Origin: Candidatus Aramenus sp. CH1
Lineage (GTDB): Archaea; Thermoproteota; Thermoprotei_A; Sulfolobales; Sulfolobaceae
Assembly (NCBI GenBank): GCA_022678445.1
Contig: JALBWU010000013.1
Location: forward strand, 1 to 51,535
Direction of reading: 5' to 3'
Length of the DNA: 51,535 nucleotides
The notes beneath the pieces were generated by a model. That model did no database searches. It was not told where the DNA came from and worked only from the letters and a program-made list of their open reading frames with translations. The position numbers were made by a program, and so were the translations under genes. Positions 1 through 51,535 of this stretch are shown one piece after another (positions within the stretch are counted from its first letter, which is position 1; the number at the start of each line of letters is the position of its first letter).

Positions 1-429
1 GCTGGCTTCGCAACGCTCTACTACATGGTCCCAATGCTCACGGAAAGGATGTGGTACTCCAACAAGCTAGGTTGGATACACCTAGTGGGCTACATGGTGG
101 GCACAGCAATGGTAGTGGTGGGCTTCGACTACCTTGGAATATCTGGACTAGTCAGGAGGGCTGAGATATTCCCCCTAACTCCTGTATACGTAATAGGAGA
201 ACTTGTGGCCTCTGCAGGGGCAGTAATAGCTGACGTGGCTACCCTGCTCTGGCTAGGAAACCTAGTGATAACCTTACTTAAGGGAAGGACTACAAGGCTT
301 GAAGGGCTCTCTGTTGGCGAAGTAATAAGCACTGTGGCAATGCAACTGGAGGTCCCCAAGGAGATAACGGCAGACATAGGGAAAATAGGGGAAAGGCTAA
401 ACTTGGTGAAGGTATTTACTAGAAAATAA
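1..429 (+). CDS. Heme-copper oxidase subunit I, C-terminal part (partial)
   Basis: The reading frame is open from base 1, so this is the 3' end of a gene that begins outside the window; 142 codons are visible. The product has a helix around YYMVPMLTERMW, another at GWIHLVGYMVGTAMVVVGFD followed by the short GISGLVRR turn, then a further long helix (VIGELVASAGAVIADVATLL) and a soluble tail. A helix pair followed by a G-x-x-G-x-x-RR turn is the usual end of heme-copper oxidase subunit I (SoxB/FoxA/DoxB-like in Sulfolobales), which reduces oxygen at the membrane. The heme- and copper-binding histidines lie upstream and cannot be checked. The subfamily cannot be settled from this fragment. The following gene converges on it with only a few bases between stops. 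Confidence 0.55.
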   Translation, partial: AGFATLYYMVPMLTERMWYSNKLGWIHLVGYMVGTAMVVVGFDYLGISGLVRRAEIFPLTPVYVIGELVASAGAVIADVATLLWLGNLVITLLKGRTTRLEGLSVGEVISTVAMQLEVPKEITADIGKIGERLNLVKVFTRK

Positions 430-435
430 AAAAAG

Positions 436-663
436 TTAAGATGATGCAATTTTTTTGAGTATTTCCTCGTTTTCCGGAAACCTCCTCTCCCCGTAACGGG
501 AGAATATTTTGGATTCGTTTAGGTAGACATCGAAGATACCGTTTTTGCCCTGTTCCAGTTCCACCTTCACGTCCTCGAAGTAAGTCAACAAGTCCCTCGC
601 GAGGCTCAGTGCCCTATCCAAATAGCCACAAGGTCTACAGTACACTATCTTTACGGTCTTCAT
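436..663 (-). CDS. SelT/SelW/SelH-like (Rdx) thioredoxin-fold protein
   Basis: A 75-residue protein with CRPC (a CxxC) at residues 9-12 right after the first beta strand, followed by a helix and the strand-turn pattern of Rdx family proteins. In selenoprotein W relatives this motif is CxxU or CxxC and is redox active. Here both positions are cysteine, so it would be a cysteine-only homologue. The length fits the family. The gene starts at an ATG at 663 with a TATA-like AT-rich block about 20-28 bp upstream (near 678-690), which suggests a leaderless transcript. Family known; physiological partner unknown. The neighbouring divergent gene is NifX-like, which may hint at metal or thiol chemistry, but that is only inference. 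Confidence 0.7.
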   Translation of the reverse strand: MKTVKIVYCRPCGYLDRALSLARDLLTYFEDVKVELEQGKNGIFDVYLNESKIFSRYGERRFPENEEILKKIASS

Positions 664-731
664 AACGGCTGTTTTTGGAATTATAATTTAAATGTTTCTT
701 ATGAAAATGAAAGAAGTCAATTGAAGAAAGA

Positions 732-741
732 TTATTTAAAT
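732..741 (+). promoter_or_regulatory. TATA-like element for the NifX-like gene
   Basis: An AT block TTATTTAAAT is centred about 30 bp before the ATG at 768. A purine-rich GAAGGGAG lies just before the start. The spacing puts transcription start almost at the coding start. Confidence 0.45.
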
Positions 742-767
742 GGAGACTACTTATGTGAAGGGAGAAC

Positions 768-1124
768 ATGAGAATCGTAGCCACATATGACCAGAACCAA
801 GTGCTAAAGCCCCTAGACGAGGCAGACATAATAGCCGTGATAGACGACGAGAAGAGGGAAGTGGAGCAGTACGAGAACCCCGCAAAGGGAGTCAGCAAGG
901 AGGCAGCAATGAGCGTGATACTAGACTTGGGAGCTGAGGCCATAGTGGTCAAGAGGCAGTTCCTATGTCCAGGTTCCTACATGATGTCACAGGGAGCGAT
1001 CAAATACATTCCCACGGAGTATAACACACTAAAGGAAGTCCTCGAGAACTTAGAAGAGCTAAAGAAGGGCGCCGTTGACGAGCTAGTAGAAGAGATGTAC
1101 GCTGAGGCGTACCCAGAGGAATGA
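768..1124 (+). CDS. NifX/NifB-type (dinitrogenase Fe-Mo cofactor family) small protein
   Basis: A 118-residue protein resembling the stand-alone NifX/NafY-like fold widespread in archaea without nitrogenase. It opens with the strand MRIVATYDQN, has an acidic middle (IIAVIDDEKREVEQYEN), and a core with AAMSVILDLGAEAIVVKR that matches the usual helix-strand pair giving the family its 'Fe-Mo cofactor biosynthesis' name. A single cysteine (FLCPGSYMM) sits before the C-terminal helix, which is long and acidic. In non-diazotrophs such proteins are thought to bind metal clusters; no function is proven. The ATG has a good purine-rich site just upstream. Divergent from the SelW-like gene. Confidence 0.55.
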   Translation: MRIVATYDQNQVLKPLDEADIIAVIDDEKREVEQYENPAKGVSKEAAMSVILDLGAEAIVVKRQFLCPGSYMMSQGAIKYIPTEYNTLKEVLENLEELKKGAVDELVEEMYAEAYPEE

Positions 1125-1162
1125 TTTTTTTACTCTGAACCCTTAAATGGTACGGGAAGCAG

Positions 1163-1537
1163 ATGCCCCATACTCCAGTTGGTATTACCATTGCGGATGT
1201 TCTTCTCTTCGTCCTATCTTGGATACTGATTTCTATAGTCGTATACTTCACTTCCAAGTTCTTTACTAGGGACTCTACGCTTTCCAAGGCCTTCCTAGCT
1301 ACCCTAGCAGCTTTGGTTGTATACGCCGTACTCTACGGCATTTCGTCGTTTTTTCTTAAAGGTATCATTCCACAAATAATTGGTTTCATAGGTATACTGT
1401 GGGCATTCAAGACTGTGTTCAACGTAGGGTGGCTGGGAGCATTGGGAATAGCAGTGTTGTCAGCCGTAATGCTTATCATAGTCGATTTCATTGTAGTCCT
1501 TCTGCTTGGAGTTGGGCATAGCTTACTACACGTGTGA
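1163..1537 (+). CDS. Small polytopic membrane protein, unknown function
   Basis: A 124-residue, strongly hydrophobic protein with about four predicted transmembrane helices (roughly residues 8-28, 43-66, 68-88 and 93-120), and short charged loops (FTRDSTLSK). No signature motif is recognised, and there is no signal peptide beyond the first helix. It resembles small Sulfolobales-specific membrane proteins. A TATA-like CTTAAATGG stretch lies about 20 bp upstream of the ATG, consistent with a leaderless transcript. It ends just before the DUF5752-like gene, but the two need not be functionally linked. Confidence 0.6.
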   Translation: MPHTPVGITIADVLLFVLSWILISIVVYFTSKFFTRDSTLSKAFLATLAALVVYAVLYGISSFFLKGIIPQIIGFIGILWAFKTVFNVGWLGALGIAVLSAVMLIIVDFIVVLLLGVGHSLLHV

Positions 1538-1593
1538 TTGAAAAAACTATAAGGGTTTTTAACGTAAAAATAATAAGAGAATTTTTGATTTTC

Positions 1594-2250
1594 ATGGATC
1601 TAGACACTGTAGGAAAAGGGATTTCTTTCAAGTTCTATTCTGCTTACTACCCACCCAAGTACGCCAAGCTAAAGGCCAACTCCCTTGAAGAGTTGTACGA
1701 CAAGGTGCCAATTGCAGACAGACACTCCATATTCTACCACGTCTTTCACCCTATGCTCTCGTCGCACGCAGTACCTGAGGACCTACCTAACGACTTTGCC
1801 TTCTGGGCTAGGGATTCCCTTCACGACGAGGAGCTAGCGGAGATACTGGCAGACCTGCCAGGGGCTGAACCGCTAAACGTGGAGGACATTAGGAGGGAAA
1901 TATTGGAGGTGCTCAAGACCTATGGAGTAACAAACAGGGTTGGGGAATACCCATTCATTTTCATGAGTTGCGTTCCAGTGGTCTACTACACCGGAGTTGA
2001 GGTAAAGACGTTAGCGGAGTTTTTGGATGCTGTAGCTACAGTTCCTGTCAGGTCGATCTTTTACCACTTCGTTTACAAGAGGGTTATAGGTGAGAAAACC
2101 AGGAACGATTTCAGCAACTGGTTGGAGAGTAACTTTGGGCTAACCGAACTGGCAAACGAGCTATCGAAGCTCGACCCACAGACCTATACAGACGAAGAGA
2201 AATTCAGGGGAGATCTCCTGAAGGTTCTAGAGAGGTGGCTGTTGAGTTGA
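1594..2250 (+). CDS. DUF5752-like protein, partner of trehalose synthase
   Basis: A 218-residue soluble protein made of two similar halves. Each carries a module of the form (K/R)xxSLEEL or KTLAEFLDAV, then a conserved S(I)FYH segment (SIFYHVFHP near residue 50; SIFYHFVYKR near residue 155), then an F-x-x-W helix (DFAFWARDSL; DFSNWLESNF). This internal duplication is typical of the DUF5752 family, which I recall being found beside or fused to trehalose synthases. I chose the ATG at 1594 because the frame upstream to 1534 (TTG) adds an uncharacteristic basic stretch. Its 3' end overlaps the next gene by 16 bp, so the two are translationally coupled. Role unknown; a regulatory or scaffolding role for the synthase is inference from context. 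Confidence 0.6.
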   Translation: MDLDTVGKGISFKFYSAYYPPKYAKLKANSLEELYDKVPIADRHSIFYHVFHPMLSSHAVPEDLPNDFAFWARDSLHDEELAEILADLPGAEPLNVEDIRREILEVLKTYGVTNRVGEYPFIFMSCVPVVYYTGVEVKTLAEFLDAVATVPVRSIFYHFVYKRVIGEKTRNDFSNWLESNFGLTELANELSKLDPQTYTDEEKFRGDLLKVLERWLLS

Positions 2251-3449
2251 TAGAGAAGTACTCCGAAATCGTTGGAGAGGCCGAAATAGACGCCTTGTTC
2301 AGGATAGCGGAGAAGCTAAAGGATCTCTCCATACTCCACGTAAATTCCACCAAAGCTGGAGGGGGAGTCGCGGAGATCCTGAACAGGATGGTACCGTTGA
2401 TGAAGGAGCTTGGGCTAAACGTAGACTGGAAGGTTATAAGGGGAGATAACGAGTTCTTTAAGGTCACAAAGTCCTTCCACAACTCACTGCAGAATGGCGT
2501 GGGGAGTCTCCCAGAGAATGCCTTTAAGACATACGAGAAGTGGCAGGAGGTAAACGCTGGGGAAATACCGCTGGACTACGACATCGTCATGATACACGAC
2601 CCACAGCCCCTTGGGCTAATAGACTTCAAGAAGAAGGGAAACTGGATATGGAGGTGCCACATAGACATCTCGAACCCTTATCTTCCAGTGTGGAACTTCC
2701 TCAAGGAAAAGGTGTCCAAATACGACGCCATGATAGTCTCCGCCCCAGTGTTTGCCAGGGACGACGTAGAGACTCCGCAGTTTGTCATACCTCCCTCAAT
2801 AGACCCGTTAAGCGTCAAAAACAAGCCAATCCCTCCCGTTACTGTGAGGAGGGTTCTCTACAAGTACGGCATAGATCTTGACAAGCCCCTGATCGTCCAA
2901 ATATCTAGGTTCGACTACGCAAAGGACCCCATAGGCGCTATTAGGGCATTTAAGATAGCCAAGAGACACGTCGACATGCAGTTTGCCTACGTGGGAAGCC
3001 CAGCCACCGACGACCCTGAGGGGGAAGAGGTATACAAGAAGGTAGTAAAGGAAGCGGAAGGAGAGAAAGACGTGAAGTTGCTCATGTTACCTCCCTACAG
3101 CGACCTCGAGATCAACGCCTTCCAGACCGGGGCAAGCGTTGTCTTGCAGAAGTCCATAAAGGAGGGATTTGGCCTTACGGTGAGCGAGGCCATGTGGAAG
3201 AGGAAGGTAGTAATAGGTGGGAGGACCGGTGGGATACCTTTGCAGATAATCCACAACATGACTGGCTACTTAGTGGACAGCGTAGAAGGGGCTGCCCATT
3301 ACATTGTACACACCATAAGGAACCCAAAGGTAGCAGAGGAAATAGGGAAGAACGCGAGGGAACACGTCAGGAACAACTTCGTGATAACTAGGCACATGAG
3401 GGAGTACTTAATGGTGATGGCACACGTGACTAAGAGGGGAAACCCTTGA
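2235..3449 (+). CDS. treT: Trehalose synthase, TreT-type glycosyltransferase (GT4)
   Basis: A 404-residue GT-B fold enzyme. The N-terminal domain has the ILHVNSTKAGGGVAEIL glycine loop (residues 33-50), typical of trehalose glycosyltransferring synthases, which make trehalose from an NDP-glucose and glucose. The acceptor-side DPQPLG and a WRCHIDIS segment follow. The C-terminal Rossmann domain starts near VQISRFDYAKDP and contains the E-x7-E donor-binding motif as EGFGLTVSE (about residue 310) followed by GRTGGIPLQI. Length matches the family. The GTG start at 2235 lies inside the end of the upstream gene, and a GAGGTGG run overlaps it. TreY/TreZ is the other common Sulfolobales route; neither is in this window. 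Trehalose would act as a compatible solute. Confidence 0.85.
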   Translation: MAVELIEKYSEIVGEAEIDALFRIAEKLKDLSILHVNSTKAGGGVAEILNRMVPLMKELGLNVDWKVIRGDNEFFKVTKSFHNSLQNGVGSLPENAFKTYEKWQEVNAGEIPLDYDIVMIHDPQPLGLIDFKKKGNWIWRCHIDISNPYLPVWNFLKEKVSKYDAMIVSAPVFARDDVETPQFVIPPSIDPLSVKNKPIPPVTVRRVLYKYGIDLDKPLIVQISRFDYAKDPIGAIRAFKIAKRHVDMQFAYVGSPATDDPEGEEVYKKVVKEAEGEKDVKLLMLPPYSDLEINAFQTGASVVLQKSIKEGFGLTVSEAMWKRKVVIGGRTGGIPLQIIHNMTGYLVDSVEGAAHYIVHTIRNPKVAEEIGKNAREHVRNNFVITRHMREYLMVMAHVTKRGNP

Positions 3450-4538
3450 CTAGGGAGAGAGCTTAGCTATGAAAAAGCCCTCCGTCCCGTGCACGTGAGG
3501 GTACGTTCTGATCACCCTAAGCCAAACCTTGCTTTTCCTGTACCCGAACTTGGTAGGATCGTCGTTTACCTTGACCAACTTATCTTGGTACTCCTCCACA
3601 GCCTTTTCCCCCTCCTCCGGGAAAAGGGAACATGTTGTGTAAACCACATCAGACCCAAATCTCATTGCCTCCCTCAGGATCATCCTCTGTACTCTGACCA
3701 AGGACATCAACTCGTCCTTGGTAAGCCTCATGAAGACGGAGGGGTCTACGTTTACGGTACCGCTGTTGGTACAGGGGGCGTCAATGAACACCTTCACCCT
3801 CCTGTTCAAGGGCAAGTGAGCCCCGTCGCCCACTAATAACTCCACGTTCCTGACACCCCACCTCTCCAACAGCTTCCTCTGTACCTCTACCCTGGAAGTG
3901 GAGACATCTATTGAAACCACGTTTGCCCTATTATCCGTCAACTGCTGGATCAAGGAAGTCTTCACTCCCGGTGCCCCTCCAATCTCCACTATGGTCTCGT
4001 AGGGCTTTGGGTCCAGGACCTTGACTGAGATGACGGAGGCCTTGTCTTGGGGGATTACTAATCCCTGGGAGAACTCCTCGGTCTTGGACACCTTATACCA
4101 CGGTTCCACCTTGAACAGGAAGGGAAACTCGTTGTCCTCCTCTAGGTAGAACCCCTTCCTCTCCAGGGACCTCCTCACCTTCTCGACGTCCACCTTTAGT
4201 GTGTTCACCCTTATCCAATGGTACCTCTTGTATATACCCCTCAGGCTCTCCTCCCCTAGGAGGGCAATAAGCCTCTCCTTCACCCACTCCGGGAATGAGA
4301 AAAGGGGGTCTGGCTCGCAGTCAAAGGACTTCTCCACCGCCTCTCTTAATGAGAGCTCAGGGTACAAGTAGCTCACGTACTGGAAGCACTTTAAGACGTC
4401 TAGGAACCTTACGTAAAGCTCCATCCTGTTCCCCTCAGCCCTCGCCTTCTTGAAGGCAACGTCGAATGCCCTCTCTGGGTTCATCTTCTGGAACAGTATG
4501 TTCCTTATTGCAAGTTCGTAGAGCCTTACTTCGCTCAA
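3450..4538 (-). CDS. NOL1/NOP2/Sun-family RNA cytosine-5 methyltransferase
   Basis: A 362-residue protein with an N-terminal helical (NusB-like) region and a C-terminal SAM-dependent methyltransferase. The SAM loop is EIGGAPGVKTS (around residue 190), motif IV is DAPCTNSG with the release cysteine, and motif VI is TTCSLFPEE with the catalytic cysteine that attacks C6 of cytosine. These two Cys motifs identify the RsmB/NSUN class that makes m5C in rRNA or tRNA. The exact target cannot be told from sequence. The N-terminal RNA-binding part has the WIRVNTLK segment typical of the family. It is downstream of the NurA-like gene on the same strand, separated by about 57 bp, so it may be read through or have its own promoter. 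Confidence 0.85.
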   Translation of the reverse strand: MSEVRLYELAIRNILFQKMNPERAFDVAFKKARAEGNRMELYVRFLDVLKCFQYVSYLYPELSLREAVEKSFDCEPDPLFSFPEWVKERLIALLGEESLRGIYKRYHWIRVNTLKVDVEKVRRSLERKGFYLEEDNEFPFLFKVEPWYKVSKTEEFSQGLVIPQDKASVISVKVLDPKPYETIVEIGGAPGVKTSLIQQLTDNRANVVSIDVSTSRVEVQRKLLERWGVRNVELLVGDGAHLPLNRRVKVFIDAPCTNSGTVNVDPSVFMRLTKDELMSLVRVQRMILREAMRFGSDVVYTTCSLFPEEGEKAVEEYQDKLVKVNDDPTKFGYRKSKVWLRVIRTYPHVHGTEGFFIAKLSP

Positions 4539-4595
4539 ACCAACAGTTTTCTTCTAAGTGGAAATAAAAAACTTACTCAGTTGGACTAGGACTAC

Positions 4596-5651
4596 TCACT
4601 GATCATTTGGTGATCTCCTCATCATCACGATATCTGAAGGGCTAAAATTCCTCTTTATTTTCGAGAACAAAAGCTTAGCGTAAGCGTCAGCCTCGATCTT
4701 CTTGATCTCGGAAAGGTCGTCAGCTATCTTGTTCAGAATTACTACCTCAGGGTAACCGCTGGCTCCCCACGTGGGCACGAACCTTAGGTTTCGCTTTCCC
4801 TCTTTCCCTAGGACGTCTATCCTGCTCACGGGAGATATCTGATCTTGCTGATAGTAGGCGGAGAGGATAGGGTAACCTAGTATCTCCTTGTACTTTAGGT
4901 AGGCCATTTTTGTCCCCTCCAGGTCCCCTGTCACTCCCCTTGACACAACCTCGTCCCAGTCTATCCATCCCAGCGCCACCGGCTCCTTAGGGTGAATCGA
5001 GTACTTTTTCCTTAAACTGTCAAAGAGCCTAGTTACCACGAACCTCTCGGTAGCGTCTTCAAGCCTTGGATAGCTCCCTACGAGGTTCACTAGGAACCTC
5101 TGGCTGAACCTCTTTACCACCCCTATGAACTTGTCGGGGTTCCTATCGAAGATGGAGCTCCTCTTGGATATAAGCTGGTCTAAGGCCTCCTTTCCAAAGA
5201 TCTGGTCGCTGTACACCGGTGGATCCACTAGAGGCCCATCGACGAAGAGGACGTCAGTGTCCTCTTCCTCCATTAGACCAGTCTCCACGCTCAACATCAG
5301 AGTGATAGCCATCTTCTTCACGGCGTCTAAGCCGTAGTAGTCTCCAACAACCCTGAAGTCGTCTACTACCTTAGGTGGTACTTCCCTCTTGTTGGCGAAA
5401 TGACCGTAGACCTTTACCGCCCTGACCATGATGAGGAACACGTCGCCAACGTACACTTGGTACATACTACCGTCAACTGCGGAGGCCGAGTGGGGCCTCT
5501 CCTCCTTCTCCACTTTGAAGAACTCAAGCTCCACGTTGCCGTAGTATACATCCTCTGCCAGCATCTCAACTGATGCGCTCAGCTTCCTAAGCTTCTCAGA
5601 CTCCTCCTTAGCTAGGGCCTCTATCCTTCCCAAGACGTCTTTTGTCCTCAA
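4596..5651 (-). CDS. NurA-like nuclease (paralogue in HerA/ATPase operon)
   Basis: A 351-residue protein with a long helical N-terminus followed by the NurA domain. Visible elements are AVDGS (Asp at about 60, the first metal ligand in NurA), SVETG (Glu about 123) and LFVDGPLVDPP (Asp about 138), and near the C-terminus ASGYPEVVILNK. NurA is the 5'-3' nuclease that works with the HerA translocase in end resection; its known active site adds a Tyr and a His near the C-terminus. Here the Tyr is plausible but the residue eight positions later is Lys, so the His seems absent. Start overlaps the coiled-coil gene by 4 bp (ATGA type). No mre11 or rad50 gene is in the window, so this appears to be a second, non-canonical NurA. 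Biochemical activity uncertain. Confidence 0.7.
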   Translation of the reverse strand: MRTKDVLGRIEALAKEESEKLRKLSASVEMLAEDVYYGNVELEFFKVEKEERPHSASAVDGSMYQVYVGDVFLIMVRAVKVYGHFANKREVPPKVVDDFRVVGDYYGLDAVKKMAITLMLSVETGLMEEEDTDVLFVDGPLVDPPVYSDQIFGKEALDQLISKRSSIFDRNPDKFIGVVKRFSQRFLVNLVGSYPRLEDATERFVVTRLFDSLRKKYSIHPKEPVALGWIDWDEVVSRGVTGDLEGTKMAYLKYKEILGYPILSAYYQQDQISPVSRIDVLGKEGKRNLRFVPTWGASGYPEVVILNKIADDLSEIKKIEADAYAKLLFSKIKRNFSPSDIVMMRRSPNDQ

Positions 5652-6319
5652 ACCCTCACCTTCACTGGCACTCCCATCTCTACTAGGAACTCTACTACCT
5701 TTATGAACCTCTCCTTGTTCCTCTTGGTTAAGGTTACCTCCCCTTTGTCTACCATGTCCACTAGAACGTCCACGTACTCAGGAGGTAAGTTAGAGGACTC
5801 TAGTTTCTCCTTCAGCCTCTTGTTGAGCTGTGTGACCATGTCCTCAGCCCTTTCCACCTCTTTCCTGGCCTCCTCGATATCGTCTTTGACCTCAAATGCT
5901 TCGACCTCCACTTCCTCCCTCAATACATTCCTGAATATCCTGGCGTATACCATTATTTTCCTGTTGAGCTCCTCCACCCTTTTCTTGTACTCCGCTAGGA
6001 CCCTTTCCTTCAGCTGGTTCAATGTGTCCACGCATTTCTGGCTCCTCTCAAATAGCTCTTCCACAAGCTCTCCTAAAGCCTCTGGGTCGTCTGGGACGTT
6101 AATTAGGGCCTCAATTATACCCACGCTTTCCCTGCTCACTTCCTCAAAGTTGTAACTCCTGCAAGCCTCCAAGTTAGCCTTTAGCCTCCCCACAAACTCT
6201 TCAGCCTTCCTCAACTTTGTCAGAACCTTGTCCAACCTCTCCTTCTCGTCCTGGAGGGCCCTGACGTCGGAGCTGTTCTTTACCCTTTCTAGCTCACTTA
6301 TTAGCTCCTGCAATCTCAT
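5648..6319 (-). CDS. Coiled-coil protein of the HerA-NurA-like operon
   Basis: A 223-residue protein that is almost entirely helical and highly charged. Heptad-like stretches cover about residues 1-50 (LERVKNSSDVRALQDEKERL), 90-135 and 145-175 (EEARKEVERAEDMVTQLNKR). A short globular C-terminus (FLVEMGVPVKVRV) ends the protein. No catalytic motif is visible. The gene overlaps the giant ATPase by 26 bp at its start and NurA by 4 bp at its end, so it is translated within the same unit. The most economical reading is a structural subunit pairing with the coiled-coil tail of the ATPase, in the way a Rad50 or SMC arm pairs, but this is inference. Confidence 0.6.
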   Translation of the reverse strand: MRLQELISELERVKNSSDVRALQDEKERLDKVLTKLRKAEEFVGRLKANLEACRSYNFEEVSRESVGIIEALINVPDDPEALGELVEELFERSQKCVDTLNQLKERVLAEYKKRVEELNRKIMVYARIFRNVLREEVEVEAFEVKDDIEEARKEVERAEDMVTQLNKRLKEKLESSNLPPEYVDVLVDMVDKGEVTLTKRNKERFIKVVEFLVEMGVPVKVRV

Positions 6320-9300
6320 CCAACTTCACCTTAAGCCTTGAGTATACCTCGCGTATCTCTTCTCTCTCCTTGTTAACGTTCTCCTTTAACTTCCTCAAGC
6401 TCGGATCCTGCCTATTTACCTCCTTGACCAATTCCTCTAGTCTCCTTAGCCCTTCCCCAAGACTTAAGGCCTTAACGTAGAGTTCGTACAAGGACGTCTC
6501 CTTAAGGGACTGTGAAAAGATAAGAGGGTAATTGTCTAGGCTCATCTTTGCTATTTCCCACACTATGAGGTACAAGTTGTTGCTCTCGTCCTGAAAGTTC
6601 TTCTGGACCATTTCTATCAAGTTCCTGATGGCGTCGAACTCCTTGTTGTTGGCCTTCTGTATGGCTGAGCTCAGTTCCTTTACGAGCGCATCGAGATTCT
6701 CGTCTAACCTCCTTAACAATTCTCTGAACTCCGCCTCTTCCTCTACCTCTCCCCTGACGCCCGCCAACCTCTTCGCCTCCTTAATGACCTCTAGCTTTTT
6801 CTCCACTTCCTCCTTTATCTTGGACACCTTGTTTCTTGCCCTCTCTGTCTCCTCTAGGAAGTCCTTGTACAAGGAGTAGAGGTTGAAGAAAGCAAAGTAA
6901 AGCCTAAAGTAGTTCCTTACGTCTCCTCCCTTAACGACGTTCTCCGCGTTTTCCTTGAACTTCAGCATGGACTCTTTCATTTCGCTCAAGCTCCTTATCC
7001 CTGCACCCCTAGCCTTTGCCGTTATGAAGTAACCATAGCTCACGTCGTAGTTCAACTTTTCCAATACCTCCTTTGCCTTCCCCTCAAGTAGTTCCCTGAG
7101 CTTCCCCGTGTCCAAGTGCCTAGCTATCTCCCCTGTGGCCAGGGACGCGTAGAGCAGGAACTCGACCGAGGAAGACCTCCTTGGGTCAAAGACCTTGCTT
7201 AAATTCAGCTGTCCCCTCTCCTTCAGCTTAGCGAGGGAGAGGATGTAGTCCACTACCACTTCCTCTACCTTTTCTCCGTACCTCTGCCTCAAGTACCCAG
7301 AGAGGGTCTTGGCGAACTCCTTTAGGTAGCTCCCAGCCAACTCCTCGTAGTTTATTACCCCGTTAGAGGAGTTGACAATCCCGTTCTCCGCCAAGTAGTC
7401 AACGATCTCCCTTAATGACTCCTCCGTCTCTATGTCCTCAAGCTTGAACTGCTTAGAGCCAAAGATCCTGAACTTCTCGTTGACTAGCTCGTTTACCTTG
7501 GAGAACGTTGAGGACACCTTCTCTGGATAGACCTCGTAGTTAAAGATAACCCAGTTCAAGGACTGGATAGGCCTCTTGTTGCCCTTAGCTACGGGCAGTA
7601 GCCTCACTTCCACCTTTTTCCTCACTTCTTCACTCAGCTCTTGAATCTGCCTCTTCACGTCCCCTAGCCTCAAGTCCACTCTGTCCTCCTTTAGTTCCGC
7701 TGAACCTCTGTTAAGGAAGTAGTAAAGTAAGTATAGCAACTGCCTCTTAACGGGGGTCGGCAAGTCCAGAACTGTCAAAGTGATCGAGAGCCTATCGCAT
7801 TTCTCAATTATTGCCTTAGAGACGTCCTTTGCGTTTATGTAGTCGCTTGAAACCAGTATAAGCCCGTCCAAGAAAACATCTTCCCTGTGATCAAGAAACG
7901 ACATGAGAGACTCGAAGTCTGACTGGTTTAGGACTTTAGCCAGGGCAACTGTGAACTTCCTCTCTTGGTTGCCCCACTTAAGCACCCTCAACCTGTCGCT
8001 GACCCTCGTCTCCTCGACGTCGCCGCTCAGTAACTTGACCAAGGAGATCACTCCGTCTAGCTCCTTTTCTACGCTCAATAAGTTCTCGTTGACGAACTTG
8101 ATCGCCCTCTCCTTGACCTCCCTGGACTTAAACTCCACGACGTAGTTGCCGACGTTTGTGTTTACAAGGCTCTCGAAGAAGTTCCAGCCGTAGGCAAATG
8201 CCTCTCCCCTCTTCCTGATCAAGAGCCTCTCCACCGCCTTCTTCATCTCCTCCCTTTTAACGCCCTCCTGTACTACCTTGTCCAGGTCCTCTGACACGAA
8301 GACCAATAGGCTTGAGTCGAAGTCCTTCCCAGGGTTATATAGGAGGAGGAAGTCGTCGAGGTTACTGTCCCCCATTACCTCCCTCCAAGAGTCGTAGCTC
8401 ACAGTGAAGCCCTTTATCACGTGTGGGGATAGCCTTCCCACCAAGAGGCTGCCGTCGAAGATCCTCGCCATCAAGCTCTTGTGGAACTTGGACACCTCCT
8501 CTGTGTCCAGCCCCTCTTCCACCTTCAAGAGGTTCTGAACCCTTATGGTCTCCTCTTCTTCGTTAAGCCACTTTGACTCAAGCACACCCTTAAAGATGAA
8601 CTCAGCTTGGTCCTCGAAGGCGTAGGAGTTACAGACCACATCGTTGAAGAACTTTGCGTACCTCCTCCTCTCGGGGGTTATGGTCCAGAAGGGCAAGTCC
8701 ATCCACTTCAAGACGTCGTTGTTGGCATTGTTGAAGTCCAGAAGGCAACTCATCATTGCCAAGAACTCCAGCTTAGTCGGTGTACCTATAACCACCCGCT
8801 TCACCCTTTGGAGGAGGGAGTAGTACGTCTCTGGGAACATTGATGGTAGAACGCTGGAGAAGAGCTTTGAGTAGGCGCTGGGGGTCATGGACAAGTAGAC
8901 CACCTTGTTCCCCTTGGAGTTGGCCAGCCCCTTGACGAAAAGCCAGAAGTCCTTAATCTGATCGGAGTACTTTGTGGTGGCAAAGTCTATAGCAGTCTCT
9001 ACCTCGTCTATTAGCACTACATCGTTGAGCTTAACCTCCTCGAGACTCTTCAAGTTGTTCAAGACGTCCACGAAGTTGAGCTTAGCAAACCTCTTTCCCG
9101 CCTCATTTAGGGCCTCGCTTACTATGCTCAGGAAGGTCGTCTTACCCTGCCCCCAGTCCGCGACCAGAGCTATAATTTCGGGACTCTCCCTCGGCGATTT
9201 AACCCTCGCTATCTCCTCACCTATCTGCCTAAAGAACCTGAGCCTATCAATGTGCTTGGTCTTGGAGACCACGCACTTGTAGAGCTTGAATATGCTTTCG

Positions 9301-9347
9301 GGGTCAGCTGAAGTCTCACTAAGCCTAAACTGGCACATTTTACTCAT
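6294..9347 (-). CDS. Giant P-loop ATPase with coiled-coil tail, unknown function
   Basis: A 1017-residue protein. The N-terminal ATPase has a Walker A loop ADWGQGKTT (about residues 63-71), a Walker B DVVLIDEVE (about 109-117) and a sensor-like strand VVYLSMTPSAYSK (about 150-163), as in STAND/Cdc6-like or ORC-like AAA ATPases that grip DNA or partner proteins. A long central region follows without recognised domains. The last ~190 residues are rich in coiled-coil (for example ERARNKVSKIKEEVEKKLE and LKENVNKEREEIREV). The start ATG lies in a TAATG overlap with the HerA-like stop, so expression is coupled. The architecture recalls large ATPases of BREX-type systems only in outline; no homology is claimed. 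It might load or regulate the HerA/NurA pair. Confidence 0.7.
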   Translation of the reverse strand: MSKMCQFRLSETSADPESIFKLYKCVVSKTKHIDRLRFFRQIGEEIARVKSPRESPEIIALVADWGQGKTTFLSIVSEALNEAGKRFAKLNFVDVLNNLKSLEEVKLNDVVLIDEVETAIDFATTKYSDQIKDFWLFVKGLANSKGNKVVYLSMTPSAYSKLFSSVLPSMFPETYYSLLQRVKRVVIGTPTKLEFLAMMSCLLDFNNANNDVLKWMDLPFWTITPERRRYAKFFNDVVCNSYAFEDQAEFIFKGVLESKWLNEEEETIRVQNLLKVEEGLDTEEVSKFHKSLMARIFDGSLLVGRLSPHVIKGFTVSYDSWREVMGDSNLDDFLLLYNPGKDFDSSLLVFVSEDLDKVVQEGVKREEMKKAVERLLIRKRGEAFAYGWNFFESLVNTNVGNYVVEFKSREVKERAIKFVNENLLSVEKELDGVISLVKLLSGDVEETRVSDRLRVLKWGNQERKFTVALAKVLNQSDFESLMSFLDHREDVFLDGLILVSSDYINAKDVSKAIIEKCDRLSITLTVLDLPTPVKRQLLYLLYYFLNRGSAELKEDRVDLRLGDVKRQIQELSEEVRKKVEVRLLPVAKGNKRPIQSLNWVIFNYEVYPEKVSSTFSKVNELVNEKFRIFGSKQFKLEDIETEESLREIVDYLAENGIVNSSNGVINYEELAGSYLKEFAKTLSGYLRQRYGEKVEEVVVDYILSLAKLKERGQLNLSKVFDPRRSSSVEFLLYASLATGEIARHLDTGKLRELLEGKAKEVLEKLNYDVSYGYFITAKARGAGIRSLSEMKESMLKFKENAENVVKGGDVRNYFRLYFAFFNLYSLYKDFLEETERARNKVSKIKEEVEKKLEVIKEAKRLAGVRGEVEEEAEFRELLRRLDENLDALVKELSSAIQKANNKEFDAIRNLIEMVQKNFQDESNNLYLIVWEIAKMSLDNYPLIFSQSLKETSLYELYVKALSLGEGLRRLEELVKEVNRQDPSLRKLKENVNKEREEIREVYSRLKVKLDEIAGANK

Positions 9348-10954
9348 TAGTCTTCTAGTAGTACTCTATCAACTCTTTCCAAGGAACCAGCGTATGACCC
9401 CAACTTAGGATCCCAAGGTATTCTCACCAGTGCGGGTACCTTCAACGCCGACATGAGGCCGTTGACGATCACGTACCCTGTATCCTGGGAGGGTATAGCC
9501 TTGGCCAAGGATTCAGGCAGACCACCGCTGGCAGACATCACGTAGCGTAGATCCTCGTGGTATATCCTGTGGAAGAAGAAGGTGTTCAGCATGGAGAGCA
9601 CGTACTTGTCCACGAAGGCCGGCCTCTGACTGACGAGGAAGAGGGAAAGGCCGAACTTCCTTCCCTGCGTCGCTAAGGTGACTAGGATGTCCTTTGTAAT
9701 GCTAGCGTTCACGGGGTAATCATTTGAGGGTATATAATTCTGTGCCTCCTCTATAACGAAGCCTATGAGCTTCTGGTTCCCTGAGTACTTTGCCTTGGTC
9801 AAGTAGTTCAAGAGGGACCTCGCGATATAGCTCACAATTAGTTGCTTCGTAGCTATGTCAACTCCTGGGGACCCATCTGCCGAGAAGTCTACGATGAGTA
9901 GGCCCTTGTTTTTCCAGAGCAACTCGAGTGTGGACTCGTTGAAGCTGGAAGAGTTATCTATTAACTTATACTTCTGCACTAGCCTGTTCTTGAATATCTC
10001 GAGGGCGCTAATCACTGCCCTAACAGTGCTGTAGTTGAACCCCGAGTCCTTCAGCGATGGGTCTGACAGCTCCTTTTCGAGCATTTCAACGCCCTGCTCA
10101 GTCCCCAAGATGAGGTTGTATTCCTTTACATCATGCCTTGAGAGGACGAATTCCAAGAGGTTGCTCTGGAGCGAGTTTGTGGTTTCTCCGCTGAACTTGA
10201 GGGAAATTATGAAGTCGGCTAAGTCCTTAGGCGTGAAAAGGGACAGGTCTATGGTAAGCCTTGCCTCGTTCCTCGTCAAGGGGTCTCTGATCACGAACTT
10301 CCTAACGAAGTTCCTTCCTCCCCTGACCAGAGAGTAGTTCTGGTCTGCAAAGTCGGCGTAGTCCCCGTTGGCGTCTATGACTATCAAGGGTATAGCAGTC
10401 TTCTTTCCCCTTATCTCCAAGTTCGAGAGGGTCGAAATTAAGTACCTCATGTTATAGCTCTTCCCGCTCCCGGTCTCGCCAAAGATGCCTACGTGCATGG
10501 TTATTGAATTGAGGTCCAGTAACAAGGGAATGTCGGAACCTGCAAGGAGCCCGTACTTTACGTGTCCCGTCAAGTCGTTTACGCCGTAAAACTCCATTAG
10601 CCCCTTCTCGTCTCTTATCTCCGGGAGGAGCTTAACTAACGAGCCTGGCATCGGTGAAGAGGAGTGATTGTACCTCTTGATTATGCTGAGCGAGGCCTTT
10701 ATAACGGTGTTCATGTTCAGCAGTTCAAAAGACTCCTCCTCCGTTATCATCGACCTAAGTATGGGTATTTTCTCGTCGTAAAACTCGTTTATGTACTCGA
10801 AGCTGTCGAGCCTACAGAGCGAGACCTTTCCTCCGTCCTTCACCACAAAGAGCCTACCGCTGGACACCTCCACCGAGGGGTCTATGATGGCGCTGACGGA
10901 GTTGGACTCCCCCTTCTGTAGGACGATGCCTACTGTTTTCCCTCCTTCTAGCAT
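9347..10954 (-). CDS. HerA-like hexameric DNA translocase
   Basis: About 535 residues. The N-terminal ~90 residues are beta-rich and fit a HAS-barrel. The RecA/FtsK-like core has Walker A GIFGETGSGKS, followed by LIVIDANGDYADF, a Walker B strand GLLIVDFSADG and the second acidic strand GFVIEEAQNY with paired Glu, then LFLVSQRPAF and MLNTFFFHRIYHEDLRYV, the typical HerA/VirB4 sensor and arginine-finger region. HerA pumps DNA into NurA. I prefer the ATG at 10954 over the TTG at 10972, because a TATA-like CTTTTTAAGT (10978-10988) sits about 28 bp upstream and implies a leaderless start. First gene of the four-gene operon. It has no mre11/rad50 next to it, so it is a paralogue rather than the usual operon. 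Confidence 0.8.
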   Translation of the reverse strand: MLEGGKTVGIVLQKGESNSVSAIIDPSVEVSSGRLFVVKDGGKVSLCRLDSFEYINEFYDEKIPILRSMITEEESFELLNMNTVIKASLSIIKRYNHSSSPMPGSLVKLLPEIRDEKGLMEFYGVNDLTGHVKYGLLAGSDIPLLLDLNSITMHVGIFGETGSGKSYNMRYLISTLSNLEIRGKKTAIPLIVIDANGDYADFADQNYSLVRGGRNFVRKFVIRDPLTRNEARLTIDLSLFTPKDLADFIISLKFSGETTNSLQSNLLEFVLSRHDVKEYNLILGTEQGVEMLEKELSDPSLKDSGFNYSTVRAVISALEIFKNRLVQKYKLIDNSSSFNESTLELLWKNKGLLIVDFSADGSPGVDIATKQLIVSYIARSLLNYLTKAKYSGNQKLIGFVIEEAQNYIPSNDYPVNASITKDILVTLATQGRKFGLSLFLVSQRPAFVDKYVLSMLNTFFFHRIYHEDLRYVMSASGGLPESLAKAIPSQDTGYVIVNGLMSALKVPALVRIPWDPKLGSYAGSLERVDRVLLED

Positions 10955-10977
10955 GTATCCTCTCTTTCGCAAATTGA

Positions 10978-10988
10978 CTTAAAAAGGA
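10978..10988 (-). promoter_or_regulatory. TATA-like element upstream of the HerA-like operon
   Basis: Read on the minus strand it is CTTTTTAAGTC, centred about 26-28 bp before the ATG at 10954, the normal distance for a leaderless archaeal transcript. It would drive the HerA-ATPase-coiled coil-NurA unit. Confidence 0.4.
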
Positions 10989-11042
10989 GCGATCTCATGG
11001 AGGTTAAAAGCCCAGACTCCTAAAAGACTGGAGACAAACTTC

Positions 11043-12311
11043 TCACGAGGTCTTCTTGGAGGTAAGTTCAAAGAGGGCTAGAGAGAGGCCCAGCATTATG
11101 AGAAAGCTTAGGTAATCCCCCTCAAACGAGTCGTATAAGGCCAAGAGGAACACTAAGTACTTCAACACTTGCAGCGACGTAGGTACCTTCTCCTTTACGG
11201 CCACCTTTGGCGTCACCCTCCAGTCAAACTTTAGCCTACTTGTCCCTTGTGCAAAACCCACCATCGAGGCAAAGACCACCAACACACTGCTCAAGTCTAT
11301 CTCCCCAGAGCCCTCCATAGACCTCCCATAGTAAAACGCCAGCGAGACCCCGTAGATAGCTAGTGATAGCAAGTACCAGGGTAGTGAAACGCTCTCGGGG
11401 AACAGGGAGACTAAGACTAGCGAGAGGGGGAAGAACGAATAGATGCCCCACTGGACTACGTATAGGAAGCCCTCTAGACCCCTGATCCCCCTCCTTAAGA
11501 GCTTAAGTCCCTCTAGGAACAGCTCCCCTGAACCATAGGCCCACCTCTTAACTTGCGCGTAAAGGTCGTAGTAGGTAAAGGGCGAGAGCACCGACACCGT
11601 GGGCCTATCAAAGTACTTCACTTGAACCCCGTTTAACGCTAGCCTTATCCCCATTTCAAGGTCCTCCGTGACCGCTCCCTCTTTCCAACCTCCCAAGGCT
11701 AGGAGGACGGACTTCCTTATGCCGAAGGCCGAGCCATTGGGAAAAACGAACAGCCCCCTCCTTTCCCTCCCCCTGAACAACGACGCCATTGAGAAGTCAG
11801 TCATCCTAGAGTAGATTTTGCCCAACCCTTCTCTATTCCTCACGACTAGCCTAAGGGCAATAGCGTCGTAGTTTGCCAATCTTGCTACTTCCCTCAGGAA
11901 GTCTCTCTCGACCCTCGCCTCTGCATCTAGGAACACCAAATACTCGCCCTTGCTTAGCTGGACTCCGTAGTTGAGGGCCCCTGCCTTCCTTCCCTTTGGC
12001 CTCTCCCTCCTGACCAGCCTGAAGTTTTCTGGCATGGGAATGGAAAGGAGTTCCCTAAACCTCTCCTCGCTGTCGTCAGAGACTATTATTACTTCGTAGT
12101 CCTCGTAGTCCAACTTGGACAAGTTGTCCACAAGGCCCTTGACCGTCTCGACCTCCTCGTCCTTTATTGCCACTATGACGCTTATCTTCTCCTTCCTTTC
12201 CTCTCCTTTACTTACCTTTTCCTCGTCAGTGTAGTAGATCCCTTGAAGGATAAGCCAAGTAGAAGAGAAAACCGACGAAACGAGCAACAAGAGCGTTAAA
12301 AAGAAATTCAT
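11043..12311 (-). CDS. Membrane GT2 glycosyltransferase (processive type)
   Basis: A 422-residue protein with an N-terminal signal-anchor helix ([20 protein letters not shown]), a cytosolic GT2 domain and about four C-terminal transmembrane helices. Motifs in order: VIVAIKDEE strand, a DDSEE nucleotide-binding Asp pair, [12 protein letters not shown] with the metal-binding Dx[13 protein letters not shown] with the TED catalytic base, and [13 protein letters not shown], the QxxRW acceptor motif of cellulose- and hyaluronan-synthase relatives. It would transfer sugars from nucleotide donors to a polymer or lipid-linked acceptor at the cytoplasmic membrane, for example exopolysaccharide or S-layer glycans. 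Substrate unknown. Its start codon overlaps the stop of the pyrophosphatase gene, so the two are cotranscribed. Confidence 0.8.
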
Positions 12312-12826
12312 CCTTTGTTTTTCCTCTCAATCGCTGCCTTAATTTTTTCCTTTGCTACCGAGGCCGTCCCCCATCCTGACGTCTTTACCCACTTGCCTGG
12401 CTCTAGCTCCTTGTAGTGGTCAAAGAAGTGGTTTATCTTGTCTTTAATGGCTTGGGGCAAGTCCATGATGTCCCTTATGTTGGAAAAGGTAGGGTCTACC
12501 TTGTCCTTTGGCACTGCAATAACCTTCTCGTCCTCTCCTTCCTCGTCCCTCATGTAGAGCATGCCTATGGGTCTTGCCTCTATCACCGTGCCCGGGTAGA
12601 ACGGGTAGTTACTCAAAACTAGCACATCTATGGGGTCGCCGTCCTCGCTCAACGTACCCGGTATAAATCCGTAGTTGAAGGGGTAGACCATGGAGGTGTA
12701 GAGTACCCTGTCAACCTTTACCACTTCTTCCTCGTCGTCAAATTCGTACTTTATGTTGGAGCCCATTGGTATCTCTATAAATACGTTTACCACGTCTGGT
12801 GCGTTTTTCCCTGGACCAACTTTCAT
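12308..12826 (-). CDS. ppa: Inorganic pyrophosphatase (family I)
   Basis: A 172-residue soluble enzyme with the family signature [18 protein letters not shown], which carries the aspartates that bind Mg, a [10 protein letters not shown]-like opening ([16 protein letters not shown]), and KVDPTF and [13 protein letters not shown] segments typical of the hexameric bacterial/archaeal type. It hydrolyses pyrophosphate from biosynthesis such as aminoacylation or sugar-nucleotide synthesis. Coupling to a glycosyltransferase makes sense because nucleotide-sugar synthesis releases pyrophosphate, but this is inference. Length and motifs are normal. Confidence 0.95.
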
Positions 12827-12869
12827 AAAGGGTCATAATTGACTCTACAACGAGACTTTTATGTTTTAT

Positions 12870-13400
12870 TCACTGGATACGTATGAGGCTCTGGACGAAG
12901 TCCTTCACTAGATCAAAGGGATGGCTGGACAGCATCTCGTCGATCTCTTTGAGATAGCTCTCAGCTATCTCCCTAACGTCGAAGCCCAACTTCGCGTACC
13001 TATTAGCTTGCACCACCGTTGACAGCCTGTCAGATAGTCTGGCTACCTTTGCCTCCAGGGTATTCCTCTCCTTGTACTCCTTGAAAAGCTCCTCCCCTAT
13101 GCCCAGCTCCCTGTAGGCCTCAAGCTCGGCTTGGCTCTTGTCAACCCTCCTGCTAGCCCACTTTGGGAGGTCGCCAAGTACGCTCTCTCCTACGTCATGG
13201 AAGAGGGCAAGTACGGCAGCGTGGTCCGGATTTACCTCGACTCCCCTTTCCCACAACTTAAGGGAAATTGCGTAGGCAAGTACGGACGCCTCGAAGCTGT
13301 GGGAAGACACGGTCTCAGCCATCGAGGGGGGTACGCCCCTTTGCATCCAGCCAGTCCTAGCCAAGTTCTTACACGCCGTTAACAGCCTCTCCAGTTGCAT
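12870..13400 (-). CDS. HD-domain hydrolase, YfbR/HDDC2-like nucleotidase
   Basis: A 176-residue helical protein with HD superfamily metal sites: His in SSHSFEAS (about residue 33), HD in LALFHDVGESVLGDLP (about 68-69), then a distal Asp in ARLSDRLSTVVQANRY. The GESVLGDLP loop after the HD pair and the KWASR segment match HDDC2/YfbR 5'-nucleotidase-like proteins that dephosphorylate nucleoside monophosphates. Substrate is not shown by the sequence. It begins 2 bp after the stop of ThiD-ThiN on the same strand and lies upstream of pyrophosphatase, so a shared transcript is likely. Confidence 0.75.
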   Translation of the reverse strand: MQLERLLTACKNLARTGWMQRGVPPSMAETVSSHSFEASVLAYAISLKLWERGVEVNPDHAAVLALFHDVGESVLGDLPKWASRRVDKSQAELEAYRELGIGEELFKEYKERNTLEAKVARLSDRLSTVVQANRYAKLGFDVREIAESYLKEIDEMLSSHPFDLVKDFVQSLIRIQ

Positions 13401-13402
13401 GG

Positions 13403-14734
13403 TTACAACTCTCTGCAGAGGTACTCTAAAGAGTTTTTCATCTCCTCTACTCCACTTGTCCAGAACCTTATCATGGCCTCCTTGCCCTTCATTCCCCTGT
13501 CGTATATGACGTTAGGTACCTTGCCGTAGTTCTCAACGACGTGTTCCACTATCCATTGCATAGTCTTCCCCTCACCGTGTTGAGGCTCTAACTCTCTGTT
13601 TACCTCCACGGCCTCGTATCCCAAATTCCTCAACAACTGGATTGCCCTCTCGTCGTACCTAATGTTTATCAGTGACTCAGCCTTAACTCCCATGGAAGTA
13701 AGGGAGAAGAGAAGCCTTGCGGTGTGCGTCGGGTAACCAAAGACCGCTGGGTAACCTACCTTTACCTTTCTATCCCACGTCCTGACTATCCTCCCCCTGA
13801 ATGTCGCAATGTCTTCGAGCCCTCTTACGTACTCGGGCGGTACGGAATGAGAGAAGTTCGACTGCACTTCAGGGATGAGCTTCCAGAAGCACTCGAGGCC
13901 CTCAACGAAGTCCCCAAACTCCCTCATCTCCTCCAGAACCTTGTATTTCATGGAGTCCTTCAGGAGGAAATAGGGGTCAACGGGCCCTATCCCTTTGCCT
14001 ACCTCTAGACCGTAGAGTATGGATCCTTGCAGTAGCCTCCTTGCTACTTCTACGGCAGAACGCACGTCATTTCCCTTGGTTAGCTCGGCAGTGATGGCAG
14101 AGGCGAAGACTGAGCCAGTGCCGTGGGTGTTCTTCTGCTCGATCCTTGGGTATCCGACCTCGTAGAACTCCTTTCCGTCGAAGACCACGTCAAAGCTGTG
14201 CTCACCCTTTACGTGGCCTCCCTTAACCACAACATACGGTACGCTGAACATCTCGTGGAGTGCCCTCGCTACTACCTCTTGGTCCCTCAAGCTCTCCACC
14301 TTAATGCCCGTGAGCATTGAAGCCTCCAAGGCATTTGGAGTAACGATGAAAGCCTTTCTCAGAATGAACCTCTTGTAGTCCTCCAAGTCCTTTATCAGCT
14401 GTGTGCCGTCCTTTGCGTATATTACTGTATCCACAACGAGCCTCTTATCTGAGAGCTCCTCGCTCACCACCTTGAACTGTCCCGAGTTGTACACCATGCC
14501 TAGCTTGGCGTATCTGAAGTCAAAGTCCTCCTTGAGCCAGCCTATTTGGGAGGCCAGCTGTTCAGGGGACACCGGGTACACTTCCTTTATCCCCCTTGTA
14601 CTCTGGACAGTTATGGCTGTGACAGCCATTATGCCGTGGACTTGGAGGAGCTCGAAGACCTTTACGTCAGTCTCCACCCCAGCCCCTCCGCCAGTGTCCA
14701 GCCCAGCTACGCTAAGGGCTACCGGCTTTTTCGT
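13403..14734 (-). CDS. thiDN: ThiD-ThiN: HMP-phosphate kinase / thiamine phosphate synthase
   Basis: A bifunctional thiamin enzyme. The ribokinase-fold ThiD part carries the substrate loop [15 protein letters not shown], the [10 protein letters not shown] segment, VVKGGH, and [13 protein letters not shown] with the catalytic Asp replaced by His-Gly-Thr-Gly context typical of ThiD. The C-terminal ~180 residues (from [15 protein letters not shown]) match ThiN, with [13 protein letters not shown] and [11 protein letters not shown]. The conserved loop begins upstream of the first canonical start (GTG at 14677), in codons [16 protein letters not shown]. The frame is open to a TGA at 14741-14743 with no ATG, GTG or TTG. 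I extend to an ACG at 14734, six bases after GGTGA. This could also be a one-base indel in the AAAAA run at 14727-14731. The first ~19 residues are therefore inferred. Confidence 0.8.
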
Positions 14735-15419
14735 CCCTCTTCACCCTCGTATTTCCAGCTACAACCCAGAACTGACCGTCGTCCCTAACCTCCAGCTTCC
14801 ATATACCAGTAGTATGCTTCACCAACTCTATGGCCTCGCCTACGGCGCTTATGGCGTCCTTCCTCCCCTTCCCCATTACCATTATTAGGATCACGTCGTC
14901 CCCGGGCTTCATCTTGTCGATTGCGTGGATTATCTTTACCTTTGCTACGTCCTTGTACTTCTCCTTTATTGCCTCCTCTATTTCCCTTATCCTATTGACC
15001 GTGTAATCCTCGTAGGCCTCGTAGTCGAGCTCGTAGACCTTGTGGGACTCTACAACCCCCTTAACGAAGCCCAAGTATACCACCAACGAGCCAGCCTCTG
15101 GAGGGGCCTCCTCCCTGAACTTCCTGATCTCTTCAAGGAAGTTGAACTTCCCCTTGACGAGCTCTCCTCCAGACGGTGGGGGCAGGAAGGCCACTTCGTC
15201 GCCGTTTTTCAAAATGGACACATTGGCGACACCATTGACTAAGACGGCGACCTTTATGCCTCCTATGCCGTTCTTCACGTAATTGAGGAAAGCGCTACCG
15301 TACTTCCCCGAGAGCTCAGCCACGAGGCAGTTAACGTCAGTACAGCTAGTCTCCCACTCCTCCTCCTTTTTCCCTGTGAGATCCGACATAAAGGCGAAGT
15401 ACTTTAACTTAACTTTCAT
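14712..15419 (-). CDS. MoaD-MoaE fusion, molybdopterin synthase
   Basis: A natural fusion of the two subunits of molybdopterin synthase. Residues 1-80 or so are MoaD-like (ubiquitin fold, [17 protein letters not shown] ... [10 protein letters not shown]), and the rest is MoaE-like, with [12 protein letters not shown], the [12 protein letters not shown] segment, and [17 protein letters not shown] and [18 protein letters not shown]. Normally MoaD ends in a free GG that carries the thiocarboxylate; here the GG is internal and followed directly by ELVKG. The ATG at 15419 (9 bp after a GGAAGGGA run) is preferred to the GTG at 15428. The 3' end overlaps the N-terminus of the ThiD frame. Molybdopterin would serve tungsten or molybdenum oxidoreductases. 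Confidence 0.85.
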
Positions 15420-15455
15420 CCTGCACACTCCCTTCCGATAAAGCCCTTATTATAC

Positions 15456-15860
15456 ATGGAAGAAGACGATAAAATATTTGATTTCATAGAGGCAGAGGAG
15501 CCTCCAAGGAACTCTCTAATGAGGAAGCTCGACGAGATAGAGTTCCTGCTGAGGACTCTGATGAAGGAGAAGAGGGAAAAGGAGGAGAGCCTCTGCGAGG
15601 TAATACTGGAAAAGACCTACATAGTGACAAATAGAAGGGTAAACCAGAACACTCACCCCAACCTCTTCGTCATGAAGTTGGACTCATCCAACTACCTCGT
15701 GACGTTTAAGGACACCATGGACCTCTTAAAGCTTTATATGAAGATGGGGGAGAGGGTAGAGGACGAGATGCCTAAGAGGTTAAGGCTCCTCTTCACCTTC
15801 CTAAAAAATAACGGGCTAGTGTACTACGACGCTGAAAGCAAGGAGTACAAGCTTGTCTAG
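15456..15860 (+). CDS. Conserved hypothetical, small charged protein
   Basis: A 134-residue soluble protein rich in Glu, Lys and Leu. The first ~50 residues form a charged helix (MRKLDEIEFLLRTLMKEKR); the middle is a mixed alpha/beta segment with NTHPNLFVMKLDSS; and the end (RLRLLFTFLKNNGLVYYD) resembles a winged-helix wing, so a nucleic-acid-binding role is possible but not supported. No cysteine or metal motif. It diverges from the MoaD-MoaE gene through a short 27-bp intergenic region, and its stop overlaps the converging FAD/Fe-S gene by 4 bp. Confidence 0.55.
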   Translation: MEEDDKIFDFIEAEEPPRNSLMRKLDEIEFLLRTLMKEKREKEESLCEVILEKTYIVTNRRVNQNTHPNLFVMKLDSSNYLVTFKDTMDLLKLYMKMGERVEDEMPKRLRLLFTFLKNNGLVYYDAESKEYKLV

Positions 15861-18106
15861 GAGGCAGTAGCTACCTCTACGAGTATAGTCTGTAACGTAG
15901 ACGTGGTCACAACGTTCTTTAGCACGTCCCTTATGGCCTCCGAAAAGCTCTGACCTTCCACAACGTCCTTGTTCTCAAAAGCCAAATTCCTCGAAGTGCT
16001 CACCCTTTGAACTATTTCCCTCACTATTGGCTCTACGTCGTAAGACCTCACCGCGTCAACGTACTTTGACACCTTCTCGTTGAGTAGAATCTGATCGCCT
16101 ACCACGACCTTCAAGAATTTTACCACGTTGGCGTCATCTGCTAATTTTGCCCTCAAGAGGCCCATGAACTCCTTCCTCACGATGGGTATTACGACAAGAA
16201 CGAAGTAGTTCCTTCCTCCTACCTTCCAGAGGTCTACCTTACTCGCTATTTCGTCAACGCTTCTCAAGGAGGCTTCCCTTATAGCGTTAACAATTATCTC
16301 CACCATGACGGTGTCAGACACTGTGACGGTTTCCCCTGCAATTGCCCTAACCTTGCTAGCCTCTGCTGAGTAGAACTTGCTGTAAACCGACCTCGTCCCG
16401 AACTTCCAAGTGGAGAAGGGACATATTGTTAGTACGTTCTTTTGCCTAGTGTGGACTTGCTCCCCTTTATAGGACGTGAGGAAGAGCCCTGCGCACTCCT
16501 TGTCTTGACCCTCAATTCCCAGTTTCCTAGCCCAACAGCCAGCGTGTATTGGATCATTTATGAAGGGCTTTATTACCTCGAAGGCAAAATATCCCTTTTC
16601 TCCGCTTAACGTGTTGTATACGTAAAGCCCCTCTGGGCAAAGGAAGTATACTCCTTCAGCCCCGTTCGTCTTCTTTAGCTCCAAGATTCTCTGAACATCC
16701 CTCCTAGCCCCCTCCACGTCGCCGCTAATGTATTTGTCAAAGCCGCAACATATGCCGTCGACCAGCTTCACTCTGGGAGAGGTGGGTATCTTGTTGCCGT
16801 TTTCCATTAAGAATTTCAAGAATCCCTCCAGACCCACGGGATCGTACTTCGCCGAACAGCCTACGAAGAGGAGGAACCTCGGATAGCTTCTGAACTTGTC
16901 TTCTAGCTGTTTCTCCACTTCCTTCGCCCTCAAAGAAGAGCCCTCCAACGAGATGGACACAGTGAAGCTCGACCCGAGCCTCGGAAGAACCTCAGTGATC
17001 CTGGAGATCTTTATGCCCTCTGGGCACACGTCCTCGCATTGCTTACAGCCGAAACACGCCTCAAATACAGTTTCTCCGGTGACGAGCCTGTTTAGCCTAC
17101 CCATGGCGGAGTAAAAGACGTTCTTGGCGGTCTTATACGCCAGGCAAGAGTCGAGGCACAGTGAGCAGTTCACGCAACGCGTAGCGTCTATGTACTCGTC
17201 CCTAATGAACTCTGCGTGCTTAGGTACCTTGACTCCTCTCTTGTACTTGCTTAGTATGTGCTTTTGAAGGTCGTCATAGTCCCTCAAGTTGGGGAATGGA
17301 AAGACGCCGGGGTTCTTCCTGAGGAAGTTGAAGACCTCCTCTAACTCGTCCGCCTTAACTGAACCACACATCACCGTGTACTTGTCTGGGCTGTTGAAGT
17401 TGACCTCATACCCGATGACGAGCTCCCCGGGGAAGCCGTTAAAAAGGGATGGGTCTGTCGCCCTCAAGCAGATGGGCGCGTAGTCCTTCTTCACTAACCT
17501 ATAGGAAGCCACAAACATCTCCTTGACGAGCTCCTTTACGTCGACAGATTTCCCGCTAACAAGGGAGGAGTAAATTGAGGGGACGAAGTATCTCTTGGTA
17601 CCGTCAATTATGAGGCTAGACCACGAGAGCTTCTCCTCTTGGGATACCTCTATTACCTCATCGTACTTGACTAAAGTGACGATAGACCCCTTCTCTCCGT
17701 TTTCGTGGACTGCCTTCTTGTACCTCACGAACCCGAACTTGTAGCTCCCGAACCCTGAACCGTTTGTGGCAATGAACCCCCCGACAGTGCCCTTAGGGTA
17801 GAGGGGGAAGAGGGCAGGGTAATAGCCCTCCTTGATCAACGAGTTAAAGAGCTCCTCAAAGGTGGCACCGGGAGCTACCCTAGCCTTTGCGTATATGTTC
17901 CCCCTCTCGAGGATTGAGAAAACTGATCCGTCCTCCAGCCTATTCCTAGCGCTCACGTACTTGGGGTTCAAATATCTCAGTAAGCTACCGTCCAAAGACG
18001 TACCTCTGCCGACTATCACCTCCCCCCCTTCGACCATGAACTTCTTCAGGGACGACACATCAAAGGACGTAATAGCCCTGCTAAAGATCGACGCGTCTAG
18101 TAACAA
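15857..18106 (-). CDS. FAD-binding / Fe-S oxidoreductase (GlcD-GlcF-like fusion)
   Basis: A 749-residue fusion. The N-terminus (1-200) is a PCMH-type FAD domain, with EVIVGRGTSLDGS and the FAD-binding loop YPKGTVGGFIATNGSG. The middle has two CxxCxxCxxxC-type clusters: CVNCSLCLDSC and CFGCKQCEDVC, a pair of 4Fe-4S centres as in GlcF/LldE-type proteins. Further on CSAKYDP and GICCGFDK resemble the cysteine-rich CCG domain of heterodisulfide-reductase relatives. A ~200-residue C-terminal region is not recognised. It likely oxidises a 2-hydroxyacid (D-lactate or glycolate type) and passes electrons through Fe-S centres to the quinone pool. The substrate is inferred only from family resemblance. 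No signal peptide. Confidence 0.7.
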   Translation of the reverse strand: MLLDASIFSRAITSFDVSSLKKFMVEGGEVIVGRGTSLDGSLLRYLNPKYVSARNRLEDGSVFSILERGNIYAKARVAPGATFEELFNSLIKEGYYPALFPLYPKGTVGGFIATNGSGFGSYKFGFVRYKKAVHENGEKGSIVTLVKYDEVIEVSQEEKLSWSSLIIDGTKRYFVPSIYSSLVSGKSVDVKELVKEMFVASYRLVKKDYAPICLRATDPSLFNGFPGELVIGYEVNFNSPDKYTVMCGSVKADELEEVFNFLRKNPGVFPFPNLRDYDDLQKHILSKYKRGVKVPKHAEFIRDEYIDATRCVNCSLCLDSCLAYKTAKNVFYSAMGRLNRLVTGETVFEACFGCKQCEDVCPEGIKISRITEVLPRLGSSFTVSISLEGSSLRAKEVEKQLEDKFRSYPRFLLFVGCSAKYDPVGLEGFLKFLMENGNKIPTSPRVKLVDGICCGFDKYISGDVEGARRDVQRILELKKTNGAEGVYFLCPEGLYVYNTLSGEKGYFAFEVIKPFINDPIHAGCWARKLGIEGQDKECAGLFLTSYKGEQVHTRQKNVLTICPFSTWKFGTRSVYSKFYSAEASKVRAIAGETVTVSDTVMVEIIVNAIREASLRSVDEIASKVDLWKVGGRNYFVLVVIPIVRKEFMGLLRAKLADDANVVKFLKVVVGDQILLNEKVSKYVDAVRSYDVEPIVREIVQRVSTSRNLAFENKDVVEGQSFSEAIRDVLKNVVTTSTLQTILVEVATAS

Positions 18107-18166
18107 CTGTCCTCACCATGCATTAGGGGATAAAAATAATAAAAGGTTTTGCCAAAAATCGAATAA

Positions 18167-18913
18167 ATGGTACTTCTTCATATTCCAGTAAGTATTTCAG
18201 GAATTTGGTATCCAATAAAGTCGGAAATTGTAAGCAAGACCGGGTCAATAGGACTAACCCTTGTGCTGAAGCCATATAGCGTCTTTGAGGTTAAGAAGTC
18301 CGACACTCCCGTGATTGTATTTAATGGGATTAAGATAGATTTCCCCAACGTTGCTGTCCTTAAGAGACTGGGAGACTTAAGGGTAGAAGGAGAAGCTAAA
18401 GTCCCCCTAGGTTACGGATATGGGCTAAGTGGATCCATTAGCCTGGCCTATGCGCTGGGGGCAAGCGAGGTATACAACGTCAGCGAAAGGGTCGCTTTAG
18501 AGACCGCGCACGAGAGCGAAGTACTTTTTAATAACGGCTTGGGGGACGTCATATCACAGTACTACGGTGGAGGACTAGTGTTCAGGAAAAAGCCCGGCGC
18601 ACCGGGCCATGGAGAGGTAGAGCTGGTGGAAGTTGAGTGGCAGGAAGTGTACTCAAAACCCCTTGAAAGGATGCCAACCAAGGGGATAATTAGGCCACTT
18701 GAAATCGCAAAGGCCTTGATCCAAGAGTTCCTTGAGGACAGGACTCTCAGGAAGTTCTTTGAGATGTCCAGGAGGTTTAACGAGGAGCTCGGCTTCCACT
18801 CTGAGTACAGCGATTCCTTCAGGAAAAAAGGATTAATAGTCAAACTCGGAAATCCAAGTGAGAGCGGATGGATAAGCCACGTTCCAGCGATGCGTGGAGC
18901 CTACGTGGGCTAA
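18167..18913 (+). CDS. Pantoate kinase (archaeal, GHMP family)
   Basis: A 248-residue GHMP-fold kinase, phosphorylating pantoate to 4-phosphopantoate in archaeal CoA synthesis. The N-terminus has [12 protein letters not shown] where GHMP kinases carry substrate contacts. The glycine-serine phosphate loop is [18 protein letters not shown] (about residues 80-97), the GHMP 'PxGxGxGxS' equivalent. TAHESEV and [11 protein letters not shown] follow, then the family end [13 protein letters not shown] and [13 protein letters not shown] at 18167. It overlaps the next gene by 46 bp, so the two are translationally coupled. With phosphopantothenate synthetase and PanB adjacent, the assignment is well supported by context. 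Confidence 0.85.
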
Positions 18914-19659
18914 TCCCAGAAAACCACCCAAGGAGGGAGTCCTTGATAGTCAGGGAGAAGCTAGTTGAAGCCTTAGAGAAGGAAATCTTGGTACCTCAAG
19001 GCCTAATCGCCCACGGTAGGGGCGAGTGCTTCGACTACCTAGTAGGGGAGAAGACCCAGCCCTTCGCAGAGGTCGCAGAGAAAGTTGCCGTAGCTATGTT
19101 GCTTTTGGCCAAGAACCCAGTAATATCGGTAAACGGAAACATGGCAGCCCTAGTGCCGAAGGAGATAGTGGAACTAGCTGGGGAAGTTAACGCAAAGGTG
19201 GAGGTGAACTTGTTCTACAGGAGCGTGGAGAGGGTCAAAGCCATCGCCAAGGAATTAGAGGAAAACGGAGCGGAAAAGGTGCTCACCGAGGGAGACGCAA
19301 CGATACCGGAGCTCTTCAGCGAAAGGAGGAAAGTTAGCAAGGATGGGATATACTCTGCAGACGTAGTCCTCTTGGCGATGGAGGACGGGGACAGGACACA
19401 AGCTCTAGTTAACATGGGGAAGAAGGTAATAGCAATAGACCTGAACCCCCTCTCTAGGACTTCGCTTTCAGCTACCGTAACCATAGTAGACAACGTGATA
19501 AGAGCGTTCCCCAACATGATAAGGTTTGCAAGGGAAATGAAGGAGGTAAGCAGGGAAGAGATTAAGAAGTTGATCGACCAGTTCGACAACAGGAAAAACC
19601 TATCCGAGTCGCTGAAGTTCATTTCCTCGAGGTTGATTCAGCTCTCGGAGGACTTGTAG
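18868..19659 (+). CDS. Phosphopantothenate synthetase (4-phosphopantoate-beta-alanine ligase)
   Basis: A 263-residue archaeal enzyme that condenses 4-phosphopantoate and beta-alanine using ATP. Diagnostic segments are [12 protein letters not shown] near the N-terminus, [17 protein letters not shown] (residues ~45-61) and [17 protein letters not shown], then [33 protein letters not shown], and [14 protein letters not shown]. The start is uncertain: the ATG at 18868 lies within the pantoate kinase gene and adds about 15 residues before the conserved LIPENHPR segment; no other canonical start fits better. Its 3' end overlaps panB on the opposite strand by about 22 bp. The three genes give the archaeal route from ketopantoate on. 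Confidence 0.85.
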
Positions 19660-20426
19660 TTCTCCTTTCCGGGGAACCTGCCTAAGTTTACGTCATCCAC
19701 GTAAGCGTTAACAGCTTTCAAGATCTCCTCGCTCAGGTTAAGGTATCTCCTGGCGAAGTACGGCGTAAACTCGCTTAGCCCCAACAAGTCATGTATTACG
19801 AGCACTTGTCCGTCGCAGTGAGGCCCAGCGCCTATGCATATGATAGGAACACTAACTGCCTTTGTGACTTCCTCTGCTATGTCGGAGTAAACGTTCTCCA
19901 GTACAATGGAGAAGACGCCAGCTTCCTCCAACGCCTTAGCGTCTTCTAGAAGTCTTTCTCTATCCTTTATCACCCTGTAGCCTCCGATCCTTAGGTACCT
20001 CTGCGGAGTGAGGCCTATGTGCCCCATGACCGGTATTCCAGCCTCAACTATCCTCCTCACGGTCTTTAAGATCTCCTTCCCTCCCTCTAACTTAACAGCG
20101 TCGGCTCCGTTCCTAGCTAACGTACCGGCGTTCTTTACTGCCTCCTTTACGGAGTGCTCGTATGAGAGGAAGGGCATATCTGCAACTATCAGTTGCTCTG
20201 GCCTGGCGTTTACGACTGCTTTAAGGTGATGGACGACGTCCCTCATTGTTACAGGTAGCGTAGAGGGGTAGCCCAACATGGTCATGCCGAGGGAGTCTCC
20301 CACTAGGATGCCGTCAAGCTTGCTTTTTGCCAATATCCTCGCTGTCGAGTAGTCGTAGGCCGTCAGCATAGTCAGCTTGCCCTTCCCCTTTCTCTTTAAG
20401 AAGTCCCTTATCGTGACCTTTGCCAT
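19638..20426 (-). CDS. panB: Ketopantoate hydroxymethyltransferase
   Basis: A 262-residue TIM-barrel enzyme that makes ketopantoate from 2-oxoisovalerate with a methylene folate-like pterin. Segments visible: [17 protein letters not shown] opening, [32 protein letters not shown] with the Mg-binding Asp, [28 protein letters not shown], and [18 protein letters not shown]. Length and N-terminus are normal, so the ATG at 20426 is secure. The upstream gene on the same strand runs 113 bp into it. In archaea without standard folate, a modified pterin may supply the one-carbon unit, which fits the pterin cluster 6 kb further on. Confidence 0.95.
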
Positions 20427-21009
20427 TTAACCTCAATGAGACTTTGTCGGCCAAGCTTAAAACTCTCCTTATCCTGTTAGCAATGTACTGCGTCTCCTCG
20501 TACATCTCAGCCTTCCTGTAGACCTCTATGGCTAACCTCAAGTCCTCAAAGGCTAACCTCCTGAACAACGCCCTGTCAACGTCTGTAATCCTAGGCTTTT
20601 TCAGCATGAACTCCAGCCTCTTTTCCATGCCCTCTATGTCCAAGCTGTTCGCTTGTATCTTTACCAGCTTCACTTCTGGATCTTCTTCCCCCTCCTCTAA
20701 CGCGCTCCTCACTTCCTCGGCGTCTATGAACTTCCACCAGTGCTGGTTAGACGACTTATACGACGTCTCGATTATGCCGAAGTCCCTCTCCAAAGCCCTC
20801 AGTATCATCTTTGGATCCCAGGAGTAACCAAGGGACTGGAGCTCTGAGTACAACGTCTTGTAGTCGAAGTGCCCTAGCTCGCTCTCCCCGTTATGGTCGT
20901 AGATGCTCAAGGCTACCCTCAACACGGCCTTTGACTTCTCGCCGTACTTCGTTAACGCCTCTATTGTCCTGTCCCTAACTCCGCCTAACACTAAGTGTAA
21001 TCTTGCCAA
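20314..21009 (-). CDS. Conserved hypothetical, possible winged-helix protein
   Basis: A 231-residue protein with an N-terminal half that looks like a winged helix ([16 protein letters not shown], then [31 protein letters not shown]), suggesting DNA or RNA binding. The central part is acidic and helical. The last ~37 residues (from about GKGHDKG) are encoded entirely within panB in another frame and have an unusual low-complexity look, so the natural stop may be upstream or lost. The ATG at 21009 is followed by a good start context. It precedes panB with no gap. Function unknown; coupling to CoA synthesis is not implied by the sequence. Confidence 0.5.
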
Positions 21010-21045
21010 AGGATTATATTATACTAAAACTACAATAAACGGAAT

Positions 21046-21798
21046 ATGACCAACGACAGCTTGGCCGTCAGTGTTACTAAGCTGACAAAGAAGTTCGGCG
21101 ACAAGGTCGTCCTCGACGACATCACGTTTGAAGTTAAAGAAGGGGAGGTGTTTGGGATCATAGGACCAAACGGAGCGGGGAAGACGACCACGCTGAGGAT
21201 CATCGCTGGGATTATAAGGAAGTACGAGGGGGAAGTGAGAGTTTACGGACTAAAGCCGGTAGACGCTAGGAAGGCGGGCTATATCTCCTATATGCCAGAG
21301 GACGCCTTCCCCTACGATAACCTGACAGGGTACGAAAACTTGGAGTTCTACGCTAAGATATATTCTAAGGGAGACAAGGTAAAGGCCAAGGAGTACGTGG
21401 AGAGGGGTGTCGCGATCGCGAACCTGGGCGACAAGATATACGACAGGGCATCAGCTTACAGTAGGGGTATGAAGAGGAGGTTGTTGATAGCTCGGACGTT
21501 GATGGTGAAGCCAAAGGTGGCCATCCTCGATGAGCCAACTACCGCCCTCGACGTTGAGTCTGCCATAAAGGTGAGGGAGACCATAAGGGGCATGAGGGGA
21601 GAGTCCACAATAGTCATATCCTCCCACAACATGCTCGAGGTAGAGTACCTTTGCGACTCTATAGTGCTGATTGACCACGGAAGGGTAGTGGCTGTGGGGA
21701 GACCAAAGGAGATAGTGGAGCTAACGAAAACAAATAACTTAGAGGAAGCGTTCATAAAACTCACGGTGAAGGAGAACGATAAGGGACTTATTGCTTAA
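21046..21798 (+). CDS. ABC transporter ATP-binding protein (exporter type)
   Basis: A 250-residue ATPase. Walker A is [13 protein letters not shown] (about 39-51), the Q-loop region is [14 protein letters not shown] (unusual, Glu instead of Gln), the signature is [16 protein letters not shown] (SRGMK instead of SGGQ, as in NatA/CcmA-type exporters), Walker B is [12 protein letters not shown], and the H-loop is [10 protein letters not shown]-terminal regulatory tail follows. This pattern marks an ABC-2 drug or ion efflux type ATPase. It overlaps the permease start by 8 bp, so the two are coupled. Substrate unknown. Confidence 0.85.
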
Positions 21799-22954
21799 GG
21801 AATGGACTGACGTAAAGAGGGACAGGAAGCTACTCCTCGGCTCGGTCCTCCTTCCCCTCGTGTTACTCCCCTTGATAGGCGGAATCCTGTTCGCAGCTGC
21901 CGTTAGTCAACCCCCAGTAGTGGAGATCATTAACGAGAACGTGAGCAACGTAAAGTACGTGGACTACCTAGCTGACTACATAACCTCACATGGGGGCGTA
22001 GTTTACGTTAACTCGTCTCCCGTGTTGCCCGACGTGAAAGTGGTCTTCCCTCCTCAGTTTTACTCCAACATAACAAACATCAACAGGACTGCCTCTGTGG
22101 AAATCACCTATTTGATATCTGCAAATAGCCAAGCTTTTGACCTTGTGGATAACGGACTCTACAACATCCTTTACAACTCGTCATTGAGCAGAATTGAGCA
22201 AATAGAGAAGATCTCCAACGTCTCAGTTCCTCCGCAAAAGATAAGGGATCCATTGGCCGTCTACATAGCTTACGTCCAGCCTACTGGTAAGGCAGTGAGT
22301 AGCTCGGAGAACAACCTGGCACAGCTAGCGAGGATAGTAGCAGTTATCCTCTTTCCGGCGTCTACTCCAGTGATCTTCTTTGTAACGGACGGTATATTGG
22401 GCGAAAAGGAGAGGAAGACGTTGGAGTCCCTCTTGGCCTCTCCCATCTCAGCAAAGTCGTTCATAGCGTCTAAAGTCGCCATATCCATACTTCTTGGGAT
22501 AATATCCTCCATAGGGGACGTAGCGGGCCTAGTGGTCTTCTCCTTGTTTGCGCCCTTCATAGTGGGGGCCTCTGTTTCCTTCTCCCTAAGCTTCGTTGCC
22601 CTTACTGTGGTCCTCTACCTCTTGATGGTATTCTTGACTGCATCAATAAGCGTCTTCATATTGGTCTTAATTGGGGGATCGAGCAAGAACGTCCAAGTAG
22701 TCAATTTCCTCATAACCAGCTTTGGTCTAGTCGCATCCTTTTCATCCCTGTTGATAAACTTCGGCAACTTATCTTTCCCGCTCTCCACTATTTTGCTTAT
22801 ACCCTATGTCCAGATAGTGGCGTCCCTACTGCTATATGTATTCGGGCTCGTACAGGAATCCATATTCTATATATCAGGAACAATAATAGCTTGTGTACTG
22901 TTAATTTTAATCTCGTCTAGGTTCCTGGACAGCGAAAGGCTTTTGCTCAAATAA
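21791..22954 (+). CDS. ABC-2 type transporter permease
   Basis: A 387-residue membrane protein with one N-terminal helix ([20 protein letters not shown]), an extracellular domain of about 150 residues rich in Asn-x-Ser/Thr, and five or six helices in the C-terminal half ([73 protein letters not shown]). The segment [20 protein letters not shown] is the ABC-2/NatB signature that contacts the ATPase. Start is a TTG at 21791, inside the ATPase gene; there is no ATG in this part of the frame. Together with the ATPase it forms an exporter of unknown substrate. Confidence 0.8.
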
Positions 22955-22986
22955 AGCTTTTATTTTTTGAAAGACTATAATAGAAT

Positions 22987-23217
22987 ATGAGCTCTGTAAA
23001 AGGATATGTTTTAATTATAACTTCAATTGGAAAAGAAACAGATATTTCAAACGAATTGAAGAAAATTCAAGGGGTAAGGGAGGCTACCCCCGTATACGGC
23101 GAGTATGACGTTGTGGTGGTAATAGAGGCTCAGTCCTTGGAGGAGCTGAACAAGGTAATTTCCCAGATAAGGAGGAACCCTAACATCATAAGGACGGTCA
23201 CGTTAATTTCCATGTAA
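22987..23217 (+). CDS. Stand-alone Lrp/AsnC (RAM) ligand-binding domain
   Basis: A 76-residue protein matching only the C-terminal effector-binding half of Lrp/AsnC factors: [17 protein letters not shown], then [25 protein letters not shown] and [15 protein letters not shown]. The beta-alpha-beta-beta-alpha-beta ferredoxin-like pattern and the [11 protein letters not shown] strand are typical. There is no HTH, so it is a stand-alone RAM domain that may oligomerise with full-length Lrp proteins or respond to amino acids. A TATA-like stretch (GCTTTTATTTTTTG) precedes it, giving a short or absent leader. It lies directly after the exporter genes. Confidence 0.75.
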
Positions 23218-23298
23218 TCAGAACCCTTTGGAGTTCTCCTCATTTTTTCAGTACGTCCCTACCACATCATTTCTTAAGGAGGGTTAACGTCATAGAAG

Positions 23299-23355
23299 TG
23301 GGACCCACCTATGCTCATTTGCTCCCGGGACACGGGAACATTTCACATAGGCCCA
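23299..23355. other. Possible structured RNA or terminator (stem with inner hairpin)
   Basis: This 57-bp stretch can fold as one nested structure: TGGG (23299-23302) and CCTATG (23308-23313) pair with CATAGG (23346-23351) and CCCA (23352-23355), leaving a five-base bulge, and inside it TCCCG (23323-23327) pairs with CGGGA (23333-23337) across a five-base loop. It lies in the 180-bp space between two converging genes, so it may be a bidirectional terminator, or a small RNA. No poly-T tract follows immediately on the plus strand. Strand unknown. Confidence 0.35.
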
Positions 23356-23398
23356 GATTTTTATGTGGCAGAAGGAGTTATTAGCTTTTAAGAGTCTT

Positions 23399-23695
23399 TT
23401 AGGAGTTCCCGCCAGTTATTTCGATTTCCTCCTCTTCTTCCTCTTCTTCAAGGGACTTGAGCTTCTTCATAAGCTCTGACACCATTGCGTCCAGCTGGGC
23501 CACCTTAGCCTCAAGGAAAGCGACGTTCTCTTCGTACTGCTCTATCCTCTTGTCGTCCTGCTTTTCCAACTTGCCCTCGATACCTAGCTTTATGAAGAAC
23601 TTTACGAGGTCTGTTATCTGCACCCCCATTTCCTCGGCCTTGCTCCTAAGTTCCTCGTAAAGTTGCTCCGGCAACGATAAGTGTATAGTGGGCAT
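23399..23695 (-). CDS. Ribbon-helix-helix protein with acidic coiled-coil tail
   Basis: A 98-residue protein. Residues 1-40 match a CopG-type ribbon-helix-helix (MPTIHLSLPEQLYEELRSKA, then GVQITDLVKFFIKLGIEGKL), where the first strand normally contacts the DNA major groove in a dimer. Residues 55-85 form a coiled coil (YEENVAFLEAKVAQLDAMV), and a run of Glu (about 10) precedes the C-terminus. The acidic tail could compete for DNA or bind partners. Target unknown. The divergent small gene at 23840 encodes a second RHH protein, so the pair may regulate each other, but this is inference. Confidence 0.7.
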   Translation of the reverse strand: MPTIHLSLPEQLYEELRSKAEEMGVQITDLVKFFIKLGIEGKLEKQDDKRIEQYEENVAFLEAKVAQLDAMVSELMKKLKSLEEEEEEEEIEITGGNS

Positions 23696-23839
23696 CCCTG
23701 TATTTCCCTCTCTAAAAATATCTATGTAATCCGCATATATTAATCTTGCATATGAAGTATTCCTCTTGGAATAGGAATAGTGTAATATCGCTCTAGAAAA
23801 TACTTAAACCTTACAAGAGGAAGATATAGTTTGAGAATC

Positions 23840-24016
23840 ATGAGAGTAGTTACATTCAAAGCGGAAGAAGACTTGTTAGAACTATTGGATAGGTATGCGA
23901 TAAGGTACGGTCTAAACAGAAGCGAAGCCATAAGAAAGGCAATTGAGAAGCTTGTGGGAGAAGACATAAAGAAGGAGACTGTCCCGGTGGCTAAGGTAGA
24001 GAAGGTTAAGCTCTGA
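23840..24016 (+). CDS. Small ribbon-helix-helix (CopG-like) DNA-binding protein
   Basis: A 58-residue protein: strand [11 protein letters not shown], helix [13 protein letters not shown], then [15 protein letters not shown], the classic CopG/Arc pattern with the strand-forming residues at the N-terminus and the second helix starting with RSEAIR. A TTG nine bases upstream (23831) is in frame, but the ATG at 23840 is preferred since the strand begins there. Its 3' end overlaps the converging metal-dependent hydrolase gene by 11 bp. A DNA-binding repressor or plasmid-type antitoxin relative; no toxin gene is adjacent. Confidence 0.75.
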
Positions 24017-24620
24017 AGACTATTACTCCTTTTTCGCTCCCTTCAATATATTTTTTGTCTACTTCCGCTATTTCTCCCTTATACTCCTTTAGAAAGTATT
24101 CCAGAGGATCCAAAGGCATCAAGTGACCCTTAACCCAATAGTGCATGGGGATGACTATCCTGGGCTTCAACGCGTTAACTAGGGAAATTGCCTCCTTGTA
24201 GTCTATCGTAATAAGTCCTCCCACGGGTATCATCAGAACGTCTGGGGAGGATATTTCCTTTAGTATATCCTCCCTGGGGATTTCCCCAATATCCCCTAGA
24301 TGAACCACCGTGAGGTCCTTTGTCTCTACCTTATATATCGCAGTCTCGCCTCTCTTTTTTCCCCTTTCTTTGTCGTGGTACCACTTATACCCAGTAATCT
24401 TGTAGTCCCCGTACGTCATTGTACCAGTGAACAGGACCTTAAGGTCTTTATACCTCAATATCTCGTAGGCGTTGTGGTCATAATGGTCGTGGGTGACCAA
24501 GACCAGATCTGAGCAAGAGATCTCGGGCCTCTTTAAGCCTATGCTCCCTCCGTCATGGGGGTCTATGACGATCTTGTCGTCTATTGAAAACATAGAGTGG
24601 CCGAAGTACTTTATCATCAA
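24006..24620 (-). CDS. UPF0173-type metallo-beta-lactamase-fold hydrolase
   Basis: A 204-residue protein with [11 protein letters not shown] at the start and the metal-binding HxHxDH as [11 protein letters not shown] (about residues 45-55), then [24 protein letters not shown] and [15 protein letters not shown], which supplies the last histidine. This is the UPF0173 family seen in many bacteria and archaea, expected to be a zinc hydrolase of unknown substrate. The length is typical. It is followed on the same strand by 13 bp and the LeuA-type gene upstream, so both may be cotranscribed. Confidence 0.85.
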
Positions 24621-24633
24621 AAAATTTGGGGAA

Positions 24634-25771
24634 TTAGGAGTTCAAAAGCTTAGTTGCTATCCTCTTAGCGTCCTCTGGAGTAACCTTTTGCCCGTTGTCT
24701 GCCATCTTCTTTACCTCTTGTAACACTAGCCTCAGCTTCTCGTCGTCCAAATGTATCCCTTGATCTTCTAGGACCTTCTTTAAGCCGTGGACTCCGCTGT
24801 GCTTTCCTAGGGCTATCCTCCTGAAGTTGCCCACTTCCTCTGGGCTTATTGGCTCGTAAGTTAACGGGTTCTCCACGACCCCGTGTACGTGGATCCCAGC
24901 CTCGTGACCAAACGCGTTTTCGCCTACTATTGCCTTAAAGAACGGTACTGGCACGCCGGTTAGCTCCGAGACCAGCCTACTTGTCTCGTACAACAACCAC
25001 GTCTTTACGTTCATGTCGTAGCCCATTAACTTCTTCAACCCCATAACTACCTCCTCCAGTGAGGCGTTGCCTGCCCTCTCCCCTATTCCGTTTATTGTCA
25101 CGTGGACTTGCCTTGCCCCAGCCCTCACCCCAGCCAACGAGTTTGCGGTAGCAAGGCCAAAGTCGTTGTGGCAGTGGACGCTCACTATCCTGTCTCCTGC
25201 AGCCTTAACTACGTCCTTTATTAAGTCGTGGAAAGTAAACGGCTCCATGACGCCCACTGTGTCTGGTATATTTATCCTGTCTGCCCCGGCCTCTACTGCC
25301 GTTCTGACTGCCTTTAAAAGGAACTCCCTGTCAGTCCTTGTGGCGTCCTCTGGGCTGTACTCCACGACTAGTCCGTGGTCCTTAGCGTACTTCACGTTGT
25401 CGTATATTCTCTCCAGAACCTCTTCTCTCGTCATCTTGAGTTTATACTTCAAGTGAATATCGGAGGTGGCTATGAACACGTGGACGCTCGACAGCCCCGC
25501 GCTTATTGCCTTGTCTATGTCGTACTTGTTTGCCCTCGCTAGACCTATTACCTCGGTGTAGTCTCCCACTTCCTCAAGGATCTTCTTTGTGGCAATGAAC
25601 TCCCCCTCGGAGGCAGCGGGGAACCCGGCCTCAATTACGTCGACGCCTAATCTGGCTAGTTGTTTTGCTATCCTCACCTTCTGTTCCACAGTTAAGTCTA
25701 TCCCTGGGGCTTGTTCCCCGTCCCTCAGGGTTGTATCTAATATCCTGACTTTAGGCTTGGAGAATACTCAT
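24634..25771 (-). CDS. leuA: 2-isopropylmalate synthase family enzyme, frameshifted 5' end
   Basis: A HMGL-like TIM-barrel acyltransferase. Conserved residues: [19 protein letters not shown] (catalytic Arg-Asp pair, encoded 25689-25746), [51 protein letters not shown] (metal His pair), [15 protein letters not shown] and [13 protein letters not shown]. The C-terminal allosteric domain of classical LeuA is missing, as in short archaeal synthases, so a homocitrate or citramalate role is possible. The conserved N-terminus lies upstream of the first in-frame start (GTG at 25689) with no start codon before a TGA at 25768-25770. An ATG at 25769-25771, in the +1 frame, would read straight into it if one C in the CTCC at 25759-25762 were absent. 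I annotate the whole span for this reason. Confidence 0.75.
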
Positions 25772-25813
25772 ACCTCAGCACTACTGTTAAAGAGTATATT
25801 ATTTTTAAAAACT

Positions 25814-26428
25814 TTACTTTAGAACCATATCGATAATTGCCTTCGCAATTTTAAGTTTCTCCCTCTTCATCCATGAAACTGGTACGTTATCCTTGAGGTA
25901 CGGCTTTGAAAATTTTCCTATGAAATTTGATTCCAAGTCCATGCCATATAGGACTATTTCCCTTGCTCCAAATCTTTTTGCTAACACTACTGCTCTGTCA
26001 CCGTCCGTAAATCCGCCAAAGAGGTTAAGCCTACCAAAAGGCATCACTTGACAAGTGCCTATTACGTTTTCCATGTTGTAGACCTTCCCCAACAAGTGTA
26101 CGTTATCGCCGTGGGCAAGGACTACGTAAACGCTCTCCTTGGGGAAGACCTCTATCCCGTCGAGGTCGGTGACCACAAACTCCGGTATTACGCCCCTCTT
26201 TACGAGGAAGTTGGTGGCTCCGTCCGCGCTTACAACGACGTCTGCGTCAATTTCCCTTACCTCTTCAAGGCTTGGGCCAGCCCCTACCACTGCGACTTTT
26301 CTTCCCCTCATCTCCTCGAGGAGGTCCAGGGGGTTATCCCTCAGCATCTGGTTTAGGATGGAGGCTGACTTGTAGTCGTCTTCCTCGCTGAAACCTAGCA
26401 CTGACCTTATCCTCGAGTAGAAGTTCAA
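25814..26428 (-). CDS. MptE-type 6-hydroxymethyl-dihydropterin pyrophosphokinase
   Basis: A 204-residue protein of the DUF115/MptE family that phosphorylates the hydroxymethyl pterin before pterin condensation. Motifs: [19 protein letters not shown] (nucleotide loop), [27 protein letters not shown] (the Asp pair that binds Mg), [25 protein letters not shown], and [10 protein letters not shown]. It replaces FolK in archaea. It overlaps the next upstream gene by 4 bp. With the PTPS-like and DHPS-like genes nearby it forms a pterin biosynthesis cluster (25.8-29.4 kb). Confidence 0.85.
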
Positions 26429-26634
26429 CCACCAGAAAGTATCAAAAAGTATACTCTGTCACCCTCTTTTTTCACGATTTCAATTTCGTACCTTCTTTTT
26501 ATTTCTTGGTAGTACGGGTTATCCAGAGATATGGAAAACACAACTCCCCTTTTTCCAAGGAGGAAGCCCAAGGCCTCCAAAGGTTCTGAACTACAAGTTA
26601 ACGAGTCTAGGTCGATAACCCTCTCCATCCGCAT
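26425..26634 (-). CDS. Small protein, possibly TusA/SirA-like
   Basis: A protein of 69 residues if started at the ATG 26634, with an opening [23 protein letters not shown] cysteine at about position 14 after a strand, followed by a helix ([10 protein letters not shown]) and two strands ([23 protein letters not shown], ending VYFLIL) recalls the TusA/SirA fold, in which a CPxP motif carries sulfur; here the motif is CSSEP, lacking the first proline. That makes this assignment weak. An upstream start at 26664 is also open but adds a poorly matching, Trp-containing stretch. It overlaps the MptE start by 4 bp, so it is coupled to it. Confidence 0.4.
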
Positions 26635-26695
26635 CTCGCCCCAAAAATTCTCCTTTTTCCGCAAGTTTATTAGTTAAGGTAAAGAAAATAACATT

Positions 26696-27178
26696 ATGGA
26701 GAGGGCATACCTAACTGAGAGACCCTCAACGAAGATCAAGGGCGTCGAGATTGACGTTCCCTGTGGGACTGAGTGCGTTATGAACAGCAAGTTTAGAGAA
26801 CTACTAAACAACGAGGCGTTCAAGTCACAGTTGGAGGTGGTGGACAGCTTGACAGACCTTATCAACGTTCAAGTGGCAACGCTGAGATCTAAACTGGAGG
26901 ATATCTTTTCCGAGTTTAACGCAAATGTGGACAACTTGCTTTACGCGATATATAGGCTAGTGGAGTACGGAGGGGACGTAGTCATAGGGAGCGAGATAAA
27001 GTTCGAGGAGAGAACTCTTGTCTCCGGTGACTTTAATCAACTGATGAGAGCCTACAGGAAAATAGAGTACAGCAGGAGGGATTCGGACATAGTATCCCTT
27101 TGTGACGAGATAAGATACCTAGGGGAAGCGTTGTGGGAACATTTTAATAAAAACATTGCTAAGTCGTTAAATGTATGA
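26696..27178 (+). CDS. Conserved hypothetical, helical, in pterin cluster
   Basis: A 160-residue protein with no recognised domain. The first 40 residues contain two cysteines (DVPCGTECVM), and the remainder is helical (SLTDLINVQVATLRSKLEDIFSEFNANVDNLLYAIYRLVEYGG, then LMRAYRKIEY). Its ATG at 26696 follows the short divergent region with the small minus-strand gene. Its stop overlaps the PTPS start (ATGA at 27175), so both are translated as a unit. The arrangement suggests a link to pterin chemistry, but no function is claimed. Confidence 0.55.
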   Translation: MERAYLTERPSTKIKGVEIDVPCGTECVMNSKFRELLNNEAFKSQLEVVDSLTDLINVQVATLRSKLEDIFSEFNANVDNLLYAIYRLVEYGGDVVIGSEIKFEERTLVSGDFNQLMRAYRKIEYSRRDSDIVSLCDEIRYLGEALWEHFNKNIAKSLNV

Positions 27179-27591
27179 AAATGAGAATTGGAATAGAGGG
27201 CTTCGTCATCGACTCAGCCCACTACACTCTGTCTTCCCCAAGCAACGCGCAACTCCACGGTCATACTTACATTATTTCAGTGGAAATTGAGGGCCAAGTT
27301 GACCCATCTTCTGGGTTCGTGATGGACTTTGAGATCTTAAGGAAGACAGTATCGGAGGTCGTCAAAGAGTGGGACCACAAGCTAATCGTCCCCGCTAACG
27401 ACATCGACAAAATAAGGGTAGAGGCGCCTTTTCAAATGGAAATAAAGAAGATCAACGCTCCCTTCGCCACTGCCGAGTACATAGGCACGGAGATTGCTAA
27501 AGAGGTGTACCAAAGGCTGGGCAATAAGTACAAGGTAAACATCAGAATATACGAGGGAAAAGATTCCTACGCTGAAATAGAGTACCCCTAG
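27175..27591 (+). CDS. 6-pyruvoyl-tetrahydropterin synthase-like (PTPS/QueD family)
   Basis: A 138-residue protein of the T-fold PTPS family. Zinc ligands are visible as DSAHYTL (His) and LHGHTYIISVEIEG (His-x-His), and the family end is DFEILRKTVSEVV, WDHKLIVP and APFATAEYIGTEIAKEV. In canonical QueD a Cys sits four residues before HGH, and in PTPS-III a Glu three before; here the residues are N and A (SNAQLHGH), so the usual base is absent. It could make a precursor for the archaeal pterin, or act in another T-fold reaction. Start overlaps the preceding stop by 4 bp. Confidence 0.75.
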   Translation: MKMRIGIEGFVIDSAHYTLSSPSNAQLHGHTYIISVEIEGQVDPSSGFVMDFEILRKTVSEVVKEWDHKLIVPANDIDKIRVEAPFQMEIKKINAPFATAEYIGTEIAKEVYQRLGNKYKVNIRIYEGKDSYAEIEYP

Positions 27592-27613
27592 GCGGATTTA
27601 CTGGCCAACAATT

Positions 27614-27994
27614 TCACACGATAAACCTTAGACCTATATTGTCGACAGGGAGACAGCCGTCGCATCTGTCCTTGAAAAAACAAACAGCCTCATTGTCGAA
27701 CTGGTAACAACCTTGGATCTCTGGAGCCACCTTGAATTTATGGTACTTGTTCCTTACGCTCTCCACCTTAACAAATCCGTCAAACTCGTATCTGACTAGG
27801 ACTGAGTTGCCCCTAAGGACAATTATTCCTCCAAACAAGTATGGATAATACTTGACCTCGTCAAGTGATGTCAAGGTCATCGCTTTCTTTAACTTCTCTA
27901 CCACTTCCCCCTCTGTCATGCAGGGCATTACGGAAATGTAAACCTCTAAGTCGTCAACCGTCTCCCTTATTACCCTTGGCACTGCTACTAGCAT
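27614..27994 (-). CDS. Conserved hypothetical with C-terminal cysteine cluster
   Basis: About 127 residues if started at the ATG 27994; an open frame continues upstream to 28039 inside the preceding gene. A ferredoxin-like beta/alpha pattern (VDDLEVYISVMPCMTEGEVVEKL, then VKYYPYLFGGIIVLRGNSVLVRYEFDG) precedes a C-terminal tail with four cysteines: GCYQFDNEAVCFFKDRCDGC. The spacing (Cx9C, x5, CxxC) could bind a metal or Fe-S centre. Not a family I recognise. It overlaps the end of the DHPS-like gene by about 40 bp and is coupled to it. Confidence 0.55.
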   Translation of the reverse strand: MLVAVPRVIRETVDDLEVYISVMPCMTEGEVVEKLKKAMTLTSLDEVKYYPYLFGGIIVLRGNSVLVRYEFDGFVKVESVRNKYHKFKVAPEIQGCYQFDNEAVCFFKDRCDGCLPVDNIGLRFIV

Positions 27995-29450
27995 ATACTC
28001 TCTTGAATAGTGGCTCGTCCTGTATATAATTCTTGTCAAGCGCTAAGGCTATCTCTGCCTTGGCAAGCTCATATCCTATGTAGAGGGCGTGCTGGGAGGT
28101 GACGTTAACTTCGCTTACCAGCCTTCTGCCCAGGGATAGGGCGTCGGTCCCAGTCAACGCGATCCTCTTCTTTCCGTAGAACTCCACAGCTAACTTCTCC
28201 TTAGCCTTGGAGACTTTCACGAACCCGGAGGGATCCATGCTAGGCGGGACGTAGCCCACTTCCTCGCCCCTTACTTCCTCTTCCTTGACCTTCCTCTTGT
28301 CCTTTAGGATCAACAAGTCCACCCCCACGTCCTTTGGCGTCTTCTTCTGGACCATTGCCATACTAACCATCCTGCTGGCTATCCTCGTCTCAAGGGAACT
28401 CCACTTGGTCTTTCCCTTCTCCATTACCAGCAGGTTCGCTACTCCGAGCTCTCCAGCAATGGCAGTCATTACGGCGTTTACGCCGTGGCTGTCGGCGTCT
28501 ATTAGTTCAGTAACGTTGAGGACGCCCATCAACATGGGGACGTCCACTAGAGCTTTCCTCACCTTCTTAAACTCGCAGAGGCTGTCCACTAGCCCCTGTA
28601 GAGGAGGTGACAGGACTGGGTCAGCCAAGAGCCTTTCGAACCCCATTTCCCTGGCCTTCCTCACCAACGATATGGTAACGTCACCCCTATCCTCTGTCGT
28701 AAACGGCGCAACAACGAATGCGGACTCTCTCCTCACCTCCTGCAATTCCTCCACGTTCAACTCGTTGAGGTTGAAAGCAAAAACCGCCCCCGCCTTAACT
28801 CCCTCTACCAGCTCCCTAGGGGACTCCGAGTCTACCCCAGCCACCTTTCCCTCGTCCAAGACCAGTTTTACTTTCCTCCTAACGTCCTCCAGATCGTGGT
28901 GTCCTACTGGGAACCCAACAACGTAGACATCAACGTAATCCTTGGTCCTCTCCACTTCCTCCTTAACCCTTTCTACGTTCCAGTTGGGGTCCAACTCCAA
29001 GAAAATCCTAAAGGGTGGAGGATAGAGGGGTACCTTGATCCCAGCTTCAAAAGCTACTTTGGAGTTCACCTCGAGATGCTCCTCTATCCTTTTGAGCTCT
29101 CTTTCCTTCAACTCCTTGATTATGCCGTCTGCTGGTTCGACAGTTGACAACTCTACGCCGTTCCTCAACGCCTCCAATACTAGAGGTATATCCCACGCGC
29201 TCTCGGTCCCCTTATAGGCCCTCACGCCTAACCTCTCCTGGATTTCCCTGGCGTCCCCGCTCGCTAATCCAGGGATGAGAATTACGTCGTACTTTTCCTT
29301 CAAGTCCCTAATCCTCTCCAAGATATACCTAACGCTCATCAAAGCCGCCACAGGGTAGTCCAAGGCCTTGACCTCTACGTCCTTTATCCCGCTCACAACT
29401 TCCTTGACTATCGGGTACGCAAGTTTACCGGTGACTACTAGAACTTTCAC
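27954..29450 (-). CDS. Dihydropteroate synthase-related protein (archaeal, MJ0107-like)
   Basis: A 498-residue protein. The N-terminal ~130 residues contain MKVLVVTGKLAYPIVKEVV and a DVILIPGLASGDAREI loop. A TIM-barrel DHPS-like region follows, with DVYVVGFPVGHHDLEDV, VAGVDSESPRELVEGV, FAFNLNELN, RGDVTISLVRKAREM and LLADPVLSPPLQGLVDSL. The C-terminal ~100 residues (SRRLVSEVNVTSQHALYIGYELAKAEIALAL) are the DUF4346-like end. Such proteins are thought to couple the pterin to an aromatic ring in place of FolP; the reaction is not proven for all members. Start ATG at 29450 with strand MKVLVVTG. First gene of the minus-strand pterin unit. Confidence 0.75.
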   Translation of the reverse strand: MKVLVVTGKLAYPIVKEVVSGIKDVEVKALDYPVAALMSVRYILERIRDLKEKYDVILIPGLASGDAREIQERLGVRAYKGTESAWDIPLVLEALRNGVELSTVEPADGIIKELKERELKRIEEHLEVNSKVAFEAGIKVPLYPPPFRIFLELDPNWNVERVKEEVERTKDYVDVYVVGFPVGHHDLEDVRRKVKLVLDEGKVAGVDSESPRELVEGVKAGAVFAFNLNELNVEELQEVRRESAFVVAPFTTEDRGDVTISLVRKAREMGFERLLADPVLSPPLQGLVDSLCEFKKVRKALVDVPMLMGVLNVTELIDADSHGVNAVMTAIAGELGVANLLVMEKGKTKWSSLETRIASRMVSMAMVQKKTPKDVGVDLLILKDKRKVKEEEVRGEEVGYVPPSMDPSGFVKVSKAKEKLAVEFYGKKRIALTGTDALSLGRRLVSEVNVTSQHALYIGYELAKAEIALALDKNYIQDEPLFKRVYASSSAKGNKGDG

Positions 29451-29563
29451 AAAGATACTCTAATAGGTCGCAAATATAACATTGAATCTATACAACAGAA
29501 GCAGACCTACTGACCCCCCTCCTAGCCCTAAAGGGAGAGAGGGTTCTGCATAGGTCTAAGGCG
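29451..29563. other. Right-end region of tnpB element, possible omega RNA location
   Basis: The stretch from about 29541 (GGTTCTGCATAGGTCT) is matched at 51249-51267, including the hairpin CTCCCCTTTATGGGAG. In TnpB elements the guide (omega) RNA overlaps the 3' end of tnpB and this flank. No complete structure is claimed here. Confidence 0.35.
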
Positions 29564-29752
29564 TTACTCCCCTTTATGGGAGTTACTCCGTGATGTGAAG
29601 AGAAAGGAAAGAGCCAAAGCGTTGACAATCTTCTTCACTCCAAGTTTCACAATGTTTAACGCTCCGTTGACGTCGCTGTGAAGTTAACGACCAAAAGGAC
29701 AATTACGACCAAAAGGACAGCTATCGACACCCCTTGGGATTTCTGTCAACCT

Positions 29753-30085
29753 TAACGCCGCGATAAGCACAGAGCCGTGAAGTATTGTACTTAGCAACTA
29801 GGTACGTGATTATGCCGTACTCATTCACTATAGCGCCAACTTGCGATAAGACCAAATGTTCACAGTGAGCTTGTTACCCTTATCCTAGGAATGAAGTTAG
29901 GATAGCCCAAGTAAACCGTGGAGACGCCAAAGACCACAAAGAGTTAGCCAAGTGAGATGCTAAAGTTCTGTAAATGATGAAGCCCACGGTAAAGCTTAGT
30001 GACTCTTTTCCTTTCCCTCAGCACTTCTTCCCTATCACTTCTTGGACCTTTTCTGTCTCGCTCTTCAGCTCGTCGAGTTCGCGAT
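29753..30085 (-). repeat. Tandem duplication unit A inside tnpB pseudogene
   Basis: Unit A matches unit B (30094-30426) with an offset of about 341 bp. Shared landmarks are GCCGTGAAGTATTGTACT, TATGCCGTACTCATTCAC, TTGTTACCCTTAT and TCTGTAAATGATGAAGCC. A and B differ by scattered substitutions and a few small indels, so the duplication is not recent. Confidence 0.75.
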
Positions 30086-30093
30086 CCTCTCCT

Positions 30094-30426
30094 GAACGTT
30101 ATGGAAGGCGTAGAGCCGCGAAGTATTGTACTCAACAACTAGAAACGCGATTATGCCGTACTCATTCACTATAGCGCCAACTTGCGATAAGACCAAATTT
30201 GAAGTGAGCTTGTTACCCTTATTCCGAGAGATGAAGTTAGGATAGCCCAAGTAAACTGTGGAGACGCCAAGAGACCACAAAGTCTTGGTGAGGTGAGATG
30301 CTAAAGTTCTGTAAATGATGAAGCCCACGGTAAAGCCTAGTGAATAATCTTTCCCTCAACACCTCTTCCCTATCACTTCTTGAACCTTTTCTGTCTCGCT
30401 CTTCAACTTGTCAAGCTCAGCTATCT
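30094..30426 (-). repeat. Tandem duplication unit B inside tnpB pseudogene
   Basis: The second copy of the internal segment. Its first 92 bases (30094-30185) are identical to 51444-51535 at the window end, which shows that the fragment at the end derives from the same lineage of element. Translated on minus it encodes TLWSLGVSTVYLGYPNFISR and EYNTSRLYAFHNV. Confidence 0.75.
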
Positions 30427-31119
30427 TTTTCTGAAAAGTAAAAGTAATCGCTCTTAACTGCTGAACCGCGGTAAAATAGAACAGTAAGTTCTCAACAACG
30501 ACAGTAGCCAACGCGTTTACGCCAAGGTCAATTGACGCAACTCACCTTTAGGCTTCTCAACTTCTCTCTTTCGCCGTGAATAACGAGAGAGTTCTTCATT
30601 GGCTTACCGCTTTTCTTTGCTACAGTCCTACCAACGTCAACGAAATGTGGGCGTAAAAGTTGTTACCTTCAACGCGAATCTCCAGTCTACCTTGTACTCC
30701 AAACCACCTTAACCTACCTTCAAAGGGCATCTCCATTTCCCAATCCTTCAGAGAGATGACGTGCCCTTCTTCGTTAACCTCGTAGCGATCTTGTCTAACT
30801 ACTAGGATTAATTTTCTCTTACCGCCTTCCAATAGCCTGGTGGTGAAACGTGGTTGATAAATGACAGGTCTTTCTTTAGTAAGGAGAAGAAGGACGACCA
30901 AGTTGTTCTTCTGAAAACAGCTTGAGCGTTAACTCCTAGAACCTCCTTGTCTCGTACTTCCTCCACGCGTCATTGAGGTTCACTTTCTTTTCTTGATTGT
31001 TGTCTCTCGTAGTTAATCTCGTTCCACAGCTTTGCTGTTGCGTCTGCCAACTTCCTCAATTTTCTCTGTTTACCCACTAGGGAAGAGCCTTATGACGATT
31101 GTTCTGACGCTTCCGGCAT

Positions 31120-31540
31120 TGCGGGAGTAATCGGGCTCCTCATCTTTAGTTCGCCAAAGAAAGCGTCATAAAAGGAAATCGTTTTCATGTTAAAACCCAT
31201 GTTAAAACCTTAACCCCGCCAAGCGAGGTTTGTCTTCTTATTTATCACGCTTAATTTTCTAATGGCCCCGCAATTCTTTCAGTCGTTAAATTCGAGCTTC
31301 TCGTCTCTCAGAAGCCGTAAAGGCTGTCCACACTTGAATTAAAGCCCCTGGTCATTGCTTTCCGTGTTGAGCAGCATTGACTTATACTATCTATTGTTAT
31401 CCAAGTATTGTTATCCAAGGTCGTCTGTTAAAAAATATCTGATAAAGTACTTTTTTATCATTACTACTTTTACATAACTTAAGCTAATTCATAGCGATAT
31501 TTTTTAAGATAGTCACCATTCCCGATTATGCATGGAAAAG
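31120..31540. other. Intergenic upstream of acidic microprotein, no gene
   Basis: About 420 bp with no supported gene. The left part includes the tnpB upstream flank. AT-rich stretches include CTATTGTTATCCAAG occurring twice in direct tandem (around 31391 and 31407). Nothing else is recognised. Confidence 0.4.
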
Positions 31541-31548
31541 GTTTAAGG
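31541..31548 (+). promoter_or_regulatory. TATA-like element for acidic microprotein gene
   Basis: GTTTAAGG centred about 26-30 bp before a likely start around 31571. A GAGGT site (31576-31580) follows and has 8 bp spacing to the GTG at 31589, so this gene would have a short leader with a ribosome binding site. Confidence 0.35.
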
Positions 31549-31588
31549 TCAGAAAAAAATAAGTACTATCCGTCCGAGGTTTCCAGTG

Positions 31589-31681
31589 GTGCTTGCAATG
31601 GAGGAAGAATGGGAAGAGGACCTAGAAGAGGAAGAATGGGAAGACGAACTCGACGAAGACTGGGAAGAGGAAGAGTGGTAA
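31589..31681 (+). CDS. Tiny acidic repeat protein, unknown function
   Basis: About 30 residues, nearly all Glu, Asp and Trp, with Leu. After VLAM the sequence has EEEWEEDL, EEEEWEDELDED and WEEEEW blocks: four tryptophans, each flanked by acidic residues, at 6-9-residue spacing. There is a GAGGT Shine-Dalgarno at 31576-31580, 8 bp before the GTG at 31589; an in-frame ATG at 31598 is the alternative. It lies 51 bp upstream of ABCE1. The bias and spacing look selected rather than random. It could be a nucleic-acid mimic or a partner of a basic protein; no function is established. The alternative is a chance low-complexity frame. Confidence 0.55.
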   Translation: MLAMEEEWEEDLEEEEWEDELDEDWEEEEW

Positions 31682-31732
31682 AACTAAGTTAATTTAAAAA
31701 AGGCTTTTTATTAACACGGAATGGTGTAGACA

Positions 31733-33535
31733 TTGAGAGTTGCCGTCATTAATTACGACTTTTGCAAGCCAGACAAGTGTAGCATAGAGTGCGTTAGGTT
31801 CTGTCCAATAAATAGATCCGGGAGTAAGGCCATAGAGTTATCAGAAATAGTAAAAGGAAAGCCGGTGATTTACGAGGAAACATGTATAGGATGTGGCATA
31901 TGCGTCAAGAAGTGCCCCTTTGAGGCAATAAGCATCGTTAACTTGCCCGACCAATTCGGTTCAGACGTCATACACAGGTACACAGTGAACGGGTTTGAGC
32001 TCTTCGGTTTGCCTATCCTAAAACAAGGATATGTCATAGGAATACTAGGAAAGAACGGTTCGGGAAAGACCACGATCTTGAAGATCCTAGCTGGAGAGCT
32101 CATACCGAATTTCGGAGACCCATCGATTAAGTTTGCACCAGCCCAGGTCCTGGAGAGGTTTAAGGGCAAGGAGATCTACGACTACTTCAATAATCTCTAC
32201 TCAAAAAGACTAAAGGTTGTACACAAGATCCAGTACGTGGAATACGCGGCAAGGTACTTAAAGGGCACAGTAAGGGAAATACTGTCAAAGGTAGACGAGA
32301 GGGGGAAGGTAGACGAAGTTAAATCTTTGCTCTATATGGAGAACTTCTGGAACAAGCAGGTGCAGTACTTAAGCGGAGGGGAACTGCAGAAGCTCCTCGT
32401 TGCGGCAGCCCTGCTCAGGGAGGCTGACGTGTATGAATTCGACGAGCCCTCTTCTTACCTAGACGTTAAGGAGAGGATAAACGTAGCTAAGGGAATAAGG
32501 GAGCTAACAAAGAACAAGTACGTGGTGGTAGTAGACCACGACCTAATAGTATTGGACTACCTTGCTGACTTCGTCTCCATAATCTTCGGCGAGAGCAGTG
32601 TATACGGAAAGGTGTCGAAGCTCTACTCCACTAGGATGGGGATAAATAACTTCCTAAGCGGATATCTTCCGGCAGAGAACGTGAAGTTCAGGGACGACGA
32701 GATCAAGTTCCTGCTTAAGGAGCTAACGGATCTCGACTTCTCGAAGGACGTAAGGGTAAAGATGAAGTGGTCTAGAATATCGAAGAAGCTAGAGGGCTTC
32801 AGCTTGACAGTTGACGAAGGGGAGGCGAGAGAAGGAGAAGTTATAGGCATAGTGGGACAAAACGGTATTGGTAAGACCACTTTCGTGAGAATATTGGTTA
32901 ACGAGTTAGCTCCTGATAGCGGGGAAGTGTGTCCACAAGGGATAACGCTTGCATATAAGCCACAGAAGCTGGTCCCAGACTACGACGGCACCGTGCAACA
33001 ATTCTTAGAGGCCTCTAGCAAGGACGTCCTATCAACTTCCTCGTGGTTCTTTGTGGAAGTCGTAAAGAGGTTGAACTTACATAGGATTCTGGAGTCTCAA
33101 GTTAAGGACTTGAGCGGAGGTGAGCTCCAGAAGCTCTACGTCGCCAGCACCCTCGCTAAGACTGCGGACTTGTACGTCTTTGACGAGCCATCCTCCTACC
33201 TTGACGTGGAGGAGCGTTACGTAGTAGCGAAGGCTATAAAGAGGATAACGAGGGAAAGGAAGGCAGTCGCATTTATGGTAGATCACGACATAGCCCTCCA
33301 CGACTACATATCCGACAGGCTGATGGTATTCTTAGGCAAGCCGGGTTCAGAAGGGCACGGGTATTCTCCTACCTCGTTGAGGAAAGGGATGAACACGTTC
33401 TTAAAGGAGGTTGGCTTGACGTTTAGGAGAGACGCCGACTCAGGCAGACCTAGGGTCAACAAACCAGGGAGTTACTTAGATAGGTTACAGAAGGACAGGG
33501 GAGAGTACTATTCCATCGAGATAGTAAAGGAGTAG
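31733..33535 (+). CDS. rli1: ABCE1/Rli1 ribosome-recycling ATPase
   Basis: A 600-residue ABCE1 protein. The N-terminal Fe-S domain has CKPDKCSIECVRFCPI and CIGCGICVKKCPFEAI, two 4Fe-4S motifs. Twin ATPases follow: NBD1 with GKNGSGKTT, LSGGELQK and YEFDEPSSYLD; NBD2 with GQNGIGKTTF, LSGGELQK and YVFDEPSSYLD. It splits the post-termination ribosome into subunits and binds the small subunit. A TTG at 31733 is the start; a TATA-like TTTTTATTAAC (31706-31716) gives a nearly leaderless transcript. Normal length. No relation to the microprotein is proven. Confidence 0.95.
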   Translation: MRVAVINYDFCKPDKCSIECVRFCPINRSGSKAIELSEIVKGKPVIYEETCIGCGICVKKCPFEAISIVNLPDQFGSDVIHRYTVNGFELFGLPILKQGYVIGILGKNGSGKTTILKILAGELIPNFGDPSIKFAPAQVLERFKGKEIYDYFNNLYSKRLKVVHKIQYVEYAARYLKGTVREILSKVDERGKVDEVKSLLYMENFWNKQVQYLSGGELQKLLVAAALLREADVYEFDEPSSYLDVKERINVAKGIRELTKNKYVVVVDHDLIVLDYLADFVSIIFGESSVYGKVSKLYSTRMGINNFLSGYLPAENVKFRDDEIKFLLKELTDLDFSKDVRVKMKWSRISKKLEGFSLTVDEGEAREGEVIGIVGQNGIGKTTFVRILVNELAPDSGEVCPQGITLAYKPQKLVPDYDGTVQQFLEASSKDVLSTSSWFFVEVVKRLNLHRILESQVKDLSGGELQKLYVASTLAKTADLYVFDEPSSYLDVEERYVVAKAIKRITRERKAVAFMVDHDIALHDYISDRLMVFLGKPGSEGHGYSPTSLRKGMNTFLKEVGLTFRRDADSGRPRVNKPGSYLDRLQKDRGEYYSIEIVKE

Positions 33536-33540
33536 ACTAA

Positions 33541-33550
33541 AATTTAATAC
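33541..33550 (+). promoter_or_regulatory. TATA-like element for FBP aldolase/phosphatase
   Basis: AATTTAATAC centred about 27 bp before the ATG at 33573, so the transcript starts at or next to the ATG (leaderless). It lies within the 37-bp gap after ABCE1. Confidence 0.5.
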
Positions 33551-33572
33551 CTCTTCGAATAGAAGTGTTTTT

Positions 33573-34721
33573 ATGAAGACTACAATAAGCGTTATAAAGG
33601 CGGATATAGGTAGCTTGGCAGGCCATCACGTAGTCCACCCAGATACGATGGCAGCCGCCAATAAGGTACTGGCGGAGGCCAAGAGACAGAACGTAATTAT
33701 CGATTATTACATTACGAACGTCGGAGACGATATGGAGCTCATAATGACGCACACAAGGGGACCATTGGACACTAAGGTTCACGAGACCGCGTGGAACGCT
33801 TTTAAAGAGGCCTCTAAGGTAGCTAAGGATCTAGGGTTGTACGCAGCTGGACAAGACCTCCTATCAGACACGTTCTCTGGCAACCTCAAGGGAATGGGTC
33901 CGGGCATGGCCGAGATGGAAGTTGAAGAGAGGCCGTCAGAGCCTATAGCGATCTTCATGGCAGACAAGACTGAACCAGGCGCTTTCAACTTCCCCCAGTA
34001 CAAGATGTTTGCTGATCCCTTCAACACAGCAGGATTGGTAATTGACCCAACTATGCATGAGGGATATAAGTTCGAGGTGCTGGACGTTTTTGAAGGACAA
34101 AGCGTTACTCTCAACGCTCCTGAGGAAACATATGACCTCTTAGCCCTCATAGGTACTCCGTCAAGGTACGTAATAAGGAGGGTTTACAGGAAGGCAGATA
34201 ACAACATAGCTGCAGTCACGTCCATTGAGAGGCTTAACTTAATAGCAGGCAAATACGTGGGCAAGGACGATCCTGTAATGATAGTGAGGTTACAACACGG
34301 ATTTCCAGCACTTGGAGAGGCACTGGAGGCCTTCTCCTTCCCGTACCTTGTGCCAGGGTGGATGAGGGGAAGTCATTACGGCCCTCTGATGCCTGTTTCC
34401 CAGAGAGACGCAAGGGCCACAAGGTTTGACGGTCCGCCCAGGCTAATAGGCCTAGGATTTAACGTAAAGGAAGGAAGACTTGTAGGTCCCAGCGACCTAT
34501 TTGACGACCCAGCGTTCGACGAGGCTAGGAGATTGGCTTCGACTATAGCGGAGTACATGAGGAGACACGGTCCTTTCATGCCTCACAGGCTAGAGCCAGA
34601 GGAGATGGAGTACACCACCTTGCCGGTAATTCTAGAAAAGTTGAAGCCCAGGTTTAAGAAAGAAGCAGACGTCACAAAGGCAAAACCAAGCATATACGAC
34701 AAGAGCCAAGGCATGGACTAA
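33573..34721 (+). CDS. fbp: Fructose-1,6-bisphosphate aldolase/phosphatase
   Basis: A 382-residue archaeal bifunctional gluconeogenic enzyme (class V FBPase) that condenses triose phosphates and then dephosphorylates FBP in one active site. Metal ligands are in MKTTISVIKADIGSLAGHHVVHPD (Asp, His near residues 11-19) and in DLLSDTFSGNLKGMGPGMAEMEVEERPSEP. Further on, VIDPTMHEGYKFEV, DPVMIVRLQHGFPALGEAL and YGPLMPVSQRDARATRFDGPPR contribute substrate and Mg sites. It is one of the most conserved gluconeogenesis enzymes of Sulfolobales. Length is normal. Leaderless ATG. Confidence 0.95.
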   Translation: MKTTISVIKADIGSLAGHHVVHPDTMAAANKVLAEAKRQNVIIDYYITNVGDDMELIMTHTRGPLDTKVHETAWNAFKEASKVAKDLGLYAAGQDLLSDTFSGNLKGMGPGMAEMEVEERPSEPIAIFMADKTEPGAFNFPQYKMFADPFNTAGLVIDPTMHEGYKFEVLDVFEGQSVTLNAPEETYDLLALIGTPSRYVIRRVYRKADNNIAAVTSIERLNLIAGKYVGKDDPVMIVRLQHGFPALGEALEAFSFPYLVPGWMRGSHYGPLMPVSQRDARATRFDGPPRLIGLGFNVKEGRLVGPSDLFDDPAFDEARRLASTIAEYMRRHGPFMPHRLEPEEMEYTTLPVILEKLKPRFKKEADVTKAKPSIYDKSQGMD

Positions 34722-34722
34722 A

Positions 34723-34731
34723 TTTTTAAAT
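34723..34731 (+). promoter_or_regulatory. TATA-like element for S17e operon
   Basis: A TTTTTAAAT block about 30 bp before the ATG at 34760, with GAGTGAG (34747-34753) as ribosome binding site. Confidence 0.4.
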
Positions 34732-34759
34732 AGACAATCTAAAATTGAGTGAGATTACC

Positions 34760-34993
34760 ATGGGTAATATATATACGCGTGATATTAAGAGGGTGGCCGA
34801 GGAACTTTACGAAAAGTACAAGGACGAGGTCACTGAAGATTTTGGAAAGAACAAGGAGCTTGTATCCAAGTACCTTGAAGTGTACTCGAAGAAGGTAAGG
34901 AACAGGATAGCAGGGTATCTGACAAGGTATGCTAAGAAGTCGAAAAGGGCGGTTACAAGTAGAGAAGTAGAAGAGGAAATGGGAGAGGAATGA
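34760..34993 (+). CDS. rps17e: 30S ribosomal protein S17e
   Basis: A 77-residue basic protein: MGNIYTRDIKRVAEELYEKY, then DFGKNKELVSKYLEV and SKKVRNRIAGYLTRYAKKS. The KVRNRIAGY segment is the signature of eS17. The ATG at 34760 is used rather than the TTG at 34745, because homologues begin MGN. First of a short unit with the ubiquitin-like and Cgi121-like genes. Confidence 0.9.
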   Translation: MGNIYTRDIKRVAEELYEKYKDEVTEDFGKNKELVSKYLEVYSKKVRNRIAGYLTRYAKKSKRAVTSREVEEEMGEE

Positions 34994-34997
34994 TGTT

Positions 34998-35240
34998 TTG
35001 GTGAGGTTAGTTTTTGAAGGCCCCCTCTCTAGACAACATGGAAAGAGCGTTGAAATAGAGGGCAATTCCATTCACGTTGTTTTTAAGAAATTAAACGAGT
35101 TAGGTATTGTTGACGATAAAGGCAGGATTAAACCAGGGTATATAGTCTTGGTAAACGACAAGGACATAAGGGTTGTTAGCAGTGGCGAACTATCTCGAGA
35201 CGACGTAGTTAAGGTAATTCCGATAAACCACGGTGGATAA
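34998..35240 (+). CDS. Urm1/SAMP-like ubiquitin-fold protein ending in GG
   Basis: An 80-residue beta-grasp protein: MVRLVFEGPLSRQHGKSVEIEG, a FKKLNELGIVDDKG helix region, a KPGYIVLVNDKDIRVV strand pair, and a SRDDVVKVIPINHGG end. The C-terminal double glycine is what E1-like enzymes adenylate, so it may be conjugated to proteins (as SAMP/Urm1) or act as a sulfur carrier in tRNA thiolation. A TTG at 34998 or GTG at 35001 can start it. Overlap with the neighbours is only a few bases. Confidence 0.75.
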   Translation: MVRLVFEGPLSRQHGKSVEIEGNSIHVVFKKLNELGIVDDKGRIKPGYIVLVNDKDIRVVSSGELSRDDVVKVIPINHGG

Positions 35241-35242
35241 GT

Positions 35243-35617
35243 TTGATAGAGATAGAGAAGGTGTCATGGAGCGAGAGCCTTAAAGGGAAGATAAGTTACA
35301 CGGGGGAATGCGTTACTCAAGTAGTTAGAAGGCTTCCTCCAGTTTCAGTGGTGAGACAAGCTTGCTATATTTTCTTTAACTCACCCAGTCAAAATATCAA
35401 GGATAAGACGATCCTTTTCCTGCTTCTGCTGAGCTCCACAGACCAGATAAAAGAGGCTATAGAGGCCAATAAGTTGAAAGAGGGGGAATATGGGTATCTA
35501 ATAAGGTGTTGCGGAGGCGACCCAGAAAAGTATAGCCCAGTAGCCATTGAAAGCCTCGACGAGAGACTAATGCTGACCTTTAACGCTATAAATTCACCCA
35601 AGCGTCACTCAAAATAA
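35243..35617 (+). CDS. Possible KEOPS subunit Cgi121-like protein
   Basis: A 124-residue protein. Its central part, KTILFLLLLSSTDQIKEAIEANKLKEGEYGYLIRC, resembles the Cgi121 pattern of a helix that is followed by 'QIxxAI' and a Lys-rich turn. Cgi121 recruits tRNA to the t6A-making KEOPS complex. The N-terminal ~45 residues (VSWSESLKGKISYTGECVTQVV) are less diagnostic. Three cysteines are present; CC at 91-92 may be structural. The assignment is moderate, and I do not see other KEOPS genes in the window. Confidence 0.4.
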   Translation: MIEIEKVSWSESLKGKISYTGECVTQVVRRLPPVSVVRQACYIFFNSPSQNIKDKTILFLLLLSSTDQIKEAIEANKLKEGEYGYLIRCCGGDPEKYSPVAIESLDERLMLTFNAINSPKRHSK

Positions 35618-35632
35618 ACTCTAAAGGTTTAC

Positions 35633-37234
35633 ATGTTATCTAGGCTCTATCCGCTAGTCTTAATAGCAATATCGATAGTGATTATACTATTTTCCTTCAA
35701 TATTATTGCATTAAATGAGATTTATTATATTGTCTCGATTATTATAGTAGTAATTATTGTATCAACCAGTGCGCTTAGTAAAAAAGTTAAAACCAAAATA
35801 AGGGAAATCATGGTAAAAAATAACGTTTTTACTGTAAATGCTGAGAATAAAACTATAACTGGCGTGGCGGCAAGGCTGGTGGGTAAACAGGAGGCCGACA
35901 AAGCGCAAGTGGACGTACAAAGGGAGCTTAATAACCTATTGGGAGCGCTTCTGTCGAGGAGCAAGGCTAACGGCGTCAAATACGTTATTGTCACCTCCGT
36001 AAGCGGAAAACAAGCGTCTTCGTCTATTATTGTATTTAAGGAATGCGAGAATTGCGTAGAGGAAGTAGCTAAAGAGTTTCAATACGTCGCTGAAATAGCC
36101 AGTGTAGTTGCCCCTCACGTTTCGCTGGAGCCCGTTTCCGTTACAACTGAGTCTATACCATTACCAAGGTCCTTTGGAAACGTTACTTTTGCCAGAATCA
36201 CAGACTTGAAGGTGGACTCTCCGGTTGCAATGGACAGACTGGTGGTTAACTACGACGTAGAGATAGGAGAAATGGTCGTGAGAAATCAAGCAGTGCCAGT
36301 GGGAATAATGGCATCAGATGTTCTCAGACACATAGGAATATTTGGGAGTACGGGGAGCGGTAAGTCCAATACAGCCAGCTTATTAGCGAAGGAGTTAATA
36401 AACAAAGGTTTCAACGTTCTAATCCTTGACTGGCACGGGGAATATAGGCAAAAGCTACCGGAATTCACTGTTTTCGACCAAGGCAATGTATTTAAACTGA
36501 ATCCACTCAAGTTTAACGACATAGACGATACGATAGAGATCTTAAGCGATGTATTACAGCTTACAGATCCACAGAGGTTCCTTTTGTTTGTCCTAGTATC
36601 AAAGGTTAAGAAATCTGAAGGCAGCCTGTCTGACCTCTTCAACCTCTTGAAGAACGTAAACGACCAATCAAATTGGATAAAGGAAGTCAAATATGCGTTA
36701 GCGAGGAAATTATACCCATTATTTACTGCTAAGGGTAAGACGTTGTTTAACGCCGACCAGAACCCAGATCTTAATTCTCTCTTGTCGCTAAACGGTGTAA
36801 TATTCGACTTGAGCTTTATAAATAACTTGAGGCTGAGGAGGTTATACGGCCTTTTCGTCATGAAGTTAGTGTCCGACTATTATATGGCTGGAAGAGCAAA
36901 CAGGAAACTCCTTATTCTGGTTGAAGAGGCGCAAAATTACTTCCAGGCGGAGAACGAGTTTATAGATAAGCTAATCTCTGAGGTAAGGAAATTTGGCATA
37001 GGACTTTGCATAGTGTCTCAGTCTCCTTCTTCGATATCTCCAAATGTCATGAAAAACACCAACGTAAAGATAGTTCACGCAATAAAGTCCGACATAGACA
37101 AGAGAATTCTGGGCGAGTCTATGTCCCTTCCATCTAACATGTACTCGGTAATGGACAAACTAGACGTAGGTGAGGCTATACTTTCGGCCCCTAATATAAA
37201 AATACCAATATTGATAAAAATTAAAAAGATTTAA
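35633..37234 (+). CDS. Membrane-anchored HerA-like ATPase
   Basis: A 533-residue protein with two N-terminal transmembrane helices (about residues 6-27 and 30-48: LVLIAISIVIILFSF and YYIVSIIIVVIIVST). A HAS-like beta domain and a HerA ATPase follow: GIMASDVLRHIGIFGSTGSGKSNTAS (Walker A about residue 240), VLILDWHGEYR, VIFDLSFINN, LLILVEEAQNYF with the paired Glu, and LCIVSQSPSSISPNVMKN. Unlike canonical HerA it carries membrane helices, so it could translocate DNA or protein at the membrane. The S17e-FBPA/P-ABCE1 neighbourhood matches what I recall of Sulfolobus genomes, with the HerA-like gene next to the thermosome. Role unknown. Confidence 0.75.
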   Translation: MLSRLYPLVLIAISIVIILFSFNIIALNEIYYIVSIIIVVIIVSTSALSKKVKTKIREIMVKNNVFTVNAENKTITGVAARLVGKQEADKAQVDVQRELNNLLGALLSRSKANGVKYVIVTSVSGKQASSSIIVFKECENCVEEVAKEFQYVAEIASVVAPHVSLEPVSVTTESIPLPRSFGNVTFARITDLKVDSPVAMDRLVVNYDVEIGEMVVRNQAVPVGIMASDVLRHIGIFGSTGSGKSNTASLLAKELINKGFNVLILDWHGEYRQKLPEFTVFDQGNVFKLNPLKFNDIDDTIEILSDVLQLTDPQRFLLFVLVSKVKKSEGSLSDLFNLLKNVNDQSNWIKEVKYALARKLYPLFTAKGKTLFNADQNPDLNSLLSLNGVIFDLSFINNLRLRRLYGLFVMKLVSDYYMAGRANRKLLILVEEAQNYFQAENEFIDKLISEVRKFGIGLCIVSQSPSSISPNVMKNTNVKIVHAIKSDIDKRILGESMSLPSNMYSVMDKLDVGEAILSAPNIKIPILIKIKKI

Positions 37235-37237
37235 ATC

Positions 37238-38908
37238 TTAGTCCTCTTCAGAGGACTTCTTCTCTCCGCCCTTTTCTCCCTTGGTCTCTCCGCCGCTCTT
37301 CTTGCCTGCGCTCACAATGTCGTCTATTCTGAGTATTAGCGTAGCAGCTTCTGTGGCTGCCTTTATTGCGTTCATCTTTACCAGTGCAGGTTCTATGACT
37401 CCCTTCTGCCACATATCAACTGGCTGCCCAGTGTAGAGATCAATTCCGTACCACTTCTGCGTCTCGTTTTCGTGAGTGCTCCTCAGTTTCATCAGTAAGT
37501 CTATTGGATCAAATCCAGCGTTTTCGATTAAGATAGTTACTAGACCCTCTAGTGCGTTTGTGTAAGCTTCTATTGCAAGCTGCTCCTTCCCTCCTACTTG
37601 TGGAGCGTACTTCCTTAACCTCTTAGCCACTTCTATCTCTACTGCCCCTCCTCCAGCCACAACTCTTCCGTCCCTTACTACATCGGCAACAGTTCCTAGG
37701 GCGTCCTTGATAGATCTCTCAGTCTCGTCTACTAGCCTCTCAAGGCCTCCCCTGATCAGTATGCTAATCGACTTGGGGTTCTTAGCACCTTCAACGAACA
37801 CCATTTTATCTTCTCCTACTTTCCTTTCCTCTACCAGTGAGGCATATCCCAAGTCTTGTGAGGTGATCTCGTCAATGTTAGATACTACCCTTCCTCCTGT
37901 GGCCCTAGCTAGCTTCTCTAGGTCGCTCTTCTTAGCCCTCCTTACAGCTAGAACTCCTTTCTTAGCTAGGTAGGACTGGGCTACCTCGTCAATACCCTTC
38001 TGGCAGATTATCACGTTTGCGCCAGTTGCAAGTATCTTGTCTACCTTCTCCTTGATTAAGTTCTCCTCTTCTTCAAGGAACTTCTGCATCTGAGTTGGGT
38101 CGTTAATTCTGATCTCCGCGTCCAGCTCAGGCTTCTCCACTTCTAGGGAAGCGTCTATTAGGGCTATCTTCGCGTTCTCTACTCTCTTGGGCATTCCAGG
38201 ATGAACTACTTCCTTGTCTACTATTATGCCGTAAACCAGCTGGGTGTCGTTTATGCTCCCGCCAGCCTTCTTGACTATTTGTACGTTGTCTAAGTCAACG
38301 TACCACTTGTTGCCCCTCAGCTCAGCCACTTGAGTTACTGCTTTAACAACTACGTCAGCTATGTACTCCCTAGCCCCTGCAACGGCCTTGCTGCTCAAAG
38401 ACGTCATTGCGACTTTCCTTAGAACATCAGTGTCGTTTATCGACACAGGCTGAGCTATTTCCTGTATAGTCTGAAGGGCTACTTCCTCTGCTTTCTTGTA
38501 ACCACTAATGATAATGGTGGGATGAATCTCTTTGTAAAGGAGTTCCTCTGCCCTTCTAACCAGCTCTCCTGCGAAAATCACTGCAGTCTTAGTTCCATCA
38601 GCAGTCTCCTCGTCCTGACCCTTAGCTATCTGGACCAAGAGCTTTGCTGCTGGGTGTTGTAGGTCCATCTTGTCGAGGATCGTTGCACCGTCGTTGGTTA
38701 TGGTTATGTCTCCTAGGCTGTCAACTAACATCTTGTCCATTCCTCTAGGTCCATAAGTGCTCTTCAAGGCCTCTTCAACGGCCTTTACTGCAGCTATGTT
38801 AACTCTTACTGCTTCCTTGCCGTAAGTCCTACTTGAACCCTCTTTTAAAATTATGACCGGAATTCCTTCAGGTGTAGTTGCAACTGTAGCAGTGGAAGTT
38901 GAGGCCAT
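37238..38908 (-). CDS. Thermosome (group II chaperonin) subunit
   Basis: A 556-residue chaperonin if started at ATG 38908, with homologues beginning MASTSTA; an upstream frame to 38977 is open but lies before the TATA box. Motifs: [76 protein letters not shown] and the [17 protein letters not shown] end. ATP-dependent folding in a double ring. The C-terminal tail is charged ([18 protein letters not shown]). Subunit type (alpha, beta, gamma) cannot be decided from this alone. A strong TATA box and GGTGAG site precede it. Confidence 0.95.
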
Positions 38909-38944
38909 ATTCGACTCACCTTTTCCACTTTCTCTTAGAAAGAG

Positions 38945-38954
38945 CTTATATAAA
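38945..38954 (-). promoter_or_regulatory. Promoter of the thermosome gene (TATA)
   Basis: On the minus strand TTTATATAAG, centred about 42 bp before the ATG at 38908, so the leader is about 15 nt and contains GGTGAG as a binding site. It sits inside the end of the upstream frame, showing that the longer frame to 38977 is not the true N-terminus. Confidence 0.6.
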
Positions 38955-38963
38955 AATTTTTTG

Positions 38964-39506
38964 TTAACTCTCACCAACCGCTTTTTCGATTATTCTGATC
39001 TTCGCCCCTAGAGGTATTTTTCTTAAAACTCTTCTAAAGTGCTTCTCGTTTACGTTAAGTTTCCGTAGGATGTCCTTCATCTTTTTGCCCTTATATCCAC
39101 TTAAGTAGAAACTCACTGCCACTCTAGTCTTTATCTTAGCTCCAGAAAGGTAACCTTCTTCATTTATTATTAAGTATATTTTGTGCGCAGTAGGGTCCTT
39201 TTTTAAGAGCTCTAGTGCTAGAACGCCCTCTCTGCTAATTACTCCCAGCTTTCCTTCTTCGTCGACCCTCAGCAAGAATTTACGCCTATTAAACTCATTG
39301 CTTGATATGTGGTCGCGTATATAGGTGGTCACGTATTTTGCCCTTTCCGATAGCCTCATTGTACCAGTTAAGTCCACTACTTCTTCGGAAAAAGATAGGG
39401 GAGAGTAGTCGTATTTTTGCTCGTCAATTACCAGACCGCAGTTCCCACATACAACGGAACTTTCAGTCCAGACTATGTTAGCCGATCCGCAAGAGGGGCA
39501 TCTCAT
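38964..39506 (-). CDS. tfb3: Tfb3-like transcription factor B paralogue
   Basis: A 180-residue protein with an N-terminal zinc ribbon, MRCPSCGSANIVWTESSVVCGNCG (C-x2-C ... C-x2-C), as in TFB. It lacks the two cyclin repeats of TFB1; the rest is one helical domain with RKFLLRVDEEGKLGVIS and DILRKLNVNEKHFRRVLRK. This architecture is Tfb3 of Sulfolobales, an activator induced by UV that drives the DNA-exchange (ups/ced) genes. The position next to thermosome, as I recall for Sulfolobus, supports this. ATG at 39506, with TATA-like AT stretches in the 79-bp divergent region. Confidence 0.8.
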   Translation of the reverse strand: MRCPSCGSANIVWTESSVVCGNCGLVIDEQKYDYSPLSFSEEVVDLTGTMRLSERAKYVTTYIRDHISSNEFNRRKFLLRVDEEGKLGVISREGVLALELLKKDPTAHKIYLIINEEGYLSGAKIKTRVAVSFYLSGYKGKKMKDILRKLNVNEKHFRRVLRKIPLGAKIRIIEKAVGES

Positions 39507-39588
39507 AAGTTTTTAGTCTCCTTATATATTATATACTAGTTTATAGTGAAGTGTAAAGAGTCGCTGAGTTAACCAAAAGTTTCCGGTG

Positions 39589-39978
39589 ATGCAAGTGACA
39601 ATGGAGGACGTATTGGAAGGGATAATAAGGAACGTGGGGAGCCCAAAGGACGCCTCTGAAATCGGTAATTACATCTCCAGCAACTACGGAAATGACGCGT
39701 TACTCTGGGATAAAATTGTGGTCTATTTGGACCTTAGGTCTAGGGGAAAGAATCCAGTAATTTCTGGGAACTTCATTTGGCTCAAAGATAAAGGCTCAAA
39801 TGGGTATAGGGCTCTGATTTACGTATTAACTGAGAATCAGCCTATAAACGTGACAGATCTAGAAAGAATATTAGCTATGGCTAAGTCGTTACACGTAGAG
39901 GTATACATATCGATTGTCGATAAATACGGAGATATAACTTATTATAGCATCGACGAAACAAAGTTAGCTAAGGGTTAG
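39589..39978 (+). CDS. Conserved hypothetical upstream of hisS
   Basis: A 129-residue soluble protein, possible starts GTG 39586, ATG 39589 and ATG 39601. The first half is a mixed helix-strand region, DVLEGIIRNVGSPKDASEIGNYISSNYGNDALLWDKI, that could be a winged helix (the pattern 'asEIgnYissnyGndalLWdki' resembles a helix-turn-helix of three helices). The second half is VTDLERILAMAKSLHVEVYISIVDKYGDITYYSID, a beta-hairpin with a helix. No cofactor motif. It overlaps no other gene and is followed by hisS after 3 bp. Confidence 0.6.
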   Translation: MQVTMEDVLEGIIRNVGSPKDASEIGNYISSNYGNDALLWDKIVVYLDLRSRGKNPVISGNFIWLKDKGSNGYRALIYVLTENQPINVTDLERILAMAKSLHVEVYISIVDKYGDITYYSIDETKLAKG

Positions 39979-39981
39979 TTA

Positions 39982-41250
39982 ATGGTATCTACCGAACCAC
40001 CCCGCGGAATGAGGGATCTAGTATTCGAGGAAGCACAGAAGATCAGATACATAGAACAGCTTTTTAGGACTCACGTGGAGTTAGCTGGTTACAACGAAGC
40101 AATAACTCCAATAGTAGAGGAATTCGAGCTATTCTCGTTAAAGGGCGGTGAGGAGATAAGGAACACAATGTACGTGTTCTTGGACAAGGCTGGCAGGGAA
40201 CTGGCCTTAAGGCCTGAAATAACTCCAAGCATTGTCAGGCTATACCTTAATAGCATGCAACACATTCCGAAACCAGTAAGGCTTTATTACATAGGTAGGG
40301 TCTATAGATACGACGAACCACAGCAGGGCAGATATAGGGAGTTCAGGCAAGCGGGAATAGAACTCCTCGGCTCTGACAGCCTATACAGTGACGTGGAGGT
40401 TCTAGATCTTTTGTATAATTTTTACAAGAAGCTGGGAATAGCCGACGAGATTTCGATAAAAATTAACAATATAGGAATATATAGATTGTTATTTAGAAAA
40501 TATGGAATTGAAGACAACCTTCAAGAGCACCTATTACACTTGATAGACAAAGGGAAGAAGGACGAGGCTCTTCAAATATTGCAGGATCACGTCAAGGACA
40601 GTGCCGGAATCGACTTTGCGACTAAGCTAATTCGGTCAGAGGTCAAGATGGAGAACGTAGATGGGCTAATTAGCTCAGTTAGTATAAAGGGACTAGCTGA
40701 GGAGGTAGAAAGGATAAGGAAGATAGTCCAAGTTCTAGGAAGTCTAGGGGTGAGACTCAGCGTAGATTTGAGCTTCGTGAGGGGATTGGCGTACTACACT
40801 GGCGTGATATTCGAAGTTATCCATCCGAAGGTGAACTTCAGCATAGCGGGCGGAGGAAGATACGACGGCTTAGTTGAAGTCTATGGGGGTCCAAGGACTC
40901 CCGCAATAGGCTTTGCATTAGGTATTGAGAGAACCTCAGCAGTACTCGATTACGAGAGAAAGTCACAGCCCCAAGTCGTAGTGATAGCCTTAGACGATTC
41001 AGTTATAGACTACGCGCTAGTTATCACCAATTTGTTGAGGGAGAAGGGGATATCTACCTTATTCAACGTGAAGGAACAGCAATTAGGGAAATTGCTTATG
41101 GCGTATTATGAGCAGAACGTTAAGGTTGCGTTAATTATTGGCACTAACGAAAAATCTTCTCAAAAGGTCACAATTAGAGACCTATCATCTAGAAAGCAGG
41201 AGGTTGTAGGGATAGGCGAGATTTTAGACCGTTTGAGACAAATATTATAA
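39982..41250 (+). CDS. hisS: Histidyl-tRNA synthetase
   Basis: A 422-residue class II synthetase. Motif 1 is PIVEEFELFSLKGGEEI, motif 2 is RPEITPSIVRLYLN followed by RLYYIGRVYRYDEPQQGRYREFRQAG, and motif 3 is GGGRYDGLVEVYGG with the HisRS-specific R-G-L-A-Y-Y-T-G loop as VRGLAYYTGVIF. The C-terminal anticodon-binding domain starts near QPQVVVIALDD. Length is normal. ATG at 39982, 3 bp after the preceding stop. Confidence 0.95.
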   Translation: MVSTEPPRGMRDLVFEEAQKIRYIEQLFRTHVELAGYNEAITPIVEEFELFSLKGGEEIRNTMYVFLDKAGRELALRPEITPSIVRLYLNSMQHIPKPVRLYYIGRVYRYDEPQQGRYREFRQAGIELLGSDSLYSDVEVLDLLYNFYKKLGIADEISIKINNIGIYRLLFRKYGIEDNLQEHLLHLIDKGKKDEALQILQDHVKDSAGIDFATKLIRSEVKMENVDGLISSVSIKGLAEEVERIRKIVQVLGSLGVRLSVDLSFVRGLAYYTGVIFEVIHPKVNFSIAGGGRYDGLVEVYGGPRTPAIGFALGIERTSAVLDYERKSQPQVVVIALDDSVIDYALVITNLLREKGISTLFNVKEQQLGKLLMAYYEQNVKVALIIGTNEKSSQKVTIRDLSSRKQEVVGIGEILDRLRQIL

Positions 41251-41282
41251 CTTCTGCTCCTCTTCTATAGTGTTGATATAGT

Positions 41283-41870
41283 ATGGAGGAGCTTCCCTCA
41301 ACTGCAGTTGGAATTAAGCTAAAAGATGGAGTCATACTCGGTGCTGTAAGGAGGCTAAGTTATGGTGGATATGTACTGAGCAAATCAGCGAAGAAGGTCT
41401 TCTCCTTGGGAAGATTTGGCATAGCAGGCGCTGGGCTGTTTGGGGACTTCCAAAGTATAGTGAGGATAATGAACGTAGAGATCAAGTATTATGAGTTGGC
41501 AAATAATAGACCTATAACTACTAAGGCAGCAGCGAAACTACTTTCAGTTTTACTGTACCAGTATAAGTACATGCCGTTCATATCTGAAATACTGTTTGGC
41601 GGAATCGACGACGGAACACCGCAATTCTTCGTACTAGACCCACTTGGCTCCCTCCTTGACGACGTCTACGCTGCGGTAGGTTCTGGCGCGAGAGTGGCCA
41701 TAGGAGTCCTAGAATCGGAATACAAAGATACCTTAAGCGTAAGCGAGGGTAAGGAACTTGTAATAAGGGCTCTAAGGGCATCGATAGAGAGAGACGTGAC
41801 ATCAGGAGACGGTATTGACGTATTAACGATAACAAGGGACAAGATAGACTCAGAATTTATATCAGCTTAA
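41283..41870 (+). CDS. psmB: Proteasome beta subunit (probably low-activity type)
   Basis: A 195-residue N-terminal-nucleophile fold protein: [19 protein letters not shown], then [23 protein letters not shown], and the [21 protein letters not shown] segment. Against typical beta subunits, the nucleophile Thr aligns with Ser or is shifted by one residue (PSTAVG), and Glu/Asp17 is Val while Lys33 (KK) is retained. That would make it a structural or weakly active beta, as in Sulfolobales that carry two beta genes. A propeptide of about five residues is predicted. It forms a 28-subunit core with alpha; PAN is 4 kb away. Confidence 0.85.
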
Positions 41871-41872
41871 CT

Positions 41873-42250
41873 TTAGCTTTTTAATAAGCATACGTATACG
41901 TGATCCATTACGCTTAAGTTATTGCTTGAGAGGAAGCTGTTCTCAGACTCTATCCTAATCAGAGGTCCGAAAATCGATATTAATGTAACGTACTTGTTAG
42001 ACTGCTTCTTCTCAGTCACCACGTATCCATGACCGCAGAAGTCCCTTTCAGTGAACTCTGGTCTTGATTTCGCTATAACAAGTTTTACTTTCTCCCCTGG
42101 TGAGAAAACGTTAATCGACGATATCATGTCAACGTTTACCTTCAAATCCTCGCATTCAAGATTAATTAAGTCAATACCTCTGAGTGCTCCTGGTTCCACG
42201 GAAGCGATGTTACAGGTCTTTTCGAGTTTATAGTTATTTCCCGCGAGCAA
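41873..42250 (-). CDS. rpoG: Probable RNA polymerase subunit Rpo8/RpoG
   Basis: A 125-residue, beta-rich protein with NIASVEPGALRGIDLINLECEDLKV, then KVKLVIAKSRPEFTERDFCGHGYVV and KYVTLISIFGPLIRIES, ending LSVMDHVYVCLLKS. The DFCGHGYVV and MDxVYVC patterns match the crenarchaeal Rpb8 homologue RpoG, an OB-fold subunit. I am fairly but not fully sure. The start is TTG at 42250, since no ATG is in frame before a TGA; this is unusual but acceptable for Sulfolobales. It converges on the proteasome gene, with the stops 2 bp apart. Confidence 0.6.
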   Translation of the reverse strand: MLAGNNYKLEKTCNIASVEPGALRGIDLINLECEDLKVNVDMISSINVFSPGEKVKLVIAKSRPEFTERDFCGHGYVVTEKKQSNKYVTLISIFGPLIRIESENSFLSSNNLSVMDHVYVCLLKS

Positions 42251-42274
42251 GCTTTTTCATTTCCTTATTTAAGT

Positions 42275-42290
42275 TGATATATATTAATTT
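42275..42290 (+). promoter_or_regulatory. TATA element for the Lsm gene
   Basis: TGATATATATTAATTT, centred about 24-28 bp before the ATG at 42305, giving a leaderless transcript. The same AT-rich stretch lies between two divergent genes. Confidence 0.5.
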
Positions 42291-42304
42291 AGTGGGGCAG
42301 AGCT

Positions 42305-42742
42305 ATGAGCGCTACGAGAAGAATAGTCTCGGATATGAATTCGTTATTGGACAAGACAGTTGTGGTGAGGCTAAATAATAACAGAACGTATGTGGGACAG
42401 TTATCAGCGTATGAGCTTAATCCATTTATAATTAGTTTAGCGAACGCCAAAGACAACGACAATAACAGTTACTTTAAGGTTATACTTAACGGAAACAATA
42501 TAACAGAAATCCTTGTTAAGACCGCTCCATTATTTGACGTTAAAGAGTTCGCCGATCTAGTGGAAAAATCGCTCAACCTCAGGCCAGGAGACGTCAAGGT
42601 ATACGAAGAAGCGGGGGTAGTGACTGTGCTGGAGAAAATCAAAGTAACGGAGGCTGGAGTAGAAGGAAGTGGACCGTTAGCCCAAAGGGTCTTCGACATT
42701 TATAACGATTACGTTTCAAAGAAGAGGAAAGAGAACAAATGA
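42305..42742 (+). CDS. Sm-like archaeal protein (SmAP3 type)
   Basis: A 145-residue protein. The N-terminal ~75 residues are an Sm fold: [38 protein letters not shown] (Sm1) and [14 protein letters not shown] (Sm2). The C-terminal ~70 residues, [57 protein letters not shown], form the extra alpha/beta domain found in the SmAP3 class. It would assemble as a ring that binds RNA. ATG at 42305. Ends 4 bp inside the TGT gene, so the two are coupled. Confidence 0.8.
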
Positions 42743-44223
42743 TAGGGGACTTTGAGGTAAAGGACGAGGATCTAGCTGGTAGGATAGGTAACTTAGAGAC
42801 CAGGAGTCAAAGGCTGGAGTCCCCAATTTTCTTTCCTGTAGTGAATCCGCTGAAGCCTGAGTTGAGCGTAGAAGATTTAAAGAAACTGGGACTAAAACAG
42901 TTCATAACAAATTCGTACATCTTGCATAAGAATAAGCTCGTCAACGACGACATACACAAGGAGCTAAACTTCGACGGAAGCATAATGACGGATTCTGGAG
43001 CATATCAGATACTCCAGTACGGAAGTGTTGAGATCACCAACAGGGAAGTCGTGGAGTATCAGTTAAAGATAAAGCCAGATATAGCTGTGTTCCTAGATTT
43101 ACCAACCGGCAACACAGAAAGTTACGAAGATGCCAAGATCACGGTAGAGGAGACCATAAAGAGGGGAAAAGAGGCTCTAGAGTTGATTTCTTCCTCTAGC
43201 GATATCGTTTGGGTTCATCCAATACAAGGGGGAAGGTTTCTAGACTTATTGTCCTACTCAGCAAAGTTTGCCGACAAAACCCCTTATAAGTTTCTGGCCT
43301 TGGGAAGCCCTACAGTGGTAATGCAGGAATATGACTATGTGACGCTTATTGACATGATATTTGCCGTGAGGTCTTCTATCTCAAGAGGAAAACCTCTGCA
43401 CTTGTTTGGGGGAGGTCTCCCCCAGATAATACCTTTTGTCGTAGCCTTAGGGGTTGACTCGTTTGATTCAGCCTCCTACATAATTTACGCTAGAGACAAC
43501 AGATACATCACAAGGAGTAGAACCTATAGGCTAGAAGAAATGGATTACTTCCCATGTAGCTGTCCAGTTTGCTCTAGGTACACGCCTAAGGAACTCATGG
43601 AAATGGACAAAAAAGAAAGAACAAGGCTTTTGGCCATCCATAACTTGTACAAGATCGTTGAGGAAATAAACGAAACTAAGCTAGCCATAAGAGAGAACAG
43701 ACTGTTTGAATACCTCCAGGAGAAATCATACGCTCACCCAAGCGTCTATTCCGCTTTCAGAAGGGTGCTAAAGTACGCGGAGTACTTGGAGAAGTACGAT
43801 CCGAGAGTTAAGGGTGAAGTAAGGGGAATGTTCCTTTACGACGAGAACTCCTTGTATAGGCCTGAAATGTTAAGGCACAGGAGGTTCTTAGAGTCGACGA
43901 CTAGGAAGCACAGTAAGGCTATAATAATATGTGGAGACAACCTTTCGGTTCCCTTTATCAACGACCCTAAGGTAAGAAGCGTTCTCCAGAGGCACTACCA
44001 AGACAGCGACGTGTACATAACAATTCCTTTCTACGGTCTAATTCCAGCCCTTATATCGGAGTCCTATCCTCTGGCCCAATTCGAGTTGCCTTCCGAGGTA
44101 TCCGAGAGTGTTATCACAGAGACGTTGAACATCATCAAGAAGTTCCTGGCGAGTAAAAAATACGATAAAGTGGAATTCATTGAATGCGAAAGCTCAAGGC
44201 TCTCACATGTAATGTCTATCTAG
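42739..44223 (+). CDS. tgtA: Archaeosine tRNA-guanine transglycosylase, catalytic part
   Basis: A 494-residue protein. TIM-barrel catalytic region: [31 protein letters not shown] (catalytic Asp), [43 protein letters not shown] and [11 protein letters not shown], where the second Asp supplies the nucleophile. A zinc site follows as [11 protein letters not shown]. It inserts preQ0 at position 15 of tRNA on the way to archaeosine. The usual C-terminal PUA domain is absent here (it ends after SHVMSI) and appears as a separate gene at 44903-45430. The 3' end overlaps the converging PAC2 gene by 21 bp. Confidence 0.9.
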
Positions 44224-44919
44224 CGACGATTTACTGTATTCCTTTTGAAGGTACTCAAGCTGTTTCTTTATTTCCTCTTCTATTCTTTTGGCGTCCTCGT
44301 AAAGCTCGCTTACGTCTATGTTAAGGCCAAGGATCTTATTTACAGCTTCTATTGCGGCTGCAGCGGCTGCCGGATCTATCCTGTCCCTATCGGCATAGGG
44401 CAAAATTACGGTGGCCGGTATGTCATATATCTCGGAATAGACGGTATAGAGGGCTAAGGGGCCTACCATGATTAACTGTTTGTCCAAGATTGGATAGTCT
44501 AGTTCCACGTTGCTTTTGGACGTCTTAATCCACTTGAGCTTCTCGTTGCTAGTTCTGTAGTTCTTGTCTAACCCACCGATAAATATCGCGTTCTTTACCT
44601 CTAGCTTCTTGATCCAGTCTATTACCCTCTTCGAGTACGCATTCCATTCCCTCTCAATCGGTAACACGTGATTCAGTTGGACTATTATATGGCTTTCTTC
44701 GTCGTAAAATAGCTCGTAAGGAGTAACTATTCCGTACTCGTCAAGGAAGGTAACGGCAGTAAGGTATTTGGTCGTTATGTAGCCTATCCTCTTCATTTTC
44801 CTCTGCAGTACAATATGTCTGGTAGCCAAGTAACCAACTTCTCCAAGCGTTCTAAATCCAGTAATGTAATACGCGTGCTTAAGCTGGCTCTCGTCCACGT
44901 CCTTAAGTATTATCTTCAT
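44203..44919 (-). CDS. PAC2 / proteasome assembly chaperone family protein
   Basis: About 238 residues. It has the PAC2-type pattern: [24 protein letters not shown], an [38 protein letters not shown] segment with the P-Y-x-D/R helix, and a C-terminal helix with charged heptads. Archaeal homologues are linked to proteasome gene sets, though their function is unproven. A purine-rich GGGGAG lies 7 bp before the ATG at 44919, which is therefore preferred to the ATG at 44940. It overlaps the PUA-domain gene by 17 bp. Confidence 0.75.
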
Positions 44920-45430
44920 TTTTAATTCTCCCCTTAACATTTACGGCTACTCCTTTCTTATATTCTATTGCCTCCTCTCCAGAAACCTTCATTTTTCCGT
45001 AGGCTATTAGCCGGTCTTCCTCATTCACCACCAGTACGTAGTCCCCAGCCCTCAAGGACTTATCAGCCTGGATCACGTGTTTAGAGAAAACGTTGCCGCC
45101 CTTTCTTATTACCTCTGCTATGTCGTTAGGGACGATAACTCTGTACTCGGGAGTCTTTGTACATTCCTTAATAGTTGAAGACGACAAGTCAGTTAAGGAA
45201 AACAAGTTATCCTGGGCCTTAAGGACAAGGTAAAGTCTATTATCTTTTAGTACGTTCCTAATCCTCCAAGTGTTGAGCGACCTTTGGACAGAAAAAGGGG
45301 ACTTTTCCGGAAAAAGGCAGTCTGCAACATTTGGGTCAAACTGGTATTCGGCTATTGTCTTTAAGTAAATGAAGTCAAAGTCCATCAAGCTCTCTGGCTT
45401 TGTAACAAACTTCTCCGCCTTCTCACGCAT
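44903..45430 (-). CDS. PUA-domain protein, split C-terminal half of archaeosine TGT
   Basis: A 175-residue protein. Residues 25-80 ([25 protein letters not shown], then [25 protein letters not shown]) match the pre-PUA region of archaeal TGT. Residues 95-170 are a PUA fold ([24 protein letters not shown] and [24 protein letters not shown]). In euryarchaeal TGT these domains are fused to the catalytic part and grip the tRNA. Here they are a separate gene on the opposite strand, about 0.7 kb away. It overlaps the PAN gene by 8 bp, so it is cotranscribed with it. Confidence 0.7.
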
Positions 45431-46601
45431 ACTTCTCTTCTCTCGATTTGTGGAAATCCCTCTTATTCTTATCTTGAAGTCTCTCTATGGCCCTCACGAA
45501 GTCTGAGAACGTTATTTCCCTTCTTCCTTCCCTTATAGTTATGTAGCCTGCCTCAGTGCACACGTTCCTTATGTCAGCTCCGCTAAACCCTTCAGTCATC
45601 CTGGCTATTCTCTCTAGGTCGAAGTCCTCTAGCCTTACTTTCATTTTCTTTATGTATATGTTGAATATTTCCTTCCTAGCACCGACGTCAGGCAATGGTA
45701 TTTCAATAAGTCTGTCAAACCTCCCTGGCCTCAACAATGCTGGATCCAGTATGTCCACCCTGTTAGTAGCTGCAATTATCTTTACGTTATCTAGTGGATG
45801 AAAACCGTCTAGCTCAGCCAGTAGTTGCATGAGGGTTCTCTGAATCTCCCTCTCCCCGCTCGTACCTAGATCTACTCTCTTGGCACCTATGGCGTCGATT
45901 TCGTCTATGAATATTATGGATGGAGCTTTCTTTCTAGCTAACTCGAACACTTCCCTAACTATCCTTGCACCCTCTCCGACGAACTTCTGGGCAAACTCTG
46001 ACGCTACTACGTGGATAAATGTGGCGTTACTCTCGGCAGCTACAGCTTTAGCTAGCATCGTCTTCCCTGTGCCTGGTGGTCCGTAGAGCAACACGCCCTT
46101 AGGTGGCTGTATTCCAAGCTCCTTAAACAACTCTGGGTTCTTGAGAGGTAACTCGATTACCTCCCTCAGTTCCTGGATCTGTCTAGATAGCCCTCCTATA
46201 TCACTATACCTCACGTTGGGCCTCTCCTCAACTTCCATTGTCTTGACTAGAGGATCTTCCCTATTGGGCAAGATCTCCACTATAGTAGAACCCCTTTGGT
46301 TTAGGGCAACTTGGACCCCAGGCCTTAACTTGGATAAGTTAACGTTATCGCTAACGTTTACGACTAAGTTGGGTCCAGAAGTGCTCCTCACTATCACTCT
46401 CTTATCTTCTAAAACGTCTAGCACTATTGCCTCTATCAGGGGAGGGCTAAGCAATTTCTCCAGCTCTGACTTATAATAATTTAGCTCCTTCCTGAGGCTC
46501 TCGGTCTCTACTTGCAATGCCTTAATTTTTTCCTCAAGTAACCTTATCACTTGCTCGTCAGATTCAGAATTATCTCTTGAGAAGTCAAGGTTCCCAGACA
46601 A
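45423..46601 (-). CDS. pan: Proteasome-activating nucleotidase (PAN)
   Basis: A 392-residue AAA+ unfoldase. An N-terminal coiled coil ([23 protein letters not shown]), an OB domain ([18 protein letters not shown]) and the AAA module with Walker [15 protein letters not shown], Walker [15 protein letters not shown], the second region of homology NPATNRVDI-like [23 protein letters not shown] and a sensor-2 [10 protein letters not shown]. The C-terminus reads EEKYA; a canonical HbYX tail would have a hydrophobic residue before Tyr, here Lys, so docking to the alpha ring may differ. Feeds proteins to the 20S core. First gene of the PAN-PUA-PAC2 minus-strand unit. Confidence 0.95.
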
Positions 46602-46671
46602 ACTTACCCAATATATTCAGTTTATGAGATAGGCTAAAAATGTTTGTTGCTATCTATTATATAGTGAGAAG

Positions 46672-47190
46672 ATGCAGAAGGAGGTACAGAATTACTGCGA
46701 GCTGTGCGGTTCTCCCATAAAGGGCAAGGGGATAACCGTAAGTTATGAGGGTAGCGTCATTACTGTGTGCAACTCCTGTTACGCGAAGATCAAGGGCCAC
46801 TCTAAGATCGTCGATCCAAAGAAGGTTATCTACACCTCCCCAAAACAACAACTCCCTAAGCAACAGAAGGCGCAGCCTAAGCTAGAAAGCAAGGAGGACG
46901 TCTGGGAAATAGTAGACGACTATCCTAAGCTGATTAGACAGGCAAGGGAGAGCCTAGGCATGACCACTAAGGATTTGGCCCAAAAACTGAAAGTCCAGGA
47001 GAACGTCATAAAGAGGTTTGAACTGGGTAGACTTAAGCCCACTATTCAGCAAGCTAGAGAGCTGGAAAGAGTTCTATCCATCAAGTTGCTGGTTAAGGTC
47101 GAAGAGAAGGGTGAAGAGGGAGGCGCTAACAAGGCCAAGTACGAACTTACCTTAGGAGACGTAGTAAACATTAGAGAGGGAAATGAGTGA
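46672..47190 (+). CDS. Multiprotein bridging factor 1 (aMBF1)
   Basis: A 172-residue protein. The N-terminal zinc ribbon is [10 protein letters not shown] ... [10 protein letters not shown] (CxxC...CxxC), then a linker rich in Gln and Lys, and an HTH of the Cro/C1 family, [49 protein letters not shown]. That is the aMBF1 arrangement; the protein associates with the small ribosomal subunit and possibly transcription. ATG at 46672, leaderless-looking, with AT-rich TATA-like sequence 20-30 bp upstream (CTATTATATAG). Coupled to hflX by a 4-bp overlap. Confidence 0.85.
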
Positions 47191-48251
47191 GAGCAGTACT
47201 GTTTGTATCAGATGAGTACAAAGAGGAAGCTTTAACCCTAGCCGAGAACGCGGGTTACGACGTAGTAGAAGTGTTCAAACTTCCTAAGGACCCCAACTCC
47301 CTGTTTTACATCCCTCAGGATAAAGTAGAAAAGCTGGCAGAGTCTGAGGACGTAGAAACCATAATAGTTTTTACCTTGCTTAAGCCAAGGCACTTCATAA
47401 ATCTCGGCAAGAAGTTGCCAAATAAAAAGGTAATAGACAAGCTCCTACTGCTGTTGGAGATCTTCGCCCTTCACGCGGGCTCAAAGGAGGCAAAACTGCA
47501 AATAGAGCTGGCCAAGTTAAGATATGAACTACCTATAGTAAAGGACCTATACAAGAAGACAAAGATAACTGAGCAACAGGGACCTCTAGGAGCCGGAGTA
47601 TACGGAGTCGAGGCTGAACTGAGGCTCTACCGCAGGAAAATAGCGAGGATAACAAGGGAGCTGGAACACTTAAAGAAGATGAGGGAGACGCAATTGCAGG
47701 ACGCCAAGAGAATCGGTCTACCAACAGTGGCAATTGCAGGTTACACTAACGCTGGAAAGACCTCAATTTTCAACGCCCTAACTGGGTTGAGGCAGAAAGT
47801 CGACAACTCGATGTTCACTACCACGTCTCCTAAGAGGTACTCGATAAAGGTTGACGGCAAAAAGGTACTTCTAGTGGACACGGTGGGCTTTATCAGGGGA
47901 ATCCCTCCGCAAATCATCGAGGCGTTTTTCGTGACGCTCTCGGAGATCAAGTACGCCAACGGGATACTCCTAGTCATTGACGTATCCCTATCAGACACAT
48001 TGCTCGTGGACATGATAAGGTCCTCCTTTGCCATACTAAGGGAGATTGGGGTTTCCGGTAAGCCCATAGTGATCGTAGCCAACAAGGTGGACAAGGTTAC
48101 CTCTTCTAAGGAGGTCGAGGAAAAGCTGGAGCTGATCTCAAAGCTGAGCGAGGAACTCTATAACCCCATAGTTAACGTTATAGTTACCTCGGCCACCAAG
48201 TTCTATAACATAGATAAACTGAGGGAGGAGATATTAAGGCTAGTGAGGTAA
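47187..48251 (+). CDS. hflX: HflX-type ribosome-associated GTPase
   Basis: A 354-residue protein with the HflX N-terminal domain ([21 protein letters not shown] and the basic coiled region [20 protein letters not shown]) followed by a G domain: G1 [10 protein letters not shown]3 [18 protein letters not shown]4 NKVDKV, and G5 TSATK. Structures of the Sulfolobus homologue show ribosome binding. Start GTG at 47187 inside a GTGAGAG overlap with the preceding stop. Its final codons GTGAGG-TAA (48243-48251) also provide a ribosome site for the next gene. Confidence 0.95.
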
Positions 48252-48256
48252 AAAAC

Positions 48257-48787
48257 ATATACGTATTAAGGCTCGGGCACAGACCTTCAAGGGATAAGAG
48301 GGTCACCACACACGTTGTCCTCGTTGCGAGGGCGTTCGGAGCCAGGGGTGTGTTTATTGAAGGGGAAGACCCAAAGCTTCTGGATTCAGTAAACAAGGTC
48401 AAAGAACTTTGGGGAGGCAGGGACTTCAAGGTTGAATTCACTACGTCGTCGAAGGAACTTGTGCGCTCTTGGAAGGAAAAGGGTGGGAAGGTTGTTCACT
48501 TAACTATGTACGGTATTAATATATCTTCTATACCTAGAGAATTAATAGAAGGCTTAGATAACCTATTAATTATTGTAGGAGCAGAAAAGGTCGAAGGTTG
48601 GTACTACAAGGAAGCTGACTACAACATAGCCATAGGCAACCAACCGCACTCGGAAGTGGCTGCATTAGCAATTTTTCTAGACAGGGTATATAAGGGGGAA
48701 GAGCTAAATGTATTATTTGAGGACTCAAAATTACTGATTATCCCTCAGGAGGCCGGAAAGAAGGTGATAAGGGTTGACAGACGTTGA
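48257..48787 (+). CDS. trm56: tRNA (cytidine(56)-2'-O)-methyltransferase aTrm56
   Basis: A SPOUT-class enzyme. The conserved N-terminus [29 protein letters not shown] is encoded from 48257, while the first canonical in-frame start, the ATG at 48350, would remove about 31 residues including this region. Upstream the frame is closed by TAA after about 12 codons with no ATG, GTG or TTG. I propose ATA at 48257, exactly 7 bp after a GAGGT site, as start (M1 Y2 V3). Further motifs are [56 protein letters not shown]. It modifies C56 of the T loop. Other explanation: a one-base indel. Ends 14 bp inside TFE-alpha. Confidence 0.8.
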
Positions 48788-49310
48788 CGGCTTAATTGTA
48801 AACCTCGCTAAAGAGCTTTTAGGAGAGGAGGTACTGGACGTCTTACAGTTTCTCCTTAATAAGAAAATCGAGATAACGGACGACGAGATCGCCAACGAGC
48901 TCGGAGTAAAAGTAAACGAGGTTAGAAAGAAACTATATGCGCTTGCTGACCAAGGCTTAGTTAGCTACAGGCGTTCTAGGGACAAGGAAACTGGTTGGTA
49001 CGTATATTACTGGAAGGTGAACAGGGATCAAATAAACGACATCTTACTAAGCAGGAAGAGGGAGATATTAACTAAGCTCAAGACGAGGCTGGAGTACGAG
49101 CAGAACAACGACTTCTACATTTGCCCTGAGGATAAGACTAAGTACACGTTTGAGGAAGCCTTCGAGAACGAGTTTAGGTGTCCACGCTGCGGTTCCCAGC
49201 TTGAGTACTACGATAGTAAGAAGGTAAGGGAAGTCCTAGAGAGGAAGATAAAAGAACTTGAGGAGCAAATAAACAAGGAGACTAAACTTGGAGCCAATAA
49301 GAGTGGTTGA
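48774..49310 (+). CDS. tfe: Transcription initiation factor TFE, alpha subunit
   Basis: A 178-residue protein. The winged helix spans [63 protein letters not shown], then a charged coiled coil ([18 protein letters not shown]) and the zinc ribbon with [13 protein letters not shown] and [15 protein letters not shown]. It stabilises the open complex of archaeal RNA polymerase. The TTG at 48774 ([10 protein letters not shown]) lies in the end of trm56, so it is translated from an overlapping frame. In Sulfolobales it pairs with a TFE-beta not seen here. Confidence 0.9.
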
Positions 49311-50265
49311 CCTCTTTAGCGGTGCAGGGGGCTTTTCGCTTGGTTTCAGAAACCAGGGATTCGAGATATCGTTCGCTATAGATATAGACCACTCAGCGGC
49401 AAGGACGTATTCCCTCAACTTTCCTGACACTGTTGTTATAGAAGGAGACGTAAGGGAAATTTCAGGAAGGGATATCCTAGACGTAGTAGGGAAGCCTCCT
49501 GAAGTTGTTATAGGCAGTCCGCCTTGTGAGCCCTTCACAGCTGCAAACTCCTTAAGGCTTAACAACCCCATTGATAGGTTATACGTAGACGAAAGGGGAA
49601 ACCTCACTTTAGAGTTCATAAGGCTTGTGGGAGAACTTAGGCCAAAGGTATTTGTAATGGAAAACGTGCCCTCAATAGTAGAGACGGCAGAGTTAAGGGA
49701 GGCCATAATTCACGAGTTCAGGAGAGTCGGCTACGAGCCGGTCTTTAATTTCCTCCACGCAGAGGATTACGAGAATCCATCAAGGAGGCTGAGGGTCTTC
49801 ATATCAAACGTTAAGATCACTCCAAGGCGTTCAAGTAAAAGGGTTACGGTAGCCGAGGCTCTAGAGGGGCTCGACGGCAACTTTGACGTGCCAAACCACG
49901 AGATCCACGAGATACCGGAAAGGAAGATGCTAGAGATATCGAAATTAGGCTACGGGGACTACTTAACCATGTTCAGGGGCCATAAAGGCGAAATACCGGT
50001 GGGCATAAGGCTTGATCCCTACGACTTGGCGCCCACAGTTTTGGGCAACTCAAGGTTCATCCACCCCTTCCACGATAGGTATCTGACCGTAAGGGAACAG
50101 GCTAGGCTAATGAGCTACCCTGACGACCACGTGTTTATAGGGAGTAGGGACGAGCAGTACAACCAAGTAGGGGAAGCAGTTCCAGTAGCCTTATCTACTG
50201 CTATAGCCTCTTTTATAAGGGTGAACGTCTTTGGCCTTGATGATAGGTCTCCACAACGCCACTAG
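49288..50265 (+). CDS. Cytosine-5 DNA methyltransferase-like protein
   Basis: A 325-residue protein of the Dnmt superfamily: motif [16 protein letters not shown], motif [14 protein letters not shown] (PC with the catalytic Cys, then Glu rather than Gln), motif VI ENVPSI, motif VIII with NPSRRLRVF, and motifs IX-X in [22 protein letters not shown] and [18 protein letters not shown]. The target recognition region is short, about 90 residues. The TTG at 49288 lies 7 bp after AAGGAG, within the TFE gene, and is coupled to it. Such a gene without a restriction partner in a core transcription cluster could be an orphan DNA, or an RNA, methylase. Substrate unknown. Confidence 0.8.
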
Positions 50266-50701
50266 TTACCAAAGGCTGATGGAGTTCTCAAGGGCAGCCT
50301 TCACTTTCAACGTAAAATACCTCGTTTTAACAAAGGTCGGGGGAACTGCTGCACAGTCTGGCGTACCGGATCTAAGTAAGATTGCGTTTAAATCAGGAAA
50401 GTCCTTCATAGTTCTCCCAGACCTAAAGGACGCCATAGATCTCTTGAAGCCAGACTACGTGTATTTGGTTAGCAGTTCCGCTGGCGAGGAGCTTAGTGTA
50501 GAGGGAATCGACGCTGACAAGAACGTGCTAATAGTTTTCCCTGGGATCGAAAGCGGTTTCACGAAAATAGAGCAGAGCCTAGGGAAGGTGGTCAAACTGC
50601 CAGGGTTAGAGGCAGACCCTGGTCCAGTAGCGTCGTTAGGGGCTTTAATGTACTGCGTAGTGTCAAAGAACTTGATGGAAAAAAATAAAAGTAGTCAGTG
50701 A
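50240..50701 (+). CDS. COG4080-like archaeal protein (SPOUT/RecB-like annotation)
   Basis: A 153-residue protein that I take for the archaeal COG4080 family, sometimes annotated as RecB-family nuclease or SpoU-related. Features: [53 protein letters not shown], then [22 protein letters not shown], and [16 protein letters not shown]. The C-terminus [18 protein letters not shown] resembles a SPOUT-type loop before the end. ATG at 50240 is chosen (TTG at 50231 is in frame). Its 3' end carries an AT-rich element for the tRNA. Biochemical function is unproven. Confidence 0.55.
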
Positions 50702-50716
50702 AGAAGTTGATAAAAG

Positions 50717-50794
<78 letters not shown>

Positions 50795-50830
50795 GTGGGG
50801 TTAGGGGGATACACCCTAAGACCCCCCCAC
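50795..50830. terminator. Hairpin after tRNA-Val
   Basis: GTGGGGTTAGGG (50795-50806) pairs with CCCTAAGACCCCCCCAC (50814-50830) through a short loop, with two unpaired bases, and is followed by TATTTTT at 50834-50840. It begins 2 bp after the mature tRNA, so it could stop transcription or be a processing structure. It also marks the start of a mobile-element remnant region. Confidence 0.45.
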
Positions 50831-50924
50831 TGCTATTTTTCAATTTAACGTTCGTCTTAACGACGTCAATTAAGGGGCCTACGTAAAGTTTCCTTTAGCT
50901 CGCCATTTACCGTTTTGTTTCAAC

Positions 50925-51062
50925 TGTTATAGAGACGCGACGATAACACACAGGGATTCGCACTTATCTTGCCCAAGATGTGTTTATGAGTGCGGCAGAG
51001 GCGTAATGACAATCACGAATTTCTGTGGGAGGGGGTTCTCAGACCCTCTCGACTGCCCCTAA
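50925..51062 (+). pseudogene. Remnant of a second tnpB-like gene (C-terminal zinc-finger end)
   Basis: An open frame on the plus strand, in one direction only, reads HRDSHLSCPRCVYECGRGV then MTITNF. The SCPRC-x-Y-x-C pattern followed by x-(D/G)R(D/G)V-x-x-x-x-N resembles the TnpB/OrfB C-terminus (CPRC..C.RDV..N). It stops at TAA (51060-51062). There is no recognisable gene upstream of about 50925. A downstream hairpin (51093-51122) may be the element end. This is a fragment, without any sign of the rest of the gene. Confidence 0.4.
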
Positions 51063-51271
51063 AACGAGATATAAAAACCTAAACTGACGAGGAGAACTCT
51101 CTAAGGGGAGAGCAAGAGTTCTACCAAGGAACGTTTTTAGCAGACATTGGAGCTATGCCGGCCTGCATTTATTAAACTTTCAGAATATATATAGTTTTTA
51201 AAATATTATGAAACTATCTAACAGTCTGACCTACTCCCCTCCCTGCGAGGGTTCTGCATAGGTCTTGAGCG
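51063..51271. other. Intergenic: AT-rich flank between two element remnants
   Basis: No open gene is supported. It contains the hairpin at 51093-51122, then an AT-rich run (51181-51215) and the approach to the second tnpB copy. Nothing else is recognised. Confidence 0.4.
51093..51122. repeat. Inverted repeat (hairpin) near element end
   Basis: AGAACTCT (51093-51100) pairs with AGAGTTCT (51115-51122), and a nested CTCT...AGAG lies inside. A hairpin near the 3' end of an IS200/605-like remnant is what transposase TnpA binds, but no TnpA is seen. Confidence 0.4.
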
Positions 51272-51535
51272 TTACTCCCCTTTAAGGGAGATACCCCGTG
51301 ATGTGAAGAGAAAGGAAAGAGCCAAAGCGTTGACAATCTTCTTAACTCCAAGTTTCACAATGTTTAACGCTCCGTTGACGTCGCTGTGAAGTTAACGACC
51401 AAAAGGACAGCTAACGACACCCCTTGGGATTTCTGCCAACCTTAACGTTATGGAAGGCGTAGAGCCGCGAAGTATTGTACTCAACAACTAGAAACGCGAT
51501 TATGCCGTACTCATTCACTATAGCGCCAACTTGCG
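51272..51535 (-). pseudogene. Second copy of the tnpB pseudogene, 3' end (partial)
   Basis: This matches 29564-29760 and, for the last 92 bp, unit B at 30094-30185 exactly. On minus it encodes the end LHSDVNGALNIVKLGVKKI and the EYNTSRLYAFHNV block, with the same GR-stop-LHSD break in the zinc-finger region as the first copy. It has no internal duplication in the visible part, and runs off the window end. A degenerate element copy, mobilised or duplicated after the gene decayed. Confidence 0.75.

Follow-up and report, generated by a model that had tools for sequence, protein, structure and literature searches.

HerA and NurA acting with Mre11 and Rad50 constitute the textbook end-resection set of archaea. 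The four corresponding genes, herA, nurA, mre11 and rad50, are all essential in S. islandicus (PMC4351679). In Thermoproteales, paralogous nurA-herA pairs include a CRISPR-linked nurA-csm6-herA cluster, and an orphan HerA has also been reported (PMC3396285). Defence systems are described as repeatedly combining a HerA/FtsK protein and a nuclease with an ORC/Cdc6-type AAA+ ATPase, an inactive restriction endonuclease (REase)-like domain and a winged helix (PMC10853773, PMC12839542).

The window analysed here, the whole 51,535-nucleotide stretch of Candidatus Aramenus sp. CH1 DNA, harbors on its minus strand, between positions 4596 and 10954, four overlapping genes. In order, they code for a translocase of the HerA type, an ATPase of 1017 residues, a coiled-coil protein and a protein with a NurA domain. 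The original prediction placed the two middle genes in place of Mre11-Rad50. This replacement is unsupported because the same genome also possesses a canonical herA-mre11-rad50-nurA operon (L085), together with further herA and nurA copies. No published description of the four-gene operon was found among the open-access papers searched; the FtsK-HerA survey of Iyer et al. (2004) may mention it.

Gene organisation and encoded proteins

All features given below lie on the minus strand. The herA-like gene (9347-10954) most likely starts at the ATG at 10954, because orthologues begin at this codon and a TATA-like element, CTTTTTAAG (10978-10986), was read 28 bp before it. This element is a putative promoter. 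A longer herA reading frame, starting with the TTG at 10972, is possible. The herA/ATPase, ATPase/coiled-coil and coiled-coil/nurA junctions, read directly from the sequence, are overlaps of 1 bp (TAATG), 26 bp and 4 bp, and the four coupled reading frames are all present as first described. The overlaps were expected to fix both order and stoichiometry: the order is retained in 15/15 loci, whereas the overlaps show co-expression only and say nothing of stoichiometry.

The HerA-like product contains a central DUF87 domain (Pfam, 2.4e-35, over cut-off), in which the Walker A (GETGSGKS) and Walker B (IEEA) motifs are invariant in 15/15 orthologues, in agreement with its proposed identity. The N-terminal HAS-barrel (PF09378) was matched below cut-off (E = 0.015). 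The best-scoring models were HerA repair models. The protein was nevertheless rejected as an orthologue of the canonical repair HerA, since it scored 68-88 bits against NCBIfam HerA equivalog cut-offs of 800-970 and shares only 22% identity with its canonical counterpart in this genome. The nurA-like gene (4596-5651, TTG start) encodes a NurA domain over the curated Pfam cut-off (56.5 bits versus 21; 3.7e-15). Its residues D60, E123 and D138 are invariant and align with the D58/DGG, E and DGS motifs of canonical NurA, in which the role of D58 has been described (PMC4641729). Judging from this alignment, the operon NurA keeps its catalytic residues, which also bears out the identity first given to it. 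Searches of PDB sequences with the ATPase and NurA profiles gave nothing useful.

The giant ATPase gene (6294-9347) is conserved in 18 Sulfolobaceae genomes. Its product carries one Walker A motif, ADWGQGKTT (residues 63-71; 9135-9161), followed about 45 residues later by the Walker B motif VVLIDEVE (residues 110-117; 8997-9020); D64, W65, G66, G68 and K69 in the former and D114, E115, V116 and E117 in the latter are invariant in 18/18 sequences. The surrounding domain (about residues 30-241; 8625-9260) was modelled with AlphaFold2 and submitted to Foldseek. The top PDB match was a chain of the human ORC-CDC6-MCM complex (OCCM; E = 1.2e-4), followed by other AAA+ proteins, but the TM-scores were low. 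According to the predicted fold, the ATPase is an AAA+ protein, probably of the ORC/Cdc6 type, and is not Rad50/SMC-like. The "arm-type" complex initially proposed by analogy with Rad50/SMC is unsupported, because the protein has neither ABC signature nor CxxC hook, adopts a predicted AAA+ fold and has a short coiled coil. A Rad50, SMC or coalescin identity was discarded on the same missing ABC motifs and AAA+ fold.

An alpha/beta domain (residues about 443-545; 7713-8021) was delineated from the order of strands and helices in the models. It is weakly restriction-endonuclease-like: the top Foldseek matches were REase-fold proteins, but with E values of 0.01-0.2, and among the 18 genomes residues 428-532 contain no invariant residue, leaving the domain without a conserved active site. 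A winged-helix-like region (residues about 593-671; 7335-7571), assigned by inspection of the model secondary structure, displays the motif FRxxxxKxFxxxDxET, in which F626, R627, K632, F634, D638, E640 and T641 are invariant in the 18 genomes. This order is compatible with an inactive REase domain preceding a winged helix, the REase match being weak. The C-terminal helical tail (residues about 787-1015; 6303-6989) is heptad-rich, so that the coiled-coil tail announced for this protein is real, yet short, its longest predicted helix covering 53 residues.

For the window protein, no match to a named family reached a curated cut-off, as anticipated, and a known family with an unrelated function was not encountered. 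Family members gave weak Pfam matches to nSTAND5, BrxC_BrxD and AAA_22, and one divergent member passed the BrxC_BrxD (PF10923) cut-off (4e-8 over 35 residues). Membership of BrxC was rejected by profile comparison: when BrxC and BrxC-like proteins from plasmids, 10 in all, were made into a profile, the match was limited to the surroundings of Walker A (hhalign E = 0.025 over the full length, 0.0025 with the AAA+ domain only, none in the C-terminus).

The gene between the ATPase and nurA (5648-6319) codes for a 223-residue protein of strong heptad periodicity (0/300 shuffles were as strong). It occupies the same slot in all orthologous loci, with 17-28% identity outside the genus and no recognisable sequence similarity for the g9 copy. 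No Pfam family exceeded its cut-off, and Mre11, with its metallophosphoesterase domain, was rejected as a candidate.

Distribution and evolution of the cassette

The herA-ATPase-coiled-coil-nurA order is identical, with near-zero spacers, in 15/15 ATPase-bearing Sulfolobaceae loci from five genera, and therefore the operon is not due to chance. The fixed four-gene unit that had been predicted is thus conserved, and its genes were not found scattered in relatives. Its flanking genes differ between four genomic settings (Aramenus; g4; g3 and g5; g9). At the genus level the ATPase is all-or-none: it is present in 7/7, 4/4, 3/3, 2/2 and 2/2 sampled genomes and missing from six genera (0/6, 0/2, 0/2, 0/1, 0/1 and 0/1). 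Beyond the sampled Sulfolobaceae genera, close to 200 other genomes of this class also lacked it, and a search of genome contigs retrieved no records other than those of Ca. Aramenus sulfurataquae and of Sulfolobus sp. UBA167. Matches outside Sulfolobaceae (e.g. G031/L032, G042, G061) were short and confined to the P-loop, and were discarded; L032 is an unrelated protein of secreted type. When the cassette was sought via HerA in the other families of the order, the nearest relatives were plain herA-nurA pairs only, and the two middle genes are therefore an addition. No relative was found in viral contigs, and a viral origin was rejected on this search.

The cassette and the canonical set were compared in the same genomes (G004, G014 and G003). 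Identities were, respectively, 60-66% and 60-63% for HerA, 37-44% for the cassette ATPase and 33-38% for Rad50, and 34-42% and 38-41% for NurA. Within-genus dN/dS values were 0.07 (herA), 0.16 (ATPase), 0.29 (coiled coil) and 0.11 (nurA) in the cassette, versus 0.075 (herA), 0.18 (rad50) and 0.09 (nurA) in the canonical set. These matching rates favour a function in genome maintenance. In the AU test the cassette tree rejected the canonical topology and vice versa, mainly because the g9 copy is very divergent; the cassette may therefore have been transferred horizontally.

Possible functions of the operon

What is observed is the order of the genes, the identity of their domains, the preserved catalytic motifs and the evolutionary pattern. 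The reading that we tentatively prefer, and which comes close to an even chance, is a dedicated AAA+ loader or adaptor for a HerA-NurA DNA pump-nuclease, with maintenance likelier than defence. The four products would form one DNA-processing machine running beside the Mre11-Rad50 set. As in the known HerA-NurA complex, the hexameric dsDNA translocase HerA would pump DNA and the nuclease NurA would cut it, together providing the core; the giant ATPase would be an ATP-switched, DNA-binding subunit placing this core on particular DNA, and the coiled-coil protein may connect the ATPase to it. The complex, the loader role and the maintenance function are all inferred. Against this reading, the fold matches of the middle domain have E values above 0.01, the g9 coiled-coil protein is unrecognisable by sequence, the cassette and canonical trees conflict, and six genera live without the cassette. 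Canonical HerA, moreover, reportedly works together with NurA, Hjc and a PIN ATPase and needs no such loader (PMC4351679). Each of these genomes has between four and six nurA genes, mostly seen beside a herA, and the operon is a concrete candidate for the means by which the extra copies are directed to particular DNA.

The strongest rival, which we consider less likely, is a defence against invaders along the lines of HerA/FtsK capture, in which NurA would degrade foreign or replicating DNA that the AAA+ protein has recognised and HerA pumps. The AAA+, REase-like and winged-helix order of the ATPase, the member passing the BrxC_BrxD cut-off, and a cassette at different loci, lacking in six genera and with a tree in conflict with the canonical one, are compatible with it. 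BrxC affinity is, however, unsupported by profile comparison, the cassette is single-copy and all-or-none by genus, its rates equal those of essential repair genes and viral contigs gave no match. The flanking genes scanned include no integrase, CRISPR or defence genes, and PADLOC returned only generic HerA and coiled-coil matches, by which a known defence system was rejected.

It is improbable that the four genes are merely co-transcribed, with a functionally separate ATPase/coiled-coil pair sharing the operon of a HerA-NurA pair by accident: plain herA-nurA pairs elsewhere in the order would fit, but in every genome, across four settings, the two genes lie overlapping between herA and nurA, and the related Thermoproteales ATPase accompanies NurA without HerA. 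Equally doubtful is a DNA-transfer or chromosome-segregation pump, comparable in role to Ced/VirB4 ATPases, with HerA driving DNA across a membrane or septum and the other three proteins processing or tethering it; HerA/FtsK proteins often move DNA across membranes and NCBIfam CedD was among the HerA-domain matches (1.4e-16, far below its cut-off), but HerA repair models score best, a NurA partner is typical of end processing and no Ced component was present in the flanks that were examined.

Comparison with known systems

Like the canonical archaeal operon, the cassette has herA first, nurA last and two genes between, HerA and NurA superfamily members with catalytic residues, and similar divergence rates; its middle genes encode an AAA+ ATPase and a coiled coil instead of a metallophosphoesterase and an ABC ATPase. 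An ATPase plus a coiled coil recalls Rad50, SMC and coalescin (ClsN), but the operon ATPase is not ABC-type and lacks signature motif and hook; HerA and NurA are both absent from the text of the coalescin paper (PMC9389158). With the BrxC/DUF499/DUF6079 ATPases of BREX and BREX-related capture systems it shares, in order, an AAA+ domain probably of the ORC/Cdc6 type, an alpha/beta domain, a winged-helix-like region and a coiled-coil tail (PMC12839542), but no profile similarity beyond Walker A, and Pfam/NCBIfam scans of the operon genes and selected flanks detected no PglZ, BrxB or PglX/methylase. The HerA/FtsK capture systems (PMC10853773), compared by published description, also combine HerA/FtsK, an ORC-like AAA+ protein and a nuclease, with an REase-like insert that the operon ATPase may share; they are described as mobile with an REase effector, whereas the cassette has NurA as effector and no mobility genes among the flanking genes scanned.

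Thermoproteales nurA-herA pairs resemble the cassette in occurring several per genome, with their own neighbours and stable within genera, but the passages of PMC3396285 on them describe no giant ATPase or coiled-coil gene. The closest ATPase domain is that of a giant AAA+ protein encoded upstream of a NurA gene in 25/28 Thermoproteales genomes (hhalign E = 1.4e-8, versus 0.0009-0.025 for other AAA+ proteins). This module has no adjacent herA, the C-terminal regions of the two ATPases are not alignable, its small middle protein is not a coiled coil of the cassette type and its NurA aligns only weakly with that of the cassette; both share an ORC-like AAA+ domain coupled to NurA. This linkage suggests a theme wider than one family. 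It is conceivable, with rather less confidence than we attach to the loader, that an old class of Thermoproteota machines exists in which a giant ORC/Cdc6-type AAA+ protein, and not Mre11-Rad50, controls NurA, together with a HerA motor of its own and a coiled-coil adaptor in Sulfolobaceae and with no linked HerA in Thermoproteales. If true, this would be a second, parallel pathway of DNA-end or DNA-entry processing using the logic of replication loaders.

Organization and distribution of the cassette

The operon lies on the minus strand, where herA (start ATG at 10954) is followed by the ATPase gene (9347-6294), the coiled-coil protein gene (6319-5648) and nurA (5651-4596), with successive overlaps of 1 (TAATG), 26 and 4 bp, as the original prediction had read them. 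A TATA-like box is located 28 bp upstream of the herA ATG. The flanking genes, an RsmB/F-type methyltransferase (Pfam) and, by inspection, a glycosyltransferase and an inorganic pyrophosphatase, look unrelated to the cassette.

The ATPase has a 93% match in the Candidatus Aramenus sulfurataquae AZ1 record, and likewise in the genus-mate genome G001. In a profile search of 229 genomes of the class, 18 were positive, all from Sulfolobaceae, besides two short P-loop-only matches; the viral collection yielded no relative of the ATPase. Among the Sulfolobaceae genera (g1 to g11, g1 being Aramenus), presence is all-or-none: the ATPase was found in g1 (2/2), g3 (3/3), g4 (4/4), g5 (7/7) and g9 (2/2), and the search was negative for g10 (0/6), g7 and g8 (0/2 each) and g2, g6 and g11 (0/1 each, the g2 genome being only 79% complete). 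The predicted gene order was recovered in all 15 Sulfolobaceae loci inspected, the intergenic distances ranging from -26 to +6 bp. Since the genomic setting differs among g1, g4, g3 with g5, and g9, the cassette has been kept together while its surroundings changed. In other families of the order, the nearest relatives of the cassette HerA mostly belong to simple herA-nurA pairs, which suggests that the two middle genes were added to such a pair.

Three side observations were made. Genome G024 carries, apart from its intact cassette, a lone 59-residue fragment with 51% identity to ATPase residues 118-176 (G024:C2:1956067-1956252; loci L017 and L084, inside L033), an apparent remnant of a second ATPase copy. 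Thermopsin-family protease genes (L023:3704-5035, L030:12054-13910) occur near the cassette in g9, where one borders herA, and in g5, at a distance of one gene; g3 also has a gene of this family, the g9 and g5 settings are otherwise different, and the proximity may be a coincidence. An order-level relative has, at L154:6262-12406, a HerA gene with genes for 1174- and 301-residue proteins downstream; these proteins are unrelated to the cassette by profile, and the genes make up another herA-linked operon.

Domains of the four proteins

The HerA-like and NurA-like identities proposed from the sequence were borne out. HerA matches DUF87 (2.4e-35), yet falls far under the canonical HerA equivalog cut-offs (Pfam, NCBIfam). 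NurA exceeds its Pfam cut-off and its catalytic motifs are intact: D60, E123 and D138 do not vary and align with the motifs of canonical NurA; exonuclease activity of S. solfataricus NurA needs D58 (PMC4641729). The coiled-coil protein displays strong heptad periodicity and was assigned to no family.

The window ATPase gave only sub-threshold Pfam matches (nSTAND5, KAP), and a single divergent orthologue passed the BrxC_BrxD cut-off, over 35 residues. In an AlphaFold2 model built on 18 orthologues (mean pLDDT 83, pTM 0.59), the best PDB match of the predicted N-terminal AAA+ domain is a human OCCM chain (E 1.2e-4), with many other AAA+ proteins next. This domain would be followed by a helical segment, an alpha/beta domain (strand order bbb-a-b-a-b), a winged-helix-like region whose C-terminal motif is strongly conserved, and a tail of helices and coiled coil. 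The best matches of the middle part searched alone include the restriction-endonuclease-fold proteins MspJI, EcoT38I and Cap4, as well as RPB5, which has an endonuclease-like jaw domain. As their E values are 0.01 to 0.2 and unrelated folds are intermixed, the possible likeness to restriction endonucleases is a lead only; no residue is invariant between positions 428 and 532, and any endonuclease domain would therefore be inactive. Inspection of the sequence revealed neither ABC signature nor zinc hook which, with the AAA+ fold, rules out a Rad50/SMC analogue in mechanism; of the arm-type ATPase originally proposed there remains a coiled coil, present but short.

Other nurA loci and a Thermoproteales module

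The cassette had been proposed to stand in place of Mre11-Rad50. It is not a replacement: the same genome holds a canonical herA-mre11-rad50-nurA set on a separate contig (L085). Its three further nurA loci, on top of L085 and the cassette, are nurA-herA pairs on other contigs (L086, L088) and a nurA whose neighbouring herA is split across three ORFs (L087:6103-7896), through gene decay or a faulty assembly. Each cassette-bearing Sulfolobaceae genome yields roughly five or six matches to the NurA domain, some being two pieces of one gene. The presence of several nurA-herA pairs had previously been described for Pyrobaculum (PMC3396285).

A phylum search for BrxC-like ATPases uncovered a module of three genes in genomes assigned by inference to Thermoproteales. 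It encodes a giant ORC-like AAA+ protein of 950-1150 residues, a 170-229-residue protein assigned to no family and a protein whose NurA domain scores 24-36 bits in Pfam (cut-off 21), at loci L187:7576-11679, L188, L185, L186, L191:6990-12008 and L192. Of 300 genomes, 28 carry the ATPase, and in 25 of these a co-oriented NurA-like ORF lies no more than 1.5 kb downstream; herA is not adjacent at the module loci. With hhalign, the module AAA+ domain aligned with the Sulfolobaceae ATPase at E 1.4e-8 (probability 95%), and the full-length protein at 5.4e-6; other AAA+ controls, most compared at full length, were weaker (0.0009 to 0.025), BrxC cut to its AAA+ domain giving 0.0025. Outside the AAA+ domain no alignment was obtained. 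The pairing of a related AAA+ protein with NurA where herA is not adjacent supports a putative functional ATPase-NurA link independent of HerA.

Maintenance or defence

Between the same genomes (G004, G014, G003), HerA identity is about 60-66% in cassette and canonical set alike, the cassette ATPase reaches 37-44% against 33-38% for canonical Rad50, and the cassette NurA 34-42% against 38-41%. Low within-genus dN/dS reveals selection on cassette herA, ATPase and nurA. With genus-level constancy, these values make the cassette look like a vertically kept cellular machine, and they speak against the main rival, the same machine serving defence. That rival, which we consider less likely, draws on an already described defence theme combining HerA with ORC-type AAA+ proteins and nucleases (PMC10853773, PMC12839542). 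Vertical keeping is also opposed by the cassette and canonical-set trees, which reject each other's topology mainly through g9. In that genus the cassette (L030, L031) has diverged much further (ATPase 22% identity) than the canonical repair genes with which it shares a genome, and it may have been acquired horizontally or stem from an ancient duplication.

We tentatively favour a maintenance role, at somewhat under even chances, for a HerA-NurA pump equipped with an AAA+ loader or recruiter and a coiled-coil link. Pumping of dsDNA into NurA by a HerA hexamer is established for the canonical pair, and the cassette HerA would act likewise. On the model of ORC/Cdc6, and of the role suggested for BrxC, the AAA+ protein may bind DNA under ATP control and load or recruit HerA-NurA, the coiled-coil protein presumably serving as the link.
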